Source of the DNA: Streptomyces sp. PCS3-D2
GTDB lineage: Bacteria; Actinomycetota; Actinomycetes; Streptomycetales; Streptomycetaceae
DNA: 64,000 nt
Direction of reading: 5' to 3'
Assembly (NCBI RefSeq): GCF_000612545.2
Contig: NZ_CP097800.1
Coordinates: forward strand, 4,526,501-4,590,500
In this document: in pieces, positions 1 through 64,000 of the stretch
Position numbering within the stretch: the first letter of the stretch is position 1
Layout of the letters: every line of letters starts with the position of its first letter
Program-made: the position numbers and the translations under genes
Notes under the pieces: generated by a model
What the model was told of the DNA's origin: nothing
Database searches by the model: none
What the model saw: the letters and a program-made list of their open reading frames with translations, nothing else

Positions 1-1
1 G

Positions 2-1135
2 CCCGTCTTCTTCTTCGTCGGCGGCTTCTCGCACGCCCTGTCCTACCGCTCCCTGGCCCGCCGCACCGAAGGGCCCGTCTACGCCGCCTTCCTGCGGGCT
101 CGGCTGCGCCGGCTGCTGCGGCCCACCCTCGTCTTCGTCCTGGTGTGGGCCGCCGTCGCGCTCGCCGTGCAGCTCGCCGGCCGCGGCGACGGCACGCTGA
201 CCGGTGCCGCCCTGCGGCTGGTCACCCAGCCGCTGTGGTTCATCGGGATCTACCTGGCCATGGTCGCCCTCACCCCGCCACTGCTCAGGCTGCACGAGCG
301 CCACGGCTGGGCGGCCTTCGCCGCCCTCGCCGGCGCCGCCGCGCTCGTCGACGTCCTGCGCTTCGCACTCGGCGTCCCGTACGTGGAGTTCCTGAACTTC
401 GCCCTGGTCTGGCTCGCCGTCCACCAGCTCGGCTTCCTGCGGGCCGACGCACGCATCCGCCGCCCCGCCGCCCTCGCCGCCGCCGGCCTCGCCGGGGCCG
501 CGCTGCTGGTGGCCTTCGGCCCGTACCCGCTGTCCATGGTCGGGATGCCCGGCGAGAAGGTCTCCAACATGGCACCGCCCACCCTGGCCCTGCTGTGCCA
601 CGGACTGTGGCTCGTCGGGGCCGTGCAGCTCGCCGCCCGGCCCGCCGCCGCCCGGCTGGCGCGGCCCCGCGTGTGGCGTGCGGTCGTCGCCGCGAACGGC
701 GTCGCCATGACCGCCTTCCTCTGGCACCTCACCGCGATGCTCGCCGTGTACGGGGCCCAGCTCGCCCTCGGCGTGGACCTGCCGGAACCCGCCACCGCCG
801 CCTGGTGGGCGCAGGTCCCCGTACGGATCTTGGCGGCCGCCGCGCTGACCGGTGTGTTGGTCGCCCTGCTGCGCCGCTTCGAGGCCCCCGCACCGGCCGG
901 CCCGGCCGCTCCCGCAGGAGCCGCCGCGGGCCCCGTTGCCGCCTTCGGGATCACCCTGTGCCTGCTCGGCGTCCTGGGCCTGTCCATGACCGGGCTGGGG
1001 GGCCTCCTCGACGGCCACAGCGCCACGCTCGTCGCCCTCCCGGTCACCGCGCCCGCCGCGATCGCCATGGCACTGGGCGGCGCCTGGCTGGTGGAACGGT
1101 CGGCCCCGGCCCGGAGGGTTAGGCTGAGGGGCTGA
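2..1135 (+). CDS. Acyltransferase 3-type multi-pass membrane protein (5' end outside window)
   Basis: The reading frame is open from base 2, so the N-terminus lies upstream of the window; 377 residues are visible. The fragment begins with a FFFVGGFSH-like segment and a following RLRRLLRP stretch, as in the N-terminal part of membrane acyltransferase 3 (OafA/YrhL-like) proteins, then runs through about eight or more hydrophobic segments ending in an Arg-rich cytoplasmic tail. Family members O-acylate sugars or wall and antibiotic substrates at the membrane; the substrate cannot be read here. The next gene starts 28 bases downstream, so read-through transcription is possible. The catalytic His expected near the N-terminus is not visible because of the truncation. 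Confidence 0.75.
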   Translation, partial: PVFFFVGGFSHALSYRSLARRTEGPVYAAFLRARLRRLLRPTLVFVLVWAAVALAVQLAGRGDGTLTGAALRLVTQPLWFIGIYLAMVALTPPLLRLHERHGWAAFAALAGAAALVDVLRFALGVPYVEFLNFALVWLAVHQLGFLRADARIRRPAALAAAGLAGAALLVAFGPYPLSMVGMPGEKVSNMAPPTLALLCHGLWLVGAVQLAARPAAARLARPRVWRAVVAANGVAMTAFLWHLTAMLAVYGAQLALGVDLPEPATAAWWAQVPVRILAAAALTGVLVALLRRFEAPAPAGPAAPAGAAAGPVAAFGITLCLLGVLGLSMTGLGGLLDGHSATLVALPVTAPAAIAMALGGAWLVERSAPARRVRLRG

Positions 1136-1163
1136 TCCACACCCCTTCCCTGGAGCGCGTCTG

Positions 1164-2969
<1,806 letters not shown>

Positions 2970-3122
2970 ATTCCGCGGGTCTCCGGGGCGAACTGCCCCG
3001 ATAACGGCGGCGTCACGGGCCGGTCCTCCCTTGGGAACAGGGGGCGGACCGGTCCGTTGTATGCGCGGCGTCAGTGATAGAAAGGTCAAACTCCCGCCCC
3101 CTCCGAAGCCGAAAGTGCGCTG

Positions 3123-4790
3123 ATGACCGAGCCGCCCCAGCCGCCGAACCAGCCGCCGACACCTTCCGGTTACGGACACCTGCCCGGCCCGCCGCAGCAG
3201 GGCCACGGCTTCCCGCCGCCGGGCGAGAACCCCTACGCGCAAGCGCCCGCACACCCGCCGCAGCCCGGCTACGCGCCGCAGCCCGGCTACGCGCCGCAGT
3301 CCGGTTACCCGCCGCAGCCGCCCACCGTCCCGGCCTACCCGGCCCACGGCCTGCAGTCGCCCCCGCCCGGCGCGCCCGGCCAGCCGCCGAGGAAGAAGCT
3401 GCCCCTGCTCATCGCGGCCTCCGTCGCGGCCGCGCTCGTCCTCGGCGGCGTCGGCTACCTCGCCTTCGGCACCGGGGACGAAGACCCCGGGCAGCCCGTC
3501 GCCCAGGAGTCCGGCGACGCGAAGCCCTCCGGCTCCCCGTCCGTGGACGTCGGCGACGGCAGCGGCCCCGGCGGCAACCAGCAGACCGACCTCAACGCCG
3601 GCCGCAAGCAGGGCGAGGACAAGGTCCTCTGGCTCAAGACCACCAAGATCGACGGTCCAGGGGCCGGAGTGGGCACCCACGGCCAGTGGGTCGTGGGCGA
3701 CACCGTGGCCAAGACCGTCGGCAAGACGATCAAGGGCTACTCGGTCGCCGATGGCAAGGAGAAGTGGACGATCACCTTCCCTGCCGACATCTGCGGCGTG
3801 ACCCGGAAGACCACCGACGACGGCAAGACCGTCGTGCTGTACGAGAACGGTCCGTCGGAGACCGCCGACTGCAACCAGATGCGCATGGTCGACCTCAAGG
3901 CGGGCAAGGAGGGCTGGTCGAAGGAGGTGTCCAAGGAGAGCGCCTTCGACATGTTCCTCGACCCCAGCCTGGCCATGACCGGGGACACCGTCACCGTCAA
4001 CCGGCTCACCCGGGCCACCGCCTTCCGGATCAGCACCGGTGAGAAGCTCTTCGGCAGCCCTGCCGAGGGCTGCGTGCCGGGCGCCTACGCCGCCGGAAAC
4101 GGCAAGTTGATCGGCGTCGCCACCTGCTACGACAAGGACAGCATCGTCGAGGTCCAGGACGCCGACCCGGTCACCGGCAAGAAGACGTGGACCTACCGGC
4201 TCCCCAAGGGCTGGAGGGTGGCCCGCGTCTACGGGGTCGACCCGATCGTCCTCCACCTCACGAACGCCACCACCAAGGAGAGCTCCGTCGTGGTCCTCGG
4301 CCCCGACGGCAAGCAGCGCACCACGCTCTCCGGCGAGGGCAGCTTCTCGACCGAGTGCGGCGTGAGCCGCGACGACTCCCTGCAGGGCTGTGCCACCGCC
4401 GTCGTCGACGCGGGCACCCTCTACCTGCCCACCAGGACCGCCCCCGGCAAGGCCAACGAGATCGTCGCCTTCGACCTGAACACCGGCAAGGCCAAGTGGC
4501 GCGTCCCGGCGGGCGAGGGCCGCACCCTGGAGCCGCTCAAGGCGGCGAACGGACAGCTGATCGCCTACCGCAGGGCCGAAACCCGCCAGGGCGGCGAGGT
4601 CGTCGCGATCCCCGCCGACGGCAGCACCCCGACCGCGCTCCTGCGCCACCCCTCGGGCCCCTCCGCCCCGATCGAGAGCTCCTTCTACTCCCCGGACGTC
4701 GACTACTCCGACGGGCGCTTCTTCATCTCCACGACCCGACTGGTCGCCCAGGACAAGGACGAGAAGCTCCTGATGGTCTTCGGCAAGTGA
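3123..4790 (+). CDS. Single-pass membrane protein with extracytoplasmic PQQ-like beta-propeller
   Basis: The 555-residue protein has three parts: a Pro/Gly/Gln-rich cytoplasmic tail with repeated QPGYAP units (about residues 1-90), one transmembrane helix (about 93-115, after a KK pair), and a long extracytoplasmic part. The outer part contains recurring blade motifs such as AFDLNTGKAKW typical of PQQ-like/WD40-like propellers. Conserved Cys residues outside the membrane may pair as disulfides. In actinobacteria such propellers are usually sensors or scaffolds and often accompany Ser/Thr kinases; no quinone-dehydrogenase motif is evident. It forms a tandem with the paralogue that begins 43 bases downstream. 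The ATG has only a weak upstream purine stretch. Function is unknown. Confidence 0.75.
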   Translation: MTEPPQPPNQPPTPSGYGHLPGPPQQGHGFPPPGENPYAQAPAHPPQPGYAPQPGYAPQSGYPPQPPTVPAYPAHGLQSPPPGAPGQPPRKKLPLLIAASVAAALVLGGVGYLAFGTGDEDPGQPVAQESGDAKPSGSPSVDVGDGSGPGGNQQTDLNAGRKQGEDKVLWLKTTKIDGPGAGVGTHGQWVVGDTVAKTVGKTIKGYSVADGKEKWTITFPADICGVTRKTTDDGKTVVLYENGPSETADCNQMRMVDLKAGKEGWSKEVSKESAFDMFLDPSLAMTGDTVTVNRLTRATAFRISTGEKLFGSPAEGCVPGAYAAGNGKLIGVATCYDKDSIVEVQDADPVTGKKTWTYRLPKGWRVARVYGVDPIVLHLTNATTKESSVVVLGPDGKQRTTLSGEGSFSTECGVSRDDSLQGCATAVVDAGTLYLPTRTAPGKANEIVAFDLNTGKAKWRVPAGEGRTLEPLKAANGQLIAYRRAETRQGGEVVAIPADGSTPTALLRHPSGPSAPIESSFYSPDVDYSDGRFFISTTRLVAQDKDEKLLMVFGK

Positions 4791-4833
4791 ACACCCGCCC
4801 AACGCGCCGTCCACCGAGAGGCAACAGCAACCG

Positions 4834-6525
4834 ATGAGCACCCCGCCGCCCCCCAGCCAGCCGCCGTCCGGCGGCTTCGGAGCGCCGCAGGATCCCCCGC
4901 CCGGCGGGTTCGGAGCGCCGATGCCGCCCGCCGGACCGCCCTCGCCGCCCGCCGCCCCGCATCCGCAGGCCGGGCAGCCCGCGTACGGCTACCCGCAGGC
5001 CGACCCCGGCTACGGCTATCCGCAGCAGCCCGCCGCGCCCGCGCCGTACGCCGCGCCCGCACCCCCCGCACCCCCCGCGCCCCCGGCCGGCGGGGGCGAC
5101 AAGCGCACCCAGCTGATGATCGTCGGCGCGGCCCTCCTGGCCATCGTCCTGATCGTCGGCGGCGGCCTCTGGTACGCCTCGGGCGACGGCGGCGGGACCA
5201 CCGCGCAGGGCGACCCGGGCGCCTCCCAGGGCGGCGACAAGAACCAGCCCGCCGCGGCCGGCAGCGAGAAGGTCCCCGCCAACCCCAGGTCGAAGACCCT
5301 CTACAACCACCCGGCGCCCACGGTGACCGACCTGGTGTCCGTCAACGGCTCGTGGCTGACCGACACCACCTACGTCAAGTCCGACGTGTCGAAGGTCGTC
5401 GGCTACAACCTCGTCGACGGCGGCAAGAAGTGGGAGGTCCCGCTCACGGGCGAGATCTGCGGCGCCACCCACCACGTCAGCGAGAACAAGACGGCGGTCC
5501 TCTTCAGGCCCACCCCGTCCACCGCCGAGAACAAGTACCCGCCGTGCACCGAGGTCGGCGTCATCGACCTGGAGGCCGGCAAGCTGGCCTGGTCCGGCAA
5601 CATCAAGAGCGCCAACGGCGGCGACAAGCCCGTCCAGTTCTCCGAGATCACCCTCAGCGGCAAGACCGTCGCCGCGGCCGGCGTCTCCGGCGGCGGCGCC
5701 GCCTGGAACCTCGCCGACGGCAAGAACCTGTGGCAGCCGAAGGTCGACGGTGACAGCTGCCGCGACACCGGATACGCCGGAGGCGAGGCCCTCGCCGCCA
5801 TCCGCAAGTGCGGCCGGCACCCCAACTACACGCTGCACGCCCAGCTCCTCGACCCCGCCACGGGCGCGCCCACCGGCTCCTACAAGCTCTCGCCGGGCAT
5901 CGAGTACGCGCACATCGTCTCCACCCAGCCGTTCGTCGTGGCGGCCGACGTCGGCGACAACGCCAAGGGCGGCAAGGGCGTCAGCGACCTGTTCGTCGTC
6001 GACCCCAAGGGCGAGCTGAAGGCGCGCATCCCGCTCGCCGCCGGCACCTTCGCCGCCAAGTGCGGCTCCACCGACGTCGAGAAGTGCTCCAACATGGTCG
6101 TCGGCAACGGCAAGATCTACGTGCCCGCCGCAGAGCACCAGGGCCAGTCGCCCACCGGCCGCACCAACGAACTGCTCTCCTTCGACCTGGAGACCGGAAA
6201 GCAGACCACCGACCGGGCCGACGCGGGCGAGCGGTACACCATGTTTCCGCTGCGCATGGACGGGCCGAACATCATCGCCTACAAGGTCCCCCCGTACGAC
6301 AAGGGCGGCCAGATCGTCAGCATCGACGGCACGACGATGAAGGAGACCCTCCTGATGGAGAACCCGGCCGACAGGGACGTCCGGCGCGCCGAGACCTCCT
6401 TCTCGCCCGAGTTCTCCTCCGAGCTGCGCTACCGCAACGGCAAGCTCTTCATGTCGAAGCAGAACGTCAGCAAGCCGTACTCGACCGACCCGGAATACCT
6501 GTTCGTGTCCTTCACCGCGAGCTGA
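4834..6525 (+). CDS. Paralogue of the preceding PQQ-like propeller membrane protein
   Basis: The 563-residue protein has the same architecture as its upstream neighbour: a Pro/Ala/Gly-rich N-terminal tail with GGFGAP and YGYPQ repeats (about 1-89), one transmembrane helix (about 93-115) and an extracytoplasmic propeller with DLVSVNGSW, FDLETGKQT and Cys-containing blade edges. The shared layout and tandem position indicate an old duplication, since the propellers have diverged clearly. A GAGAGG-like ribosome site precedes the ATG. A strong hairpin 18 bases after the stop ends the pair. Function is unknown; the propeller could sense an envelope ligand or hold a protein partner. Confidence 0.75.
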   Translation: MSTPPPPSQPPSGGFGAPQDPPPGGFGAPMPPAGPPSPPAAPHPQAGQPAYGYPQADPGYGYPQQPAAPAPYAAPAPPAPPAPPAGGGDKRTQLMIVGAALLAIVLIVGGGLWYASGDGGGTTAQGDPGASQGGDKNQPAAAGSEKVPANPRSKTLYNHPAPTVTDLVSVNGSWLTDTTYVKSDVSKVVGYNLVDGGKKWEVPLTGEICGATHHVSENKTAVLFRPTPSTAENKYPPCTEVGVIDLEAGKLAWSGNIKSANGGDKPVQFSEITLSGKTVAAAGVSGGGAAWNLADGKNLWQPKVDGDSCRDTGYAGGEALAAIRKCGRHPNYTLHAQLLDPATGAPTGSYKLSPGIEYAHIVSTQPFVVAADVGDNAKGGKGVSDLFVVDPKGELKARIPLAAGTFAAKCGSTDVEKCSNMVVGNGKIYVPAAEHQGQSPTGRTNELLSFDLETGKQTTDRADAGERYTMFPLRMDGPNIIAYKVPPYDKGGQIVSIDGTTMKETLLMENPADRDVRRAETSFSPEFSSELRYRNGKLFMSKQNVSKPYSTDPEYLFVSFTAS

Positions 6526-6542
6526 CCCGCACAGCACCGCCC

Positions 6543-6574
6543 GAAGCCCCCGGTCCGTACCGATCGGGGGCTTC
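6543..6574 (+). terminator. Rho-independent-type hairpin after the propeller pair
   Basis: A perfect 10-bp stem (6543-6552 with 6565-6574) closes a 12-base loop, 18 bases after the stop codon. There is no clear T tract, as is usual for Streptomyces terminators. Confidence 0.7.
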
Positions 6575-6648
6575 TGCGCGGTATCCCCCGCGCACCGTCG
6601 AACAAGCGTGTAGCTTGCCGGGTCAGAAGAGTGGGGGTGGATTCCTCG

Positions 6649-7341
6649 ATGGGCGTACGGGTCGTGGTGGTCGACGACCACCGGCTGCTGGCCGAGGCGC
6701 TGGCCTCTGCCCTGAAGCTGCGCGGCCACCGGGTGCTGGCGGCCGCGGCCCCGGCGGCCGGCGCCGCCGAGCTGGTCATCAGCCGCGCCCCCGAGGTCTG
6801 CCTCCTCGGTACGGCCGCACCCGCCGAGCCCGGGGCCTTCGAGCCCGTGGTGCGCATCAGGCGGGAGCGCCCGCAGATCGCCGTGGTCGTCCTCGGCCCG
6901 GTGCCCAGCCCGCGCGGGATCGCCGCCGCCTTCGCCGCCGGCGCCTGCGGCTACGTACGCCAGGACGAGCGCATCGAGGGTGTGGAGCGGGCGCTGGCCA
7001 AGGCGCGGGCGGGCGAGTCGGCGATCGCCCCGCAACTGCTTCAGGGCGCCTTCGCGGAACTCCTGAACCCCGCGGCCCAGCCCGACGACGAAGGCAGCAG
7101 GCTGCTCCGGCTGCTGACTCCGCGCGAGGTGGAGGTCCTGGTGCGGGTCGCCGAGGGAGAGGACACCCGGCTGATCGCCGCCGGCATGGAGATCGCGCCG
7201 AGCACCGCCCGTACGCACGTCCAGCGGGTGCTGATGAAGCTGGGGGTCGGATCGCGGCTGGAGGCGGCCGCACTGGCCGCCCGTACCGGCCTGCTCGACC
7301 GGGCCCTGCCCGGGCCGTCGTCCGCCCCACCGCAGGGCTGA
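6649..7341 (+). CDS. LuxR/NarL-type response regulator with degenerate receiver
   Basis: From ATG 6649 this is a 230-residue protein: an N-terminal receiver-like domain beginning [10 protein letters not shown] and a C-terminal LuxR helix-turn-helix ([17 protein letters not shown], then [16 protein letters not shown]). The acidic pair DD is kept, but the phospho-acceptor Asp is replaced: the usual LLD position reads CLLGT (Gly at about residue 54), and the conserved Lys region reads GYVRQD. It therefore probably works without phosphorylation at that site. No histidine kinase is adjacent. An in-frame GTG at 6631 is an alternative start; I prefer 6649 because GGGGGTGG lies about 9 bases upstream of it. 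Confidence 0.8.
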
Positions 7342-7453
7342 CCGGGACGGCGGCCGGGAGCCGCCGATTTCCCCCGCGGGCGCCGCATCGGGTAAGCCAG
7401 TGCCCACGCGCGCACCCACGCGCGCGTGGTCCCCCGCGAGAGGCAGTAGGCGA

Positions 7454-8413
7454 GTGAGCAAGTACCTGGTAACCGGTGGCGCCGGATACGTCGGCAGCGT
7501 GGTCGCGGCCCACCTCCTGGAGGCCGGCCACGAGGTGACCGTCCTCGACGACCTCAGCACCGGCTTCCGCGTCGGCGTCCCCGACGGCGCCGCGTTCATC
7601 GAGGGCCGGATCCAGGACGCCGCCCGCCACATCGACCCCTCCTACGACGCCGTGCTGCACTTCGCCGCCTCCTCGCAGGTCGGCGAGTCCGTCGTGAACC
7701 CGGGCAAGTACTGGGAGAACAACGTCGGCGGGACCCTCGCCCTGCTGGCCGCGATGCGCGAGGCCGGCGTGCGCAGGCTCGTCTTCTCCTCCACCGCCGC
7801 CACCTACGGCGAGCCGGCCGAGGGCCTGCTGACCGAGGCCTCGGTGACCGCGCCGACCAACCCCTACGGCGCCTCCAAGCTCGCCGTCGACCACATGATC
7901 GCGGGGGAGTGCGTCGCGCACGGCCTGGCCGCGGTGTCCCTGCGCTACTTCAACGTGGCCGGCGCCTACGGCGCGTTCGGTGAGCGGCACAGCCCCGAGA
8001 CGCACCTGATCCCGCTGGTCCTCCAGGTCGCGCTCGGCGAGCGCGAGTCGATCTCGGTGTTCGGCGAGGACTACCCGACCCCGGACGGCACCTGCGTGCG
8101 CGACTACATCCACGTCGCCGACCTGGCGGAGGCCCATCTGGCCGCCCTGCGCGCCGCCACCCCCGGAGAGCACCTGATCTGCAACCTGGGCAACGGCAGC
8201 GGCTTCTCGGTCCGCGAGGTCATCGAGACCGTCCGCAAGGTCACCGGGCGGGAGATCCCCGAGGTCGTCGCCCCGCGCAGGGCCGGCGACCCGGCGATGT
8301 TGGTGGCCTCCGCCCGCACGGCACACGAGCGCCTCGGCTGGACCCCGAGCCGCTCGGACCTGACCGGCATCATCCGCGACGCGTGGAACTTCGCGCGCAC
8401 GCACACCGCCTGA
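7454..8413 (+). CDS. galE: UDP-glucose 4-epimerase
   Basis: The 319-residue protein is a short-chain dehydrogenase/reductase-type epimerase that interconverts UDP-glucose and UDP-galactose in the cytoplasm. It has the N-terminal NAD-binding TGGAGYVGS motif, the catalytic YGASK (YxxxK) motif, an upstream SSTAATYG segment supplying the active-site Ser/Thr, and a conserved RYFNVAGA segment. The start is GTG 7454, preceded by AGGCAGTAGG; an open frame upstream to 7400 is low-complexity CGCGCG sequence without a ribosome site. It stands between two orphan LuxR regulators and is followed by a strong hairpin, so it appears monocistronic. Confidence 0.93.
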
Positions 8414-8525
8414 CCGGCCGGGTCTCCTTTCGCCCCGGGGCTCCTCTTCCTGCTCCGCGCGGAAGGAGCCGGCCGCCGGCCGCCGGCCCCGGCGCGTCGG
8501 CCGACCCGTCCGTGCGGCGGTCGCG

Positions 8526-8562
8526 CCGGACCCGGGCGCCCGGCAGGGGCGCCCGGGTCCGG
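8526..8562 (+). terminator. Strong hairpin downstream of galE
   Basis: A perfect 15-bp GC-rich stem (8526-8540 with 8548-8562) closes a 7-base loop, about 110 bases after the galE stop. Confidence 0.7.
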
Positions 8563-8988
8563 CACGCGCCCGCTGGGGGCGTGTGGGGCCGAGCCGTGCG
8601 CTGCGGCCGTGCGCAGCGCGCGGGCGCCCGGCGTGCACGCGCCGGGTGAAATGCCCCCCGTGCACCTGCCAGTGGCACGCGCCCGTGCGCCGGGCGTCCC
8701 ACAGCCGCCGATTCAGGCGATTTCAAGCCACGGCTGAGCCCCCGCGGAAGCCGCACCCCCGAAATCTGCGGGGAAAACTTCTGCTATTCGGCCAACTGCG
8801 AGCCGCCCCCGGCCCTACGCTGATGCGTGACACCGGTGGGGGCCGGTGTTGATTCAGGGGTCGAGACACGTCGGGTACGTCGTCCGGTCCGGGGTAGTGC
8901 AGATATGTCTCGGCGGCGGCCGGGCTGCGGATCACCCGGTCCTGGCGCCGTACCCGCCGTCGTCCGTTCCCCTACCCTTGGGGGTTTT
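8563..8988. other. Intergenic region upstream of the second LuxR regulator
   Basis: This is the rest of the 575-base gap between galE and the next regulator. An open frame begins at 8827 and joins the regulator, but the segment shows no protein character and the receiver fold begins only at 8989. The stretch 8740-8800 is richer in A/T than its surroundings and may hold promoter elements. I could not define a promoter or an RNA with confidence. Confidence 0.4.
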
Positions 8989-9756
8989 GTGGTTCGTATC
9001 CGGGTTCTCGTCGTCGACGATCACCGCATCTTCGCCGAATCGCTCGCAGCCGCGCTCGCCGCCGAACCGGACGTGGACGTGTCCGCGGCCGGCAGTGGTC
9101 CCGCCGCGCTGCGCTGCCTCGAACGCGCGGTGGCCGAGGGCCGCCGTTTTGACGTCCTGCTGGTCGACGCCGACCTCGGCGCGGTCGCCGGGGCCGTGCC
9201 TGCCCAGCGGGAGCCGGGGGCCGGGCCACCGCAGCCCGGCTCGGACGGGATCGCGCTGGTGGCCGGGGTGCGGGTGGCCCACCCCGGGGTCCGCACCGTG
9301 GTCCTCGCCGAGCGTGACGACCCACGTCGGGCCGCTCTCGCCCTCCAGGCCGGAGCCTCGGGGTGGGTGGCCAAGGACTGCTCCCTCTCGCGCCTGCTGG
9401 CCGTCGTCCGCGGGGTCCTGCGGGAGGAGACCCACCTCCCGCCCGCGCTGCTCACCGGAGTGCTGCGGGAGCTGACCGCGGCGCGCAAGCACCGCACGGA
9501 CAGCGAACGGCTCGTGGAGTCCCTCACCCCGCGCGAGCACGAGGTGCTGCGCTGCATGGTGGCGGGGCTGGGCCGCAAGGACGTGGCGGCGCGGCTGTTC
9601 CTGTCCCCGCACACGGTCCGCACCCACATGCAGAACGTCCTGGGCAAGCTCGGTGTGCACTCCACGCTGGCCGCGGTGGCGCTGGCCCGGCGGGCCGGCG
9701 TGCGGCCCGCCGACCTAGCCGGGGATGTTGTCGAACGGAGCGGTCAACTGGCGTAG
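8989..9756 (+). CDS. LuxR/NarL-type response regulator, orphan
   Basis: The 255-residue protein has a receiver domain (starting VVRIRVLVVDDHR, phospho-acceptor Asp at about residue 60 in LLVDADL, conserved Lys in WVAKD) and a C-terminal LuxR DNA-binding domain (LTPREHEVLRCMVAG, then SPHTVRTHMQNVLGKLGV). A Gly/Pro/Gln-rich insertion of about 20 residues follows the Asp and is unusual for the family. GTG 8989 is chosen because CTTGGGGG lies just upstream and it exactly begins the fold. No sensor kinase is adjacent. Its last 42 bases overlap the 3' end of the convergent tamR gene. Confidence 0.85.
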   Translation: MVRIRVLVVDDHRIFAESLAAALAAEPDVDVSAAGSGPAALRCLERAVAEGRRFDVLLVDADLGAVAGAVPAQREPGAGPPQPGSDGIALVAGVRVAHPGVRTVVLAERDDPRRAALALQAGASGWVAKDCSLSRLLAVVRGVLREETHLPPALLTGVLRELTAARKHRTDSERLVESLTPREHEVLRCMVAGLGRKDVAARLFLSPHTVRTHMQNVLGKLGVHSTLAAVALARRAGVRPADLAGDVVERSGQLA

Positions 9757-10212
9757 CAGTCCGGCGAGATCGCCGCGCTGACTCTGCGAGAGCTGGGCCA
9801 GGATCGCCCGTTCCTGGGCCAGCAGCCCGGCGAGGGCCTGGTCGGCGCGGTCCCGCCCCTCGGGCGTGAGCCGGACCAGGACCCCGCGGCGGTCGCTGGG
9901 GTCCGGGAGCCGTTCGACGAGGCCCTTCTTGGCGAGCCGGTCGATGCGGTTGGTCATGGTGCCGGAGGTGACCAGGGTCTGGGTCAGCAGCTGGCCGGGG
10001 GAGAGCTGGTAGGGGGCGCCGGCGCGGCGCAGCGACGTCAGGACGTCGAACTCCCAGGGTTCCAGGCCGTGCTCGGCGAAGGCCAGCCTGCGGGCGCGGT
10101 CGAGATGGCGCGCGAGCCTGCTGACGCGGCTCAGTACCTCGAGCGGTTCCACGTCGAGGTCAGGGCGCTCCCGCCGCCATGCCGCCACCAGTCGGTCGAC
10201 CTCGTCCTCCAT
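9715..10212 (-). CDS. tamR: MarR-family regulator, TamR-like
   Basis: The 165-residue winged-helix protein has the MarR pattern: SPGQLLTQTLVTSGTMTNRIDRL recognition region, then a wing with DPSDRRGVLVRLTPEG. It is divergent from a trans-aconitate-methyltransferase-like gene. That arrangement matches S. coelicolor TamR, described as a repressor of tam and other citric-acid-cycle genes that is released by citrate, aconitates and isocitrate. The symbol rests on this synteny and family match. The chosen ATG at 10212 lacks a good ribosome site. An upstream in-frame ATG at 10254, possibly leaderless, would add 14 residues. The 3' end overlaps the convergent regulator by 42 bases. Confidence 0.88.
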   Translation of the reverse strand: MEDEVDRLVAAWRRERPDLDVEPLEVLSRVSRLARHLDRARRLAFAEHGLEPWEFDVLTSLRRAGAPYQLSPGQLLTQTLVTSGTMTNRIDRLAKKGLVERLPDPSDRRGVLVRLTPEGRDRADQALAGLLAQERAILAQLSQSQRGDLAGLLRQLTAPFDNIPG

Positions 10213-10260
10213 GCCGATCAGTGTAAGGGGTCTGTCGATGTGAAGTCTCTTCATCCCAAG

Positions 10261-10293
10261 TATCTCGATTGCGAGCATCTTGATATCGAGATA
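10261..10293. promoter_or_regulatory. MarR/TamR operator in the tamR-tam intergenic region
   Basis: Perfect inverted arms TATCTCGAT (10261-10269) and ATCGAGATA (10285-10293) enclose a second, tighter near-palindrome, ATCTTGATATCGAGAT (10277-10292). The latter has the size and base pattern of typical MarR-family sites. It lies between divergent regulator and target genes and inside the apparent tam promoter, so binding would repress transcription. Confidence 0.8.
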
Positions 10294-10297
10294 TAAA
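10269..10297 (+). promoter_or_regulatory. Putative tam promoter
   Basis: TTGCGA (10269-10274) and TATAAA (10292-10297) are separated by 17 bases, matching a vegetative sigma-70-type promoter. The MarR-type palindrome fills the spacer. Confidence 0.65.
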
Positions 10298-10373
10298 TGA
10301 ACTGAGCATGGGGCATGGAGGGGGCCGGAACGGATTCCGCTTCCGATCGCCCCGCCAGCAGGGAGGCTCGAAC

Positions 10374-11231
10374 ATGTATTCCGATACCGTGCGTGCAGGG
10401 ACCCCCACGTCCACCGCGCATCCCGCGCCCACCTGGGACCCCCAGCAGTACCTCCGGCACGCGGGCCACCGCACACGGCCCTTCCTCGACCTGCTCACCC
10501 GCATACCCGAGCTCCCCACCAGCCCCGCCCGCATCGCCGACCTCGGCTGCGGCCCCGGAAACGTCACCGCTCTGCTCGCCACCCGTTGGTCCGAGGCCTC
10601 CATCACGGGGTTCGACCTCTCGCCGGAAATGCTCCAGCGTGCCACCGAGCAGTACGCCGGCCCCACCGCCGGCGGCGGCAGCCTCGACTTCCACCACGGC
10701 GACATCGCCGGCTGGCTCCCCGAGGAGCCCTACGACCTGATCGTCTCCAACGCCGCCCTCCAGTGGGTTCCCGGTCACCCCGGCTCGTTCGGCGCCTGGA
10801 TCAACGGCCTGCGCCCCGGCGGCACCCTCGCCTTCCAGATCCCCGGCAACTTCACCGCCCCCAGCCATGCCCTGCTCGCGGAGCTCTGCGACACCCCGCG
10901 CTGGCGGTCCCGCCTCGCCGGCCACGGCGCCCGCTACATCCACCTCCTCGAACCCGCCGAATACCTCGCCCGGTTCACCGAGCTCGGCTGCACCGCCGAC
11001 GTCTGGGAGACCACCTACCACCAGCTCCTGCACGGACCCGACCCGGTGCTCGACTGGGTCAAGGGCACCGCCCTGCGCCCCGTCCTCACCGCTCTCGGCG
11101 ACGACCGGAAAGCCGTCGACGCCTTCCTCACCGAATACCGTGACCGGCTCCGCACGGCCTACCCGAGCGGGCCGCGCGGAACCGTCTTCCCGTTCCGAAG
11201 GATCTTCGCCGTAGCCCGCAAGGAGGCCTGA
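10374..11231 (+). CDS. tam: Trans-aconitate 2-methyltransferase-like SAM methyltransferase
   Basis: The 285-residue class I methyltransferase has SAM motif I DLGCGPGNVT at residues 56-65 and the Tam-like layout: WDPQQYLRHAGHRTRPFLDLL before it, GFDLSPEMLQRA after it, and SNAALQWVPGH in the catalytic region. Tam methylates trans-aconitate, a by-product that inhibits aconitase. ATG 10374 is preceded by GGGAGG; an upstream open frame from 10308 has no such site. Control by the divergent MarR regulator is likely from the operator within the promoter. The VOC gene starts 2 bases after the stop, so the two form an operon. Confidence 0.88.
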   Translation: MYSDTVRAGTPTSTAHPAPTWDPQQYLRHAGHRTRPFLDLLTRIPELPTSPARIADLGCGPGNVTALLATRWSEASITGFDLSPEMLQRATEQYAGPTAGGGSLDFHHGDIAGWLPEEPYDLIVSNAALQWVPGHPGSFGAWINGLRPGGTLAFQIPGNFTAPSHALLAELCDTPRWRSRLAGHGARYIHLLEPAEYLARFTELGCTADVWETTYHQLLHGPDPVLDWVKGTALRPVLTALGDDRKAVDAFLTEYRDRLRTAYPSGPRGTVFPFRRIFAVARKEA

Positions 11232-11233
11232 CC

Positions 11234-11623
11234 ATGCTCACCGCAGTCGACCACGTCCAACTCGCCGCGCCGCCGGACTCGGAGGACCGGCTCCGCGCCT
11301 ACTACACCGACGTCCTGGGCATGACCGAGATCCCCAAACCGCCCGTCCTCGCCGCCCGCGGCGGTTGCTGGTTCGCCGCAGGCCCCGTACAGCTGCACCT
11401 CGGCGTCGAGCAGGACTTCCGGCCCGCCCGCAAGGCGCACCCCGGACTGAGGGTCACCGGCATCGCGGAGTACGCGCGCAGACTGGAGGAGCGGGGCGCC
11501 AAGGTCGTCTGGGACGAGAACCTCCCGGGCCACCACCGCTTCTACTCCGAGGACCCCGTCGGCAACCGGCTGGAGTTCCTGGAACCCTTCGACACGGGCA
11601 CGGACGGCACGCCCGACCGGTAG
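11234..11623 (+). CDS. VOC-family (glyoxalase/bleomycin resistance-like) protein
   Basis: The 129-residue protein has one VOC unit pair: an N-terminal VDHVQLAAP segment with a potential metal-ligand His and a C-terminal VGNRLEFLEPFD segment with the conserved Glu. These metal-binding folds act as lyases, isomerases, dioxygenases or ligand-binding resistance proteins; the substrate is not evident. Its start lies 2 bases after tam with AAGGAGG inside the tam 3' end, so translation is probably coupled and expression should follow the tam promoter. A perfect hairpin closes the operon. Confidence 0.85.
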   Translation: MLTAVDHVQLAAPPDSEDRLRAYYTDVLGMTEIPKPPVLAARGGCWFAAGPVQLHLGVEQDFRPARKAHPGLRVTGIAEYARRLEERGAKVVWDENLPGHHRFYSEDPVGNRLEFLEPFDTGTDGTPDR

Positions 11624-11640
11624 GCACCACCGCACGACAC

Positions 11641-11682
11641 GACGGCGCCCCGTCACCGGATCACCGGTGACGGGGCGCCGTC
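11641..11682. terminator. Bidirectional-type hairpin between tam-VOC and the TetR gene
   Basis: A perfect 19-bp stem (11641-11659 with 11664-11682) closes a 4-base loop between two convergent genes. Confidence 0.85.
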
Positions 11683-11747
11683 GTACCCGCGGGGGCGGGC
11701 CTCACCGGATCCGGTCCCGGTCGTGGCCCCGGTCCGCAGGGAATTCC

Positions 11748-12419
11748 CTAGCTCTTGCGGCGGCCCACCAGCTGCGGCTTCGACTCCAGCCCGTCCAGCC
11801 CGTGCCACGCCAGGTTCACCAGATGCGCCGCCACCTCGGCCTTCTTCGGCCGGCGCACATCCAGCCACCACTGCCCCGTCAACGCCACCATCCCGACCAG
11901 CGCCTGCGCGTACAGCGGAGCCAGCTTCGGATCGAAGCCCCGGGCCTTGAACTCCAGCCCCAGGATGTCCTCCACCTGCGTGGCGATGTCGCTGATCAGC
12001 GACGCGAACGTACCCGTCGACTGCGCGACCGGGGAGTCGCGCACCAGGATCCGGAAACCGTCCGTGTACGACTCGATGTAGTCCAGCAGCGCGAACGCCG
12101 CCTGCTCCAGCAGCTCCCGCGGATGCCCGGCCGTCAGGGCCCCCGTCACCCCGTCCAGCAGCTGGCGCATCTCCCGGTCCACGACGACCGCGTACAGCCC
12201 CTCCTTGCCGCCGAAGTGCTCGTAGACCACCGGCTTGGACACCCCGGCCTTCGCCGCGATCTCCTCCACCGACGTGCCCTCGAAGCCCTTCTCCGCGAAC
12301 AGGGTCCGGCCGATGTCCAGCAATTGCTGGCGCCGCTCCGCGCCCGTCATCCGGACCCGGCGGCCACGCCTGGGCTTGTCGCTGCTGGAACCACCGTCGA
12401 TCGCCACGTTCCCCATCAT
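11748..12419 (-). CDS. TetR-family transcriptional regulator
   Basis: The 223-residue protein has an N-terminal TetR helix-turn-helix (ERRQQLLDIGRTLFAEKG, then AAKAGVSKPVVYEHF) after a basic arm, and an all-helical C-terminal ligand domain with WWLDVRRPKKAEV. It starts within the stop codon of the desaturase gene (ATGA at 12419-12416), so translation is coupled; ATG 12416 is the alternative. The genetic context suggests control of membrane-lipid unsaturation, probably of its own operon through the palindrome upstream of the desaturase. The ligand is unknown; an acyl-CoA is a reasonable inference for regulators of this neighbourhood. Confidence 0.88.
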   Translation of the reverse strand: MMGNVAIDGGSSSDKPRRGRRVRMTGAERRQQLLDIGRTLFAEKGFEGTSVEEIAAKAGVSKPVVYEHFGGKEGLYAVVVDREMRQLLDGVTGALTAGHPRELLEQAAFALLDYIESYTDGFRILVRDSPVAQSTGTFASLISDIATQVEDILGLEFKARGFDPKLAPLYAQALVGMVALTGQWWLDVRRPKKAEVAAHLVNLAWHGLDGLESKPQLVGRRKS

Positions 12420-13396
12420 GCCGCGTTCGGCCGGCTTTCCCTGCGCCGGGCATCGATCCGGGACGCCGACGGCCACCGGACGTCCGTGGCCCACCCCAGC
12501 TGCTCGAACCAGCGGATCAGTCGCGCACTCGAATCCACCTGCCCCCGCAGCACACCGTGGCGCGCCGACGTCGGATCCGCGTGGTGCAGGTTGTGCCACG
12601 ACTCACCGCACGACAGCACCGCCAGCCACCACACGTTGCCGGACCGGTCCCGCGACCTGAACGGCCGCTTGCCCACGGCGTGACAGATCGAATTGATCGA
12701 CCACGTCACATGGTGCAACAGCGCCACCCGCACCAGGGAACCCCAGAAGAACGCCGTGAACGCCCCCCACCACGACATCGTCACCAGCCCTCCCACCAGC
12801 GGCGGAAGCGCCAGGGAGAAGATCGTCCACCAGATGAAGTCCCGCGAGATGCGCCGGATCGCCGGATCCTTGATCAGATCAGGGGCGTACTTCTGCTGAT
12901 CCGTCTGCTCCTCGTCGAACAGCCACCCGATGTGAGCCCACCACAGGCCCTTCATCAGCGCCGGCACCGTCTCACCGAACCGCCACGGCGAATGCGGGTC
13001 ACCCTCGTGGTCCGAGAACTTGTGGTGCTTGCGGTGGTCCGCGACCCACCGCACCAGCGGACCCTCCACCGCCATCGACCCCATCACCGCGAGCACGATC
13101 CTCAGCGGCCGCTTCGCCTTGAAGGAACCGTGCGTGAAATAGCGGTGGAACCCGATGGTGATCCCGTGGCAGGCCAGGAAGTACATGAACACCATCAGGC
13201 CCAGGTCCAGCCAGCTCACCCCCCAGCCCCAGGCCAGCGGCACCGCCGCCAGCAGCGCCACGAAGGGAACGGTGATGAACAGCAGCAGGGCGACCTGCTC
13301 GATCGACCGCTTGTTCTCGCCGCCCAGCGTCGCGGACGGCACAGGAGTCTGCGAGGGCGCGGAGGCACCCTCGATCAGATCGGGACTTGTGGTCAT
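12416..13396 (-). CDS. Delta-9-type acyl-CoA/acyl-lipid desaturase
   Basis: The 326-residue integral membrane desaturase has the three His boxes of the stearoyl-CoA desaturase family: HRYFTH (84-89), HRKHH (121-125) and HNLHH (268-272). Hydrophobic helices lie between boxes, and the WHNLHHADPTSARHG block is typical. It would introduce a cis double bond into fatty acyl chains using a di-iron centre, adjusting membrane fluidity. ATG 13396 follows an AGGGGA site. No electron-donor domain is fused and no ferredoxin gene is adjacent. The TetR gene overlaps its stop. Confidence 0.9.
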   Translation of the reverse strand: MTTSPDLIEGASAPSQTPVPSATLGGENKRSIEQVALLLFITVPFVALLAAVPLAWGWGVSWLDLGLMVFMYFLACHGITIGFHRYFTHGSFKAKRPLRIVLAVMGSMAVEGPLVRWVADHRKHHKFSDHEGDPHSPWRFGETVPALMKGLWWAHIGWLFDEEQTDQQKYAPDLIKDPAIRRISRDFIWWTIFSLALPPLVGGLVTMSWWGAFTAFFWGSLVRVALLHHVTWSINSICHAVGKRPFRSRDRSGNVWWLAVLSCGESWHNLHHADPTSARHGVLRGQVDSSARLIRWFEQLGWATDVRWPSASRIDARRRESRPNAA

Positions 13397-13467
13397 GGGT
13401 GTGTCCCCTGGGGGGTGAGGGAAGTCGGCGGGCACGCCGGTCACGCAGACCCTACGGGCCCGTAACC

Positions 13468-13479
13468 TACGGCATCGTA
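13468..13479. promoter_or_regulatory. Putative operator upstream of the desaturase; rest of the divergent gap
   Basis: TACG-GCAT-CGTA is an inverted repeat with 4-base arms (13468-13479). It is flanked by further CGTAA/TTACG copies at 13461 and 13476, so the segment 13461-13480 reads as clustered TTACG elements. It lies about 70-85 bases upstream of the desaturase start, next to a TAGGTT -10-like hexamer on the minus strand. The TetR protein encoded downstream is the obvious candidate ligand. The rest of the 375-base gap to ppc (13397-13771) should hold both promoters; I could not define a convincing ppc promoter. Confidence 0.45.
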
Positions 13480-13771
13480 AGTATGGCAAAGCCCGGGCCC
13501 CGGACAAGAGGAGCGCGACCAGGACAACCGGAGCGCAGCCGCGCCCCCCACCGGCCGCCGAGCCCCCGGCGACTCGGCCAGTGAGACGTTTGCCCAGGCA
13601 CACGCATCGGACACCTATCCTGTTCCCCGTCGGACAGCGCGGTCCGCACGGGCAGCCCGAGCCACACCTCAAGGGCGGCGGTCCCCCGGACGGAGTCCGG
13701 AAGGGGCCACGCCGCGCACGGCCGGGAGCCCACCGCCCAGTAGCGCTCGAACACTGCAAGGAGCCGCACCT

Positions 13772-16540
<2,769 letters not shown>

Positions 16541-16560
16541 CCCGGTCGCCGTACGTACCC

Positions 16561-16604
16561 GAAAGGGGGTCCCCCGCGCCCACCGGCGCGGGGGACCCCC
16601 TTTC
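16561..16604. terminator. Bidirectional hairpin between ppc and the LAXTG ORF
   Basis: A perfect 20-bp stem (16561-16580 with 16585-16604) closes a 4-base loop between convergent genes. Confidence 0.88.
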
Positions 16605-16625
16605 GTCAGCCTCGTACTACGGGGC

Positions 16626-16937
16626 TCAGTCCTGGGTGCCCGAGCGGCGACGGCGGACCATCAGGAAGGCGCCGGCCGCGACCAACGCCGCCGCCATCGC
16701 GGCGAGCAGCCCGACCGGGGCGTCCGAACCGGTCTTCGCCAGGTCGCCCCCGGTCGTACCGCCGGAGGCCGGGGTCGACGCGGAAGGAGCGGGGGAGGAC
16801 GCGGACGAGGAGGGCGACGTGCTCGCCGAGGACGACGGGTCCGCGCTCGTGCTCGTGCTCGCCGAGGTCGACGGCGAGGCCGACGCACTGGCACTGGCCG
16901 AGGTCGAGGCCGAGGTGGAGGCCGACGGCGCCAGCAT
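16626..16937 (-). CDS. Small Ser/Ala/Thr-rich LAXTG-type wall-anchor protein lacking a signal peptide
   Basis: The 103-residue protein is almost entirely Ser/Ala/Thr/Pro for its first 60 residues. It then has LAKTG (66-70), a hydrophobic helix (about 74-93) and an RRRR tail: the three-part sorting signal of class E sortase substrates, which prefer LAXTG in Streptomyces. No signal peptide is encoded: the frame is closed by a stop at 16959-16961 with no earlier start, and only 98 bases separate it from pth. It may be a remnant of a longer surface protein, or a frameshift or mis-annotated start may hide the true N-terminus. Expression is uncertain. Confidence 0.5.
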   Translation of the reverse strand: MLAPSASTSASTSASASASASPSTSASTSTSADPSSSASTSPSSSASSPAPSASTPASGGTTGGDLAKTGSDAPVGLLAAMAAALVAAGAFLMVRRRRSGTQD

Positions 16938-17035
16938 GCTGACGCGACGCCGCCCCGGTCAAGAGTCAGATGTCCATCTTTGCTATGGTCCGATCCGCTC
17001 CGGGCCGCCTGTCCTATGTGAAGATGCCGGAACCG

Positions 17036-17626
17036 CTACCCGTTGTACGCCGACTGCGCGCGCTCCAGACCCTCCGAGACCAGGCACTCCACCGCGTCCG
17101 CCGCCCGGTCCACGAACCAGTCCAGCTCCTTGCGCTCCGTGGACGAGAAGTCCTTCAGCACGAAGTCCGCGACCTGCATCCGGCCCGGCGGCCGCCCGAT
17201 GCCGCACCGCACCCGGTGGTAGTCGGCACCCATCGACTTGGTCATCGACTTCAGACCGTTGTGCCCGTTGTCCCCGCCGCCCAGTTTCAGACGCAGCGTC
17301 GGATAGTCGATGTCCAGCTCGTCGTGCACCGCCACGATCCGCTCCAACGGCACCTGGAAGAAGTCCCGCAGAGCCGTCACCGGCCCACCCGAAAGATTCA
17401 TGAACGACATCGGCTTGGCGAGCACCACCCGCCGGTTCGTCGGCCCCGGCGGACCCATCCGGCCCTCGACCACCTGCGCCCGCGCCCTGTGCGCCTTGAA
17501 CTTCCCGCCGATCCGCTCCGCCAGCAGATCGACCACCATGAACCCGATGTTGTGTCGGTTCCCGGCGTACTCCGCACCCGGATTGCCCAGACCCACGATC
17601 AGCCAGGGCGCCGCGTCGTCCGACAT
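17036..17626 (-). CDS. pth: Peptidyl-tRNA hydrolase
   Basis: The 196-residue enzyme releases peptides from peptidyl-tRNA dropped by stalled ribosomes. It shows the family N-terminus [21 protein letters not shown] with catalytic His at residue 25, the FMNLSGGPV block, the HDELDIDYP segment carrying the catalytic Asp, and [11 protein letters not shown]. The start is ATG 17626 with AAGGAG 6 bases upstream; TTG 17629 is immediately before it. It follows rplY on the same strand with a hairpin between, so expression may be partly separate. Confidence 0.96.
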
Positions 17627-17656
17627 CAAAAGCTCCTTACCGCCTAGAACGAAGAC

Positions 17657-17693
17657 GACCGCCGTCCCGCTCCAGTGGAGCCGGACGGCGGTC
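17657..17693 (-). terminator. Hairpin between rplY and pth
   Basis: An 11-bp perfect stem (17657-17667 with 17683-17693) is continued inside by a 5-bp stem with a 3-base loop, giving one long nearly continuous hairpin just after rplY. Confidence 0.75.
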
Positions 17694-17725
17694 GGTCAGC
17701 AACTGCTGAGAGCGGGGGGCGAGGC

Positions 17726-18313
17726 TCAGGCCTCGGTGCCCTCGGCCTCGGCCTCGGCGGCCGGCTCCTCGGCCTGCGGGGCGACGACCTGCAGGACGGC
17801 GGTCTCGCCGTCGACGGCCAGGCTGGTGCCCGCCGGCAGCTTCAGGTCGGAGGCGTGCACGGTCGCACCGGCCTCCAGGCCCGCGATCGAGACGGTGATC
17901 TCGGTCGGGATGTGGGTGGCCTCGGTCTCGACGGAGACCGTGGTCAGCAGGGTCTCCAGCAGGTTGCCACCGGCGGCCAGCTCGCCCTCGGTCACGACCG
18001 GAACCTCGACGGTGACCTTCTCGCCCTTCTTGACGATCAGGAAGTCGACGTGGTTGATGACCGGCTTCAGCGGGTGGCGCTGCACGGCCTTCGGGATGAC
18101 CAGCTCGGTGCCGTCGCCCGCGATGTCCAGGGAGAGCAGGACGTTCGGGGTCTTCAGCGCCATCATCAGGCCGTGGGCCTCGACGTTGACGTGCTTCGGG
18201 GCCGTGCCGTGGCCGTAGATGACACCCGGGGTCAGGGCGTCGCGGCGGGCCTGGCGGGCAGAGCCCTTGCCGAAGGTGTCGCGCAGGGTGGCGGAAAGCT
18301 TGACCTCGGACAT
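17726..18313 (-). CDS. rplY: 50S ribosomal protein L25/general stress protein Ctc
   Basis: The 195-residue protein is the long (TL5/CTC) form of L25, a 5S rRNA-binding ribosomal protein. The N-terminal L25 domain (about 1-95) contains GKGSARQARR, GVIYGHG and RHPLKPVINHVDFL. A beta-rich C-terminal domain with VEVPVV and an acidic Glu/Ala tail follows. ATG 18313 is preceded by GAGGAG. It lies between prs and pth, the usual actinobacterial glmU-prs-rplY-pth order, and may share transcription with them. Confidence 0.95.
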   Translation of the reverse strand: MSEVKLSATLRDTFGKGSARQARRDALTPGVIYGHGTAPKHVNVEAHGLMMALKTPNVLLSLDIAGDGTELVIPKAVQRHPLKPVINHVDFLIVKKGEKVTVEVPVVTEGELAAGGNLLETLLTTVSVETEATHIPTEITVSIAGLEAGATVHASDLKLPAGTSLAVDGETAVLQVVAPQAEEPAAEAEAEGTEA

Positions 18314-18411
18314 GCTCACTCCTCGTGGGGTGACGGAAAACGGAACTGGAGTCACCCGGCCGAAACGGCCTGCTACGAAGAGCGCGTCGATAACGGAGTG
18401 CCCGCACACGA

Positions 18412-18470
18412 AAGTGCGGCCTCCCTCGCCGAGCAACTTCATGAGTCTACCCGGCGGGAAGGCCGCACTT
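18412..18470 (-). repeat. Inverted repeat in the prs-rplY gap
   Basis: Perfect 10-base arms AAGTGCGGCC (18412-18421) and GGCCGCACTT (18461-18470) are separated by 39 bases, and pairing continues inward with one bulge. It lies between prs and rplY, so it may end prs transcripts or form a leader structure for rplY. Confidence 0.55.
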
Positions 18471-18502
18471 CAAAAGGATCTACGCGGCGACCGCTCCTGC
18501 TG

Positions 18503-19480
18503 CTACTGCTGCTCCTCGAACAGGCTCGTCACCGAACCGTCCTCGAAGACCTCACGCACCGCACGCGCGATCATCGGGGCGATCGACAGCACCGTGATCT
18601 TGTCGAGCTCCAGGTCCGACGGGTCCGGCAGCGTGTTCGTGAAGACGAACTCGCTCACCTTCGAGTTCTTCAGGCGGTCGGCCGCGGGGCCCGACAGGAT
18701 GCCGTGCGTCGCCGTCACGATCACGTCCTCCGCACCGTGCGCGAACAGCGCCTCGGCCGCGGCGCAGATCGTGCCACCGGTGTCGATCATGTCGTCGACC
18801 AGGACGCAGACCCGCCCCTTGACCTCACCGACGACCTCGTGGACGGTCACCTGGTTGGCGACGTCCTTGTCGCGGCGCTTGTGCACGATCGCCAGCGGCG
18901 CGTCCAGCCGGTCGCACCAGCGGTCCGCCACCCGCACGCGGCCGGCGTCCGGGGACACGACCGTCAGCTTCGTGCGGTCCACCTTCGTGCCCACGTAGTC
19001 CGCGAGCACGTTCAGCGCCGAGAGGTGGTCCACCGGGCCGTCGAAGAAGCCCTGGATCTGGTCCGTGTGCAGGTCGACCGTCAGGATGCGGTCCGCACCC
19101 GAGGTCTTGAGCAGGTCCGCCACCAGACGCGCCGAGATCGGCTCGCGACCCTTGTGCTTCTTGTCCTGGCGGGCGTACCCGTAGGACGGGATGATCACGG
19201 TGATGGAACGCGCCGACGCGCGCTTCAGCGCGTCGATCATGATCAGCTGCTCCATGATCCACTTGTTGATCGGAGCCGTGTGGCTCTGGATCAGGAAGCA
19301 GTCCGCGCCACGCGCCGACTCCTGGAAGCGGACGTAGATCTCACCGTTCGCGAAGTCGAAAGCCTTGGTCGGCACGAGGCCGACTCCCAGCTGGTGCGCG
19401 ACCTCCTCGGCCAGCTCGGGGTGGGCGCGGCCGGAGAAGAGCATCAGCTTCTTCTCGCCGGTCGTCTTGATCCCGGTCAC
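18503..19480 (-). CDS. prs: Ribose-phosphate pyrophosphokinase (PRPP synthase)
   Basis: The 325-residue enzyme makes PRPP from ribose-5-phosphate and ATP for nucleotide, His, Trp and NAD synthesis. Motifs visible: FANGEIYVRF, PSYGYARQDKKHKGREPIS (ATP/flexible loop), TVDLHTDQIQGFF, and the PRPP-binding VDDMIDTGGTI loop. GTG 19480 follows GAGGAG. It sits downstream of glmU with a small hairpin in the 133-base gap. This pairing is standard in actinobacteria, and both enzymes feed nucleotide-sugar and nucleotide supply. Confidence 0.97.
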   Translation of the reverse strand: MTGIKTTGEKKLMLFSGRAHPELAEEVAHQLGVGLVPTKAFDFANGEIYVRFQESARGADCFLIQSHTAPINKWIMEQLIMIDALKRASARSITVIIPSYGYARQDKKHKGREPISARLVADLLKTSGADRILTVDLHTDQIQGFFDGPVDHLSALNVLADYVGTKVDRTKLTVVSPDAGRVRVADRWCDRLDAPLAIVHKRRDKDVANQVTVHEVVGEVKGRVCVLVDDMIDTGGTICAAAEALFAHGAEDVIVTATHGILSGPAADRLKNSKVSEFVFTNTLPDPSDLELDKITVLSIAPMIARAVREVFEDGSVTSLFEEQQ

Positions 19481-19517
19481 AGCACTGTCTCCTCAGACGT
19501 GTTGAAGCTGCTCGCCC

Positions 19518-19542
19518 CCGTGTGCGTCCGTCCCGCACACGG
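19518..19542 (-). terminator. Small hairpin between glmU and prs
   Basis: A 9-bp stem (19518-19526 with 19534-19542) closes a 7-base loop. It could attenuate or end glmU transcripts. Confidence 0.5.
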
Positions 19543-19613
19543 TGAGCCAGCCGAATTGCGTGCGGCTACCACGGTACGCCGTTCGAGACGTACCTGTTTC
19601 CGGTCGGTTCACC

Positions 19614-21059
19614 TCAAGGGCGCCCGGAGTCCTCCGAGGCCGCCGACTGCGCAGCCGTGGCGGCGGCGCTTCCCGGACGCTTGCGGGCGACCCAGCCCTC
19701 GATATTCCGCTGCTGGCCACGGGCCACGGCCAGCGCACCGGGCGGTACGTCCTTCGTGATCACGGACCCGGCGGCCGTGTAGGCCCCGTCCCCGATGGTG
19801 ACGGGTGCCACAAACATGTTGTCCGAACCCGTCTTGCAGTGCGAGCCGACCGTGGTGTGGTGCTTGTGCTCGCCGTCGTAGTTCACGAAGACGCTCGCCG
19901 CGCCGATGTTCGTGTACTCGCCGATCGTCGCGTCGCCCACGTACGACAGGTGCGGCACCTTGGTGCCCTCGCCGATCGTCGCGTTCTTCATCTCGACGTA
20001 CGTGCCGGCCTTGGCCTTCGCCCCGAGCGTGGTGCCCGGACGCAGGTACGCGAACGGTCCCACGCTCGCGTGCGGGCCCACGACCGCGCTCTCGGCCACC
20101 GTGTTGTCCACGCGGGCGCCCGCGCCGACCCGGGTGTCCCGCAGGCGCGTGTTGGGGCCCACCTCGGCACCCTCGGCGATGTGCGTGGCCCCCAGGAGCT
20201 GCGTGCCGGGGTGCACGACCGCGTCCTGCCCGAAGGTCACCGTCACGTCCACGAAGGTGCCGGCCGGGTCGACGATCGTCACGCCCGCGAGCATCGCCTG
20301 CTCCAGCAGGCGCGCGTTCAGCAGGGCACGGGCCTCCGCGAGCTGCACGCGGTTGTTGATCCCCAGGATCTGGCGGTGGTCGCTGCCCACGGCCGCGCCG
20401 ACTCGGTGCCCGGCCTCGCGCAGGATGCCGAGGACGTCGGTGAGGTACTCCTCGCCCTGGCTGTTGTCGGTGCGGACCTTGCCGAGCGCATCGGCCAGCA
20501 GAGCGCCGTCGAAGGCGAAGACGCCCGAGTTGATCTCGCGGATCGCGCGCTGGGAGTCGGTGGCGTCCTTGTGCTCGACGATCGCGGTCACCGCGCCGCC
20601 GGCGTCGCGGACGATGCGGCCGTAGCCGGTGGCGTCCGGCACCTCGGCGGTGAGTACGGTGACGGCGTTGCCGTCGGCGGCGTGCGTCCGCGCCAGCCGG
20701 TCCAGGGTCTCCCCGGTCAGCAGCGGGGTGTCGCCGCAGACGACGATCACGGTGCCGTCGACCGGCCCGCCGAGCTCTTCGAGGGCCATCCGGACGGCGT
20801 GGCCGGTGCCGTTCTGCTCGTACTGGATCGCGGTGCGGACGTCGGCGTCGATGCCGGCGAGGTGCGCGGTGACCTGTTCCCGGGCGTGCCCGACGACCAC
20901 GACGAGGTGTTCGGGGTCCAGCTCGCGGGAGGCGGCGACGACGTGACCGACGAGCGAGCGCCCGCAGATCTCGTGCAGGACCTTCGGTGTGGCCGACTTC
21001 ATGCGGGTGCCCTCACCCGCTGCGAGTACGACGACGGCTGCCGGGCGGTTGGCGCTCAC
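19614..21059 (-). CDS. glmU: Bifunctional UDP-N-acetylglucosamine pyrophosphorylase/glucosamine-1-phosphate N-acetyltransferase
   Basis: The 481-residue protein catalyses the last two steps to UDP-GlcNAc, the peptidoglycan precursor. The N-terminal uridylyltransferase has LAAGEGTRMKSATPKVLHE, then GDTPLL and NSGVFAFD. The C-terminal acetyltransferase is a left-handed beta-helix with hexapeptide repeats (VGPFAYLRPGT, NYDGEHKHHT, AGSVITKDVPPG). A 30-residue Ala/Ser-rich C-terminal tail is actinobacterial. The start is GTG 21059 with AAGGGC upstream. A tRNA-Gln gene lies 107 bases upstream on the same strand. Confidence 0.97.
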   Translation of the reverse strand: MSANRPAAVVVLAAGEGTRMKSATPKVLHEICGRSLVGHVVAASRELDPEHLVVVVGHAREQVTAHLAGIDADVRTAIQYEQNGTGHAVRMALEELGGPVDGTVIVVCGDTPLLTGETLDRLARTHAADGNAVTVLTAEVPDATGYGRIVRDAGGAVTAIVEHKDATDSQRAIREINSGVFAFDGALLADALGKVRTDNSQGEEYLTDVLGILREAGHRVGAAVGSDHRQILGINNRVQLAEARALLNARLLEQAMLAGVTIVDPAGTFVDVTVTFGQDAVVHPGTQLLGATHIAEGAEVGPNTRLRDTRVGAGARVDNTVAESAVVGPHASVGPFAYLRPGTTLGAKAKAGTYVEMKNATIGEGTKVPHLSYVGDATIGEYTNIGAASVFVNYDGEHKHHTTVGSHCKTGSDNMFVAPVTIGDGAYTAAGSVITKDVPPGALAVARGQQRNIEGWVARKRPGSAAATAAQSAASEDSGRP

Positions 21060-21166
21060 GGGTGTGCCCTTCGGCTTCGGGAGTGGACCCGTGAAGGATA
21101 CCGGGGCGTCAACGCCGTGAAACGAGGACGGGTCCCGACCTCTGCGGTCAGGACCCGAAGGCGTTG

Positions 21167-21241
21167 TGGCTCCCCTGCCAGGGCTCGAACCTGGAACAAA
21201 TCATCCAAAGTGACCCGTGTTGCCAATTACACCACAGGGGA
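21167..21241 (-). tRNA. tRNA-Gln (anticodon TTG)
   Basis: Read on the minus strand, a 7-bp acceptor stem TCCCCTG/CAGGGGA, a 4-bp D stem GTGT/ACAC, a 7-base anticodon loop CTTTGGA (anticodon TTG), and the T arm CCAGG-TTCGAGC-CCTGG fold into a cloverleaf. The anticodon stem contains two G-T pairs. The 3' CCA is encoded (21167-21169). It lies upstream of glmU. Confidence 0.95.
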
Positions 21242-21576
21242 TAGTCAATGTGAGTGAACCGGACATTTCGTCACTTGGTTCAATCCGCGGACCCCACTAT
21301 GCCGCACCAGGCGCCCTCAATGCGACGGTACAACGCGCAACCTGCGGACACGCGGACGATCGGGCATCCCCGGTACTCCGCCCCGGTGTTCTTCCGGAGA
21401 GGGGGGGAGCGCGTCGTCGCCGGGGCGGCGCGGGATCCCGGTCACGCCCTCGATCGTCGTCCGGAATGCGGGACTCGGGTCTCATGATGCGGGTGGTTCG
21501 CTCGCGTCTGCGACCGCGTGCCGTCCGCCGGAATTCTGTCGGTGGTCTGTAGGGACGCCTGCGTACGCTGGACGGC
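21242..21576. other. Gap between tRNA-Gln and the histidine kinase
   Basis: This 335-base stretch has an A/T-richer part next to the tRNA (21242-21300) that probably carries the tRNA promoter; a TTGAAC hexamer on the minus strand at 21282-21277 is a candidate -35. I see no gene or further structure in the rest. Confidence 0.4.
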
Positions 21577-22860
21577 ATGACCAGTACGGGGGAAGTGGAA
21601 GGCCGTGCCGCGCCGCCTTTGTGGTGGGCGCGGCGCCGGGATGCCGTGATGGACGTGGCGTTGGCCGGCGTGTCCGCGGCGGAGTGCGCGTGGGAGGGGG
21701 TGTCCTTCGCCCACGACGCGGGGATCCCGGTGGCCGTCGGCGTGCTGTTCGGCGCCGTGGTGGGGTCCACGCTGGTGCTGCGGCGGCGCTGGCCGATCGC
21801 GGTGGTGCTGGTGGGGATCGCCGTGGCGCCGGCCGAGATGGGGTTCCTGCTCTCCTTGGCGGGCCTGTACTCGCTCGCCTCGTCGGAGGTGCCCCGGCGG
21901 GTCACGGCCGCGCTCGCCTCGATGTCGATGATCGCGACCTTCGTCGTGATGTACCTGAAGACGCGGGGGGACGTGGAGGTCGGTCCAGCGTTCGTGGTCG
22001 CGCTGTCCGGGTTCGTCGCGGTGACGCTGACCGTGCCGCCGGTGCTGCTCGGGCTCTACGTCGGGGCCCGGCGCCGGTTGATGGAGAGCCTGCAGGAGCG
22101 GGCCGACTCGCTGGAACGGGAGCTTTCCCTGCTGGCGGACCGGGCCGAGGAGCGGGCCGAGTGGGCGCGCACCGAGGAGCGGACCCGGATCGCGCGGGAG
22201 ATGCACGACGTGGTCGCGCACCGGGTATCGCTGATGGTCGTGCATGCGGCCGCGCTGGAGGCGGTGGCGCTCAAGGATCCCGCGCGGGCGGCGAAGAACG
22301 CGGCGCTGGTGGGGGACATGGGGCGGCAGGCGCTGACGGAGCTGCGGGAGATGCTCGGCGTGCTGCGGGCGCCGCCGAAGGCGGCCGTGGCGGCCACCGC
22401 CGCGCCGGTGGGTCCGGTGGCGCCGGTGGCGCCGGTGGTGCCGGTGGCGCTCGTGGGCGGCGCGGACGAGGGGCCTTCGCTGGAGGAGATCGAGGCGTTG
22501 GTCGGCCAGTCGCGGGCGGCCGGGATGGCCGTCGAGATGGTCGTGCAGGGCGAGGGGGCGGCGTACGCGGCGGAGGTGGAGCAGACGGCGTACCGGGTGG
22601 TGCAGGAGGCGCTCACCAACTGCCACAAGCACGCTCCGGGGGCGCGGGTCGTCGTGCGGCTGGCGCACCGGCAGGGCGAGGTGGCGATGCAGGTGGAGAA
22701 CGGGCCGTGCGAGGGGCAGGCCGACGCGGTGGGGCTGCCGAGCGGCGGGAACGGGCTGGTCGGCATGCGGGAACGGGTGCTCGGGCTGGGCGGCGTGTTC
22801 GTGTCCGGTCCGACGGACGCGGGTGGCTTCCGCGTCTCGGCAGTCCTCCCGCTCCGCTAG
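21577..22860 (+). CDS. NarL/DesK-type sensor histidine kinase, orphan
   Basis: The 427-residue protein has about five N-terminal hydrophobic segments (to about residue 165), a coiled linker, a HisKA_3 dimerization box with the phospho-acceptor His at about residue 210 (AREMHDVVAHR), an Ala/Val/Pro-rich insertion, and an HATPase domain (VVQEALTNCHKHAPG, then GGNGLVGMRERV). The ATP lid region is shortened, with ENGPCEG where DNGxG is typical. No response regulator is adjacent; the LuxR-type regulators at 6.6 and 9 kb are possible but unproven partners. The signal is unknown. Confidence 0.85.
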   Translation: MTSTGEVEGRAAPPLWWARRRDAVMDVALAGVSAAECAWEGVSFAHDAGIPVAVGVLFGAVVGSTLVLRRRWPIAVVLVGIAVAPAEMGFLLSLAGLYSLASSEVPRRVTAALASMSMIATFVVMYLKTRGDVEVGPAFVVALSGFVAVTLTVPPVLLGLYVGARRRLMESLQERADSLERELSLLADRAEERAEWARTEERTRIAREMHDVVAHRVSLMVVHAAALEAVALKDPARAAKNAALVGDMGRQALTELREMLGVLRAPPKAAVAATAAPVGPVAPVAPVVPVALVGGADEGPSLEEIEALVGQSRAAGMAVEMVVQGEGAAYAAEVEQTAYRVVQEALTNCHKHAPGARVVVRLAHRQGEVAMQVENGPCEGQADAVGLPSGGNGLVGMRERVLGLGGVFVSGPTDAGGFRVSAVLPLR

Positions 22861-22935
22861 TGCCCTGTCCGGAAGGTGTACCGGTTCACGGTGTCCCATG
22901 TGGTGCAGCGCACGGTGGAGGGCCGCAGCGTGGGG

Positions 22936-23448
22936 TTACGGCGCCGTGGTGAGGCGTGTCGGCTGGAGGCCGGTCAGGAGCAGGGTCAGGGCCTCGTCGA
23001 GCGTGGAGCCGAGGTACCAGTCGCCGGTGTGGTCGATGCCGTAGACGCGGCCTTCGCGGTCCAGGGCGAGGTGGGAACCCCCGTCGGCCTCGACGCCGAG
23101 GGGGCAGAGCTGGGTGGACAGGGCCCGCCCCAGGTCGGCGAAGGTGCGTGCGAGGTGCAGCCCGGTGAGGGGGTCGATCCGTACCGGGGTCGGGGCGATC
23201 TGCCGGCCGGGTCCGCCGGCGGTGACGGTGAGGCCGCCGAACTCCGCCCAGGCCTCGACGGCTGCGGGGAAGACCGTGTGCCGGTGGCCGGCGGGGGTGG
23301 TGTGGTCGCGGAGGGCGTCGGCCCAGTACTCGGCCTGCTTGGCGTCCCAGCGGCCCGGCTCCCAGCCGGCGGTCCGCAGCGCGGAGTCCACCGCGGCCGG
23401 GAAGCGGGTGGTCGAGGAGCGGTCGTAGGAAGCGGAGGTGGTGGTCAT
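22936..23448 (-). CDS. SUKH-3-type immunity-domain protein
   Basis: The 170-residue protein matches the SUKH-3 pattern: RFPAAVDSALRTAGWEPGRW, an Ala/Trp helix, FPAAVEAWAEFGGLTV, IDPLTG, LCPLGVEADGG, LDREGRVYGID and DEALTLLLTG. SUKH proteins are the immunity partners of nucleic-acid-targeting toxins in polymorphic toxin systems. It starts 2 bases after the stop of the YwqJ-like deaminase gene, so translation is coupled and it is the natural inhibitor of that deaminase by position. No signal peptide or membrane helix is seen; it should be cytoplasmic. Confidence 0.85.
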   Translation of the reverse strand: MTTTSASYDRSSTTRFPAAVDSALRTAGWEPGRWDAKQAEYWADALRDHTTPAGHRHTVFPAAVEAWAEFGGLTVTAGGPGRQIAPTPVRIDPLTGLHLARTFADLGRALSTQLCPLGVEADGGSHLALDREGRVYGIDHTGDWYLGSTLDEALTLLLTGLQPTRLTTAP

Positions 23449-23450
23449 GG

Positions 23451-24011
23451 CTACTCGGCTGGGGTGAGGTCGACGGGACGTACGCCGAAGTGGGCGAGGA
23501 GGGCGTCGCAGGAGCGGCAGGGGGGTGCGTAGCTGCCGTGGAGGGGGTCGCCGTCCTCGCGGATGCGCCGGGCGGTGATCTTCGCGTGCTTGAGGGAGCG
23601 GCGGGCTTCGCCGGGGGAGAGGGGCTTGCGGGAGGCGCGCCGGGAGCGGGCGGCCTCGACGGCGGACAGGTGGCGGGAGAGCAGTATCGCTTCGGGGCAC
23701 CGTCCGGTGAAACGTTCGCGCTGGCCGCTGGTCAGGGTGTCCAGGAAATCCTGGACGAGGGGGTGGAGCGCGGGTGCCTGGTCGCCCTTGCCGGCGGTGC
23801 CGGTGAGGGTCTCGCCGCGCACGGACAGCGCGGCGGCGACGGTGGGCAGGATGCCGTCCCGGCGGAAGCGCAGGACGGGTGGGGTGGGCCGGCCGTCGCT
23901 GCTGCTCCAGCGCAGGCGGGGGTCGCCGGTGTGGCCGCCCGGTTCGGCGGGCGAGCCGGCCGCGTCGGCGGTGCCGTCGCCCGGTTCCGTACGTGTTGCC
24001 GTGTTCTGCAT
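23451..24011 (-). CDS. YwqJ-like nucleic-acid deaminase domain protein
   Basis: The 186-residue protein has an 80-residue polar N-terminal region and then a deaminase-fold domain. Zinc and catalytic residues are visible as C105-P-E107 (the Cys-containing CxE variant of the HxE motif used in YwqJ-type deaminases) and P164-C165-R-S-C168 (PCxxC). Family members are toxin tips predicted to deaminate bases in nucleic acids or nucleotides. There is no secretion signal, RHS, PAAR or LXG domain, so it is a stand-alone deaminase rather than a typical exported toxin. ATG 24011 with GGGAGGG upstream is preferred to an open frame extending to 24095. A SUKH-3 gene follows directly. Confidence 0.75.
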   Translation of the reverse strand: MQNTATRTEPGDGTADAAGSPAEPGGHTGDPRLRWSSSDGRPTPPVLRFRRDGILPTVAAALSVRGETLTGTAGKGDQAPALHPLVQDFLDTLTSGQRERFTGRCPEAILLSRHLSAVEAARSRRASRKPLSPGEARRSLKHAKITARRIREDGDPLHGSYAPPCRSCDALLAHFGVRPVDLTPAE

Positions 24012-24115
24012 GGTCGCGCTTTCCCTCCCGTGGCGGCGGTGGTGACCGCTTTCGCGCACGCCCCCGTGCTGCGGGGACAGCCTGCCAAATGTCATCTGTC
24101 ATACGGAAGCGGGGT

Positions 24116-24135
24116 CGAATTTTCGTATCAATTCG
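24116..24135. promoter_or_regulatory. Inverted repeat in the divergent cassette promoter region
   Basis: CGAATT (24116-24121) and AATTCG (24130-24135) form a perfect inverted repeat with an 8-base spacer. It lies in an unusually A/T-rich patch between the deaminase gene and the divergent WHH-SUKH gene. It could be an operator controlling both directions; no regulator gene is adjacent. Confidence 0.45.
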
Positions 24136-24241
24136 GATGTTCCTGACCGTCGGGCTGGTGTGCGGGTCGCGGGCGGGGGAGCCTCTTGCCCCAGCGCATA
24201 GGCTGTGGTGAACCAGCCAGATCCAGCAGGGGGCTACCGCC

Positions 24242-25237
24242 ATGACGACAGGTCGGCTCGGGCAGCAGGCCGCGCCACCCAACGCCGCTTACTCGGGGCA
24301 GGTCGTGCATTTCCCGGACCCGGTCCGGGCAGCTCGGCATCCCCACGGAGTGCGGATGGACGGCGCCGGGCATCCGGACTTCTCCGCCTACGCGCGTGCG
24401 GCGGTGGAGATCGCCGAACCGCCCGAGGGTTTCGGCGTGGACGAGTTGAGGCTGACGGACTACGTGTCCGCGAACGCGGCGATGAAGGCCGCGGGGCACG
24501 CGTTGTGGGACACGGTCGGTCCGGTGGCGACCCCGCACGGCTGGACCTGGCACCACGTTGCGGGTTCGCGGCGCATGGAGCTGGTCCCGGTCGAGGTGAA
24601 GGCGCTGCTGCGGCATCACGCGGGTCTGGCGACGGCTCCGGTGGACCACGAGAAGCGCGGGACGCGGCCGTTGCAGGAGGTGCGTCCGGTGCACATGGGG
24701 CTCCCGAAGTCCGTGGTGTCGGTGTCCGAGAGCCAGGTGCAGGGTGTCGAGGAGGATCTCGGCTACCGGCTGCCGGAGGCCTACCGCTCGTTCCTGAAGG
24801 CGGCGGGCGGCTGCGCGCCGGTGGGCGCCGGCCTGGACGTGGACCTGGGCCTGTTGGTGGACCAGCCGTTCTTCACGGTGCGTGAGGAGGCGGCGGTCAA
24901 CGACCTCGTCTACGTCAACAAGTGCCTGCGCGACCACCTGACGAAGGACTACCTGTGCGTGGGCTTCGCGCAAGGCGGGCTGCTCGCGCTGAAGGTGCGG
25001 GGCGAGGGCACCGGATCGGTGTGGTTCTCCCCGTACGACGACGCCCGCGACCGGGACGGATGGTCGGTCCAGGAGCGTGTGGAGCGGCTGTTGCTGCCGT
25101 GCGGCGTTGATTTCGACGCCTTTCTGGAGCGGTTGGCGGGCAACCCGCCGGAACTGGAGACGGTGGCCGGTCTGATGGTGGACGGCGGATTCGCACGTTC
25201 GGTTCCGGTGGCGCGTGCCGGTTCGGATGAAGGGTGA
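24242..25237 (+). CDS. HNH/WHH-type nuclease domain fused to a SUKH-1 (SMI1/KNR4) domain
   Basis: The 331-residue protein has two parts. Residues about 1-140 resemble the WHH group of HNH/endonuclease-VII toxins: HPDFSAYA, DYVSANAAM, TWHH (W103, H104, H105), MELVPVEV and RHHAG (H125-H126). The His usual after the MELVP-type segment is Lys (K120), so the nuclease may be weakened or inactive. Residues about 165-310 form a SUKH-1 domain (LGYRLPEAYRSFLKAAGG). Toxin-type and immunity-type domains thus share one chain. No export signal is seen. ATG 24242 is chosen, with GGGGGC upstream. The next gene begins 7 bases after the stop. Confidence 0.7.
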   Translation: MTTGRLGQQAAPPNAAYSGQVVHFPDPVRAARHPHGVRMDGAGHPDFSAYARAAVEIAEPPEGFGVDELRLTDYVSANAAMKAAGHALWDTVGPVATPHGWTWHHVAGSRRMELVPVEVKALLRHHAGLATAPVDHEKRGTRPLQEVRPVHMGLPKSVVSVSESQVQGVEEDLGYRLPEAYRSFLKAAGGCAPVGAGLDVDLGLLVDQPFFTVREEAAVNDLVYVNKCLRDHLTKDYLCVGFAQGGLLALKVRGEGTGSVWFSPYDDARDRDGWSVQERVERLLLPCGVDFDAFLERLAGNPPELETVAGLMVDGGFARSVPVARAGSDEG

Positions 25238-25244
25238 CGGCGCG

Positions 25245-27677
25245 GTGGTGACGTTTGCGCAGGCGCAGGAGCGCGCCGAGGAGTGGATCAACGGAGACGT
25301 GCCCGCGTACCAGCACCGGGAGGTGCGGGTACGGGAGTTCGGGCTCGGGTTCGTGGTGTGGGCGGAGGACCGCGCGGCGGGTCCGGTGTCGGGGGGCGGC
25401 CGGCAGCGGCTGGTCATCGCCCGGGACAGCGGTGAGGTGACGTTGTGGCCGGGACTGCCGGTGGGCGAGGTGATCCGCCGGTACGAGGAGGAGTACGGGA
25501 CCGTGGCGTCGGCCGCGGCTTCGGAGGCTTCGGTTCCGCCGCCGCGGATCGACTCGGAGCAGACGTCGTTCATGCTGAGTCCGCCGGAGTGGTTGCAGGA
25601 GGCGGCGGACCGGGCGGGGATCGCGCCCCGGCCGGCCGCGGCGTCGGTGCCGTCGTCCGGCTCCTCCGCGGCTCCGGCGGCGCCCGCCGCCACCGATGCG
25701 GGTGCGGGGGCGGGGCCGGGTGCTGGTCCGGTGTCCGACGCCGATGCGGCATCCGCGCCGGAAGAGTCCGGTTCGGCGGCGGCTCCGGGCGCCGCGGACG
25801 CGGTGCCGTTGCGGCGCGGGGGCGAGATCCCGTACGAGCCGACGGCCAGTGACGGCGTACCGGCGACGGCGGCGGCCGTGCCGACCGGGGCCACGCCGTG
25901 GGCGGGTACCGATGTGAACTCCGGCTCGGACGAGGCATCCGTGCCGCTGCCGGCGACCGTGTTCGCGCCACCGCTGTCCGGGTCGGACCTGGAAGACGCG
26001 CCGCGGTCGTCCGGGGCCTCCGAGGCGAAGACGACCCTGATGCCGGGCGGCAGCCAGCTGCCGAGGACCGCCGTCGTGCCCGCGCTGGGGTCTTCGCCGC
26101 AGGAGATCGCGGACGCGCCGACGGACAAGGCCCCGGTCTCGCGGCCGGACGCGGAAGGGGACTCGGCCGCGTCCCGGCCTGCTGCGTCTTCCGGGCCTTC
26201 CGGTCCGCCGGCGCCTCCTGGTCCGCCGGGGGTTCCGGGGTCGTTGGGGCGTGGGTTGGATCATGCGGCGACGATGTTGGCGGGTCCTGCGGTGACGGGT
26301 CAGCCGCCGGCGCCTCCGGGTCCGCCGGGGGTTCCGGGTGCGGGTGGGTCGCAGTCTTCCGGGCCTTCTGGTCCGCCGGCGCCTCCTGGTCCGCCGGGGG
26401 TTCCGGGGTCGTTGGGGCGTGGGTTGGATCATGCGGCGACGATGTTGGCGGGTCCTGCGGTGACGGGTCAGCCGCCGGCGCCTCCGGGCCCGCCCGGCGT
26501 CCCCGGTGCGGGTGCGTCGCAGCCTCCCGGCCCGCCGGGAGCGCCCGGCGTCCCCGGCGGGCCCGGTGCACCGGGTGCACCCGGTGACGGAGCCCACCAC
26601 GCCGCGACGATGCTCGCGGGTCCCGGCGTACCGCAGCCCCCCGGTCCCCCCGGTCCGCCGCCCGGCGTGCCCGCGGGGCAGCCGCAGGCCCCGACGGGTG
26701 CGCCCACGGTCGGCCCCGGCTACCAGGCGGTCCTGCGCTACCGTGCGCCCGACGGTTCCGAGCAGCAGCTCATCCGCCGCTCGGCGCCCGGCACCCCGCA
26801 CCCGGAGTGGCAGATCCTCTACGAGCTGCGCGCGATGAACGTGCCGCCGCAGCAGGTCCTGGAGCTGCACACCGAGCTGGAGTCCTGTGAGCTGCCCGGC
26901 GGGTACTGCGCCCGCATGATCCGGGAGACGTGGCCGCAGGTGCGGATCACCAGCGTGGCTCCGTACGGGCAGGACCACGCGGGCCGGCAGCAGGGCATGC
27001 GGCACCTGCTCACCCACCAGGGCGAACTGCACCAGGTCGCCGACGGTCCGGCGCGCCCCGCGCCGGTGCGTGCGCCGCTGCCGCAGGTTCCGCTGCAGCC
27101 GGCGATTCCCTTGGAGGCGATCGGGCAGGAGCTGGCGGCGGCGTTCGGTCCGCAGGGCGTGTTCCGTTTCGACCAGCGGGCGGTGTCCCGCCAGGGTGTG
27201 CCGGAGATCGTGGCGCAGACGCTGATGTGGGCGGGACTGCCGGTCGATTTCGGGCCGTTCTTCTGGGCGCAGGCGGTGCCGGGGCAGCCGGTGCCGACGC
27301 TGGCCGAGCTGGCGGCGCAGCGGCAGGTGCAGCCGGCGTCGGACGCGGGCTCGTACCTGGTCATCGGCAGTGATTTCGGCAAGGCGCTGTGCGTGCAGTA
27401 CGGGACCGCGCACATCGTGGCGGTGCCGGTGGAGGGCGGTCCGGGCGGTGCTCCGGTGCCGCCGCAGTTCGTGAACTCCAGCCTGCCGCAGTTCGTGCGT
27501 TCGATGGCGATGCTGGGTCACATGTGGCGGTTGCGGCAGCATCTGACGCCGGAACAGGCGGGCCGCTGGACCGTCGATTTCCAGGCGAATCTGGCGGGGC
27601 TCGACAGCGCGGCGCTGGCGTCGCCGGAGAGCTGGTGGTCAGTGCTGCTGGAACAGATGTGGGACGGGTTGTTGTGA
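25245..27677 (+). CDS. Multidomain protein: YrhB-like N-domain, Pro-rich linker, deaminase domain, SUKH-4 domain
   Basis: The 810-residue protein opens with a small alpha/beta domain (about 1-90) resembling YrhB/Imm35 immunity proteins. A 390-residue low-complexity Ala/Pro/Gly linker follows, with near-identical 56-residue repeats. A deaminase-fold domain (about 485-600) has H519-P-E521 and C548-x6-C555 in a TELESC...YCARMI context, like XOO_2897-type toxin deaminases. The C-terminal SUKH-4 domain (about 620-810) has the signature FVNSSLPQFVRSMAML. No signal peptide or membrane helix is evident. GTG 25245 (or 25248) is chosen because AAGGGTGA lies about 8 bases upstream; ATG 25227 has no such site. 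It is probably cotranscribed with the preceding gene. Confidence 0.7.
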   Translation: MVTFAQAQERAEEWINGDVPAYQHREVRVREFGLGFVVWAEDRAAGPVSGGGRQRLVIARDSGEVTLWPGLPVGEVIRRYEEEYGTVASAAASEASVPPPRIDSEQTSFMLSPPEWLQEAADRAGIAPRPAAASVPSSGSSAAPAAPAATDAGAGAGPGAGPVSDADAASAPEESGSAAAPGAADAVPLRRGGEIPYEPTASDGVPATAAAVPTGATPWAGTDVNSGSDEASVPLPATVFAPPLSGSDLEDAPRSSGASEAKTTLMPGGSQLPRTAVVPALGSSPQEIADAPTDKAPVSRPDAEGDSAASRPAASSGPSGPPAPPGPPGVPGSLGRGLDHAATMLAGPAVTGQPPAPPGPPGVPGAGGSQSSGPSGPPAPPGPPGVPGSLGRGLDHAATMLAGPAVTGQPPAPPGPPGVPGAGASQPPGPPGAPGVPGGPGAPGAPGDGAHHAATMLAGPGVPQPPGPPGPPPGVPAGQPQAPTGAPTVGPGYQAVLRYRAPDGSEQQLIRRSAPGTPHPEWQILYELRAMNVPPQQVLELHTELESCELPGGYCARMIRETWPQVRITSVAPYGQDHAGRQQGMRHLLTHQGELHQVADGPARPAPVRAPLPQVPLQPAIPLEAIGQELAAAFGPQGVFRFDQRAVSRQGVPEIVAQTLMWAGLPVDFGPFFWAQAVPGQPVPTLAELAAQRQVQPASDAGSYLVIGSDFGKALCVQYGTAHIVAVPVEGGPGGAPVPPQFVNSSLPQFVRSMAMLGHMWRLRQHLTPEQAGRWTVDFQANLAGLDSAALASPESWWSVLLEQMWDGLL
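26187..26522 (+). repeat. Two-copy 168-bp in-frame tandem repeat inside the linker
   Basis: Unit 1 (26187-26354) and unit 2 (26355-26522) are almost identical at the DNA level, with differences concentrated near the end of unit 2. Each encodes a collagen-like Pro/Gly stretch and the motif LDHAATMLAGP. A third, degenerate HAATMLAGP copy follows at about 26599-26625 with C-ending codons. Confidence 0.9.
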
Positions 27678-27819
27678 CGTCCGCCGGATCGCGTGGTCGC
27701 GTGATCCGGTGAGTGGCCGGGTCGGGACCCTCGGAGGGGGCTCGGCCCGGCCATTCGGGCTTCAGGGGTCAAAATGGCGCATCCTTGACGGGAATCCCCG
27801 CGAGAGAGGCGCATCCAGG

Positions 27820-28692
27820 ATGAGTGCACCCATGGCGACCGTGCGAGGTCGTGGCTACCGCATGGAAGAGGTCGACCGGTATCTCGCCCGGCTCTCCGGG
27901 AGCCGTGACGAGGCCTGGGAGCGGGTGGCGCGGCTGACGGTCCTGGCCAAGCAGATGGAGGCGGAGGCGGCGCGGCTGCGTGAGCTGGTGGCCGGGCTCG
28001 CCCCGCAGACGTACGACGAGCTGGGCGAACGCGCCCGACGGATCCTGCTGCTGGCGGAGGAGGAGGCCGAGGCCGTACGGGCGGAGGCGCGGGCGGACGC
28101 GTCCGCGACGCTGGAGGCGGCCGGGGCGCGTGCCGAGCGGGTGGCGGAACTGGCGCGGGGCGATGCGGAGGCGGTGCGCGGGCAGACCGAGGTCCGGGCG
28201 CGACAGGGGCTGTTGCGGGCGGAGCGGGAGGCGGACGACCTGCGGGCCGGGGCACGCCAGGACGCGGCCGCGTGGCGGGCGGACGCGGCGGCGGTGCTGG
28301 CGCAGGTGCGGCGGCGGGCGGAGGCGGCGCGGGTGGAGCGCGAGCGGGAGCAGGGGGAGCGCTGGGAGGCGGCGGACCGCGCATTGGTGGTGCGGGGGGC
28401 GGAACTGGAGTCGCGCCACGCGGAGTCGGAGCGGCATGCGGAGTCCGGGCTGGCGGAGGCGCGGCGGGCGCACGCGCAGGCGCAGGAGGCCGCGCGGCAC
28501 GGTCAGGAGGACGCGGAGGCGCGGGCGGCGGAGCTGGTGGCACAGGCGCGGGTGGCGCAGGAACGGATCGCGCGGGAGACGGAGCGGGTGCTGCGGGAGC
28601 ATGCGGAGGCGCAGGAGGAGATGCGGGCGCACATGGCGCATGTGCGGGCCAGTCTGTCGGCGCTGACGGGGCGGGCCCCGGCGGAGGGCTGA
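27820..28692 (+). CDS. DivIVA-like coiled-coil protein
   Basis: The 290-residue protein starts with a short DivIVA-type N-terminus (VRGRGYRMEEVDRYLARL at about 7-24). The remainder is one long Ala/Glu/Arg heptad-rich coiled coil with no membrane segment. Such proteins in Streptomyces (often named cellulose-binding or Wag31-like) are cytoskeletal or polarity-related scaffolds. ATG 27820 is preceded by GAGAGAGG; ATG 27832 is an alternative. It follows the toxin/immunity-type genes on the same strand after a 142-base gap containing a weak hairpin, so cotranscription is possible but not shown. Confidence 0.75.
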   Translation: MSAPMATVRGRGYRMEEVDRYLARLSGSRDEAWERVARLTVLAKQMEAEAARLRELVAGLAPQTYDELGERARRILLLAEEEAEAVRAEARADASATLEAAGARAERVAELARGDAEAVRGQTEVRARQGLLRAEREADDLRAGARQDAAAWRADAAAVLAQVRRRAEAARVEREREQGERWEAADRALVVRGAELESRHAESERHAESGLAEARRAHAQAQEAARHGQEDAEARAAELVAQARVAQERIARETERVLREHAEAQEEMRAHMAHVRASLSALTGRAPAEG

Positions 28693-28752
28693 GACCGTCG
28701 CCGTCGCCGTCGCCGCGTCGCCGCGTTGCCGTGGTCGGGCCGCACCACGCCC

Positions 28753-29595
28753 CTAGCGGTCCGCGGCGGGCTGTGCCGGGACGGTGGGGCCCTCGTAGCG
28801 GTACGGGTCGCTGCGCAGGCCGCGGGCTGTGACCACCAGGGTGAAGGGTGGTTTCGCCGACGGCGGGAGGGTGGCCGTCAGGGCGCCGGTCAGAGGGTCG
28901 GGGCGTGCGTCCAGCGGGGTGTCGTCGAGGGTGAGGCGGGCTTCGGTGAAGCCGCCGCCCTCGACCGTGAGGCGGTCGCCGGAGACCGAGGCCGCGGTGA
29001 TGACCGGGTTGGCCCGGGTGGCCAGCTTGTTGACGAGGTAGGCGCCGGCCGGTGCGCCCGTCAGGGCCCAGATTTCCTCGGGGAGGCGGGGGAGGCCCGC
29101 ACCCACGTCGGCGAGGAAGAAGAGGACGACGTAGAGCATCGTGACCGCGCTGAAGGCGACGTACTGGAGGTCGACGAGGTCGGTGCGTCCGCTGTCGTTC
29201 GCGATGAGCTCCCGCAGCGGCCGGCGGCCCGACCGGGTCGGCGGGGCGGCCGGTTTGGCGAGGCTGCCGCGTTCCACGCGCAGGCCGACGACGGTCTTGG
29301 CGGCGATCATCGCCACGTACGGGCCGCCGAGCAGCGGCAGGTACACCGTGGCCAGTGTGGACAGCGGGCCGTCCGAGCCGCGGAACCAGCTCACGCCGCC
29401 GCCCGCGGTGAGGCCGTAGCCGAGGATGGCGAGCAGGAGCCAGACCAGGATCACCGTCCACGCCAGGGCGAGCGCGGTCGAGGTGGAGAGCCGGCCGTCG
29501 CGGCCGGTGACGAAGGCCGGGCTGGTGTGCAGCCGCAGGCCGATCGGGCCGGCCAGCGCGGCCAGTAACAGCAGTGCGTACAGTGCGGATGCCAT
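28753..29595 (-). CDS. Membrane protein with C-terminal beta domain; contains a TTA codon
   Basis: The 280-residue protein has about four hydrophobic helices (about 1-20, 42-66, 78-100, 140-160) and an IPT/TIG-like extracytoplasmic C-terminal region (VITAASVSGDRLTVEGGGF, ARLTLDD). Codon 10, inside the first helix, is TTA (plus-strand 29566-29568), the only in-frame TTA I found in any called gene of the window. Translation should therefore depend on the tRNA-Leu(UAA) encoded at 62926. ATG 29595 with GGGGGAGA is well supported. It is 72 bases downstream of the MFS gene on the same strand. I do not recognise a named family. Confidence 0.75.
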   Translation of the reverse strand: MASALYALLLLAALAGPIGLRLHTSPAFVTGRDGRLSTSTALALAWTVILVWLLLAILGYGLTAGGGVSWFRGSDGPLSTLATVYLPLLGGPYVAMIAAKTVVGLRVERGSLAKPAAPPTRSGRRPLRELIANDSGRTDLVDLQYVAFSAVTMLYVVLFFLADVGAGLPRLPEEIWALTGAPAGAYLVNKLATRANPVITAASVSGDRLTVEGGGFTEARLTLDDTPLDARPDPLTGALTATLPPSAKPPFTLVVTARGLRSDPYRYEGPTVPAQPAADR

Positions 29596-29667
29596 GGTCT
29601 CCCCCGGATGACGGTGCTGCGTACGAGGGTCGCCCACTGCCCTGGCCATGACAAGGCGGTTCTCCGG

Positions 29668-31281
29668 CTACTCGTCGCGCAGTTCCGGCAGGACCGGGAA
29701 CCGGCGGGGCGCCAGCAGGAGCAGGACGAGGAGCGCGGCCACGGCGGCGGCCGTCGCGCCGAGGAAGATGTGCTCCACGGCGGCGGCCACGGCTTCGCGC
29801 AGATGGTCGGCGGCGGCCCCGGGGAGCAGGCCCGGGTGTGCCAGGGCCTCGGCCACGTCGTCGAGGTGGCGCGGGAGCCCCGGTACGGGGGCGTCGGCCA
29901 GACGGGCGGCGACGGTGGCGTTGGCGACGGCGGCGAGCAGGGCGGCGCCCACGCTCTGGCCGACCTGACGGCAGAAGAGCACCGAGGCGGTGGTGGTGCC
30001 GCGTTCGGCCCAGCCGACGGTGGACTGGACGCCGACGATCAGCGGGAGCTGGAAGAGGCCGAGGGCGGCGCCGAGCAGCAGCATGATCAGCGCCGGCTGC
30101 CAGGGCCGGGCGGGGTGGGGGAGCAGGGTGAAGGAGCCGAGCACGGCCGCGGCCAGGGCGATGCCGACGGCCGCGGTGTCGCGGAAGCCGATGCGCCGGT
30201 AGACGTGCTGGCTCAGGGCGGCGGTGACGGGCCAGCTGAGGGTCATCACGGACATGACGAGTCCGGCGCCGACAGGTCCGAGGCCGAGTACGGACTGGGC
30301 GTAGGTCGGCATGAAGACCATCGGGGCGACCATCAGCAGGCCCAGGGCGCCCATGGCCAGGTTGACGGCGGCGAGGGTGCGCCGGCGCCACACCCAACCG
30401 GGCAGCACCGGTTCCTCGGCCCGCCGTTCCACCCGGACGACCACGACGGCCGCGACGGCGCTGGCGCCGAGCAGTCCCAGGGAGGGCGCCGACAGCCAGG
30501 GCCAGGCGACCCCGCCCTGGACGAGGGCGAAGAGGAGGAGTCCGCCGCAGCAGAAGACGCCGAGGGCGCCCGCCCAGTCGACGGGGCCGCGGCGGCCGGG
30601 TGAGCGGACGGGCTCGGTCAGGTGACGGGTGATCATCCACAGGGCGAGGGCGGCCAGCGGCAGGTTGATCAGGAAGATCCACCGCCAGTGGGCGGAGGAG
30701 GCGAGCAGGCCGCCGAGGGCGGGGCCGGCCACGGCCGAGGCGGCCCAGACGCCGGACATGCGGGCCTGGATCCTCGGGCGCTCCCTCAGCGGGTACAGGT
30801 CGGCGGCCAGGGTCTGGACGGTGCCCTGGAGGGCGCCGCCGCCGAGGCCCTGGACGATCCGGAAGGCGATGAGGGCGGCCATGTTCCAGGCGGACGCGCA
30901 CAGCAGTGAGCCCAGGAGGAAGAGGCCGATGCCGAAGAGCAGCACGGGCTTGCGGCCGAAGGTGTCGGACAGTTTGCCGTAGACCGGCAGGGTGACGGTG
31001 ACGGCGAGCAGGTAGCCGGAGAAGAGCCAGGAGAAGACGGAGAAGCCGCCGAGGTCGCCGACGATCTGGGGGACGGCGGTGGCGACGACGGTGCTGTCGA
31101 GGGCGACGAGGGCCATGCCGAGCATCAGCGAGGCGACCACGGGGGCCGGGGGACGTCCGGCCGGTCCGACGGTCCGTCCGTCGGGCGTGTCATGGGCCGA
31201 AACGGCCGCACCGGGCGAGGCGCCGGCACGCCCTGCGGGGAGGTCGCCCGGACCTCCGCCCGTGCTGTCCGCTGTCGGCAC
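29668..31281 (-). CDS. MFS multidrug exporter, DHA2 (EmrB/QacA) type
   Basis: The 537-residue protein has a disordered Gly/Pro/Ala-rich start of about 40 residues and then about 14 hydrophobic helices. Motif A is GKLSDTFGRKPVL, motif C is AVAGPALGGLL, and the WRWIFLINLP segment is characteristic of drug/proton antiporters of this group. GTG 31281 is preferred (AAGGA 6 bases upstream) over GTG 31302. The substrate is unknown. A TTA-containing membrane gene follows and may be cotranscribed; the MFS gene itself has no TTA codon. Confidence 0.85.
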   Translation of the reverse strand: MPTADSTGGGPGDLPAGRAGASPGAAVSAHDTPDGRTVGPAGRPPAPVVASLMLGMALVALDSTVVATAVPQIVGDLGGFSVFSWLFSGYLLAVTVTLPVYGKLSDTFGRKPVLLFGIGLFLLGSLLCASAWNMAALIAFRIVQGLGGGALQGTVQTLAADLYPLRERPRIQARMSGVWAASAVAGPALGGLLASSAHWRWIFLINLPLAALALWMITRHLTEPVRSPGRRGPVDWAGALGVFCCGGLLLFALVQGGVAWPWLSAPSLGLLGASAVAAVVVVRVERRAEEPVLPGWVWRRRTLAAVNLAMGALGLLMVAPMVFMPTYAQSVLGLGPVGAGLVMSVMTLSWPVTAALSQHVYRRIGFRDTAAVGIALAAAVLGSFTLLPHPARPWQPALIMLLLGAALGLFQLPLIVGVQSTVGWAERGTTTASVLFCRQVGQSVGAALLAAVANATVAARLADAPVPGLPRHLDDVAEALAHPGLLPGAAADHLREAVAAAVEHIFLGATAAAVAALLVLLLLAPRRFPVLPELRDE

Positions 31282-31610
31282 CGAGATTCCTTCCCCTTGC
31301 ACGTAGATGCGGGGGACACCATCTCACCGCCGCCCTGCGGGCGATATCCCTCAGGCCGTGTAGTCCGAAGGGCGGACAACCCCTAGGGGTCCCTCCGCAC
31401 TGTGGGCCAGGGGTCTTTCCTCCCGGCGGAGGAGGTGGGGGCGCCGGGCGTCTTCTTGACTGGAACGTACGAACCCGGGGGCGCGGGTGGGGTTAACCCC
31501 CGGGTGGATACGGCTACGGGCACCAGCGCGCCGAGGGTCCCGCCGCCGCAGACTTCATCACGGCGACGCAGGTACGCAGACGCACAGACACGCGAAGAAG
31601 GAGACAGACC
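31282..31610. other. Divergent promoter region between the MFS exporter and the first ABC operon
   Basis: In this 329-base gap I see a TTGACT hexamer at 31457-31462 and an inverted repeat with arms CCCGGGGG (31474-31481) and CCCCCGGG (31497-31504). The 12-base palindrome GGGGTTAACCCC overlaps the right arm. These are plausible regulatory elements for the ABC operon. I could not define a matching -10 box. Confidence 0.4.
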
Positions 31611-32399
31611 GTGACAACGGCAATGACCGAAACCAGGCACGGGGGTACTGGAGGGCATGCTGCCGTCGCGGCCCGGGCGCGGAAGGTCGTCAAGGCCTAC
31701 GGCTCCGGGGAGACGCGTGTCGTCGCCCTCGACGAGGTGGACGTGGACATCATGCGCGGCCAGTTCACCGCGATCATGGGTCCGTCGGGTTCCGGCAAGT
31801 CCACGCTGATGCACTGCCTCGCCGGTCTCGACACGGTCACCAGCGGGCAGATCCACCTGGACGACACCGAGATCACCGGGCTGAAGGACAAGAAGCTGAC
31901 GCGGCTGCGCCGCGACCGGATCGGCTTCATCTTCCAGGCCTTCAATCTGCTGCCCACGCTCAACGCCCTGGAGAACATCACGCTCCCCATGGACATCGCG
32001 GGCCGCAAGCCCGAGGCGGAGTGGCTCAACCGGGTGGTGGAGACCGTGGGCCTCTCCGGCCGTCTGGGGCACCGGCCGACCGAGCTGTCCGGCGGCCAGC
32101 AGCAGCGCGTGGCGGTGGCCCGCGCCCTCGCTGCCCGCCCCGAGATCATCTTCGGTGACGAGCCGACCGGAAACCTGGACTCCCGCGCCGGCGCCGAGGT
32201 CCTCGGCTTCCTGCGCCGTTCGGTGGACGAGCTCGGTCAGACCATCGTGATGGTCACCCACGACCCCGTCGCCGCCTCCTACGCCGACCGCGTCATCTTC
32301 CTCGCCGACGGCCGGATCGTCGACGAGATGCACGCGCCCACCGCCGACCAGGTTTTGGACCGGATGAAGGACTTCGACGCGCGCGGGCGGACCTCATGA
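31611..32399 (+). CDS. ABC transporter ATP-binding protein (MacB/LolD type)
   Basis: The 262-residue ATPase has Walker A GPSGSGKST, Q-loop FIFQAFNLLPTL, signature LSGGQQQRVAVARAL, Walker B IIFGDEPTGNLDS and the H-loop VTHDP. This is the MacB/LolD/FtsE class that pairs with FtsX-like permeases to move lipoproteins, peptides or drugs, or to work mechanically on the envelope. Its C-terminal tail LDRMKDFDARGRTS is shared with the ATPase at 61.7 kb. GTG 31611 follows AAGGAG. The stop overlaps the permease start (ATGA), so stoichiometric translation is expected. Confidence 0.93.
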   Translation: MTTAMTETRHGGTGGHAAVAARARKVVKAYGSGETRVVALDEVDVDIMRGQFTAIMGPSGSGKSTLMHCLAGLDTVTSGQIHLDDTEITGLKDKKLTRLRRDRIGFIFQAFNLLPTLNALENITLPMDIAGRKPEAEWLNRVVETVGLSGRLGHRPTELSGGQQQRVAVARALAARPEIIFGDEPTGNLDSRAGAEVLGFLRRSVDELGQTIVMVTHDPVAASYADRVIFLADGRIVDEMHAPTADQVLDRMKDFDARGRTS

Positions 32400-34981
32400 G
32401 CAACACGGTCCTGAAGACCTCGCGGCGCAACTTCGTCGCGCACAAGGGGCGGATGGCGCTCTCGGCCGTCGCGGTCCTGCTCTCCGTCGCCTTCGTCTGC
32501 GGCACGCTGGTATTCACCGACACCATGAACACCACCTTCGACAAGCTGTTCGCCGTCACCAGTTCCGACGTGACGGTCAGCCCCAAGGACGCCGAGGGCG
32601 GGGACGAGGCCCCCGACCGGGGCAAGCCCGAGATGCTGGCGGGCTCGGTGGTCGAGCAGGTCGGTAAGGCCGAGGGCGTCAAGAGCGCCGAGGGCGGCGT
32701 CGTCTCGACGGCCGTCACGGTGGTCAACGCCAAGAACGAGAACATGGGCTCGACCACCGGCGCGCCGACCATCGCGGGCAACTGGAGCGACAACGAGCTC
32801 AAGTCCATGAAGATCACCTCGGGTCGGGCGCCGCGCGGCCCCACCGAGATGATGGTCGACGCCGACACCGCGAAGAAGCACGGCCTGAAGCTCGGTGACG
32901 AGTTGCGCACCATCGCCGTCACCGGCGACACCCGCGCCACGATCACCGGCATCGCCACCTTCACCGTGACCAATCCGGGCGCGGCCATCGTCTACTTCGA
33001 CACGGCCACCGCGCAGCGGGCGCTGCTCGGCTCGCCCGACTCCTTCACGCACGTCAACGTCACCGCCGAGGACGGGGTGAGCGACGAGCAGCTCAAGGCG
33101 AACGTGGCGAAGGCCGTCGGCGCGGACACCTACACCCTGCAGACCGCCAAGGAAGCCGCGGACGAGAACCGCAAGGACGTCGGCGCCTTCCTCGACGTCA
33201 TGAAGTACGTCATGCTCGGCTTCGCCGGCATCGCCTTCCTCGTCGGCATCTTCCTGATCTTCAACACCTTCTCCATGCTGGTCGCCCAGCGCACCCGCGA
33301 GATCGGCCTGATGCGTGCCATCGGCGCCGACAGCGGGCAGGTCCTGCAGTCCGTGGTCGTCGAGGCCCTCCTGCTCGGCGTGGTCGGTTCGGTCCTCGGT
33401 GTGGCGGCGGGCGTGGGCCTGGCCGTCGGCCTCATGGCCCTCATGGGTCAGATGGGCATGCACCTGTCCACCGACGACCTGACCATCGCCTGGACCACTC
33501 CCGTCGCGGGCATCGTCCTCGGCGTGATCGTGACCGTCGTCTCCGCCTTCGTCCCGGCCCGCCGAGCCGGCAAGGTCTCCCCGATGGCGGCACTGCGCGA
33601 GTCCGGCACCCCGGGGGACAAGAAGGCCGGCCGGGTCCGGGCCGTCCTCGGCCTGGTCCTCACCGCCGTCGGCGGCGGCGCCCTCTACCTCGCCGCCGCC
33701 GCCGAGAAGGCCGCGGCCGGATCCCTCTGGCTGGGCCTGGGCGTCGTCCTCACCCTGATCGGCTTCATCGTGATCGGCCCGCTGCTCGCCGCGGGCGTGG
33801 TGCGGGTGCTCTCCGGTGTGGTCCTGCGGCCCTTCGGTTCCGTGGGCCGGCTCGCGGAGCGCAACGCCCTGCGCAACCCGCGCCGCACCGGCGCCACCGC
33901 CGCCGCGCTGATGATCGGCCTCGCGCTGGTCGCCTGCCTGTCGGTGGTCGGCTCCTCGATGGTGGCCTCCGCGACCGATGAGCTCGACAAGTCGGTCGGC
34001 GCGGACTACATCGTCGCCTCCGAGGCCCGCCAGCCCGTCCTGCCGCAGGCCGAGCAGGCGCTGCGCGCCACCGCCGGCCTCGACCACGTCACCGCCTACC
34101 GCCTGGTGGACGTCAAGCTCACCGCGCCCGACGGAACCACCGAGGAGACCGGCCTCGGCGCGACCGACCCGACGTACGCCAAGGACATCCGGCGCAAGAT
34201 GACGGCCGGCGAGCACGCGGCGGCCTACGGCGCGGGCTCCATGTCGGTCGGCTCCCTCTACGCCACCGCGCACGGCATCGAGCTCGGTGACGAGATGACG
34301 GTCGCCTTCACCGGCGGCAGCACGGTCACGCTGAAGGTCGCGGCGATCACCAGCGACGAGGGCAACCTCGACAAGGGCATGAAGTACATCAGCACCGAGA
34401 CCGCCCGGGCCAACCTGCCGGCGGACCGGATGCCGCTGCCCTTCATGCTGCTGGCCACCGCGAAGGACGGGCAGTCCGACGCGGCGGCGTACCAGTCGGT
34501 CAAGGAGGCCATGGGCGACTACCCGCAGTACGTCGTGCGCGACCAGGCCGACTACAAGCAGGCGCTGAAGGACCAGGTCGGCCAGCTGCTGAACATGGTC
34601 TACGGCCTGCTCGGCCTCGCCATCGTCGTCGCGGTCCTGGGCGTCGTGAACACCCTGGCCCTGTCGGTGGTCGAGCGGACCCGCGAGATCGGCCTGATGC
34701 GCGCCATCGGCCTTTCCCGCCGCCAGCTGCGCCGCATGATCCGCCTGGAGTCGGTGGTCATCGCCCTCTTCGGCGCTCTGCTCGGTCTCGGGCTGGGCAT
34801 GGGCTGGGGGGCCACCGCGCAGCAGCTGCTGGCGCTGGAGGGCCTGAAGGTCCTGGAGATCCCGTGGTCGACGATCATCGGAGTGTTCGCCGCGTCCGCG
34901 TTCGTGGGCCTGTTCGCCGCGCTGGTCCCGGCCTTCCGGGCGGGACGGATGAACGTCCTGAACGCGATCGCGAGCGAGTAG
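32396..34981 (+). CDS. FtsX/MacB-type ABC permease
   Basis: The 861-residue permease has an N-terminal helix, a large extracytoplasmic MacB-like domain, three helices of the first FtsX domain (about 260-400, including QRTREIGLMRAIGA), a second extracytoplasmic domain, and a second FtsX domain at the C-terminus (VVERTREIGLMRAIGL). The duplicated EIGLMRAIG coupling motif is typical. It is translationally coupled to the preceding ATPase. The substrate is unknown. A 16-bp hairpin ends the operon. A paralogue lies at 59.1 kb. Confidence 0.92.
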   Translation: MSNTVLKTSRRNFVAHKGRMALSAVAVLLSVAFVCGTLVFTDTMNTTFDKLFAVTSSDVTVSPKDAEGGDEAPDRGKPEMLAGSVVEQVGKAEGVKSAEGGVVSTAVTVVNAKNENMGSTTGAPTIAGNWSDNELKSMKITSGRAPRGPTEMMVDADTAKKHGLKLGDELRTIAVTGDTRATITGIATFTVTNPGAAIVYFDTATAQRALLGSPDSFTHVNVTAEDGVSDEQLKANVAKAVGADTYTLQTAKEAADENRKDVGAFLDVMKYVMLGFAGIAFLVGIFLIFNTFSMLVAQRTREIGLMRAIGADSGQVLQSVVVEALLLGVVGSVLGVAAGVGLAVGLMALMGQMGMHLSTDDLTIAWTTPVAGIVLGVIVTVVSAFVPARRAGKVSPMAALRESGTPGDKKAGRVRAVLGLVLTAVGGGALYLAAAAEKAAAGSLWLGLGVVLTLIGFIVIGPLLAAGVVRVLSGVVLRPFGSVGRLAERNALRNPRRTGATAAALMIGLALVACLSVVGSSMVASATDELDKSVGADYIVASEARQPVLPQAEQALRATAGLDHVTAYRLVDVKLTAPDGTTEETGLGATDPTYAKDIRRKMTAGEHAAAYGAGSMSVGSLYATAHGIELGDEMTVAFTGGSTVTLKVAAITSDEGNLDKGMKYISTETARANLPADRMPLPFMLLATAKDGQSDAAAYQSVKEAMGDYPQYVVRDQADYKQALKDQVGQLLNMVYGLLGLAIVVAVLGVVNTLALSVVERTREIGLMRAIGLSRRQLRRMIRLESVVIALFGALLGLGLGMGWGATAQQLLALEGLKVLEIPWSTIIGVFAASAFVGLFAALVPAFRAGRMNVLNAIASE

Positions 34982-35005
34982 CCGGCGCCGCGTTCGTACG
35001 GGGGT

Positions 35006-35044
35006 GGGCACAGGCCCGGGACTCACCGTCCCGGGCCTGTGCCC
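35006..35044. terminator. Bidirectional hairpin between the ABC permease and DUF2079 gene
   Basis: A perfect 16-bp stem (35006-35021 with 35029-35044) closes a 7-base loop between convergent genes. Confidence 0.85.
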
Positions 35045-35074
35045 TTGCCGTGTCCGCCGGTGCGGCCGGCCGGT

Positions 35075-36490
35075 TCAACCGGCGGTGTCGCGCTGCATCA
35101 GGACGACTCCTCCGGCCTCGCCCACCAGCGTGTACCGCTCGCCGGGGTGGAGCTGGGAGGCGTAGTGGGTCGGGTCCTCGCCGGCCCACTTGCTGCCGTT
35201 GTCGATGGTGATCCAGTCCGGCACCACGCCCTTGCTGCCCCCGATCCACAGGACCCGGCAGCGGGAGGTCAGCCGGGTCAGCGGGGTGGTGTCCGCCTCC
35301 ACGGTGGCCCCGTCGGGGATCCGGCTCAGGAGCGCTTCGATCGCGACGACGCGGTCGGGCTTCGCGTACGTGGACGCCTCCGTGAGCTTGGCGGTCGGCA
35401 TGCCGGTCATGGCCAGCGCGAGGGAGGCGGCGAGCACCGCCGTGGGCAGCTGCAGGGCGTAGGAGCGCAGCCAGGGCCGTTCGCCGCGCCGGACGATGTC
35501 GATGGCGTCGACCAGGGCGAGGGCGACGACGGGCATCAGTACGGCGCTGTAGTGCCAGTCGGTGGACCAGTAGTGGTCGTCCCCGGACAGGAACCGCCAG
35601 CCGAGGGTGGGCGCGGCCACCAGCAGCAGCGGCGAGCGCAGGGCGAGCAGGCCGGAGGTGGGGATCAGCACCCATCCCAGCGTCGCCAGCTTGGTGCCGG
35701 TGCCGGCGAGGGGTCCCGCCCCGTCGATCTTGTGCCAGTAGCCGTAGCCGTCGGTCGCGAAGGACGGTATGACGACCGTGAACACCAGTACGGCCGCCAG
35801 GCAGGCGGCCGCGGCGATGCCGAGCGCGGTCAGGGCGGTCCGCCGGTCGGTGGTGCGGCTGCGCCAGGCCACCACGACCGCCAGCGCGGCCAGCGTGAAG
35901 CCGAGGTCTTCCTTGACGAGAAGCAGCGGCAGCCCCCACAGCAGGGCGGTCCGCCAGCGCCCGGCCAGGACCGCCTCCAGGGCGAAGGCCAGCAGCGGCA
36001 CGGCGAAAGCGATCTCGTGGAAGTCGAACTCCACCGCCCGCTGGACGCCCCAGGACAGGCCGTACGCGACACCGACGGCGATGCCGCGGCCCCGGCCGAG
36101 GAGCCGTGCGGCCGCCCGGGTGACGGGGACGGCGGAGAGCGCGAACAGCGCGGCCTGTACGACCAGCAGGGTGACGGGCCCGGGGAAGACCCGGTAGACG
36201 GGGGCGACGAGCGCGATGATCGGGCTGAAGTGGTCCCCGAGGATGTTGGCCCCCGGCCCCTTCAGGTCGGCGACGGGCTCCTGGAGGTGGGCGTACGCGC
36301 GAATCGCCTGCTCGAAGATCCCCAGATCCCATGAGGGCCAGTCCATGCGCCGGAACCGGCCGACGGACAGGACGAGGTAGACGAGGAACAGCCCGGAGGC
36401 CACCAGCCAGGGTCCGCCCCGGCGGACCGGTTCCGCCCTCGAAGGGGCCTGGGCCGCCGGCGCCGGGCGGGCTATGGCATCGCTCGTCAC
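35075..36490 (-). CDS. DUF2079-type multi-pass membrane protein
   Basis: The 471-residue protein has about ten hydrophobic helices and the DUF2079 landmarks: WDLGIFEQAIRAYAHL near the first loop, NILGDHFSPIIALVAPVYR, EFDFHEIAFAVPLLAF, a KEDLGF segment and a final periplasmic domain (HYASQLHPGERYTLV). The fold is related to GT-C glycosyltransferases, with acidic residues in the first loop; a lipid-linked sugar donor is an inference. GTG 36490 has GAGGAG about 10 bases upstream. It is divergent from mfd. Confidence 0.82.
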   Translation of the reverse strand: MTSDAIARPAPAAQAPSRAEPVRRGGPWLVASGLFLVYLVLSVGRFRRMDWPSWDLGIFEQAIRAYAHLQEPVADLKGPGANILGDHFSPIIALVAPVYRVFPGPVTLLVVQAALFALSAVPVTRAAARLLGRGRGIAVGVAYGLSWGVQRAVEFDFHEIAFAVPLLAFALEAVLAGRWRTALLWGLPLLLVKEDLGFTLAALAVVVAWRSRTTDRRTALTALGIAAAACLAAVLVFTVVIPSFATDGYGYWHKIDGAGPLAGTGTKLATLGWVLIPTSGLLALRSPLLLVAAPTLGWRFLSGDDHYWSTDWHYSAVLMPVVALALVDAIDIVRRGERPWLRSYALQLPTAVLAASLALAMTGMPTAKLTEASTYAKPDRVVAIEALLSRIPDGATVEADTTPLTRLTSRCRVLWIGGSKGVVPDWITIDNGSKWAGEDPTHYASQLHPGERYTLVGEAGGVVLMQRDTAG

Positions 36491-36733
36491 GGACTCGTGC
36501 TCCTCGGCCGTTCGGCGTGAACTCCTGCGGGAAGGACGCGGCGAGCTCAGGCGGTGGGTACGTGGACATCGTAGAGCGGGAGCGACGCCTCCAGGATGAC
36601 GAGGAGCCGCGCCCGCGCCGTGACCCGAATCCCTCGCGCGTCGGTGCGGGCGCCGTCGTAGGGTGGGAACCCCCGGCCCGTACGACGTGTCGGGTCCTTC
36701 GCGTTGCCCCCTCACCGGACGGAAAGCCGCCTC

Positions 36734-40267
<3,534 letters not shown>

Positions 40268-40281
40268 GGGCCGGCTGCCGC

Positions 40282-40307
40282 GGCGGGGGAGCGGGGGCTC
40301 CCCCGCC
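40282..40307 (+). terminator. Hairpin after mfd
   Basis: A perfect 11-bp stem (40282-40292 with 40297-40307) closes a 4-base loop, 15 bases after the mfd stop. Confidence 0.75.
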
Positions 40308-40436
40308 CGCGGCCACCGCCGCGGCGGGGCCGTGCTGCGACCCTGCAACGGTTGCGCGCATCCCCTCACTGATGGCCGGGAACGCTGTATACCCTCAGAC
40401 CCGAAACCTCTTCCGCACGGCCCGTCAGGAGCAGCG

Positions 40437-41066
40437 ATGCACGGCCCCGGCCTTCCGCCGCAGCCCGCCCCACAGCCCACCCCGGGCGGCGTGGTGACAC
40501 TGCGCGTGGTGTTCATGCTGCTGCCCGTCCTGAGCTGCGGCTTCCTGGCGTGGGGCTCGATGCTGCGGCTCGCGCTGGTCACCCGCAAGTCCCGGGACTG
40601 GGCGCTGCTGGTGCTCAGCGGCGTGCTGGCCGTCGCCTGGATGACGCTGATCGAGATCGACCCCACCCCCGACGTCAACGGCTGGCAGGGCAACCTCGGC
40701 GCCGGTGGCTCGATCCTGACGGGCTTCGCGACCTGCGTGTACTTCCTCGTCGCCGACATCAAGCACCACGAGGCCCTGCGCTCCGCGGCGCCCGCGCCCT
40801 GGTACCCGGGGCAGCCCGCGCCCTTCAACCAGCCGCAGCAGACCTCGCCCTCCTACGGCTACCCGCACGCCCAGGCCCCCACCGTGATCTCGGGCCGGAC
40901 CCCGGCCGTCCCGCAGGTGCCGCCGCAGCCGACCCCGCCCCCGCGCATCGGGCAGGTCCGCGCCGAACTCGACGAGCTCAGTGAGCTGCTGCGCAAGCAG
41001 ACCCCGCCGCCGGGCAGCCCGCGCCAGGACCCGAACCAGACCGCCTTCGGGGACCCGCAGCAGTGA
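40437..41066 (+). CDS. Three-helix membrane protein coupled to a Ser/Thr kinase
   Basis: The 209-residue protein has a short Pro-rich start, three hydrophobic helices (about 21-44, 56-76, 91-108) and a long Pro/Gln/Gly-rich cytoplasmic-type tail containing the amphipathic segment VRAELDELSELLRKQ. ATG 40437 is preceded by AGGAG. Its TGA stop overlaps the GTG of the kinase gene (GTGA), so the two are translated together. I do not recognise a characterised family. A membrane anchor, regulator or substrate of the kinase is the simplest inference. Confidence 0.78.
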   Translation: MHGPGLPPQPAPQPTPGGVVTLRVVFMLLPVLSCGFLAWGSMLRLALVTRKSRDWALLVLSGVLAVAWMTLIEIDPTPDVNGWQGNLGAGGSILTGFATCVYFLVADIKHHEALRSAAPAPWYPGQPAPFNQPQQTSPSYGYPHAQAPTVISGRTPAVPQVPPQPTPPPRIGQVRAELDELSELLRKQTPPPGSPRQDPNQTAFGDPQQ

Positions 41067-42670
41067 CCGACCGCCTCATCGGAGACCGCTACCAGCTGGC
41101 GAGCGTCCTTGGACAGGGCGGCATGGGCCAGGTGTGGACGGCCTACGACCGGCGCCTGGACCGGCGGGTCGCCGTCAAGCTGCTGCGCCCCGACAAGGTC
41201 GCCGGCCCGGGCACGGTCGCCGAGGAGCTGCGCCGCCGCTTCGTGCGCGAGTGCCGGGTCACGGCTCAGGTGGACCACCCGGGCCTGGTCACCGTCCACG
41301 ACGCGGGCAGTGACGGCGACGAGCTGTTCCTCGTCATGGGCTACGTCGAGGGCTCCGACCTCGCCGACCACCTCGCCGCCCACAGCCCGTACCCGTGGCA
41401 GTGGGCGGTCGCGGTCGTCGCACAGCTGTGCTCGGTCCTGTCGGCCGTGCACGCCGTGCCGATCGTCCACCGCGACCTGAAGCCGCGCAACGTGATGGTC
41501 CGCCCGGACGGCACCGTCCTGGTCCTCGACCTCGGCGTGGCCTCCGTCATGGACACCGACACCACCCGCCTCACCAGTACCGGCACCCCCATCGGCAGTC
41601 CCGCGTACATGGCACCCGAGCAGGCGATGAGCGGTGCGGTGGGCCCTTACACCGACCTGTACGCGCTCGGCGTCCTCCTCTACGAACTCCTCAGCGGAAA
41701 CGTCCCCTTCGCCGGGTCCACCGCCCTGGGCGTGCTGCACCGACACCTGTACGAGGCCCCGGTGCCGGTCCGCCCGCAGCGCCCGGAGGTCCCGCAGGAG
41801 CTGGAGGCGCTCCTGATGCGTCTGCTCGCCAAGGACCCGCAGGACCGGCCGTCCTCGGCGCAGGAGGTCTACGAGGCACTCGCGCCGCTGCTCCCGATAC
41901 GCGACGGCCGCGGCGCGGCCGGCCCGCTCGACCCGACCCGGCCGTTCGTACGGCCGCAGGCACCCTGGCCGGACCGGGCCGCGGTGGTCCCGCCGCGGCC
42001 GACCGCCCCGCCGGTGTCCCCGCCGGTGTCCCCGCCGACGGGAACGCCCGTGCCGTCCGCGTCCGTGTACGCCCCGACGCCGACGCCGACGAGCACTCCC
42101 GCGCCGGTACCGGTTCCGCGGAAGCCCGACATCCCGGGCGCGGTGGACCAGGCCCGCACGCTCCTGGACCAGGGACTGCTCACACAGGCCGTCGACATCC
42201 TCGGCGGCATCCTCCCGGCGGCCGCCGCCGAGCACGGCGAGCACTCACCGGTCGTCCGCTCCCTGCGCAAGCAGTACGCGGCCACCCTGATGGACGACGG
42301 GCAATACCGCCGCGCCCTGCCCGAACTGCGGCGTCTCGCAGAGGAGTTCCCGGCCGGCGACCTCCAGTCGCTGCGGTTCCGCTACGACGCGGCCCAGTGC
42401 CTGGAGCAGCTCGGGGAGCCGGCCGCCGCCCTGGCGGAGTACCGCGCGCTGCTCCCGTACTTCGAGAACCGCTACGCCAACCCGGACCAGACCCTGCCGC
42501 TGGAGATCCGCCGCCGGATCGCGCACCTGCTGCTCTCCCTCGGCGACCGCCCGGCGGCCCACGACACCCTGGCCCGGCTGCTGTTCGACGCGGAACGCCT
42601 GCACGGACCGGCCCACCCCTTCCCGTCGGAGATACGCCGCACCCTCCAGTGGCTCAGCCAGGTCCGCTGA
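41063..42670 (+). CDS. Soluble Hanks-type Ser/Thr protein kinase with TPR-like C-terminus
   Basis: The 535-residue protein has a complete kinase domain (about 1-270): Gly loop LGQGGMGQVW, VAVKLL with the ATP-binding Lys at residue 39, catalytic HRDLKPRN with Asp 138, DLG in place of DFG, and MAPEQ in the activation segment. A Pro-rich linker (about 275-350) leads to a helical C-terminal part with TPR-like repeats (LDQGLLTQAVDIL, EQLGEPAAALAEYRALL). It has no membrane helix, unlike PknB, so membrane targeting may come from the coupled 3-TM protein. The GTG start overlaps the upstream stop. Confidence 0.9.
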   Translation: MTDRLIGDRYQLASVLGQGGMGQVWTAYDRRLDRRVAVKLLRPDKVAGPGTVAEELRRRFVRECRVTAQVDHPGLVTVHDAGSDGDELFLVMGYVEGSDLADHLAAHSPYPWQWAVAVVAQLCSVLSAVHAVPIVHRDLKPRNVMVRPDGTVLVLDLGVASVMDTDTTRLTSTGTPIGSPAYMAPEQAMSGAVGPYTDLYALGVLLYELLSGNVPFAGSTALGVLHRHLYEAPVPVRPQRPEVPQELEALLMRLLAKDPQDRPSSAQEVYEALAPLLPIRDGRGAAGPLDPTRPFVRPQAPWPDRAAVVPPRPTAPPVSPPVSPPTGTPVPSASVYAPTPTPTSTPAPVPVPRKPDIPGAVDQARTLLDQGLLTQAVDILGGILPAAAAEHGEHSPVVRSLRKQYAATLMDDGQYRRALPELRRLAEEFPAGDLQSLRFRYDAAQCLEQLGEPAAALAEYRALLPYFENRYANPDQTLPLEIRRRIAHLLLSLGDRPAAHDTLARLLFDAERLHGPAHPFPSEIRRTLQWLSQVR

Positions 42671-42712
42671 CGTCCGGTCCGCCGGCAGGATCGGTCACGC
42701 CGGCATGACCGG

Positions 42713-45064
42713 TCAGGCCGCCCGACGGACGCGCCGGGTCCGCAGGGCGGTGGCGGCCAGCAACGCCAGTGCCGCCGCCGCGACCGACAGGCCGGGGAGC
42801 AAACCGGGAGGCCGGAAGGAGCAGGCGACCTGTGCGGTGCCGGGGGTGAGGGGGACGGCGACCAGGCCCAGGTGTGCCGAAGCGGGCCGGTCGTTGCAGG
42901 TCCAGCCGGCGATCGCGGGGACGGAGAGGACCGCAGTGCCCGTGCTGCCCGCGGGCAGATCGGCCCGGATGCCGAAGGAGCCGACCCGCACCGAGGTCGC
43001 GGCCGTGGCGCGCAGGGCGGCCACCGCCGCGTCGAGGCGGATGCGGTCCAGGCAGGACAGGGCCCACCCCGGCGGAGGGGCGGCGTCGAAGACGAGCGCC
43101 GAGGAGGCGCCACGGGAGACGCCCATCGGCTGCAGGGCCGCGCGGTTGCGGGGGGCGTCGCCCCGCAGGCGGAAGGCCGGGCCGTCGGCGAGGCGGGCCG
43201 TCGCGTTGTACTCCGGCGCCCACAGGTAGGCCTCGGTACCCGCACGGCACACCCCGGGTGCGAGCGGGTCCTCGTACACGCGGGCGCCGAGCAGCAGTTC
43301 CTGGTTGGCGAAGGGCGAGTCGCCGTAGGCGAGGGGTGCGCCGGGCGGGCGGGTCGTCACCAGCGGGGGCACCTCGGCGCGCAGCACCGAGCCGTCCGGC
43401 CGCAGGCGGGCGCCGACCGCGAAGACGGCGTCGGTGACGGGGTTGTCGATGCTTTGGACGTTGCGGCCGCGCGAGGTCCAGCCGGCGCCGAGCGCCGCCA
43501 TCGTCCGGGTGAACACGGCGGGGGTGTGGCTGCTGTAGTAGGAGCCGCCCTCCCCGCCGAGCAGCAGCGGGTCGTTGCCCGACAGGGCGGGCCGGCTCGG
43601 GTCGGTGCGGTACGCGGGCCAGCCCTCGGCGGCCGCGAGGGCCCGGGCGCGCGCGGTGTGGCCCTGCCCCCAGGACGGGTAGTCGTCGAGGGCGGCCAGT
43701 TTGCCCCGGTGGCCGAAGGCGGTGGTCGCCGCCGCCTGCGCGAGCAGCACCAGGGCCAGCAGCGCGGCCGCCGGGAGCGCCAGGCGGCGGTGGCCCAGCG
43801 CCCACCAGGCGGCGCCGGCAGCTGCCAGACCGGCGGTGAACAGCGCGTACCCCCAGGGCGTGGTCAGCGTGCTGTGGCCGGCCCACAGCGCGGCGGCCGC
43901 CAGCAGGCCCGTGCCCGCGGTCAGCGCGGGCGCCTGCGGCAGGCCGCCCTCCAGTGCGGTCCATGCGGCGATGACGGCGATCCCGGCCAGGACGAAGGTC
44001 TGCCGGTACGGGCTGCCGTTCGGGGTGGCGAACAGGTGCCAGGCCAGGTGGGTCGGCGCCCACTGGAGGGAGAGCGCCACGGCCGCCGTCAACCCCGTCC
44101 ACCACAGCCGGCCGCGCAGTGGGACCGAACGGTGGAAGGGCAGCGCGGCGACCAACAGCAGGGTGCCGCCGGCGACGAACACGGCGGGGGAGGAGAAGGA
44201 GTACGTACCCGGCAGCAGCCGTGCGAAGAGGTCCGCCCAGGGCACCGGCCGGAACTCCCGGGCCCATCCCGGGTGGGCCCGGCCCGAGCTGAGGAACAAC
44301 GGCAGCAGCACCGGCGCCGTCAGCCCGATGCCCAGCAGGGTCAGCGCGGCCGCCCGGGCGATCACCGCGATCCGGGTCCGCAAGCCCTCCCGGGTCAGCA
44401 CCACCCGTACCAGCAGGACCAGCGCGGCGCCGAGGGTGGCCATGTAGGCGGTGTAGAAGTTCGCCGTCCAGCACACGGCGACGACCAGCGGGGTGAGCAG
44501 CACCCGCCGCCCGCGCAGGGCCCATTCACCGGTCAGGCACAGCAGGGGGAAGGCGATCAGCCCGTCCAGCCACATCGGGTTGTAGGAGGCTTCGATCACC
44601 GACCAACCGCACAGTGCGTACGAGGCCCCGAGCAGTCCGGCCGCCCACCACGGCCCCCGGTGGAGGGTGCGCAGCAGCCAGGCCATGGCCGCCGCCGCGG
44701 TCACCGTCTTGAGCACGGTGACGACGTACACGGCCAGGTCGATGTCGGCGCGCGGGAAGAGGGCGACGAGGACGGAGAGCGGGCTGGCCAGGTAGGTGCC
44801 GAGGTCGGGCAGGAAGCTCGTGCCGTATCCGGACTGCCAGTTGAACAGCAGCCCGCCCTGCGCACGGCCGTGCAGGAGGTCCCACAGGTGCGCGTGGAAG
44901 GGTACGAACTGATTGCCGAGGTCGTTGACGCTGCGGTGGCGCGATCCGTAGGGGAAGACCCGGGCGGCGGCGTCCCCGGCGCACACGGCCACCGCCGTGA
45001 GCAGGGCGGCGAGCGCCGAGCCGGACAGACTGCGGCGGCGCGGCGAGCGGTGCGGTGTCCACAT
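42713..45064 (-). CDS. YfhO-like multi-pass membrane protein
   Basis: The 783-residue protein has about 12 hydrophobic helices in its first 480 residues, then a large outside domain, and a final C-terminal helix followed by RTRRVRRAA. Landmarks of the bacterial YfhO/GT-C-like group are FHAHLWDLLHGRAQGGLLFNW, QSGYGTSFLPDLGTYLASP and ASYNPMWLDGLIAFPLL. Family members are linked to glycosylation of lipoteichoic or other wall polymers in Gram-positive bacteria; the role here is inferred from the family only. ATG 45064 has a weak AGGG site. It is convergent with the kinase gene. Confidence 0.78.
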   Translation of the reverse strand: MWTPHRSPRRRSLSGSALAALLTAVAVCAGDAAARVFPYGSRHRSVNDLGNQFVPFHAHLWDLLHGRAQGGLLFNWQSGYGTSFLPDLGTYLASPLSVLVALFPRADIDLAVYVVTVLKTVTAAAAMAWLLRTLHRGPWWAAGLLGASYALCGWSVIEASYNPMWLDGLIAFPLLCLTGEWALRGRRVLLTPLVVAVCWTANFYTAYMATLGAALVLLVRVVLTREGLRTRIAVIARAAALTLLGIGLTAPVLLPLFLSSGRAHPGWAREFRPVPWADLFARLLPGTYSFSSPAVFVAGGTLLLVAALPFHRSVPLRGRLWWTGLTAAVALSLQWAPTHLAWHLFATPNGSPYRQTFVLAGIAVIAAWTALEGGLPQAPALTAGTGLLAAAALWAGHSTLTTPWGYALFTAGLAAAGAAWWALGHRRLALPAAALLALVLLAQAAATTAFGHRGKLAALDDYPSWGQGHTARARALAAAEGWPAYRTDPSRPALSGNDPLLLGGEGGSYYSSHTPAVFTRTMAALGAGWTSRGRNVQSIDNPVTDAVFAVGARLRPDGSVLRAEVPPLVTTRPPGAPLAYGDSPFANQELLLGARVYEDPLAPGVCRAGTEAYLWAPEYNATARLADGPAFRLRGDAPRNRAALQPMGVSRGASSALVFDAAPPPGWALSCLDRIRLDAAVAALRATAATSVRVGSFGIRADLPAGSTGTAVLSVPAIAGWTCNDRPASAHLGLVAVPLTPGTAQVACSFRPPGLLPGLSVAAAALALLAATALRTRRVRRAA

Positions 45065-45168
45065 GGTGGGCCGACCCTGGCAGCACCGGAGGACGCGGGG
45101 ATGGCCACCAAGTGGCTGCGACACGAACAGACACGTACCCCGGACACCCCGCGAATCGTTGGTTGAAC

Positions 45169-45186
45169 GGGTGGCCCGGGCCACCC
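45169..45186. promoter_or_regulatory. 18-bp perfect palindrome in the lipoprotein promoter region
   Basis: GGGTGGCCCGGGCCACCC is fully self-complementary and lies directly after a TTGAAC -35-like hexamer (45163-45168) and before a CATACC/TTACTG stretch. That places it in the likely promoter spacer of the SurA-like lipoprotein gene and about 105 bases upstream of the divergent YfhO-like gene. It is a candidate operator. Confidence 0.5.
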
Positions 45187-45257
45187 TTACTGCATACCAT
45201 CGATCACCGCACGGCCCTTGTGCATGGACGCACAATCTCCCGGCCCTGGAGGCTCCT

Positions 45258-45878
45258 TTGCACCGTCGCACTGCGCTCTCCGTCTCCGCCGCCCTGCTCG
45301 CGGCGGCGCCCCTGCTGTCCGCCTGCTCGGGCGAGACCCGGCCCGGCACCGCGGCCGTCGTCGGCGGTGAACGGATCACCACCTCCGCGCTCCAGGCTCA
45401 GGTGGGCGACGTGCGCGCCGCCCAGAACCGGTCCGAGCAGGCCGCCACACTGATCGCCAACACCCCGCAGCTGGAGCGGATCAAGCTCGGCAAGATGATC
45501 CAGCTGCGGGTGCTGGAGCGGGCGGCGAAGGATGCGGGCATCTCGGTCACGACCAAGGAGGTCGAGGACGCCCGCACGGCCCAGGAGGGCGACAGGGGCG
45601 CGGCGGCGCTGGAACAGCTGGCCCTGCAGGCCCGTGTCCCGCTGGCGCCCGGGCAGATCGACGAGGACCTGCGCTTCCGGCTGCTGCTCGACAAGCTGAG
45701 CGAGCGCTTCGGCGAGGAGAGGATCATCGAGCCGCTCACCCGGGCCGCGGAGGCCCTCCACATCGAGGTGAACCCACGCTACGGGGCCTGGGACGCCAAG
45801 CAGGTCGGCCTCGGCCCGGCGGACACGGCGTGGATCACCCAGCGGACCCGGCCCGAGCAGGAACCCGCCGGAGCCTGA
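45258..45878 (+). CDS. SurA-N-like lipoprotein
   Basis: The 206-residue protein starts at TTG 45258, the codon that follows GGAGG at the right distance. It has a lipoprotein signal peptide with lipobox LLSAC and the lipidated Cys at residue 23. The mature part resembles the helical N-terminal chaperone domain of SurA/PrsA-type proteins (AAVVGGERITTSALQAQV, then a helix-rich region) but has no parvulin isomerase domain. It is probably anchored outside the membrane and may help fold exported proteins. mazG follows 28 bases downstream and is likely cotranscribed. Confidence 0.82.
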   Translation: MHRRTALSVSAALLAAAPLLSACSGETRPGTAAVVGGERITTSALQAQVGDVRAAQNRSEQAATLIANTPQLERIKLGKMIQLRVLERAAKDAGISVTTKEVEDARTAQEGDRGAAALEQLALQARVPLAPGQIDEDLRFRLLLDKLSERFGEERIIEPLTRAAEALHIEVNPRYGAWDAKQVGLGPADTAWITQRTRPEQEPAGA

Positions 45879-45906
45879 CCCCTCCCGGCGGAGGTAGGTT
45901 CGGAGG

Positions 45907-46947
45907 GTGACCGACCACTCCCAGCCCACCGCCGCCGAGCCCACCGGCCGTATCGTCCTGCTGACCACCAGCCACCGGGTCGCCCCCGGGGTGCTGTCCT
46001 GGCCGGCGTGGCAGACCCTGCACGCCGCCGACCGGGTGCTGTGCGCCGACCCCGGCCACCCGCAGCTGCCCTACCTGCGGGAGGCGGGCGTCGAGGTCGA
46101 GCACGCGGCCGCGGATGCGCACGAGCTGGTGGCGGCCTGCGCGGGCGGTCGTACGGTGGTGGTGCTCCCGAGCGGCGAGGGCGACCAGCGGCTCACCGAC
46201 GGCCTGGCCCGGCTGGCCGGCTCCGGCCGGGTCTCCATGCCCGACCTGGAACTGCTGCCCGGCTCCTACGACCTGCCGGGCGCGCGCCTGCTCGACCTGG
46301 TCCAGGTGATGGACCGGGTCCGTCGGGAATGCCCGTGGACCTCCCGACAGACGCACCGGGGCCTGGCCAAGTACGCGATCGAGGAGGCGTACGAACTCGT
46401 CGAGGCGATCGAGGACGGGGACCGGGAGGAGCTGCGCGAGGAGCTCGGCGACGTCCTGCTCCAGGTGGTCTTCCACGCCCGGATCGCCGAGGAGGGTGTT
46501 CCGGCGGGTGAGGCCGGCGATGACGGCGAGGCCGGCGGGGAGGGCCTGGGGGCCTTCTCCATCGACGACGTGGCCGGCTCCCTGGTGCAGAAGCTGATCC
46601 ACCGCCATCCGCACGTCTTCGGCGACGCGGAGGCCGAGACCCCGGAGGACGTCCACGCGCACTGGCAGCGCACCAAGGCGGTGGAGAAGCAGCGGGAGTC
46701 GGTCACCGACGGGATCCCGGTGGGCCAGCCGGGTCTGGCGCTCGCGGCCAAACTCGCGGGCAGGGCCCGTACCGGCGGCGTGGCGGTGGAGCTGCCCCGC
46801 GGCGAGGGCATCGGCTACGAACTGCTGCAACTGGCCGCGCGCGCCGAGGCGGAGGGCGTCGACCCCGAGACCGCGCTGCGGGCGGCGGCCCGCGTCTACC
46901 GGGACGCGATCCGAGCTGCCGAGGGCCTCGGAGTCCCCGCGCGGTAG
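45907..46947 (+). CDS. mazG: Nucleoside triphosphate pyrophosphohydrolase MazG, with extra N-terminal domain
   Basis: The 346-residue protein has a MazG domain from about residue 130 (RRECPWTSRQTHRGLAKY, then EEAYELVEAIEDGDREELREELGD with the metal-binding EExxE/ExxD pattern, then KLIHRHPHVFGD). MazG hydrolyses abnormal NTPs to NMPs. The first about 125 residues resemble a reduced tetrapyrrole-methylase-like (YabN-type) domain, without an obvious SAM motif. GTG 45907 is preceded by GGAGG elements. It is 28 bases downstream of the lipoprotein gene. Confidence 0.9.
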   Translation: MTDHSQPTAAEPTGRIVLLTTSHRVAPGVLSWPAWQTLHAADRVLCADPGHPQLPYLREAGVEVEHAAADAHELVAACAGGRTVVVLPSGEGDQRLTDGLARLAGSGRVSMPDLELLPGSYDLPGARLLDLVQVMDRVRRECPWTSRQTHRGLAKYAIEEAYELVEAIEDGDREELREELGDVLLQVVFHARIAEEGVPAGEAGDDGEAGGEGLGAFSIDDVAGSLVQKLIHRHPHVFGDAEAETPEDVHAHWQRTKAVEKQRESVTDGIPVGQPGLALAAKLAGRARTGGVAVELPRGEGIGYELLQLAARAEAEGVDPETALRAAARVYRDAIRAAEGLGVPAR

Positions 46948-46959
46948 CCGCCGGGCCCC

Positions 46960-48171
46960 TCAGTTCTCCTTCGGGGCGCGGGCCGACGGGTCGTGCCAGT
47001 GCGGTGCCGGGCGGTCGAGGAACCATTCGCCGAAGCCCAGCGGGCGGCCCCGGGGCCCGCTGCCGGTGGCCGCGGCCGGTACGCCGTCGTGGAAGACGCG
47101 GGCGGGGCGGGCACCGAGCTCCGCCAGGACCCGCGCGGTCTGGTCGACGAACCGCGGCGGCCCGCTGAGGTAGACGTCCTGGTCGGGCCACAGGCCCCGG
47201 TTGCTCAGCGCCGTCGCGAGCCGGCCGGTGGCCTCGTTGCGGTGCCGGCCGGGCGCGGGCGTGATGTAGGTGACGTCGAGCCAGCCGCACGAGCTGCCGT
47301 ACCGGTCGATGAGCGGCCGGTCGTAGAGGTGTGCGCCGTCCCGGGCCACCACGAAGAGCCGCACGTCCTGATGGGGAGGCCGGTCCGCGAGCTCCTCCAG
47401 CATGGCCCGGATCGGCGCCCAGCCGGTGCCGGCGGCGATCAGGCTGACCGGGCGGTCCGCGCGGCGGAAGGTCAGCCGGCCGCCGGCGGCGCCGAGCTTC
47501 AGGACGTCGCCGGGCCGTGTCTCGCGGACCAGGGCGGTGCTGAGCCGCCCGCGGTCGATCCGGCTGACGTGCAGGTCCACGGTGCCGTCCGGGCGGGGGG
47601 CGTTGCCGATGGAGTAGGTGCGCCAGGTCCGGGGCACCCGCTCGCTGCTCACGCTCGTGTACTGGCCGGGCAGGTAGGGGAAGGGAGCGTGCGGCCTGAG
47701 GGTCAGCACGCCGATGTCCTGACCGTACCGGAGGTGGCGCACGACCTCGGCGTCCCACCACGGCGGGTCCTCGCTCGCGTCGGCCCCGGCGAGCATGGCG
47801 TCGGCGATCAGTTGGTAGGCCTCGGTCCAGGCCTTCTCCGCCTGCGGGGTCCAGGCGTCGCCGGAGGTCTCGGCGAGTGCGGCGAGCAGGCTGGAGCCCA
47901 CGACCGCGTAGTGCTCGGGGCGGACCAGGAACTTGCGGTGGTCGCGTCCCAGGTCGTGCAGGTAGGGGCCGAGGGCCTCGTCGTCCAGACGGGAGACGAC
48001 GTGGGTGAGTGCGGCGAAGAGCCGGTCCCGCTGGCGTTCCATGTCGTCGGAGGAGAGCGGGAAGAGCTCGCGGACTCCGGGGTTGTGCCAGAAGAGGTGT
48101 GAGTAGAAGAACTTGACCGCGTGCTCGGCCCGTCTCTCCACCACCGCGAAACTGCTTTTCAAGATCCTCAC
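46960..48171 (-). CDS. Flavohemoprotein-like globin-reductase
   Basis: The 403-residue protein has a globin domain (about 1-135; FFYSHLFWHNPGVRELFP, proximal His at about residue 78 in DHRKF) followed by an FAD domain (RTYSIGN at 184-190) and an NAD(P)H-binding domain (AAGTGWAPIRAM from about 246). This is the flavohaemoglobin layout, which detoxifies nitric oxide or acts as an NAD(P)H-dependent reductase. Start choice is uncertain: GTG 48171 is used, with GTG 48177 and TTG 48162 as alternatives. It is divergent from a P450 gene. It could supply electrons to a haem partner, but nitric oxide dioxygenase is the default function. Confidence 0.82.
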   Translation of the reverse strand: MRILKSSFAVVERRAEHAVKFFYSHLFWHNPGVRELFPLSSDDMERQRDRLFAALTHVVSRLDDEALGPYLHDLGRDHRKFLVRPEHYAVVGSSLLAALAETSGDAWTPQAEKAWTEAYQLIADAMLAGADASEDPPWWDAEVVRHLRYGQDIGVLTLRPHAPFPYLPGQYTSVSSERVPRTWRTYSIGNAPRPDGTVDLHVSRIDRGRLSTALVRETRPGDVLKLGAAGGRLTFRRADRPVSLIAAGTGWAPIRAMLEELADRPPHQDVRLFVVARDGAHLYDRPLIDRYGSSCGWLDVTYITPAPGRHRNEATGRLATALSNRGLWPDQDVYLSGPPRFVDQTARVLAELGARPARVFHDGVPAAATGSGPRGRPLGFGEWFLDRPAPHWHDPSARAPKEN

Positions 48172-48220
48172 ATCCACACAACCGAAAGTAGGAGTGCCGG
48201 ACCGGGCGAGGTCAAGTGTG

Positions 48221-48235
48221 GTCCGATCTGCGGAC
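48221..48235. promoter_or_regulatory. Inverted repeat between flavohemoprotein and P450 genes
   Basis: GTCCG (48221-48225) and CGGAC (48231-48235) are perfect arms with a 5-base spacer in the 145-base divergent promoter region. This is a weak operator candidate. Confidence 0.3.
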
Positions 48236-48316
48236 AGCCGCGACGAAGGAGTCATATGGGATGGCGGGTCGCGGCCCGCGCCGGACCGCCGCTGCGCGGC
48301 GGCTACTGTCGAGGAC

Positions 48317-49594
48317 ATGCACGATCAGTCGTCCACTCCCTCCGTCGGCGCGGCGCCCGAACTCTTCACGTGGGAGTTCGCGACCGACCCCTATCCGGCC
48401 TACGCGTGGCTGCGCGAGAACGCGCCGGTGCACCGCACCAAGCTCCCCAGCGGGGTCGAGGCCTGGCTGGTCACCCGGTACGCCGACGCCCGGCAGGCCC
48501 TCGCCGACCAGCGGCTCAGCAAGAATCCGGCGCACCACGCCGAGCCCGCGCACGCCAAGGGCAAGACCGGGATCCCGGGGGAGCGCAAGGCGGAGCTGAT
48601 GACGCATCTGCTGAACATCGACCCGCCGGACCACACCCGGCTGCGGCGCCTGGTGTCCAAGGCGTTCACCCCGCGCAGGGTCGCCGAGTTCACCCCGCGG
48701 GTCCAGGCGCTCACCGACCAGCTGATCGACCGGTTCGCGGGGCGGGGAGAGGCGGACCTCATCCACGAGTTCGCCTTCCCCCTCCCCATCTACGCCATCT
48801 GCGAGATGCTCGGGGTACCGCGCGAGGACCAGGACGACTTCCGCGACTGGGCCGGGATGATGATCCGCCACGGGGGCGGGCCGCGCGGCGGCGTGGCCCG
48901 GTCGGTGAAGCAGATGCGGACCTATCTCGGCGAGCTCATCCATCGCAAAAGGGATGATCTGGGCGATGACCTGATCTCCGACCTGATCCGGGCGAGCGAT
49001 CACGGCGACCACCTCACGGAGGGCGAGGCCACGGCGATGGCCTTCATCCTGCTCTTCGCCGGCTTCGAGACGACCGTGAACCTCATCGGCAACGGCATCC
49101 ACTCCCTCTTCATGAACCCCGTCCAGCGCGAGCGCCTGCAGGCCTCCCTGGCCGCCGGCGAGCGCGGGCTGCTGGCCACGGGGGTCGAGGAACTCCTGCG
49201 CTATGACGGCCCCGTGGAGCTGGCGACGTGGCGGTTCGCCACGCAGCCGCTCACCCTGGGCGGCGAGCGGATCGAGACCGGCGATCCGGTCCTGGTCGTC
49301 CTGGCGGCGGCTGACCGGGACCCCGGGCGATTCGTCGATCCGGACACCCTCGACCTCTCCCGGACCGACAACCAGCACCTCGGCTACGGCCACGGCATCC
49401 ACTACTGCCTGGGTGCGCCACTTGCCCGCCTGGAGGGGCAGACCGCCCTCGCCACCCTGCTGACGCGCCTGCCCGATCTGGAACTTGCAGTTCCACCCCA
49501 AGACCTGCGCTGGCGCGGGGGGTTGATCATGCGAGGGCTGCGTACTCTTCCCGTTCGCTTCACGACTCAAAACACTTGCGCGACATCTGATTAA
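48317..49594 (+). CDS. Cytochrome P450 (CYP107-like)
   Basis: The 425-residue P450 has all class landmarks: HTRLR helix-C region (106-110), I-helix AGFETT (248-253), K-helix ELLR (292-295) and the haem loop YGHGIHYCLG with the ligand Cys at residue 364. It resembles the bacterial CYP107 group, soluble enzymes that need ferredoxin and a reductase; neither gene is adjacent. By memory of S. coelicolor synteny, the counterpart is CYP107U1 beside the rpf genes, which was linked to sporulation and antibiotic output; this is not provable here. ATG 48317 follows GAGGAC. Confidence 0.9.
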   Translation: MHDQSSTPSVGAAPELFTWEFATDPYPAYAWLRENAPVHRTKLPSGVEAWLVTRYADARQALADQRLSKNPAHHAEPAHAKGKTGIPGERKAELMTHLLNIDPPDHTRLRRLVSKAFTPRRVAEFTPRVQALTDQLIDRFAGRGEADLIHEFAFPLPIYAICEMLGVPREDQDDFRDWAGMMIRHGGGPRGGVARSVKQMRTYLGELIHRKRDDLGDDLISDLIRASDHGDHLTEGEATAMAFILLFAGFETTVNLIGNGIHSLFMNPVQRERLQASLAAGERGLLATGVEELLRYDGPVELATWRFATQPLTLGGERIETGDPVLVVLAAADRDPGRFVDPDTLDLSRTDNQHLGYGHGIHYCLGAPLARLEGQTALATLLTRLPDLELAVPPQDLRWRGGLIMRGLRTLPVRFTTQNTCATSD

Positions 49595-49614
49595 AAGTCA
49601 GATTCGGCTTGAAC

Positions 49615-49644
49615 TTGTGACAATCGTTCGGAGGCCGCTAGGTT
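49615..49644 (+). promoter_or_regulatory. Putative vegetative promoter of the first Rpf gene
   Basis: TTGTGA (49615-49620) and TAGGTT (49639-49644) are separated by 18 bases, close to the Streptomyces HrdB consensus, about 40 bases upstream of the Rpf start. Confidence 0.6.
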
Positions 49645-49682
49645 CTGCCGTTACCCCGCTGTTATGCGAAAGGTGATCCCTC

Positions 49683-50711
49683 ATGCTCTCCGGGAACGGC
49701 CGTCACAGACGCCCCCGCCAGGTCCCCGCGCTGGTCGTCACGGCCGGTGTCACCGGCTCCGCGCTCGCCATGCCGCTGCTGGCCGCCACGAGCGCGACCG
49801 CCGCAGACACCGCCACATGGGACAAGGTGGCCGAGTGCGAGAGCGGCGGCTCGTGGAGCGCCAACTTCGGCAGTGGCGCGTACGGCGGGCTCCAGTTCAC
49901 CCAGCAGCAGTGGCAGGATGCCGGCGGCCTGGACTTCGCCGAGCGGGCCGACCTCGCGAGCCGCTCCCAGCAGATAGCCGTGGCCGAGCGCGTACTGGCC
50001 GCCCAGGGTCCGCAGGCCTGGCCGCTGTGCGCCGCTTCGGCCGGACTGGACCAGCAGGGTCCGGCGGCCGTCGTCGATCCCGGTCTGCCCGGTAGCACCG
50101 GCGCGGTGGGTCCCGCGCCGTCGCGCCCCGACGACACCGTTCCCTCCACCACGGGCGGCAAGCCCGCCACGGACTTCGGGCTCTCGACCGCGGAGACCCC
50201 CAGCCCCTCGGGTTCCCCCTTCCTGATACCCGACGCGCCGTCCGTCGGACTGCCCGTCATGCCCGCGCCCGACGTCCCGACGACGCCTCCGGCCGACCCG
50301 GGCACCCCGGACGTCCCGGCCGACCCGACGGCCCCGCCGGCGACTCCCGGCGACCCGACGGCCCCGACCCTTCCCGCGGACCCGACGGCACCCACGACCC
50401 CGCCGGTCTCCCCGTCCCCGGCCGACCCGGCGAACCCCGCGACCCCGGCGACCCCGGCCGCCCCGGGTGCCACTCCCGCCGAGGGCAACGGCAAGCACCG
50501 CGGTGCGCCGTCTCCCGAGGAGGGTGTGCCGTCTGATGCCGCGTCGGCCCCCGTCTATACGGTGCAGGAGGGCGACAGCCTGGCGGCCATCGCGGATGCC
50601 AAGGGAGTGAAGGGCGGCTGGAGCGGTCTTTATGCGGCCAACGAGCAGGTCATCGGCAATGATGCCAACCTGATCAAGCCTGGGCAGAACCTGGATCTAA
50701 CCGCCCAATAA
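49683..50711 (+). CDS. Resuscitation-promoting factor-like muralytic enzyme with LysM
   Basis: The 342-residue secreted protein has a signal peptide ending near ATAAD (about residue 41), an Rpf lysozyme-like domain (about 43-115; WDKVAECESGGSW with catalytic Glu at residue 53, then AYGGLQF), a 150-residue Pro/Ala/Thr/Asp-rich linker, and a C-terminal LysM domain (about 290-342; YTVQEGDSLAAIAD, then IKPGQNLDL). It cleaves peptidoglycan and promotes spore germination. It is the longer of two tandem Rpf genes. A TTGTGA/TAGGTT promoter lies upstream. Confidence 0.9.
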   Translation: MLSGNGRHRRPRQVPALVVTAGVTGSALAMPLLAATSATAADTATWDKVAECESGGSWSANFGSGAYGGLQFTQQQWQDAGGLDFAERADLASRSQQIAVAERVLAAQGPQAWPLCAASAGLDQQGPAAVVDPGLPGSTGAVGPAPSRPDDTVPSTTGGKPATDFGLSTAETPSPSGSPFLIPDAPSVGLPVMPAPDVPTTPPADPGTPDVPADPTAPPATPGDPTAPTLPADPTAPTTPPVSPSPADPANPATPATPAAPGATPAEGNGKHRGAPSPEEGVPSDAASAPVYTVQEGDSLAAIADAKGVKGGWSGLYAANEQVIGNDANLIKPGQNLDLTAQ

Positions 50712-50869
50712 GGACAGTTGGTTCGCCCGGTAAGGCCTGATTGTCTGTTTTCTGCAAGTGAGACATGTGTCTCTTCCGGTCAACTGGCGTGTCCCGCCCC
50801 GGGGGTTCCGCAAACCCCGTCCTCACCTGCGCAAACGCCCCTGCGGGGAGCGCAAGTAGGGGCCGTTTC

Positions 50870-50899
50870 TCCCCGATGCTCCTGGTTGAGCATCGGGGA
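50870..50899 (+). terminator. Hairpin between the two Rpf genes
   Basis: A perfect 12-bp stem (50870-50881 with 50888-50899) closes a 6-base loop, about 160 bases after the first Rpf stop and before the riboswitch. Confidence 0.65.
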
Positions 50900-50939
50900 G
50901 GGACATGTCTACCTTCTGATTCGCCCGCCACCGCGGGCT

Positions 50940-51869
<930 letters not shown>

Positions 51870-51917
51870 ACGTCGCGGCAAGAGCCGCACACGCGTACGC
51901 AACGCACAGAATTCCCA

Positions 51918-51952
51918 CCGCCCGGCGCCCCTTCCCCCCACGCGCCGGGCGG
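51918..51952 (+). terminator. Hairpin after rpfA
   Basis: A 10-bp perfect stem (51918-51927 with 51943-51952) closes a 15-base loop; pairing continues outward with a bulge. Confidence 0.6.
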
Positions 51953-52080
51953 CGGTGTGTGCGGTCCCGTCGGCCGATGATCAAGGGTTGTATGTCCCGG
52001 AAGGCGGGTATTCGGTCCCTTTTTCGTCCCAGGGGTCGGGCGGTCGGCCGGTCGAACCCCGGAAGCCGGTTAGGCTCTAG

Positions 52081-53430
<1,350 letters not shown>

Positions 53431-53446
53431 TCACGCTCTGCCTCCG

Positions 53447-53487
53447 TACGTCCCCGCACTCGGTCCCGTACCGTGTGCGGGGACGTA
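53447..53487 (+). terminator. Hairpin after eno
   Basis: A perfect 13-bp stem (53447-53459 with 53475-53487) closes a 15-base loop, 16 bases after the stop. Confidence 0.75.
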
Positions 53488-53519
53488 TTGCGTAGTGCGT
53501 ACAAAGGGGAGGCGGACCC

Positions 53520-54008
53520 ATGGCCGGGAACCGGGATCGGTTCTCCACCTTCTCCACGGCGACGCGGCTGAGGCAGCTCGGCGAGCGGACCGCGGCCCAC
53601 GTCTACCGCTCGCAGTCGCGCCGGCAGGTGCGCCGCAGCCGTCTCACGGGCAGGGCCGCCCTCCTGGTGCTCGTGCTCTGTACCCTGGTCGTCGCCCTCG
53701 CGTATCCGATGCGCCAGTACGTCTCCCAGCGTTCGGAGATTGCGGAGCAGCAGCGGGCCGCCGCGGCCGCGCGGGACCGCCTGGAGCGGCTCCGCGATGA
53801 GAAGGCCCGCTGGCAGGACGACGCCTACGCGGAGCAGCAGGCGCGCAGGCACCTGCACTTCCTGCGTCCGGGGGAGGTCGGCTACATCATGGCCGACCCC
53901 GGGGCCCGGCCCCCGGAGCAGCACCGGACCGGCCAGGCCGGCTCCGACCGCCCCTGGTACTCGAACGTCTGGGACGGCGTCGACAAGGCCGACCGCCCGG
54001 GCGACTAG
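53520..54008 (+). CDS. FtsB/DivIC-family septum formation initiator
   Basis: The 162-residue bitopic protein has a basic N-terminal cytoplasmic part (SRRQVRRSRL), one transmembrane helix (about 43-62) and an outside coiled coil rich in Gln/Ala/Arg/Glu, ending in the conserved RRHLHFLRPGEVGYI segment. DivIC/FtsB proteins link FtsL and FtsQ in the divisome. ATG 53520 follows GGGGAGG. The DUF501 and Ppx genes follow closely, the usual actinobacterial eno-divIC-DUF501-ppx order. Confidence 0.9.
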   Translation: MAGNRDRFSTFSTATRLRQLGERTAAHVYRSQSRRQVRRSRLTGRAALLVLVLCTLVVALAYPMRQYVSQRSEIAEQQRAAAAARDRLERLRDEKARWQDDAYAEQQARRHLHFLRPGEVGYIMADPGARPPEQHRTGQAGSDRPWYSNVWDGVDKADRPGD

Positions 54009-54057
54009 TGAGTACCGCAGCACCCATCCGACGAGAACGAAGAGACTCCCTCCAGGC

Positions 54058-54603
54058 ATGCAGACGCCCCCGCCCCAGACCGACCGGACCGAGCCGACCG
54101 ACGCGGACATCGAGGCGTTCGAGCAGCAGCTCGGCCGCCCGCCGCGCGGGTTGCGCGCCATCGCGCACCGCTGCCCCTGCGGGCAGCCCGACGTGGTGGA
54201 GACCGCCCCGCGGCTGCCCGATGGCACCCCCTTCCCGACGCTGTACTACCTGACGTGCCCGCGCGCGGCCTCCGCCATCGGCACGCTGGAGGCCAACGGC
54301 GTGATGAAGGAGATGCAGGCGCGCCTCGCCGAGGACCCGGAGCTCGCCGCCGCCTACCGGGCCGCGCATGAGGACTACATCCGGCGCCGCGACGCCATCG
54401 AGGTGCTCCAGGGCTTCCCGAGCGCCGGCGGCATGCCGGACCGGGTCAAGTGCCTGCACGTGCTCGTCGGGCACTCGCTGGCCGCCGGCCCCGGTGTGAA
54501 CCCCTTCGGCGACGAGGCCCTCGCGATGCTGCCCGAGTGGTGGGCCAAGGGCGCCTGCGTCACCCCGTGCGGGGAGAAGAAGAAGGAGGAGGAGTCCCAG
54601 TGA
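54058..54603 (+). CDS. DUF501-family protein
   Basis: The 181-residue cytoplasmic protein contains the DUF501 pattern: LGRPPRGLRAIAHRCPCGQP, PTLYYLTCPRA, NPFGDEALAML and a Cys at ACVTPCG near the end. Conserved Cys residues (C-x-C at about 41-43 and later singles) suggest a metal or redox site, but no activity is known. ATG 54058 is preceded by CTCCAGG. Its stop overlaps the start of the Ppx/GppA gene (GTGA), so the two are translated together. Confidence 0.88.
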   Translation: MQTPPPQTDRTEPTDADIEAFEQQLGRPPRGLRAIAHRCPCGQPDVVETAPRLPDGTPFPTLYYLTCPRAASAIGTLEANGVMKEMQARLAEDPELAAAYRAAHEDYIRRRDAIEVLQGFPSAGGMPDRVKCLHVLVGHSLAAGPGVNPFGDEALAMLPEWWAKGACVTPCGEKKKEEESQ

Positions 54604-55571
54604 CCCGTGTCGCGGGCATCGACTGCGGTACGAACTCCATCAGGCTGCTCGTCGCGGACTGCGACCCCGCCACGGGTGAGCTGGTCGAGCTCGACCGACG
54701 GATGATCATCGTCCGGCTCGGCCAGGGCGTCGACAAGACCGGGCGGCTGGCCCCGGAGGCGCTGGAGCGCACCTTCGCCGCGTGCCGCGAGTACGCGGCG
54801 GTCATCAAGGAGTTCGGCGCGGAGCGGGTGCGCTTCGTGGCGACCTCCGCCTCCCGTGACGCGGAGAACCGGGACGAGTTCGTGCGCGGTGTCGTGGAGA
54901 TCCTGGGCGTCGAGCCCGAGGTGATCTCCGGCGACGAGGAGGCGGAGTTCTCCTTCACCGGCGCCACCCGGGAGCTGACCGCGCACGAGCACCTGGAGCG
55001 GCCGTTCCTGGTGGTCGACATCGGCGGCGGCTCGACCGAGTTCGTGGTCGGCGACGACCACGTCCGGGCCGCCCGCTCCGTGGACGTGGGCTGCGTCCGG
55101 ATGACCGAGCGCCACCTGGTGGTGGACGGGGTCGTCACCGACCCGCCGACCGAGAAGCAGGTCGCCGCCGTCCGTGCCGACATCGAGGCCGCGCTGGACC
55201 TGGCGGCCGAAACCGTTCCGCTGGCGGAGGCGCGCACCCTGGTGGGCCTGGCGGGCTCGGTGACCACCATCGCCGGCATCGCGCTCGGGCTGCCCGAGTA
55301 CCGGTCGTCGGAGATCCACCACGCCCGGCTCTCCTACGAGCAGGTCCGCGAGATCACCGAGCGGATGCTGACCGCCACCCATGACGAGCGCGCGGCGATT
55401 CCCGTGATGCACCCGGGCCGGGTCGACGTGATCGGCGCGGGCGCGCTGGTCCTGCTGGCCGTCATGGAGCGCACCGGCGCCTCGGAGGTCGTGGTCTCCG
55501 AGCACGACATCCTCGACGGGATCGCGATCAAGACCGCGGAAGAGGCCGAGGCGGCCGAGCGGCTGTCCTGA
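54600..55571 (+). CDS. Ppx/GppA exopolyphosphatase-type phosphatase
   Basis: The 323-residue protein belongs to the ASKHA-fold Ppx/GppA family, which hydrolyses polyphosphate or pppGpp. Landmarks: GIDCGTNSIRLLVAD (phosphate loop), TSASRDAENRDEF, ISGDEEAEFSF, and DIGGGSTEF. It has only the two-domain core, without the C-terminal HD extension of E. coli Ppx, as is usual in actinobacteria (Ppx1-like). The GTG start overlaps the DUF501 stop. A role in polyphosphate or alarmone balance is inferred. Confidence 0.92.
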   Translation: MTRVAGIDCGTNSIRLLVADCDPATGELVELDRRMIIVRLGQGVDKTGRLAPEALERTFAACREYAAVIKEFGAERVRFVATSASRDAENRDEFVRGVVEILGVEPEVISGDEEAEFSFTGATRELTAHEHLERPFLVVDIGGGSTEFVVGDDHVRAARSVDVGCVRMTERHLVVDGVVTDPPTEKQVAAVRADIEAALDLAAETVPLAEARTLVGLAGSVTTIAGIALGLPEYRSSEIHHARLSYEQVREITERMLTATHDERAAIPVMHPGRVDVIGAGALVLLAVMERTGASEVVVSEHDILDGIAIKTAEEAEAAERLS

Positions 55572-55765
55572 CCTGCCGAACCCCTGAATCGTGGCGCTCC
55601 GGTCGACCGGCCGGGGCGTCACGGTCGTTCCGGGTCGTCCGGGCGGGCTACCGCAACGAGCCATGGCCTGGCCCGCGATGACCGGAGGAATCATCTGGTC
55701 CATCGGCCAAACGACCTTCGAACCAGAGTGTGAGGGGTGTCGGGGGCCATGATCGGAAAAAAGTT

Positions 55766-55781
55766 CGTGAAGTTCTTCACA
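55766..55781. promoter_or_regulatory. Rex-type operator in the ppx-ndh gap
   Basis: CGTGAAGTTCTTCACA matches the Rex consensus TGTGAAC-N-TTCACA pattern at nearly all paired positions, with GTGAA and TTCAC arms in perfect symmetry. It lies about 320 bases upstream of the type-II NADH dehydrogenase gene, a known Rex target in Streptomyces. Downstream, at about 55807-55832, is an imperfect GC-rich hairpin. Otherwise the 530-base gap (55572-56101) shows no gene. Confidence 0.7.
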
Positions 55782-56050
55782 AGGAAAAGGGTGCGACTGG
55801 GTCACCGGAAGGGCCCCTCGGGGCCTTCCGGAGGCCTCGGGGTCCCTTTTGTCGCGCGTTCGTGTGATCGGCGGAGGCGGCGGGTTCCGTGTCGGAGATA
55901 AGGACGAAACCCGGTGGTCTACTCCGGTCAAAGCCTTGGAGGCCAGTTCAGGACGGGTGAACAACGACTCCCGACACCTCTTGGTTCCCGTTGCGCGTCA
56001 TGACGTCCGTCACGTGGGCGGCGGAGTGTAGCAGAGGCCCTCTCGGTCCT

Positions 56051-56066
56051 TGTGAAGGGGCTCACG
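56051..56066. promoter_or_regulatory. Second Rex-like site at the ndh promoter
   Basis: TGTGAAGGGGCTCACG is an imperfect Rex-like palindrome (left half matches fully; right half differs at two positions). It lies next to the -35 position of an apparent promoter whose -10, GATACT (56089-56094), is only 7 bases before the ATG, so the transcript may be leaderless. Confidence 0.5.
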
Positions 56067-56101
56067 AGCAACACCCCAATGGGTGCTGGATACTCGTTCT
56101 C

Positions 56102-57487
56102 ATGAGCACCACGGAGCGTCCCAGGATCCTCGTTGTAGGAGGTGGGTACGTAGGCCTGTACGCAGCCAAGCGCATCATGAAGAAGATGCGCTACGGCGAG
56201 GCGACCGTCACGGTCGTCGACCCGCGCTCGTACATGACCTACCAGCCCTTCCTCCCCGAAGTGGCCGCAGGCAGCATCTCGCCGCGGCACGTCGTCGTCC
56301 CGCTGCGACGCGTGCTGCCCAAGGCTGAGGTCCTCACCGGCCGGGTCACCACCATCGACCAGGACCGCAAGGTCGCCGTCGTCACGCCGCTGGTCGGCGA
56401 GGCGTACGAGCTGCCCTTCGACTACCTGGTGATCGCCCTCGGCGCCGTCTCCCGCACCTTCCCGATCCCCGGTCTCGCAGAGCAGGGCATCGGCATGAAG
56501 GGCGTCGAGGAGGGCATCGGCCTGCGCAACCACGTGCTGGAGCAGCTCGACAAGGCCGAGTCCACGACGGACGAGAACGTCCGCCGCAAGGCCCTCACCT
56601 TCGTCTTCGTCGGCGGCGGCTTCGCCGGCGCCGAGACGATCGGCGAGGTCGAGGACATGGCCCGCGACGCCGCGAAGTACTACTCCACGATCAAGCGCGA
56701 GGACATGCGCTTCATCCTGGTCGACGCGGCCGACAAGATCCTCCCCGAGGTCGGGCCCAAGCTCGGCACCTGGGGCCGGGAGCACCTTGAGTCCCGCGGC
56801 ATCGAGATCTACCTCAACACCTCCATGGACTCCTGCGTGGACGGCCACGTGGTGCTGAAGAACGGCCTTGAGGTCGACTCCAACACCATCGTGTGGACCG
56901 CCGGCGTCAAGCCCAACCCGGCGCTGGCCCGCTTCGGCCTTCCGCTGGGCCCGCGCGGCCACGTCGACACCGCCCCGACCCTCCAGGTCCAGGGCACCGA
57001 CTACATCTGGGCCGCGGGCGACAACGCCCAGGTCCCGGACGTCGCCGCCCGCAAGGCCGGCGTCGAGAACGCCTGGTGCCCGCCGAACGCCCAGCACGCG
57101 CTGCGCCAGGCCAAGGTCCTCGGCGACAACGTGGTCTCGGGCATGCGGGGCTTCCCGCAGGCCGAGTACGCGCACTCCAACAAGGGTGCGGTGGCGGGCC
57201 TCGGCCTCCACAAGGGCGTGGCGATGATCGTCATGGGCAAGATGAAGATCAAGCTCAAGGGCCGGCTCGCCTGGTACATGCACCGTGGCTACCACGGCAT
57301 GGCCATGCCGACCTGGAACCGCAAGATCCGCGTCTTCGCCGACTGGACCCTCGGCATGTTCCTCAAGCGCGAGGTCGTCTCCCTCGGCGCGCTGGAGACC
57401 CCGCGCGAGGAGTTCTACGAGGCCGCCAAGCCGGCGCCGGCCCCGGCCGCCGCCGCTGCCCCGGCCGAGAAGGCCAAGGCCTCCTGA
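56102..57487 (+). CDS. ndh: Type-II NADH dehydrogenase (NDH-2-like)
   Basis: The 461-residue flavoprotein oxidises NADH and reduces menaquinone without pumping protons, on the inner face of the membrane. It has two dinucleotide folds (VVGGGYVGLYAAK at the N-terminus; FVGGGFAGAETIGEVEDMA near residue 163) and the FAD-binding YIWAAGDNAQVPD segment. The C-terminal region has hydrophobic/amphipathic segments and ends in a Pro/Ala-rich tail. No ribosome site is visible; a GATACT box 7 bases upstream suggests a leaderless start. Rex-like operators upstream suggest repression at low NADH/NAD ratio. A hairpin follows. Confidence 0.9.
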   Translation: MSTTERPRILVVGGGYVGLYAAKRIMKKMRYGEATVTVVDPRSYMTYQPFLPEVAAGSISPRHVVVPLRRVLPKAEVLTGRVTTIDQDRKVAVVTPLVGEAYELPFDYLVIALGAVSRTFPIPGLAEQGIGMKGVEEGIGLRNHVLEQLDKAESTTDENVRRKALTFVFVGGGFAGAETIGEVEDMARDAAKYYSTIKREDMRFILVDAADKILPEVGPKLGTWGREHLESRGIEIYLNTSMDSCVDGHVVLKNGLEVDSNTIVWTAGVKPNPALARFGLPLGPRGHVDTAPTLQVQGTDYIWAAGDNAQVPDVAARKAGVENAWCPPNAQHALRQAKVLGDNVVSGMRGFPQAEYAHSNKGAVAGLGLHKGVAMIVMGKMKIKLKGRLAWYMHRGYHGMAMPTWNRKIRVFADWTLGMFLKREVVSLGALETPREEFYEAAKPAPAPAAAAAPAEKAKAS

Positions 57488-57532
57488 CCCTGCGCCGGGA
57501 GCCCGGCCGCTGAGCCGGCCGCATGTACGACC

Positions 57533-57576
57533 CCGAAGGGGCCGCCCGCCATCCGTGGTGCGGGCGGCCCCTTCGG
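57533..57576 (+). terminator. Strong hairpin after ndh
   Basis: A perfect stem of about 17 bp (57533-57549 with 57560-57576) closes a 10-base loop, 45 bases after the stop. Confidence 0.85.
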
Positions 57577-57633
57577 CGTACCCGGGGCCGTGGAGGGGTA
57601 GACGGATGGGTCGGAACTTTGTGGAGGTGCGCC

Positions 57634-59013
57634 ATGACCGACGCCGCTCCGCGGCTGGCCGCTCTTGCCGAGACCCTGCTGGGCGGCCCCCTGCCCGTGC
57701 GCATCCGCGCGTGGGACGGAACCGAGGCCGGGCCGCCCGACGGTCCCGTGCTCGTCGTCCGGGGCCGCCGCGCCCTGCGCCGGATCCTGTGGAAGCCCGG
57801 GGAGCTGGGCCTGGCCCGGGCCTGGGTGGCCGGCGACCTGACCGTCGAGGGCGACCTGTTCGAGCTGTTGGACCGGGTGGGGGGCGTGCTCTGGCAGCGG
57901 GACCGGGAGCCCGCCGCCCCGCCCGCCTCCCGCCCGTGCGCGCTGCGCCCGCGCCTGCCCCGGCGGGTCTCCGCCGCCGCGGACACCGCGGCGGCCACCG
58001 CGGCGCTGCTGGGCGACGCCGAGGCACGGAGCGCCGTACGGGACCTCGTCGCCCTGGCCAGGCCCTGGCCGGCGCCCGCGCCGCCCGCGGAGGAGGCGGC
58101 CCGGCGCGGCGGCCCCCGGCACACCAGGCGCCGCGACCGGCAGGCCATCAGCCACCACTACGACGTCGGCAACGCCTTCTACGAGCGGGTCCTCGGCCCC
58201 TCCATGGTGTACTCCTGCGCCTACTGGACGCCCGGCTCGACCCTGGAACGGGCCCAGCACGACAAGCTCGACCTGGTCTGCCGCAAGCTCGGCCTCAAGC
58301 CCGGGGACCGGCTCCTCGACGTCGGCTGCGGATGGGGCTCCCTGGCCCTGCACGCGGCCCGCGCGTACGGAGCGCGCGTCACCGGGGTCACGCTCTCGCG
58401 CGAACAGGCCCTGTACGCCCGCAAGAAGGCCGCGGACGAGGGCCTGGCCGATCTGGTCGAGATCCGGATCCAGGACTACCGGGACGTCAAGGACGGCCCC
58501 TACGACGCGATTTCCTCCATCGGGATGGCCGAACACGTCGGCGCCGAGCGCTACCGCGACTACGCGCGCACCCTGCACGCCCTGCTGCGCCCGGGCGGCC
58601 TGCTGCTCAACCACCAGATCGCCCGCCCCCCGGAGGCGGACGAGGCGGCCTACCGGGTGGACGCGTTCATCGACGCGTACGTCTTCCCCGACGGCGAACT
58701 CTCCCCGGTCGGCACCACGGTCGGCGAGCTGGAGCGGGCCGGCTTCGAGGTCCGCGACGTCGAGGCGCTGCGCGAGCACTACGCCCTGACCCTGCGGGCC
58801 TGGGTGGCGCGGCTGGAGCAGCACTGGGACGAGGCCGTGGCGCTCACCTCGGCCGGCCGGGCCCGGGTCTGGCAGCTCTACATGGCCGCCTCCGCGCTCG
58901 GCTTCGAACGGGGCCGCCTCGGGGTCAACCAGGTGCTCGCCGTGCGCTCCGCGCCGCGCGGGGACTCGGGGCTGCCGTTGCGGCTGCGGACCTGGGGTGC
59001 GCAGCCGGCTTAG
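57634..59013 (+). CDS. Cyclopropane-fatty-acyl-phospholipid synthase-like methyltransferase
   Basis: The 459-residue protein has an N-terminal lipid-binding-type region (about 1-165; LARAWVAGDLTVEGDLFELL) and a CFA synthase methyltransferase domain. The HHYDVGNAFYERVLG segment and YSCAYW, SAM motif DVGCGWGSLALHAA, and EHVGAERY match the CFA synthase/mycolic cyclopropane synthase family. These add a methylene from SAM across a double bond of a membrane lipid, which would fit with the desaturase at 12.4 kb. ATG 57634 follows GTGGAGG. It is monocistronic and closed by a 17-bp hairpin. Confidence 0.88.
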   Translation: MTDAAPRLAALAETLLGGPLPVRIRAWDGTEAGPPDGPVLVVRGRRALRRILWKPGELGLARAWVAGDLTVEGDLFELLDRVGGVLWQRDREPAAPPASRPCALRPRLPRRVSAAADTAAATAALLGDAEARSAVRDLVALARPWPAPAPPAEEAARRGGPRHTRRRDRQAISHHYDVGNAFYERVLGPSMVYSCAYWTPGSTLERAQHDKLDLVCRKLGLKPGDRLLDVGCGWGSLALHAARAYGARVTGVTLSREQALYARKKAADEGLADLVEIRIQDYRDVKDGPYDAISSIGMAEHVGAERYRDYARTLHALLRPGGLLLNHQIARPPEADEAAYRVDAFIDAYVFPDGELSPVGTTVGELERAGFEVRDVEALREHYALTLRAWVARLEQHWDEAVALTSAGRARVWQLYMAASALGFERGRLGVNQVLAVRSAPRGDSGLPLRLRTWGAQPA

Positions 59014-59059
59014 GGACTCCCCGGCGGATCGCGGCCGGATCGTTCCTGCAAGGACGACG

Positions 59060-59101
59060 GGAAGGGCCCCGGGGCGCGTCGTGCCGCCCCGGGGCCCTTC
59101 C
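59060..59101. terminator. Bidirectional hairpin between CFA synthase and ABC permease
   Basis: A perfect 17-bp stem (59060-59076 with 59085-59101) closes an 8-base loop between convergent genes. Confidence 0.85.
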
Positions 59102-59122
59102 GTGTCCGCGTTCCGCGTCCCG

Positions 59123-61672
59123 CTACTCGGTCTTGATGGCGGTCAGCATGTTGAGGCGGGCGGCGCTGCGGGCCGGCCACATGGCGGCCAGGACGCCGAC
59201 CACGGCGGCCAGCAGGAGGAAGATCCCGATCCGGTCCCACGGGAGGACCAACGCGTAGCCGGGCATGGCGTTGGCCAGCGTGGAGCCGACGGCCCAGGCG
59301 AGGAAGATGCCGATGACGACGCCGAGGGCGGCACCGAAGAGCGAGATGACCACGGCCTCAAGGCGGATCATGTTCTTGACGCGGCTTCGGTCGAGGCCGA
59401 TGGCCCGCAGCATGCCGATCTCCTGGGTCCGCTCGAAGACGGACATGGCCAGGGTGTTGACCACGCCGAGCACCGAGATGACCAGGGCCATGCCGAGCAG
59501 GCCGTACATGATGTTCAGCATCGTGTTGATCATGCCGCCCATCTCGTTGCGCATGTCCTGCTGGGTGGCGACGGTGATGGCCGGGTTCTTGCCGAGGGCG
59601 TCGACGACCTTCTGCTGGGCGGCCTTGGAGGCGCCGCCGTCGACGTTGACGTACACCTCGGGGATGTACATGTCCTCGCTGTGCTCGGTGAGGATCCTGT
59701 TGTCGATGACGTAGGGGGAGAGCAGCCCGTCCATGTCCTTGAAGACCGCGCCGACCTTGACGGACGCTTCCCGGCCGTCGTCGTACTTCACCTTGAGCGC
59801 GGTGCCGACGGTGAGGTTCTGCTTCCTGGCCGTCTTCTCGGCGACGGCGACCTCGCCCTTGCCGAGGCGGTCGAGCGAGCCGCTGAGCACCTCGATGTTG
59901 AGGAGCTGACCGATGGTGGCCGGGTTGACGCCGGAGGCGGACCGGAAGTCGCCGTCGACCAGGAAATAGCCGGCCGACTGCGGGGAGACCGCCTTGATAC
60001 CGGGGGCCTTGGCCAGGGTCTCGGCCACCGACTCGTCGAGGCTGCCCGCGTCGGCGGACATGGAGACCCGGTAGTCGGCCTTGAGCTTCTCGGTGCTCAT
60101 GCGGTCGACGACCTTGCCGACGGTGACACCGAGCACCGACAGCGTGGTGACCAGGGTCAGGCCGATGGCCAGGGACGCGGCCGTGACGGCGGTGCGGCGC
60201 GGGTTGCGGACGGCGTTCTGGGCGGCCAGCTTGCCGGGGACGCCGAACACCTTCTGCAGTAGCGGACGGACCGCACCGATGACCGGCTTGGAGAGCAGCG
60301 GCAGCAGCACGATCATGCCGATCAGCATGAAGAAGGCGCCGCCGCCCATGGTCATGCGGCCGGTGTTGCCGCCCGTGGACACGCCCAGGAGGACCAGGCC
60401 GATGCCGCCGAGGCTGATGACCGAGCCGAGGATGTTGCGCACGAGCAGGGACTTCGAGGTGGCCGGCAGGTGGGCGCTGCCCATGGCGGCGACCGGGGCG
60501 ATCCGGCCGGTGCGCCAGGCCGGCAGCAGGGCGGCGACGGTGGTGACGACGACACCGATGACGAGCGCGGCGATGACGGTGCCCGGTGCGATCACCAGGG
60601 CGCCGCCCGGCAGCTTGGCGCCGAGGGAGCCGATGACGGTGCGAATCGCGGCCGCCAGGCCGATGCCGCCCGCCAGGCCGACGGCGGCCGACAGGGCGCC
60701 GACGACGAGGGCCTCGCTGAGGACGGAGCGCATGACCTGGCCGCGGTGGGCGCCGACGGCGCGCAGCAGGGCCAGCTCCTTGGTGCGCTGGGTGACCAGC
60801 ATGGTGAAGGTGTTGTAGATCAGGAAGATGCCGACGAAGAGCGAGATGCCGGCGAAGACGAGCAGCATCGTGCTGAGGTTGCCGAGGCCCTTCTCGATCT
60901 GCTTGGCCTGTTCGGCGGCGAGCGCCGCACCGGTCTGCGCCTTGGTGTTCTTGTCGAGCAGCGGCTTGATGTCGGCGAGCAGCTTGTCGGCGGAGGCGCC
61001 GTTCTTCGCGGCGACCGACAGCTCCGTGAAGTATCCGGGCTTGAGGTAGAGCTCCTGGGCGACCTTGGTCTCGAAGAGCACCAGGCTGCCGCCGGCCTGG
61101 ACGGCGCCGTCCTCGGTGGTGAAGACGCCGGCGAGGGAGTACTCCTTGACCGGGCCGTTGGTGGCGACGCGGACCCGGTCGCCCACCGCGTAGCCGCCCT
61201 GGTCGGCGGTCTCCTTGTCGAGGGCGACCTCGTCGGCCCGCGCCGGGCCGGTGCCCTGCGTGAAGACGTAGTGCGGGTCCTTGCCGTCCTTGACGGGCGT
61301 GTAGTTGGCGCCCTGGTTGGACCAGCCCGAGCCGATCAGCCGGCCGTTCTCGTCGCCGACGCCCGCGAAGCCCGAGACGCGGCCGGAGACGGAGTCGACG
61401 CCCGGGAGCGCCCTGATCCTGTCGAGGGTCTGCTGGCTGAGGCCGGGCTCGCCCTCCTTCTCGCCCTGCTCGTTGCGGCCCTGGCCGTACGAGGTGACCG
61501 AGACGGCGACGCCCTCGTAGCTCTTGGCGGACTGGCCGGAGAGGGACTTCTTGAGGGTGTCGGTGAAGACGAGGGTGCCGGATACGAAGGCGACGCCGAG
61601 GGTGACGGCGAGCACCGTCATCAGCAGCCGGGCCTTGTGCGCGAGGACGTTGCGCAGGGCGGTACGGAACAT
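59123..61672 (-). CDS. FtsX/MacB-type ABC permease (paralogue)
   Basis: The 849-residue permease has an N-terminal helix, a MacB-like outside domain, and two FtsX domains (about 260-400, with TQRTKELALLRAVGAHRG; and about 720-849, with FERTQEIGMLRAIGL). Layout and many blocks (VAFVSGTLVFTDT at the N-terminus, NPRRTAVTAASLAIGLTLV in the middle) are shared with the permease at 32.4 kb. It is transcribed after the ATPase gene with a 58-base gap, without the ATGA overlap of the first pair. The substrate is unknown. Confidence 0.9.
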   Translation of the reverse strand: MFRTALRNVLAHKARLLMTVLAVTLGVAFVSGTLVFTDTLKKSLSGQSAKSYEGVAVSVTSYGQGRNEQGEKEGEPGLSQQTLDRIRALPGVDSVSGRVSGFAGVGDENGRLIGSGWSNQGANYTPVKDGKDPHYVFTQGTGPARADEVALDKETADQGGYAVGDRVRVATNGPVKEYSLAGVFTTEDGAVQAGGSLVLFETKVAQELYLKPGYFTELSVAAKNGASADKLLADIKPLLDKNTKAQTGAALAAEQAKQIEKGLGNLSTMLLVFAGISLFVGIFLIYNTFTMLVTQRTKELALLRAVGAHRGQVMRSVLSEALVVGALSAAVGLAGGIGLAAAIRTVIGSLGAKLPGGALVIAPGTVIAALVIGVVVTTVAALLPAWRTGRIAPVAAMGSAHLPATSKSLLVRNILGSVISLGGIGLVLLGVSTGGNTGRMTMGGGAFFMLIGMIVLLPLLSKPVIGAVRPLLQKVFGVPGKLAAQNAVRNPRRTAVTAASLAIGLTLVTTLSVLGVTVGKVVDRMSTEKLKADYRVSMSADAGSLDESVAETLAKAPGIKAVSPQSAGYFLVDGDFRSASGVNPATIGQLLNIEVLSGSLDRLGKGEVAVAEKTARKQNLTVGTALKVKYDDGREASVKVGAVFKDMDGLLSPYVIDNRILTEHSEDMYIPEVYVNVDGGASKAAQQKVVDALGKNPAITVATQQDMRNEMGGMINTMLNIMYGLLGMALVISVLGVVNTLAMSVFERTQEIGMLRAIGLDRSRVKNMIRLEAVVISLFGAALGVVIGIFLAWAVGSTLANAMPGYALVLPWDRIGIFLLLAAVVGVLAAMWPARSAARLNMLTAIKTE

Positions 61673-61730
61673 GGAAGGTCTCAGTCCTGGGGCTGGAGGT
61701 CTTGGAGGAAGGGCCGGGTCGGGACCGGCG

Positions 61731-62504
61731 TCAGCTGGTACGGCCCTTGGCGTCGAAGGCCTTCATGCGGTCCAGCACGCCGTCGGCGGTGGGCGCGTGC
61801 ATCTCGGCGACGATCTGGCCGTCGGCGAGGAAGATGACGCGGTCGGCGTAGGAGGCGGCGACGGGGTCGTGGGTGACCATCACGACGGTCTGGCCGAGCT
61901 CGCGGACGGAGTTGCGCAGGAAGCCGAGGACCTCCGCGCCGGCGCGGGAGTCCAGGTTTCCGGTCGGCTCGTCACCGAAGATGATCTCGGGGCGGGAGGC
62001 GAGGGCGCGGGCCACCGCCACGCGCTGCTGCTGGCCGCCGGAGAGCTGGGTGGGCCGGTGGCCCAGGCGGCCGGAGAGGCCCACCATGTCCACCACGGTG
62101 TCCAGCCACTGCTGGTCGGGCTTGCGGCCGGCGATGTCCATGGGGAGCGTGATGTTCTCCAGGGCCGTCAGCGTGGGCAGCAGGTTGAAGGCCTGGAAGA
62201 TGAAGCCGATCTTGTCTCGGCGCAGCTGCGTGAGCTGCTTGTCCTTCAGGGAGCCCAGCTCGGTCTCGCCGATGCGGACGGAGCCCGAGGAGAAGGTGTC
62301 CAGGCCGGCGACGCAGTGCATCAGGGTGGACTTGCCGGAGCCCGAGGGGCCCATGATCGCGGTGAACTGTCCCTGGCCGAAGTCCACGGAGACGTTGTCG
62401 AGGGCGACCACCTGGGTCTCGCCCTGGCCGTACACCTTGGAGAGGCCGGTGGCGCGGGCGGCCACGGCCTGAGTGGTGTGCGGGGCGTGGTTCATGGTGG
62501 TCAC
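61731..62504 (-). CDS. ABC transporter ATP-binding protein (MacB/LolD type, paralogue)
   Basis: The 257-residue ATPase has Walker A GPSGSGKST, Q-loop FIFQAFNLLPTL, signature LSGGQQQRVAVARAL, Walker B IIFGDEPTGNLDS and H-loop VTHDP. It is close to the ATPase at 31.6 kb, including the C-terminal tail RMKAFDAKGRTS. GTG 62504 follows GAGGAG; ATG 62495 is an alternative. It forms the first gene of the leftward operon with the permease at 59.1 kb. The shared tail suggests a conserved partner or subunit-interface role. Confidence 0.92.
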   Translation of the reverse strand: MTTMNHAPHTTQAVAARATGLSKVYGQGETQVVALDNVSVDFGQGQFTAIMGPSGSGKSTLMHCVAGLDTFSSGSVRIGETELGSLKDKQLTQLRRDKIGFIFQAFNLLPTLTALENITLPMDIAGRKPDQQWLDTVVDMVGLSGRLGHRPTQLSGGQQQRVAVARALASRPEIIFGDEPTGNLDSRAGAEVLGFLRNSVRELGQTVVMVTHDPVAASYADRVIFLADGQIVAEMHAPTADGVLDRMKAFDAKGRTS

Positions 62505-62925
62505 GGGACGGCTCCTCGGTCTGTTGTGCGGGACTCCTCCATCCTCACCTCGCCCTTACCCGCCCCGGATCAGCCGCCGTGCCTGTTCCCGGGCCCACTC
62601 CAGACTGACGGCGGACGGCCGCGCCTCCTCCTCTGGTATGACGGGAGCTCCGGCACGAGGGGACGGGACCCTGATCGGTGGAGGCGCGCCCGGGGTGGCG
62701 CGGAGGGTGGCGCACGGGGTGGCGCGGGCCGTCGAAATCCCGTCATTCCCGTACAGGTGGTGATCGGTGTCCAGAGCGGGCCGACCGTGCGTTCTGGGGC
62801 CTGACGTACCCTCAAGCGCCAATAAAATCAGACAACATCGGATGGACGGCCGGTCGGCGGCGAGTGTCTTCCGGATAGGCTCGGCACAGCGTTCAAGGCT
62901 TTTTCCACGGGGGCCGCCATACCCT
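62505..62925. other. Gap between the second ABC operon and tRNA-Leu(UAA)
   Basis: This stretch should hold the divergent promoters of the ABC operon and the tRNA. An open minus-strand frame (62556-63008) crosses the tRNA and has no convincing start or protein character. An A/T-rich block lies at 62819-62840. I could not define the tRNA promoter with confidence; a TAGGCT -10-like hexamer is present at 62877-62882. Confidence 0.4.
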
Positions 62926-63007
62926 GCCCGGATGGTGGAATGCAGACACGGCGAGCTTAAACCTCGCTGGCCTTCGGGTCGTGCCGGTTCAAGTCCGGCT
63001 CCGGGCA
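62926..63007 (+). tRNA. bldA: tRNA-Leu (anticodon TAA), bldA type
   Basis: The acceptor stem GCCCGGA/TCCGGGC, anticodon arm GCGAG-CTTAAAC-CTCGC (anticodon TAA), a long variable arm (about TGGCCTTCGGGTCG) typical of class II tRNA-Leu, and T arm GCCGG-TTCAAGT-CCGGC fold as a complete tRNA. The 3' CCA is not encoded. This is the only tRNA in Streptomyces that reads UUA codons and is the developmental regulator bldA, needed for aerial growth and antibiotic production. Confidence 0.97.
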
Positions 63008-63175
63008 CTCCGTAGCTCTGGCGAGGACTTCTGGCGGCTCCGATGAAGCCGCCGCTTTTATCCCCTGCGCCCCGCCGTGGCTTCTCCTAAGATCCTCCTC
63101 CAGCAGTAGGGTGCTTTCTTTGCGAGCACATTACTCTTGTTGCAAGGCCGCGCTCGGTGGCCACGGAGGAGTGAG

Positions 63176-64000
63176 ATGAGGAGCAGTAACCCGGTCTTCT
63201 CGCGACGGGGGTTCAGCCGCGACAACGGTGGCTACGCGGGCTTTGACGCGCAGCACCAGCAGGCCGGGACCAACCCGTACGCGACGAACCCCTACGCAGC
63301 CGACCCGGCCACGGGTATGCCGCAGGCGCCGGCGCGCACCCAGGCGATGACCATGGACGACGTCGTGAGCCGTACGGCCATGACGCTCGGCACGCTCATC
63401 GTGACGGCGACCCTCTCCTGGGTGCTGCTGCCCGTCGACCCGGCCAATCTCAACACGTCGTACGCGATCGGCATCGGCGCCGCCCTGGTGGCGTTCGTCC
63501 TCGCGATGGTCCAGTCGTTCAAGCAGAAGGCCGCCCCGGGCCTGATCCTGGCCTACGCCGCGTTCGAGGGCGTGTTCCTCGGCGTGATCAGCGCGGCCAC
63601 CAGCACCTACTTCGGTGCCGGTGTGGTCATCCAGGCGGTGCTGGGCACGATGTGCGTCTTCGCCGCCGTGCTCTTCGCGTACAAGATGGGCTGGATCCGG
63701 GTCACCCGCCGCTTCTACGGCTTCGTGATGGCCGCGGCCCTGGGCTTCGTCCTCCTCATGGTCGCGAACATGCTGTTCGCGGTCTTCGGCGGCGGTGACG
63801 GCCTCGGGTTCCGCAGCGGCGGCCTCGGCCTGCTGTTCGGTGCCATCGGCGTCATCCTCGGCGCCTGCTTCCTCGCCCTCGACTTCAAGCAGGTCGAGGA
63901 CGGCGTGGCGTACGGCGCCCCGCGCGAGGAGGCCTGGCTGGCGGCCTTCGGCCTCACCATGACCCTGGTGTGGATCTACATCGAGATGCTGCGCATCTTC
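63176..64000 (+). CDS. Bax inhibitor-1-like (YccA/BaxI) membrane protein, 3' end outside window
   Basis: 275 residues are visible, with the frame open at the window end. A polar N-terminal tail with repeated NPYA units (about 1-65) precedes six or seven hydrophobic helices (about 70 onwards; YAAFEGVFLGVISAATSTYFG is the conserved BaxI block). The segment LDFKQVEDGVAYGAP before the last helices is characteristic of the bacterial BaxI family. Members are linked to membrane integrity and calcium leak; the role in Streptomyces is unknown. ATG 63176 follows GGAGGAG. Confidence 0.88.
   Translation, partial: MRSSNPVFSRRGFSRDNGGYAGFDAQHQQAGTNPYATNPYAADPATGMPQAPARTQAMTMDDVVSRTAMTLGTLIVTATLSWVLLPVDPANLNTSYAIGIGAALVAFVLAMVQSFKQKAAPGLILAYAAFEGVFLGVISAATSTYFGAGVVIQAVLGTMCVFAAVLFAYKMGWIRVTRRFYGFVMAAALGFVLLMVANMLFAVFGGGDGLGFRSGGLGLLFGAIGVILGACFLALDFKQVEDGVAYGAPREEAWLAAFGLTMTLVWIYIEMLRIF

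Follow-up and report, generated by a model that had tools for sequence, protein, structure and literature searches.

Positions 22936 to 27677 of the window (the whole stretch of 64,000 nucleotides that was analysed) carry two divergent gene pairs, B with A and C with D, an arrangement apparent on inspection of the open reading frames and matching, in both frames and orientation, the two divergent gene pairs of the original prediction. The DNA comes from a Streptomyces close to S. amritsarensis. The genes, their domains and two frequent neighbours are listed below, together with the basis of each assignment.

21577..22860, + strand: HisKA_3 sensor kinase, frequent neighbour (Pfam, synteny)
22936..23448, - strand: gene A, SUKH-3 immunity-type protein, 170 aa (Pfam SUKH-3)
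23451..24011, - strand: gene B, YwqJ-type deaminase, 186 aa (Pfam YwqJ-deaminase)
23484..23861, - strand: deaminase domain of B, residues 51-176 (Pfam)
24012..24241, + strand: intergenic region from which B and C diverge (window aligned with 31 relatives)
24195..24206, + strand: conserved 12-base stretch CGCATAGGCTGT (alignment with 31 relatives)
24242..25237, + strand: gene C, WHH nuclease fused to SUKH-1, 331 aa (Pfam)
24527..24637, + strand: WHH nuclease motif region of C, residues 96-132 (Pfam and alignment)
24722..25048, + strand: SUKH-1 domain of C, residues 161-269
25227..27677, + strand: gene D, 816 aa from ATG 25227 (open reading frame, Pfam, alignment)
25248..25529, + strand: conserved N-terminal domain of D (alignment)
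25530..26711, + strand: low-complexity linker of D (P/G/A-rich composition, alignment)
25560..25598, + strand: short motif QTSFMLSPPEWLQ opening the D linker (comparison of 41 full-length D proteins)
26712..27014, + strand: XOO_2897-type deaminase domain of D, residues 496-596 (Pfam)
27123..27656, + strand: SUKH-4 domain of D, residues 633-810 (Pfam)
27820..28692, + strand: DivIVA-like coiled-coil protein, frequent neighbour (Pfam 27.1 bits against a cut-off of 28; synteny)

Gene A is the second of its pair, separated from B by a 2-base gap, so ordered that a toxin gene precedes an immunity gene, as in polymorphic toxin systems. D may start at GTG 25215, ATG 25227 or GTG 25248; its conserved part begins at 25248. 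Within the intergenic region, all 12 consecutive bases of CGCATAGGCTGT are kept in at least 90% of the 31 aligned relatives; the stretch ends 35 bases upstream of the C start codon and includes a ‘-10-like’ TAGGCT, for which a promoter role seems plausible. A codon scan found no TTA codon in A to D or in the two neighbours, and ‘bldA’ control was rejected.

Catalytic and SUKH domains

The family assignments first proposed for these proteins (YwqJ, WHH, XOO_2897, and SUKH-1, -3 and -4) all lie above the Pfam cut-offs, and the motifs singled out at the same time, CPE...PCRSC in B and HPE...C-x6-C in D, are present and near-invariant in aligned relatives. Protein A is matched by SUKH-3 over residues 16-160 (183.9 bits, cut-off 23). 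Protein B has a variable N-terminal stretch and a YwqJ-deaminase domain (PF14431; 96.9 bits, cut-off 25.9), whose motif C105-P-E107 ... P-C165-R-S-C168 corresponds to the zinc/catalytic pattern C-x-E ... C-x2-C; residues C105, E107, C165 and C168 are kept in 38 of 38 aligned rows, drawn from the matches listed (37 of the best 60 candidates listed, plus the window row). A sequence search of B against solved structures gave nothing significant.

Protein C is matched by WHH (PF14414, HNH/EndoVII; 48.1 bits, cut-off 25.1), by Colicin-DNase (32.6 bits, cut-off 25) and by SMI1_KNR4/SUKH-1 (49.3 bits, cut-off 25.4), with both WHH and SMI1_KNR4 recovered in all 47 aligned members (46 of 55 candidates and the window row). 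W103 and H105 are kept in 47/47 rows and H104 in 42/47; the catalytic residues are intact in all 42 Streptomycetaceae rows, and the five rows with an incomplete WHH are members of family f3, in which the first histidine is lost at 11 of 11 loci. Because of this loss, part of the role of C may be non-catalytic. Sequence comparison of C with solved structures picked up the RhsP WHH chain (E 0.0013) and YobK (0.62), both weakly, and a search of PHROGs returned one weak match of unknown function, to the SUKH part.

Protein D is built from a conserved N-terminal domain, a long linker rich in proline, glycine and alanine, an XOO_2897 deaminase (PF14440; 125.9 bits, cut-off 27) and SUKH-4 (165.1 bits, cut-off 25.5). 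In its H-P-E ... C-x6-C motif, H36, C65 and C72 are kept in 34/35 rows (all 34 candidates plus the window row, with the partial L112 left out), the sole exception being a paralogue; a damaged deaminase motif was found in paralogues L090 and L126. Active sites are thus undisrupted in most orthologues of B, C and D, as had been foreseen. Four immunity-type domains had been proposed for the cassette. Three of them, the SUKH domains in A, C and D, are certain; a YrhB/Imm35 domain at the N-terminus of D, the remaining one, is not. The window protein has no match to PF15567 at E<=1, its N-terminal domain alone has none at E<=5, and Imm35 is matched weakly (E 0.0011) by only one of 22 aligned N-terminal domains, the window included; the label was accordingly left unconfirmed. 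Neither D nor this domain gave anything significant when searched by sequence against solved structures.

The linker of D ranges from 277 to 740 residues in 41 relatives. It opens with TSF[LM]L[ST]PP in 40 of 41 full-length D proteins of relatives, and a HAATMLAGP-type motif, present in 32 of 41, is repeated in the window at 26262-26288, 26430-26456 and 26598-26624. Structural models of C (pLDDT 90.5, pTM 0.88) and of D residues 490-816 (pLDDT 92.5, pTM 0.89) are compatible, at pTM values of 0.88-0.89, with a fixed packing of their domains.

Distribution and conservation

Across 200 Streptomycetaceae genomes, B is matched in 199 (194 at E<=1e-38), D in 197 (191 at E<=1e-100) and C in 195 (187 at E<=1e-100). 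The cassette is therefore not accessory, being near-universal in the family as sampled. Its usual order is HK-A-B|C-D-coiled-coil gene, and its neighbours include prs, glmU and mfd. The run from glmU through HK-A-B|C-D to the coiled-coil gene is found unbroken in 25 of the 36 same-genus relatives (A itself is matched in 34 of the 36); nine of the other 11 are interrupted by contig ends or an N run and two are rearranged. Real gene loss within the genus was considered and rejected, as every absence adjoins a contig end or N run: contig ends explain those in G001, G014, G017, G030 and G033, an N run lies inside D in G010, and in G008 the block is inverted at its own site, a contig gap covering C and the beginning of D. 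In G012 and G084, A-B lies apart from C-D. The kinase is, by inference, the counterpart of the S. coelicolor orphan kinase SCO3119, and the S. coelicolor counterpart of the cassette is presumably SCO3115-SCO3118, which lie between SCO3114 and SCO3119.

Outside the genus, 15 of 20 loci carry the whole run HK-A-B|C-D-coiled coil. The kinase lies on the opposite side in L133 (g20); C and D are missing from all three g15 genomes, one of them a single contig, which makes a true loss likely; and in all four g18 genomes the only D is a distant one (E 1e-13 to 1e-16), with C distant or absent. Because of the exceptions in g15, g18, G012, G084 and L133, the locus is both dispensable and separable.

Where present, C and the C-terminal part of D match GlmU in their degree of conservation. 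Mean pairwise identity is 0.85 for C, 0.85 for the D C-terminal part and 0.83 for glmU, and median dN/dS is 0.18, 0.20 and 0.20, respectively (60 random pairs per gene, with dS rough in these GC-rich genes). Genes A and B evolve faster (identity 0.70 and 0.69; dN/dS 0.43 and 0.49), which would also fit a role in conflict for the A-B pair. Pairwise distances of A to D correlate with those of glmU (r 0.64-0.75).

Export, defence and alternative explanations

The absence of a signal peptide or delivery domain, remarked upon at the outset, is borne out. By crude hydropathy, none of the four proteins has a signal peptide or membrane segment (the highest Kyte-Doolittle mean over 19 residues is 1.32), a Pfam search of the four found no delivery domain, and the WXG100 family gave no match to them at E<=1 (the same library finds WXG100 in toxins L086 and L088). 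NCBIfam returned no match. Strings of the form YxxxD/E and WxG occur in D, outside any WXG100 match, and were set aside as chance. Proteins A to D thus lack the signal peptide or trafficking domain of polymorphic toxin systems, and also the variation of toxin domains, the same domains recurring across the species and genera compared. Nor do they conform to a type II toxin-antitoxin system, as toxin-type B precedes A and both C and D are multidomain. The sharing of one chain by toxin- and immunity-type domains, correctly described for C and D, is not unprecedented: a passage of PMC3482391 states that SUKH ‘shows fusions on occasions to toxins and immunity domains’.

Export of B, C and D through machinery whose genes lie elsewhere (a T7SS or contractile injection particle), with SUKH protecting the producer, would be in keeping with the close relatives of B and A found in a WXG100 locus and with the P/G-rich linker of D, which resembles that of the L086 toxin. 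This seems quite improbable, however, given the lack of delivery signals just described, the constancy of the domains between species and genera, and a scan of ten neighbours that turned up no recognised secretion gene (three had no Pfam match at E<=1e-5); a SUKH domain in the same chain would, moreover, travel along and could block the enzyme in its target. A second possibility is a fixed intracellular antiviral or abortive-infection system, in which phage would displace the SUKH partners and the nuclease and deaminases would break down nucleic acids or nucleotides of the phage or the host. Intact active sites in enzymes that are putatively latent in the cytoplasm would suit such a system, and in many abortive systems a toxic enzyme is restrained in cis or in trans. 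The suggestion that the locus is ‘anti-phage-like’ fares poorly all the same: PADLOC gave no match for the four proteins at E<=1, the D C-terminal part has no match among 50,697 phage records, B, C and D match plasmids only weakly or in part, and the cassette is near-universal, mostly at one site beside prs, glmU and mfd, with C and the D C-terminal part conserved like glmU. An accessory defence island was rejected on the PADLOC result, this distribution and the outcome of the phage and plasmid searches; spread by phages (searched with the D C-terminal part) or plasmids (searched with B, C and D) is unsupported, an accessory anti-phage system is unlikely, and a fixed antiviral one is only a little easier to credit than export.

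Three SUKH domains in four genes might instead indicate an immunity or decoy locus, in which SUKH proteins guard against toxins of related bacteria while the enzyme domains keep SUKH ready or serve as bait. The WXG100_2-YwqJ toxins with SUKH-3 genes in L086 and L088, the f3 homologues of C without the first catalytic histidine, and the polyimmunity proteins described in a section of PMC3482391 lend it some credit. Mere bait would not be expected to retain its catalytic residues, as 38/38 B rows and 34/35 D rows do. When toxins diversify, immunity genes normally do likewise, and C and D are constrained like glmU rather than diversifying, so that this explanation, too, is improbable. Finally, the substrates of the deaminases might be free nucleotides, nucleosides or a metabolite, with SUKH regulatory and no toxicity involved; the in vivo result in PMC8321402, that YwqJ itself blocks growth and leaves the chromosome and rRNA unaffected, is compatible with small-molecule substrates. 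Against this stand the nuclease domain of C and the Foldseek search, which is headed by APOBEC1/3H, deaminases of nucleic acids, and lists DddA lower, none of them at E<=0.001; such a role is as hard to favour as export.

A probable domesticated toxin cassette and its closest known systems

On balance, the locus is probably, though by no means securely, a core and largely vertically inherited Streptomycetaceae locus of domesticated polymorphic-toxin cassettes, encoding intracellular enzymes restrained by SUKH domains. Its relatives outside the core locus are ordinary weapons with separate SUKH genes, and the presence of weapon parts at a conserved site, with no visible export route, suggests that they have been tamed for an intracellular job. 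Among the three functions put forward in the original prediction, a ‘regulatory reuse of toxin parts’ is the best fit. The enzymes B, C and D would remain in the cytoplasm as latent effectors; A would bind and restrain B in trans, and SUKH-1 and SUKH-4 would, by analogy with RhsPI and its masking of RhsP, hold back in cis the enzyme domain of their own chain, the nuclease in C and the deaminase in D. The N-terminal domain of D and its flexible, motif-bearing linker might tether the protein to a partner or sense a releasing signal. The likely use would be to control nucleotides or nucleic acids of the cell itself in response to an internal cue (stress, development or hyphal death), rather than the killing of rivals. 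A bolder and distinctly more tentative proposal is that former interbacterial toxins have entered core biology as a single regulated life-cycle switch, with three latent enzymes, cis and trans antidotes, and linker motifs that dock a controlling partner.

The domains themselves are known, and fusions of SUKH with toxins had already been described. A literature search found no account of toxin parts as a near-universal, slowly evolving Streptomycetaceae locus, with earlier mention possible in papers on SUKH or toxin deaminases. Should the enzymes prove active and ‘leashed’, the locus would clearly exemplify how bacteria domesticate deaminases and nucleases from toxins, the sort of step proposed on the way to eukaryotic editing deaminases; it is in any event an unexplained part of core Streptomyces biology, in a much-studied family.

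Several of the closest known systems are delivered toxins. Foldseek matches C to both chains of RhsP_WHH-RhsPI (PDB 8bd1; chain A, E 3.8e-3; chain B, E 0.18, prob 0.47), a toxin-immunity pair of the Vibrio T6SS2 in which, according to part of a review (PMC12826047), RhsPI masks the DNA-binding site of RhsP; C, in contrast, is one chain, has no Rhs shell, T6SS or autoproteolysis, and is nearly fixed across a bacterial family. Similarly, C residues 12-130 align with the C-terminus of a hemagglutinin-repeat protein (apparently CdiA-like) encoded beside an SMI1/KNR4 gene on B. pyrrocinia plasmid p2327 (28.7%, E 2e-6), and residues 43-298 with the HNH and SMI1/KNR4 genes beside VgrG and PAAR in Sagittula sp. 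P11 (25.7%, E 6e-7). In both, toxin and immunity genes are separate and delivery parts present, whereas C is one undelivered polypeptide. B belongs to the deaminase family of Bacillus subtilis YwqJ-YwqK and of the L086 and L088 toxins, where a WXG100_2-YwqJ toxin is followed by SUKH-3, an orphan YwqJ and SUKH-3; like these it precedes a SUKH-3 gene in toxin-immunity order, but it is the toxin domain alone, without LXG or WXG, and is near-universal in its family rather than variable. Yeast Smi1/Knr4 is also among the closest systems, and to our knowledge Knr4 has no nuclease or deaminase domain. The deaminase half of D, lastly, resembles the fold of DddA and APOBEC (PDB 6u08, 6x91, 5w45) in the Foldseek search, where APOBEC1 is best at E 4e-3 and DddA stands at 5e-2 (DddA is absent among the 50 VIA-align rows listed for D); it differs from them in its roughly 15% identity and in its fusion to SUKH-4 and a long linker.

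Two divergent gene pairs and their domains

In a genome of 7.6 Mb, the interval 22936-27677 comprises two divergent gene pairs, B-A and C-D, laid out as follows:

Minus strand: gene B (186 aa), then, after a gap of 2 bases, gene A (170 aa)
Plus strand: gene C (331 aa), then gene D (816 aa from the ATG at 25227)

Apart from YrhB/Imm35, the domain families that had been read by eye in the original prediction are recovered above the curated Pfam cut-offs: A contains SUKH-3, B a YwqJ deaminase, C WHH together with SMI1_KNR4 (SUKH-1), and D an XOO_2897 deaminase followed by SUKH-4. The N-terminal domain of D is conserved; the ‘YrhB/Imm35’ label that had been attached to it is not secured (an Imm35 match at E 0.0011 in one of 22 aligned members). 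The proposed lack of export features is borne out by Pfam and hydropathy, which reveal neither a strongly hydrophobic segment nor a delivery domain in A-D. Searches of the four proteins against PADLOC and NCBIfam returned no match at E<=1.

Between its N-terminal domain and its deaminase, D carries a linker rich in P, G and A that varies from 277 to 740 residues in relatives. Of 41 full-length D proteins of relatives, 40 keep the motif TSF[LM]L[ST]PP and 32 a repeat of the type HxAxT[MV]L, and this retention despite the variable linker suggests that the motifs may serve in docking to a partner. Within the window, a duplication in the linker (26262-26456) can be seen by eye, with HAATMLAGP units 168 bases apart. 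Upstream of C lies a 12-base block, CGCATAGGCTGT, which includes a -10-like hexamer and is conserved in 90% or more of 31 relatives.

Distribution and gene order

To judge from sequence matches, the locus is core rather than accessory. Of 36 relatives of the same genus, 34 yield a match for A, 33 for B, 33 for C and 34 for the C-terminal part of D (this last count takes in a paralogue in G001 and a partial match in G008), and every absence is next to a stretch of N or the end of a contig. Streptomyces amritsarensis MTCC 11845 shares the C-terminal part of D with the window at 100% identity. Across 200 evenly drawn Streptomycetaceae genomes, the window genome among them, B was matched in 199 (17 of 17 genera), D in 197 (16 of 17) and C in 195 (16 of 17); at stricter limits the counts are 191 for D and 187 for C (E<=1e-100) and 194 for B (E<=1e-38), the weaker matches being putative orthologues. 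C and D are missing from all three genomes of genus g15, and in genus g18 only a distant D is found (4/4 genomes), together with a distant C in three of the four. Among 296 genomes of the class, the C-terminal architecture of D (E<=1e-10) occurs in 28 of the window's genus, the window genome counted, and in 4 of 268 others, all of family f19.

A single unbroken stretch carries the full order glmU - sensor kinase - A - B, followed by C - D - coiled-coil gene, in 25 of the 36 same-genus relatives; in nine more the stretch is interrupted by contig ends or N, the visible part being consistent with the common order. The remaining two are rearranged, with A-B moved near the end of the main contig and C-D left in place (G012), or with the block inverted in place (G008). 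In 20 loci out of 19 genomes of other genera, the run from kinase to coiled-coil gene is complete in 15, and glmU lies at a greater distance or is not seen. Two of these loci (L130 and L135) are interrupted by contig ends, a third (L133, genus g20) has its kinase on the far side of the coiled-coil gene, at the opposite end of the block, and in G084 (L142 and L143) the A-B and C-D pairs are about 28 kb apart. The sensor kinase (window 21577-22860) adjoins A in most loci seen, including those of other genera in which glmU is more distant, and a fast-evolving DivIVA-like coiled-coil gene (27820-28692; identity 0.53 within the genus) adjoins D in most; no response regulator family was encountered among ten neighbours scanned. 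Genus g18 also carries a separate, co-directional C-B-A paralogue run (L126, L127 and L128), a hint that the two gene pairs belong together. None of these three paralogues shows the motif pattern of B, and in L126 C-x-E is replaced, as read by eye, by C-x-D.

Constraint on the encoded enzymes

The locus appears from its sequences to be under selection as enzymes. In B, residues C105, E107, C165 and C168 are retained in 38 of 38 rows; in D, E38 is present in 35 of 35 and H36, C65 and C72 in 34 of 35, the sole departure being a paralogue (L090); and in C, H105, H125 and H126 are found in 47 of 47 rows and H104 in 42, with all five exceptions belonging to family f3. Mean identities over 60 random pairs of same-genus loci are 0.85 for both C and the C-terminal part of D, versus 0.83 for GlmU, and 0.70 for A, 0.69 for B, 0.72 for the kinase and 0.53 for the coiled-coil protein. 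Pairwise distances of A-D correlate with those of glmU (r 0.64-0.75; distances only), as mostly shared descent is expected to produce.

In family f3, C is present in 13 of 14 genomes, and A and B were not found in the 14, save for one weak match to A. In all 11 loci fetched, these stand-alone C homologues (L075-L085) carry W-[ATV]-H in place of WHH, a natural change of a single nuclease residue, the first catalytic His; the remaining WHH motif and the SUKH part are retained. Because C adjoins mfd in all 11 of those loci, and mfd also lies within the window (36704-40264), the oldest element of the locus is probably C.

Relation to toxin systems and a possible mechanism

The individual domains of the locus are all known already, and SUKH-toxin fusions are mentioned in PMC3482391. 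A search of the accessible literature found no account of the locus as a family-wide core element and no work on SCO3115-SCO3118. SCO3119 is counted among the orphan kinases (PMC9739842) and named as possibly repressed by AtrA (PMC13170358), and SCO3114 is a protein with a rod domain whose localisation is diffuse (PMC2680258).

Relatives that retain a delivery apparatus point to an origin in polymorphic toxins. In G037 (L086), a WXG100 gene is followed by a 794-aa WXG100_2-YwqJ toxin and then by SUKH-3, an orphan YwqJ cassette and SUKH-3; in G004 (L088), those last three come after a WXG100_2-YwqJ toxin. Each toxin locus is thus accompanied by a second, orphan YwqJ/SUKH-3 cassette downstream. 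Beyond the actinomycetes, the nuclease half of C is matched by the C-terminal end of a hemagglutinin-repeat protein that precedes a separate SMI1/KNR4 gene on a B. pyrrocinia plasmid; by an HNH gene that likewise precedes an SMI1/KNR4 gene, on a Paraburkholderia plasmid; and, in Sagittula, by an HNH-SMI1 pair flanked by VgrG and PAAR genes. By comparison with these relatives, B is a toxin domain that lacks the delivery portion, and C resembles a toxin merged with its immunity protein in a single chain. L087 encodes a fusion of a YwqJ deaminase with a domain resembling the N-terminus of D (31% identity). Two paralogues of D were also observed: one (L091:8197-10494) with an intact deaminase-SUKH-4 half and a different N-terminus, HTH- or coiled-coil-looking by eye and giving no Pfam match, and another (L090:8693-10180) that keeps the N-terminal domain and SUKH-4 and in which the deaminase motif has decayed (H replaced by P, neither Cys left).

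On this analysis, the distribution of the locus is real, well supported and surprising, and the mechanism that may be proposed for it is plausible. The enzymes of B, C and D would stay in the cytoplasm, held restrained, with B and A forming a trans pair. PMC8321402 reports that YwqJ of B. subtilis causes growth arrest, with no visible effect on chromosome or rRNA. According to a review (PMC12826047), RhsPI covers the site at which the WHH nuclease RhsP binds DNA; the simplest reading is that C would be a cis version of this masking, its SUKH-1 domain imposing the restraint from within the chain, and that SUKH-4 would do likewise in D.
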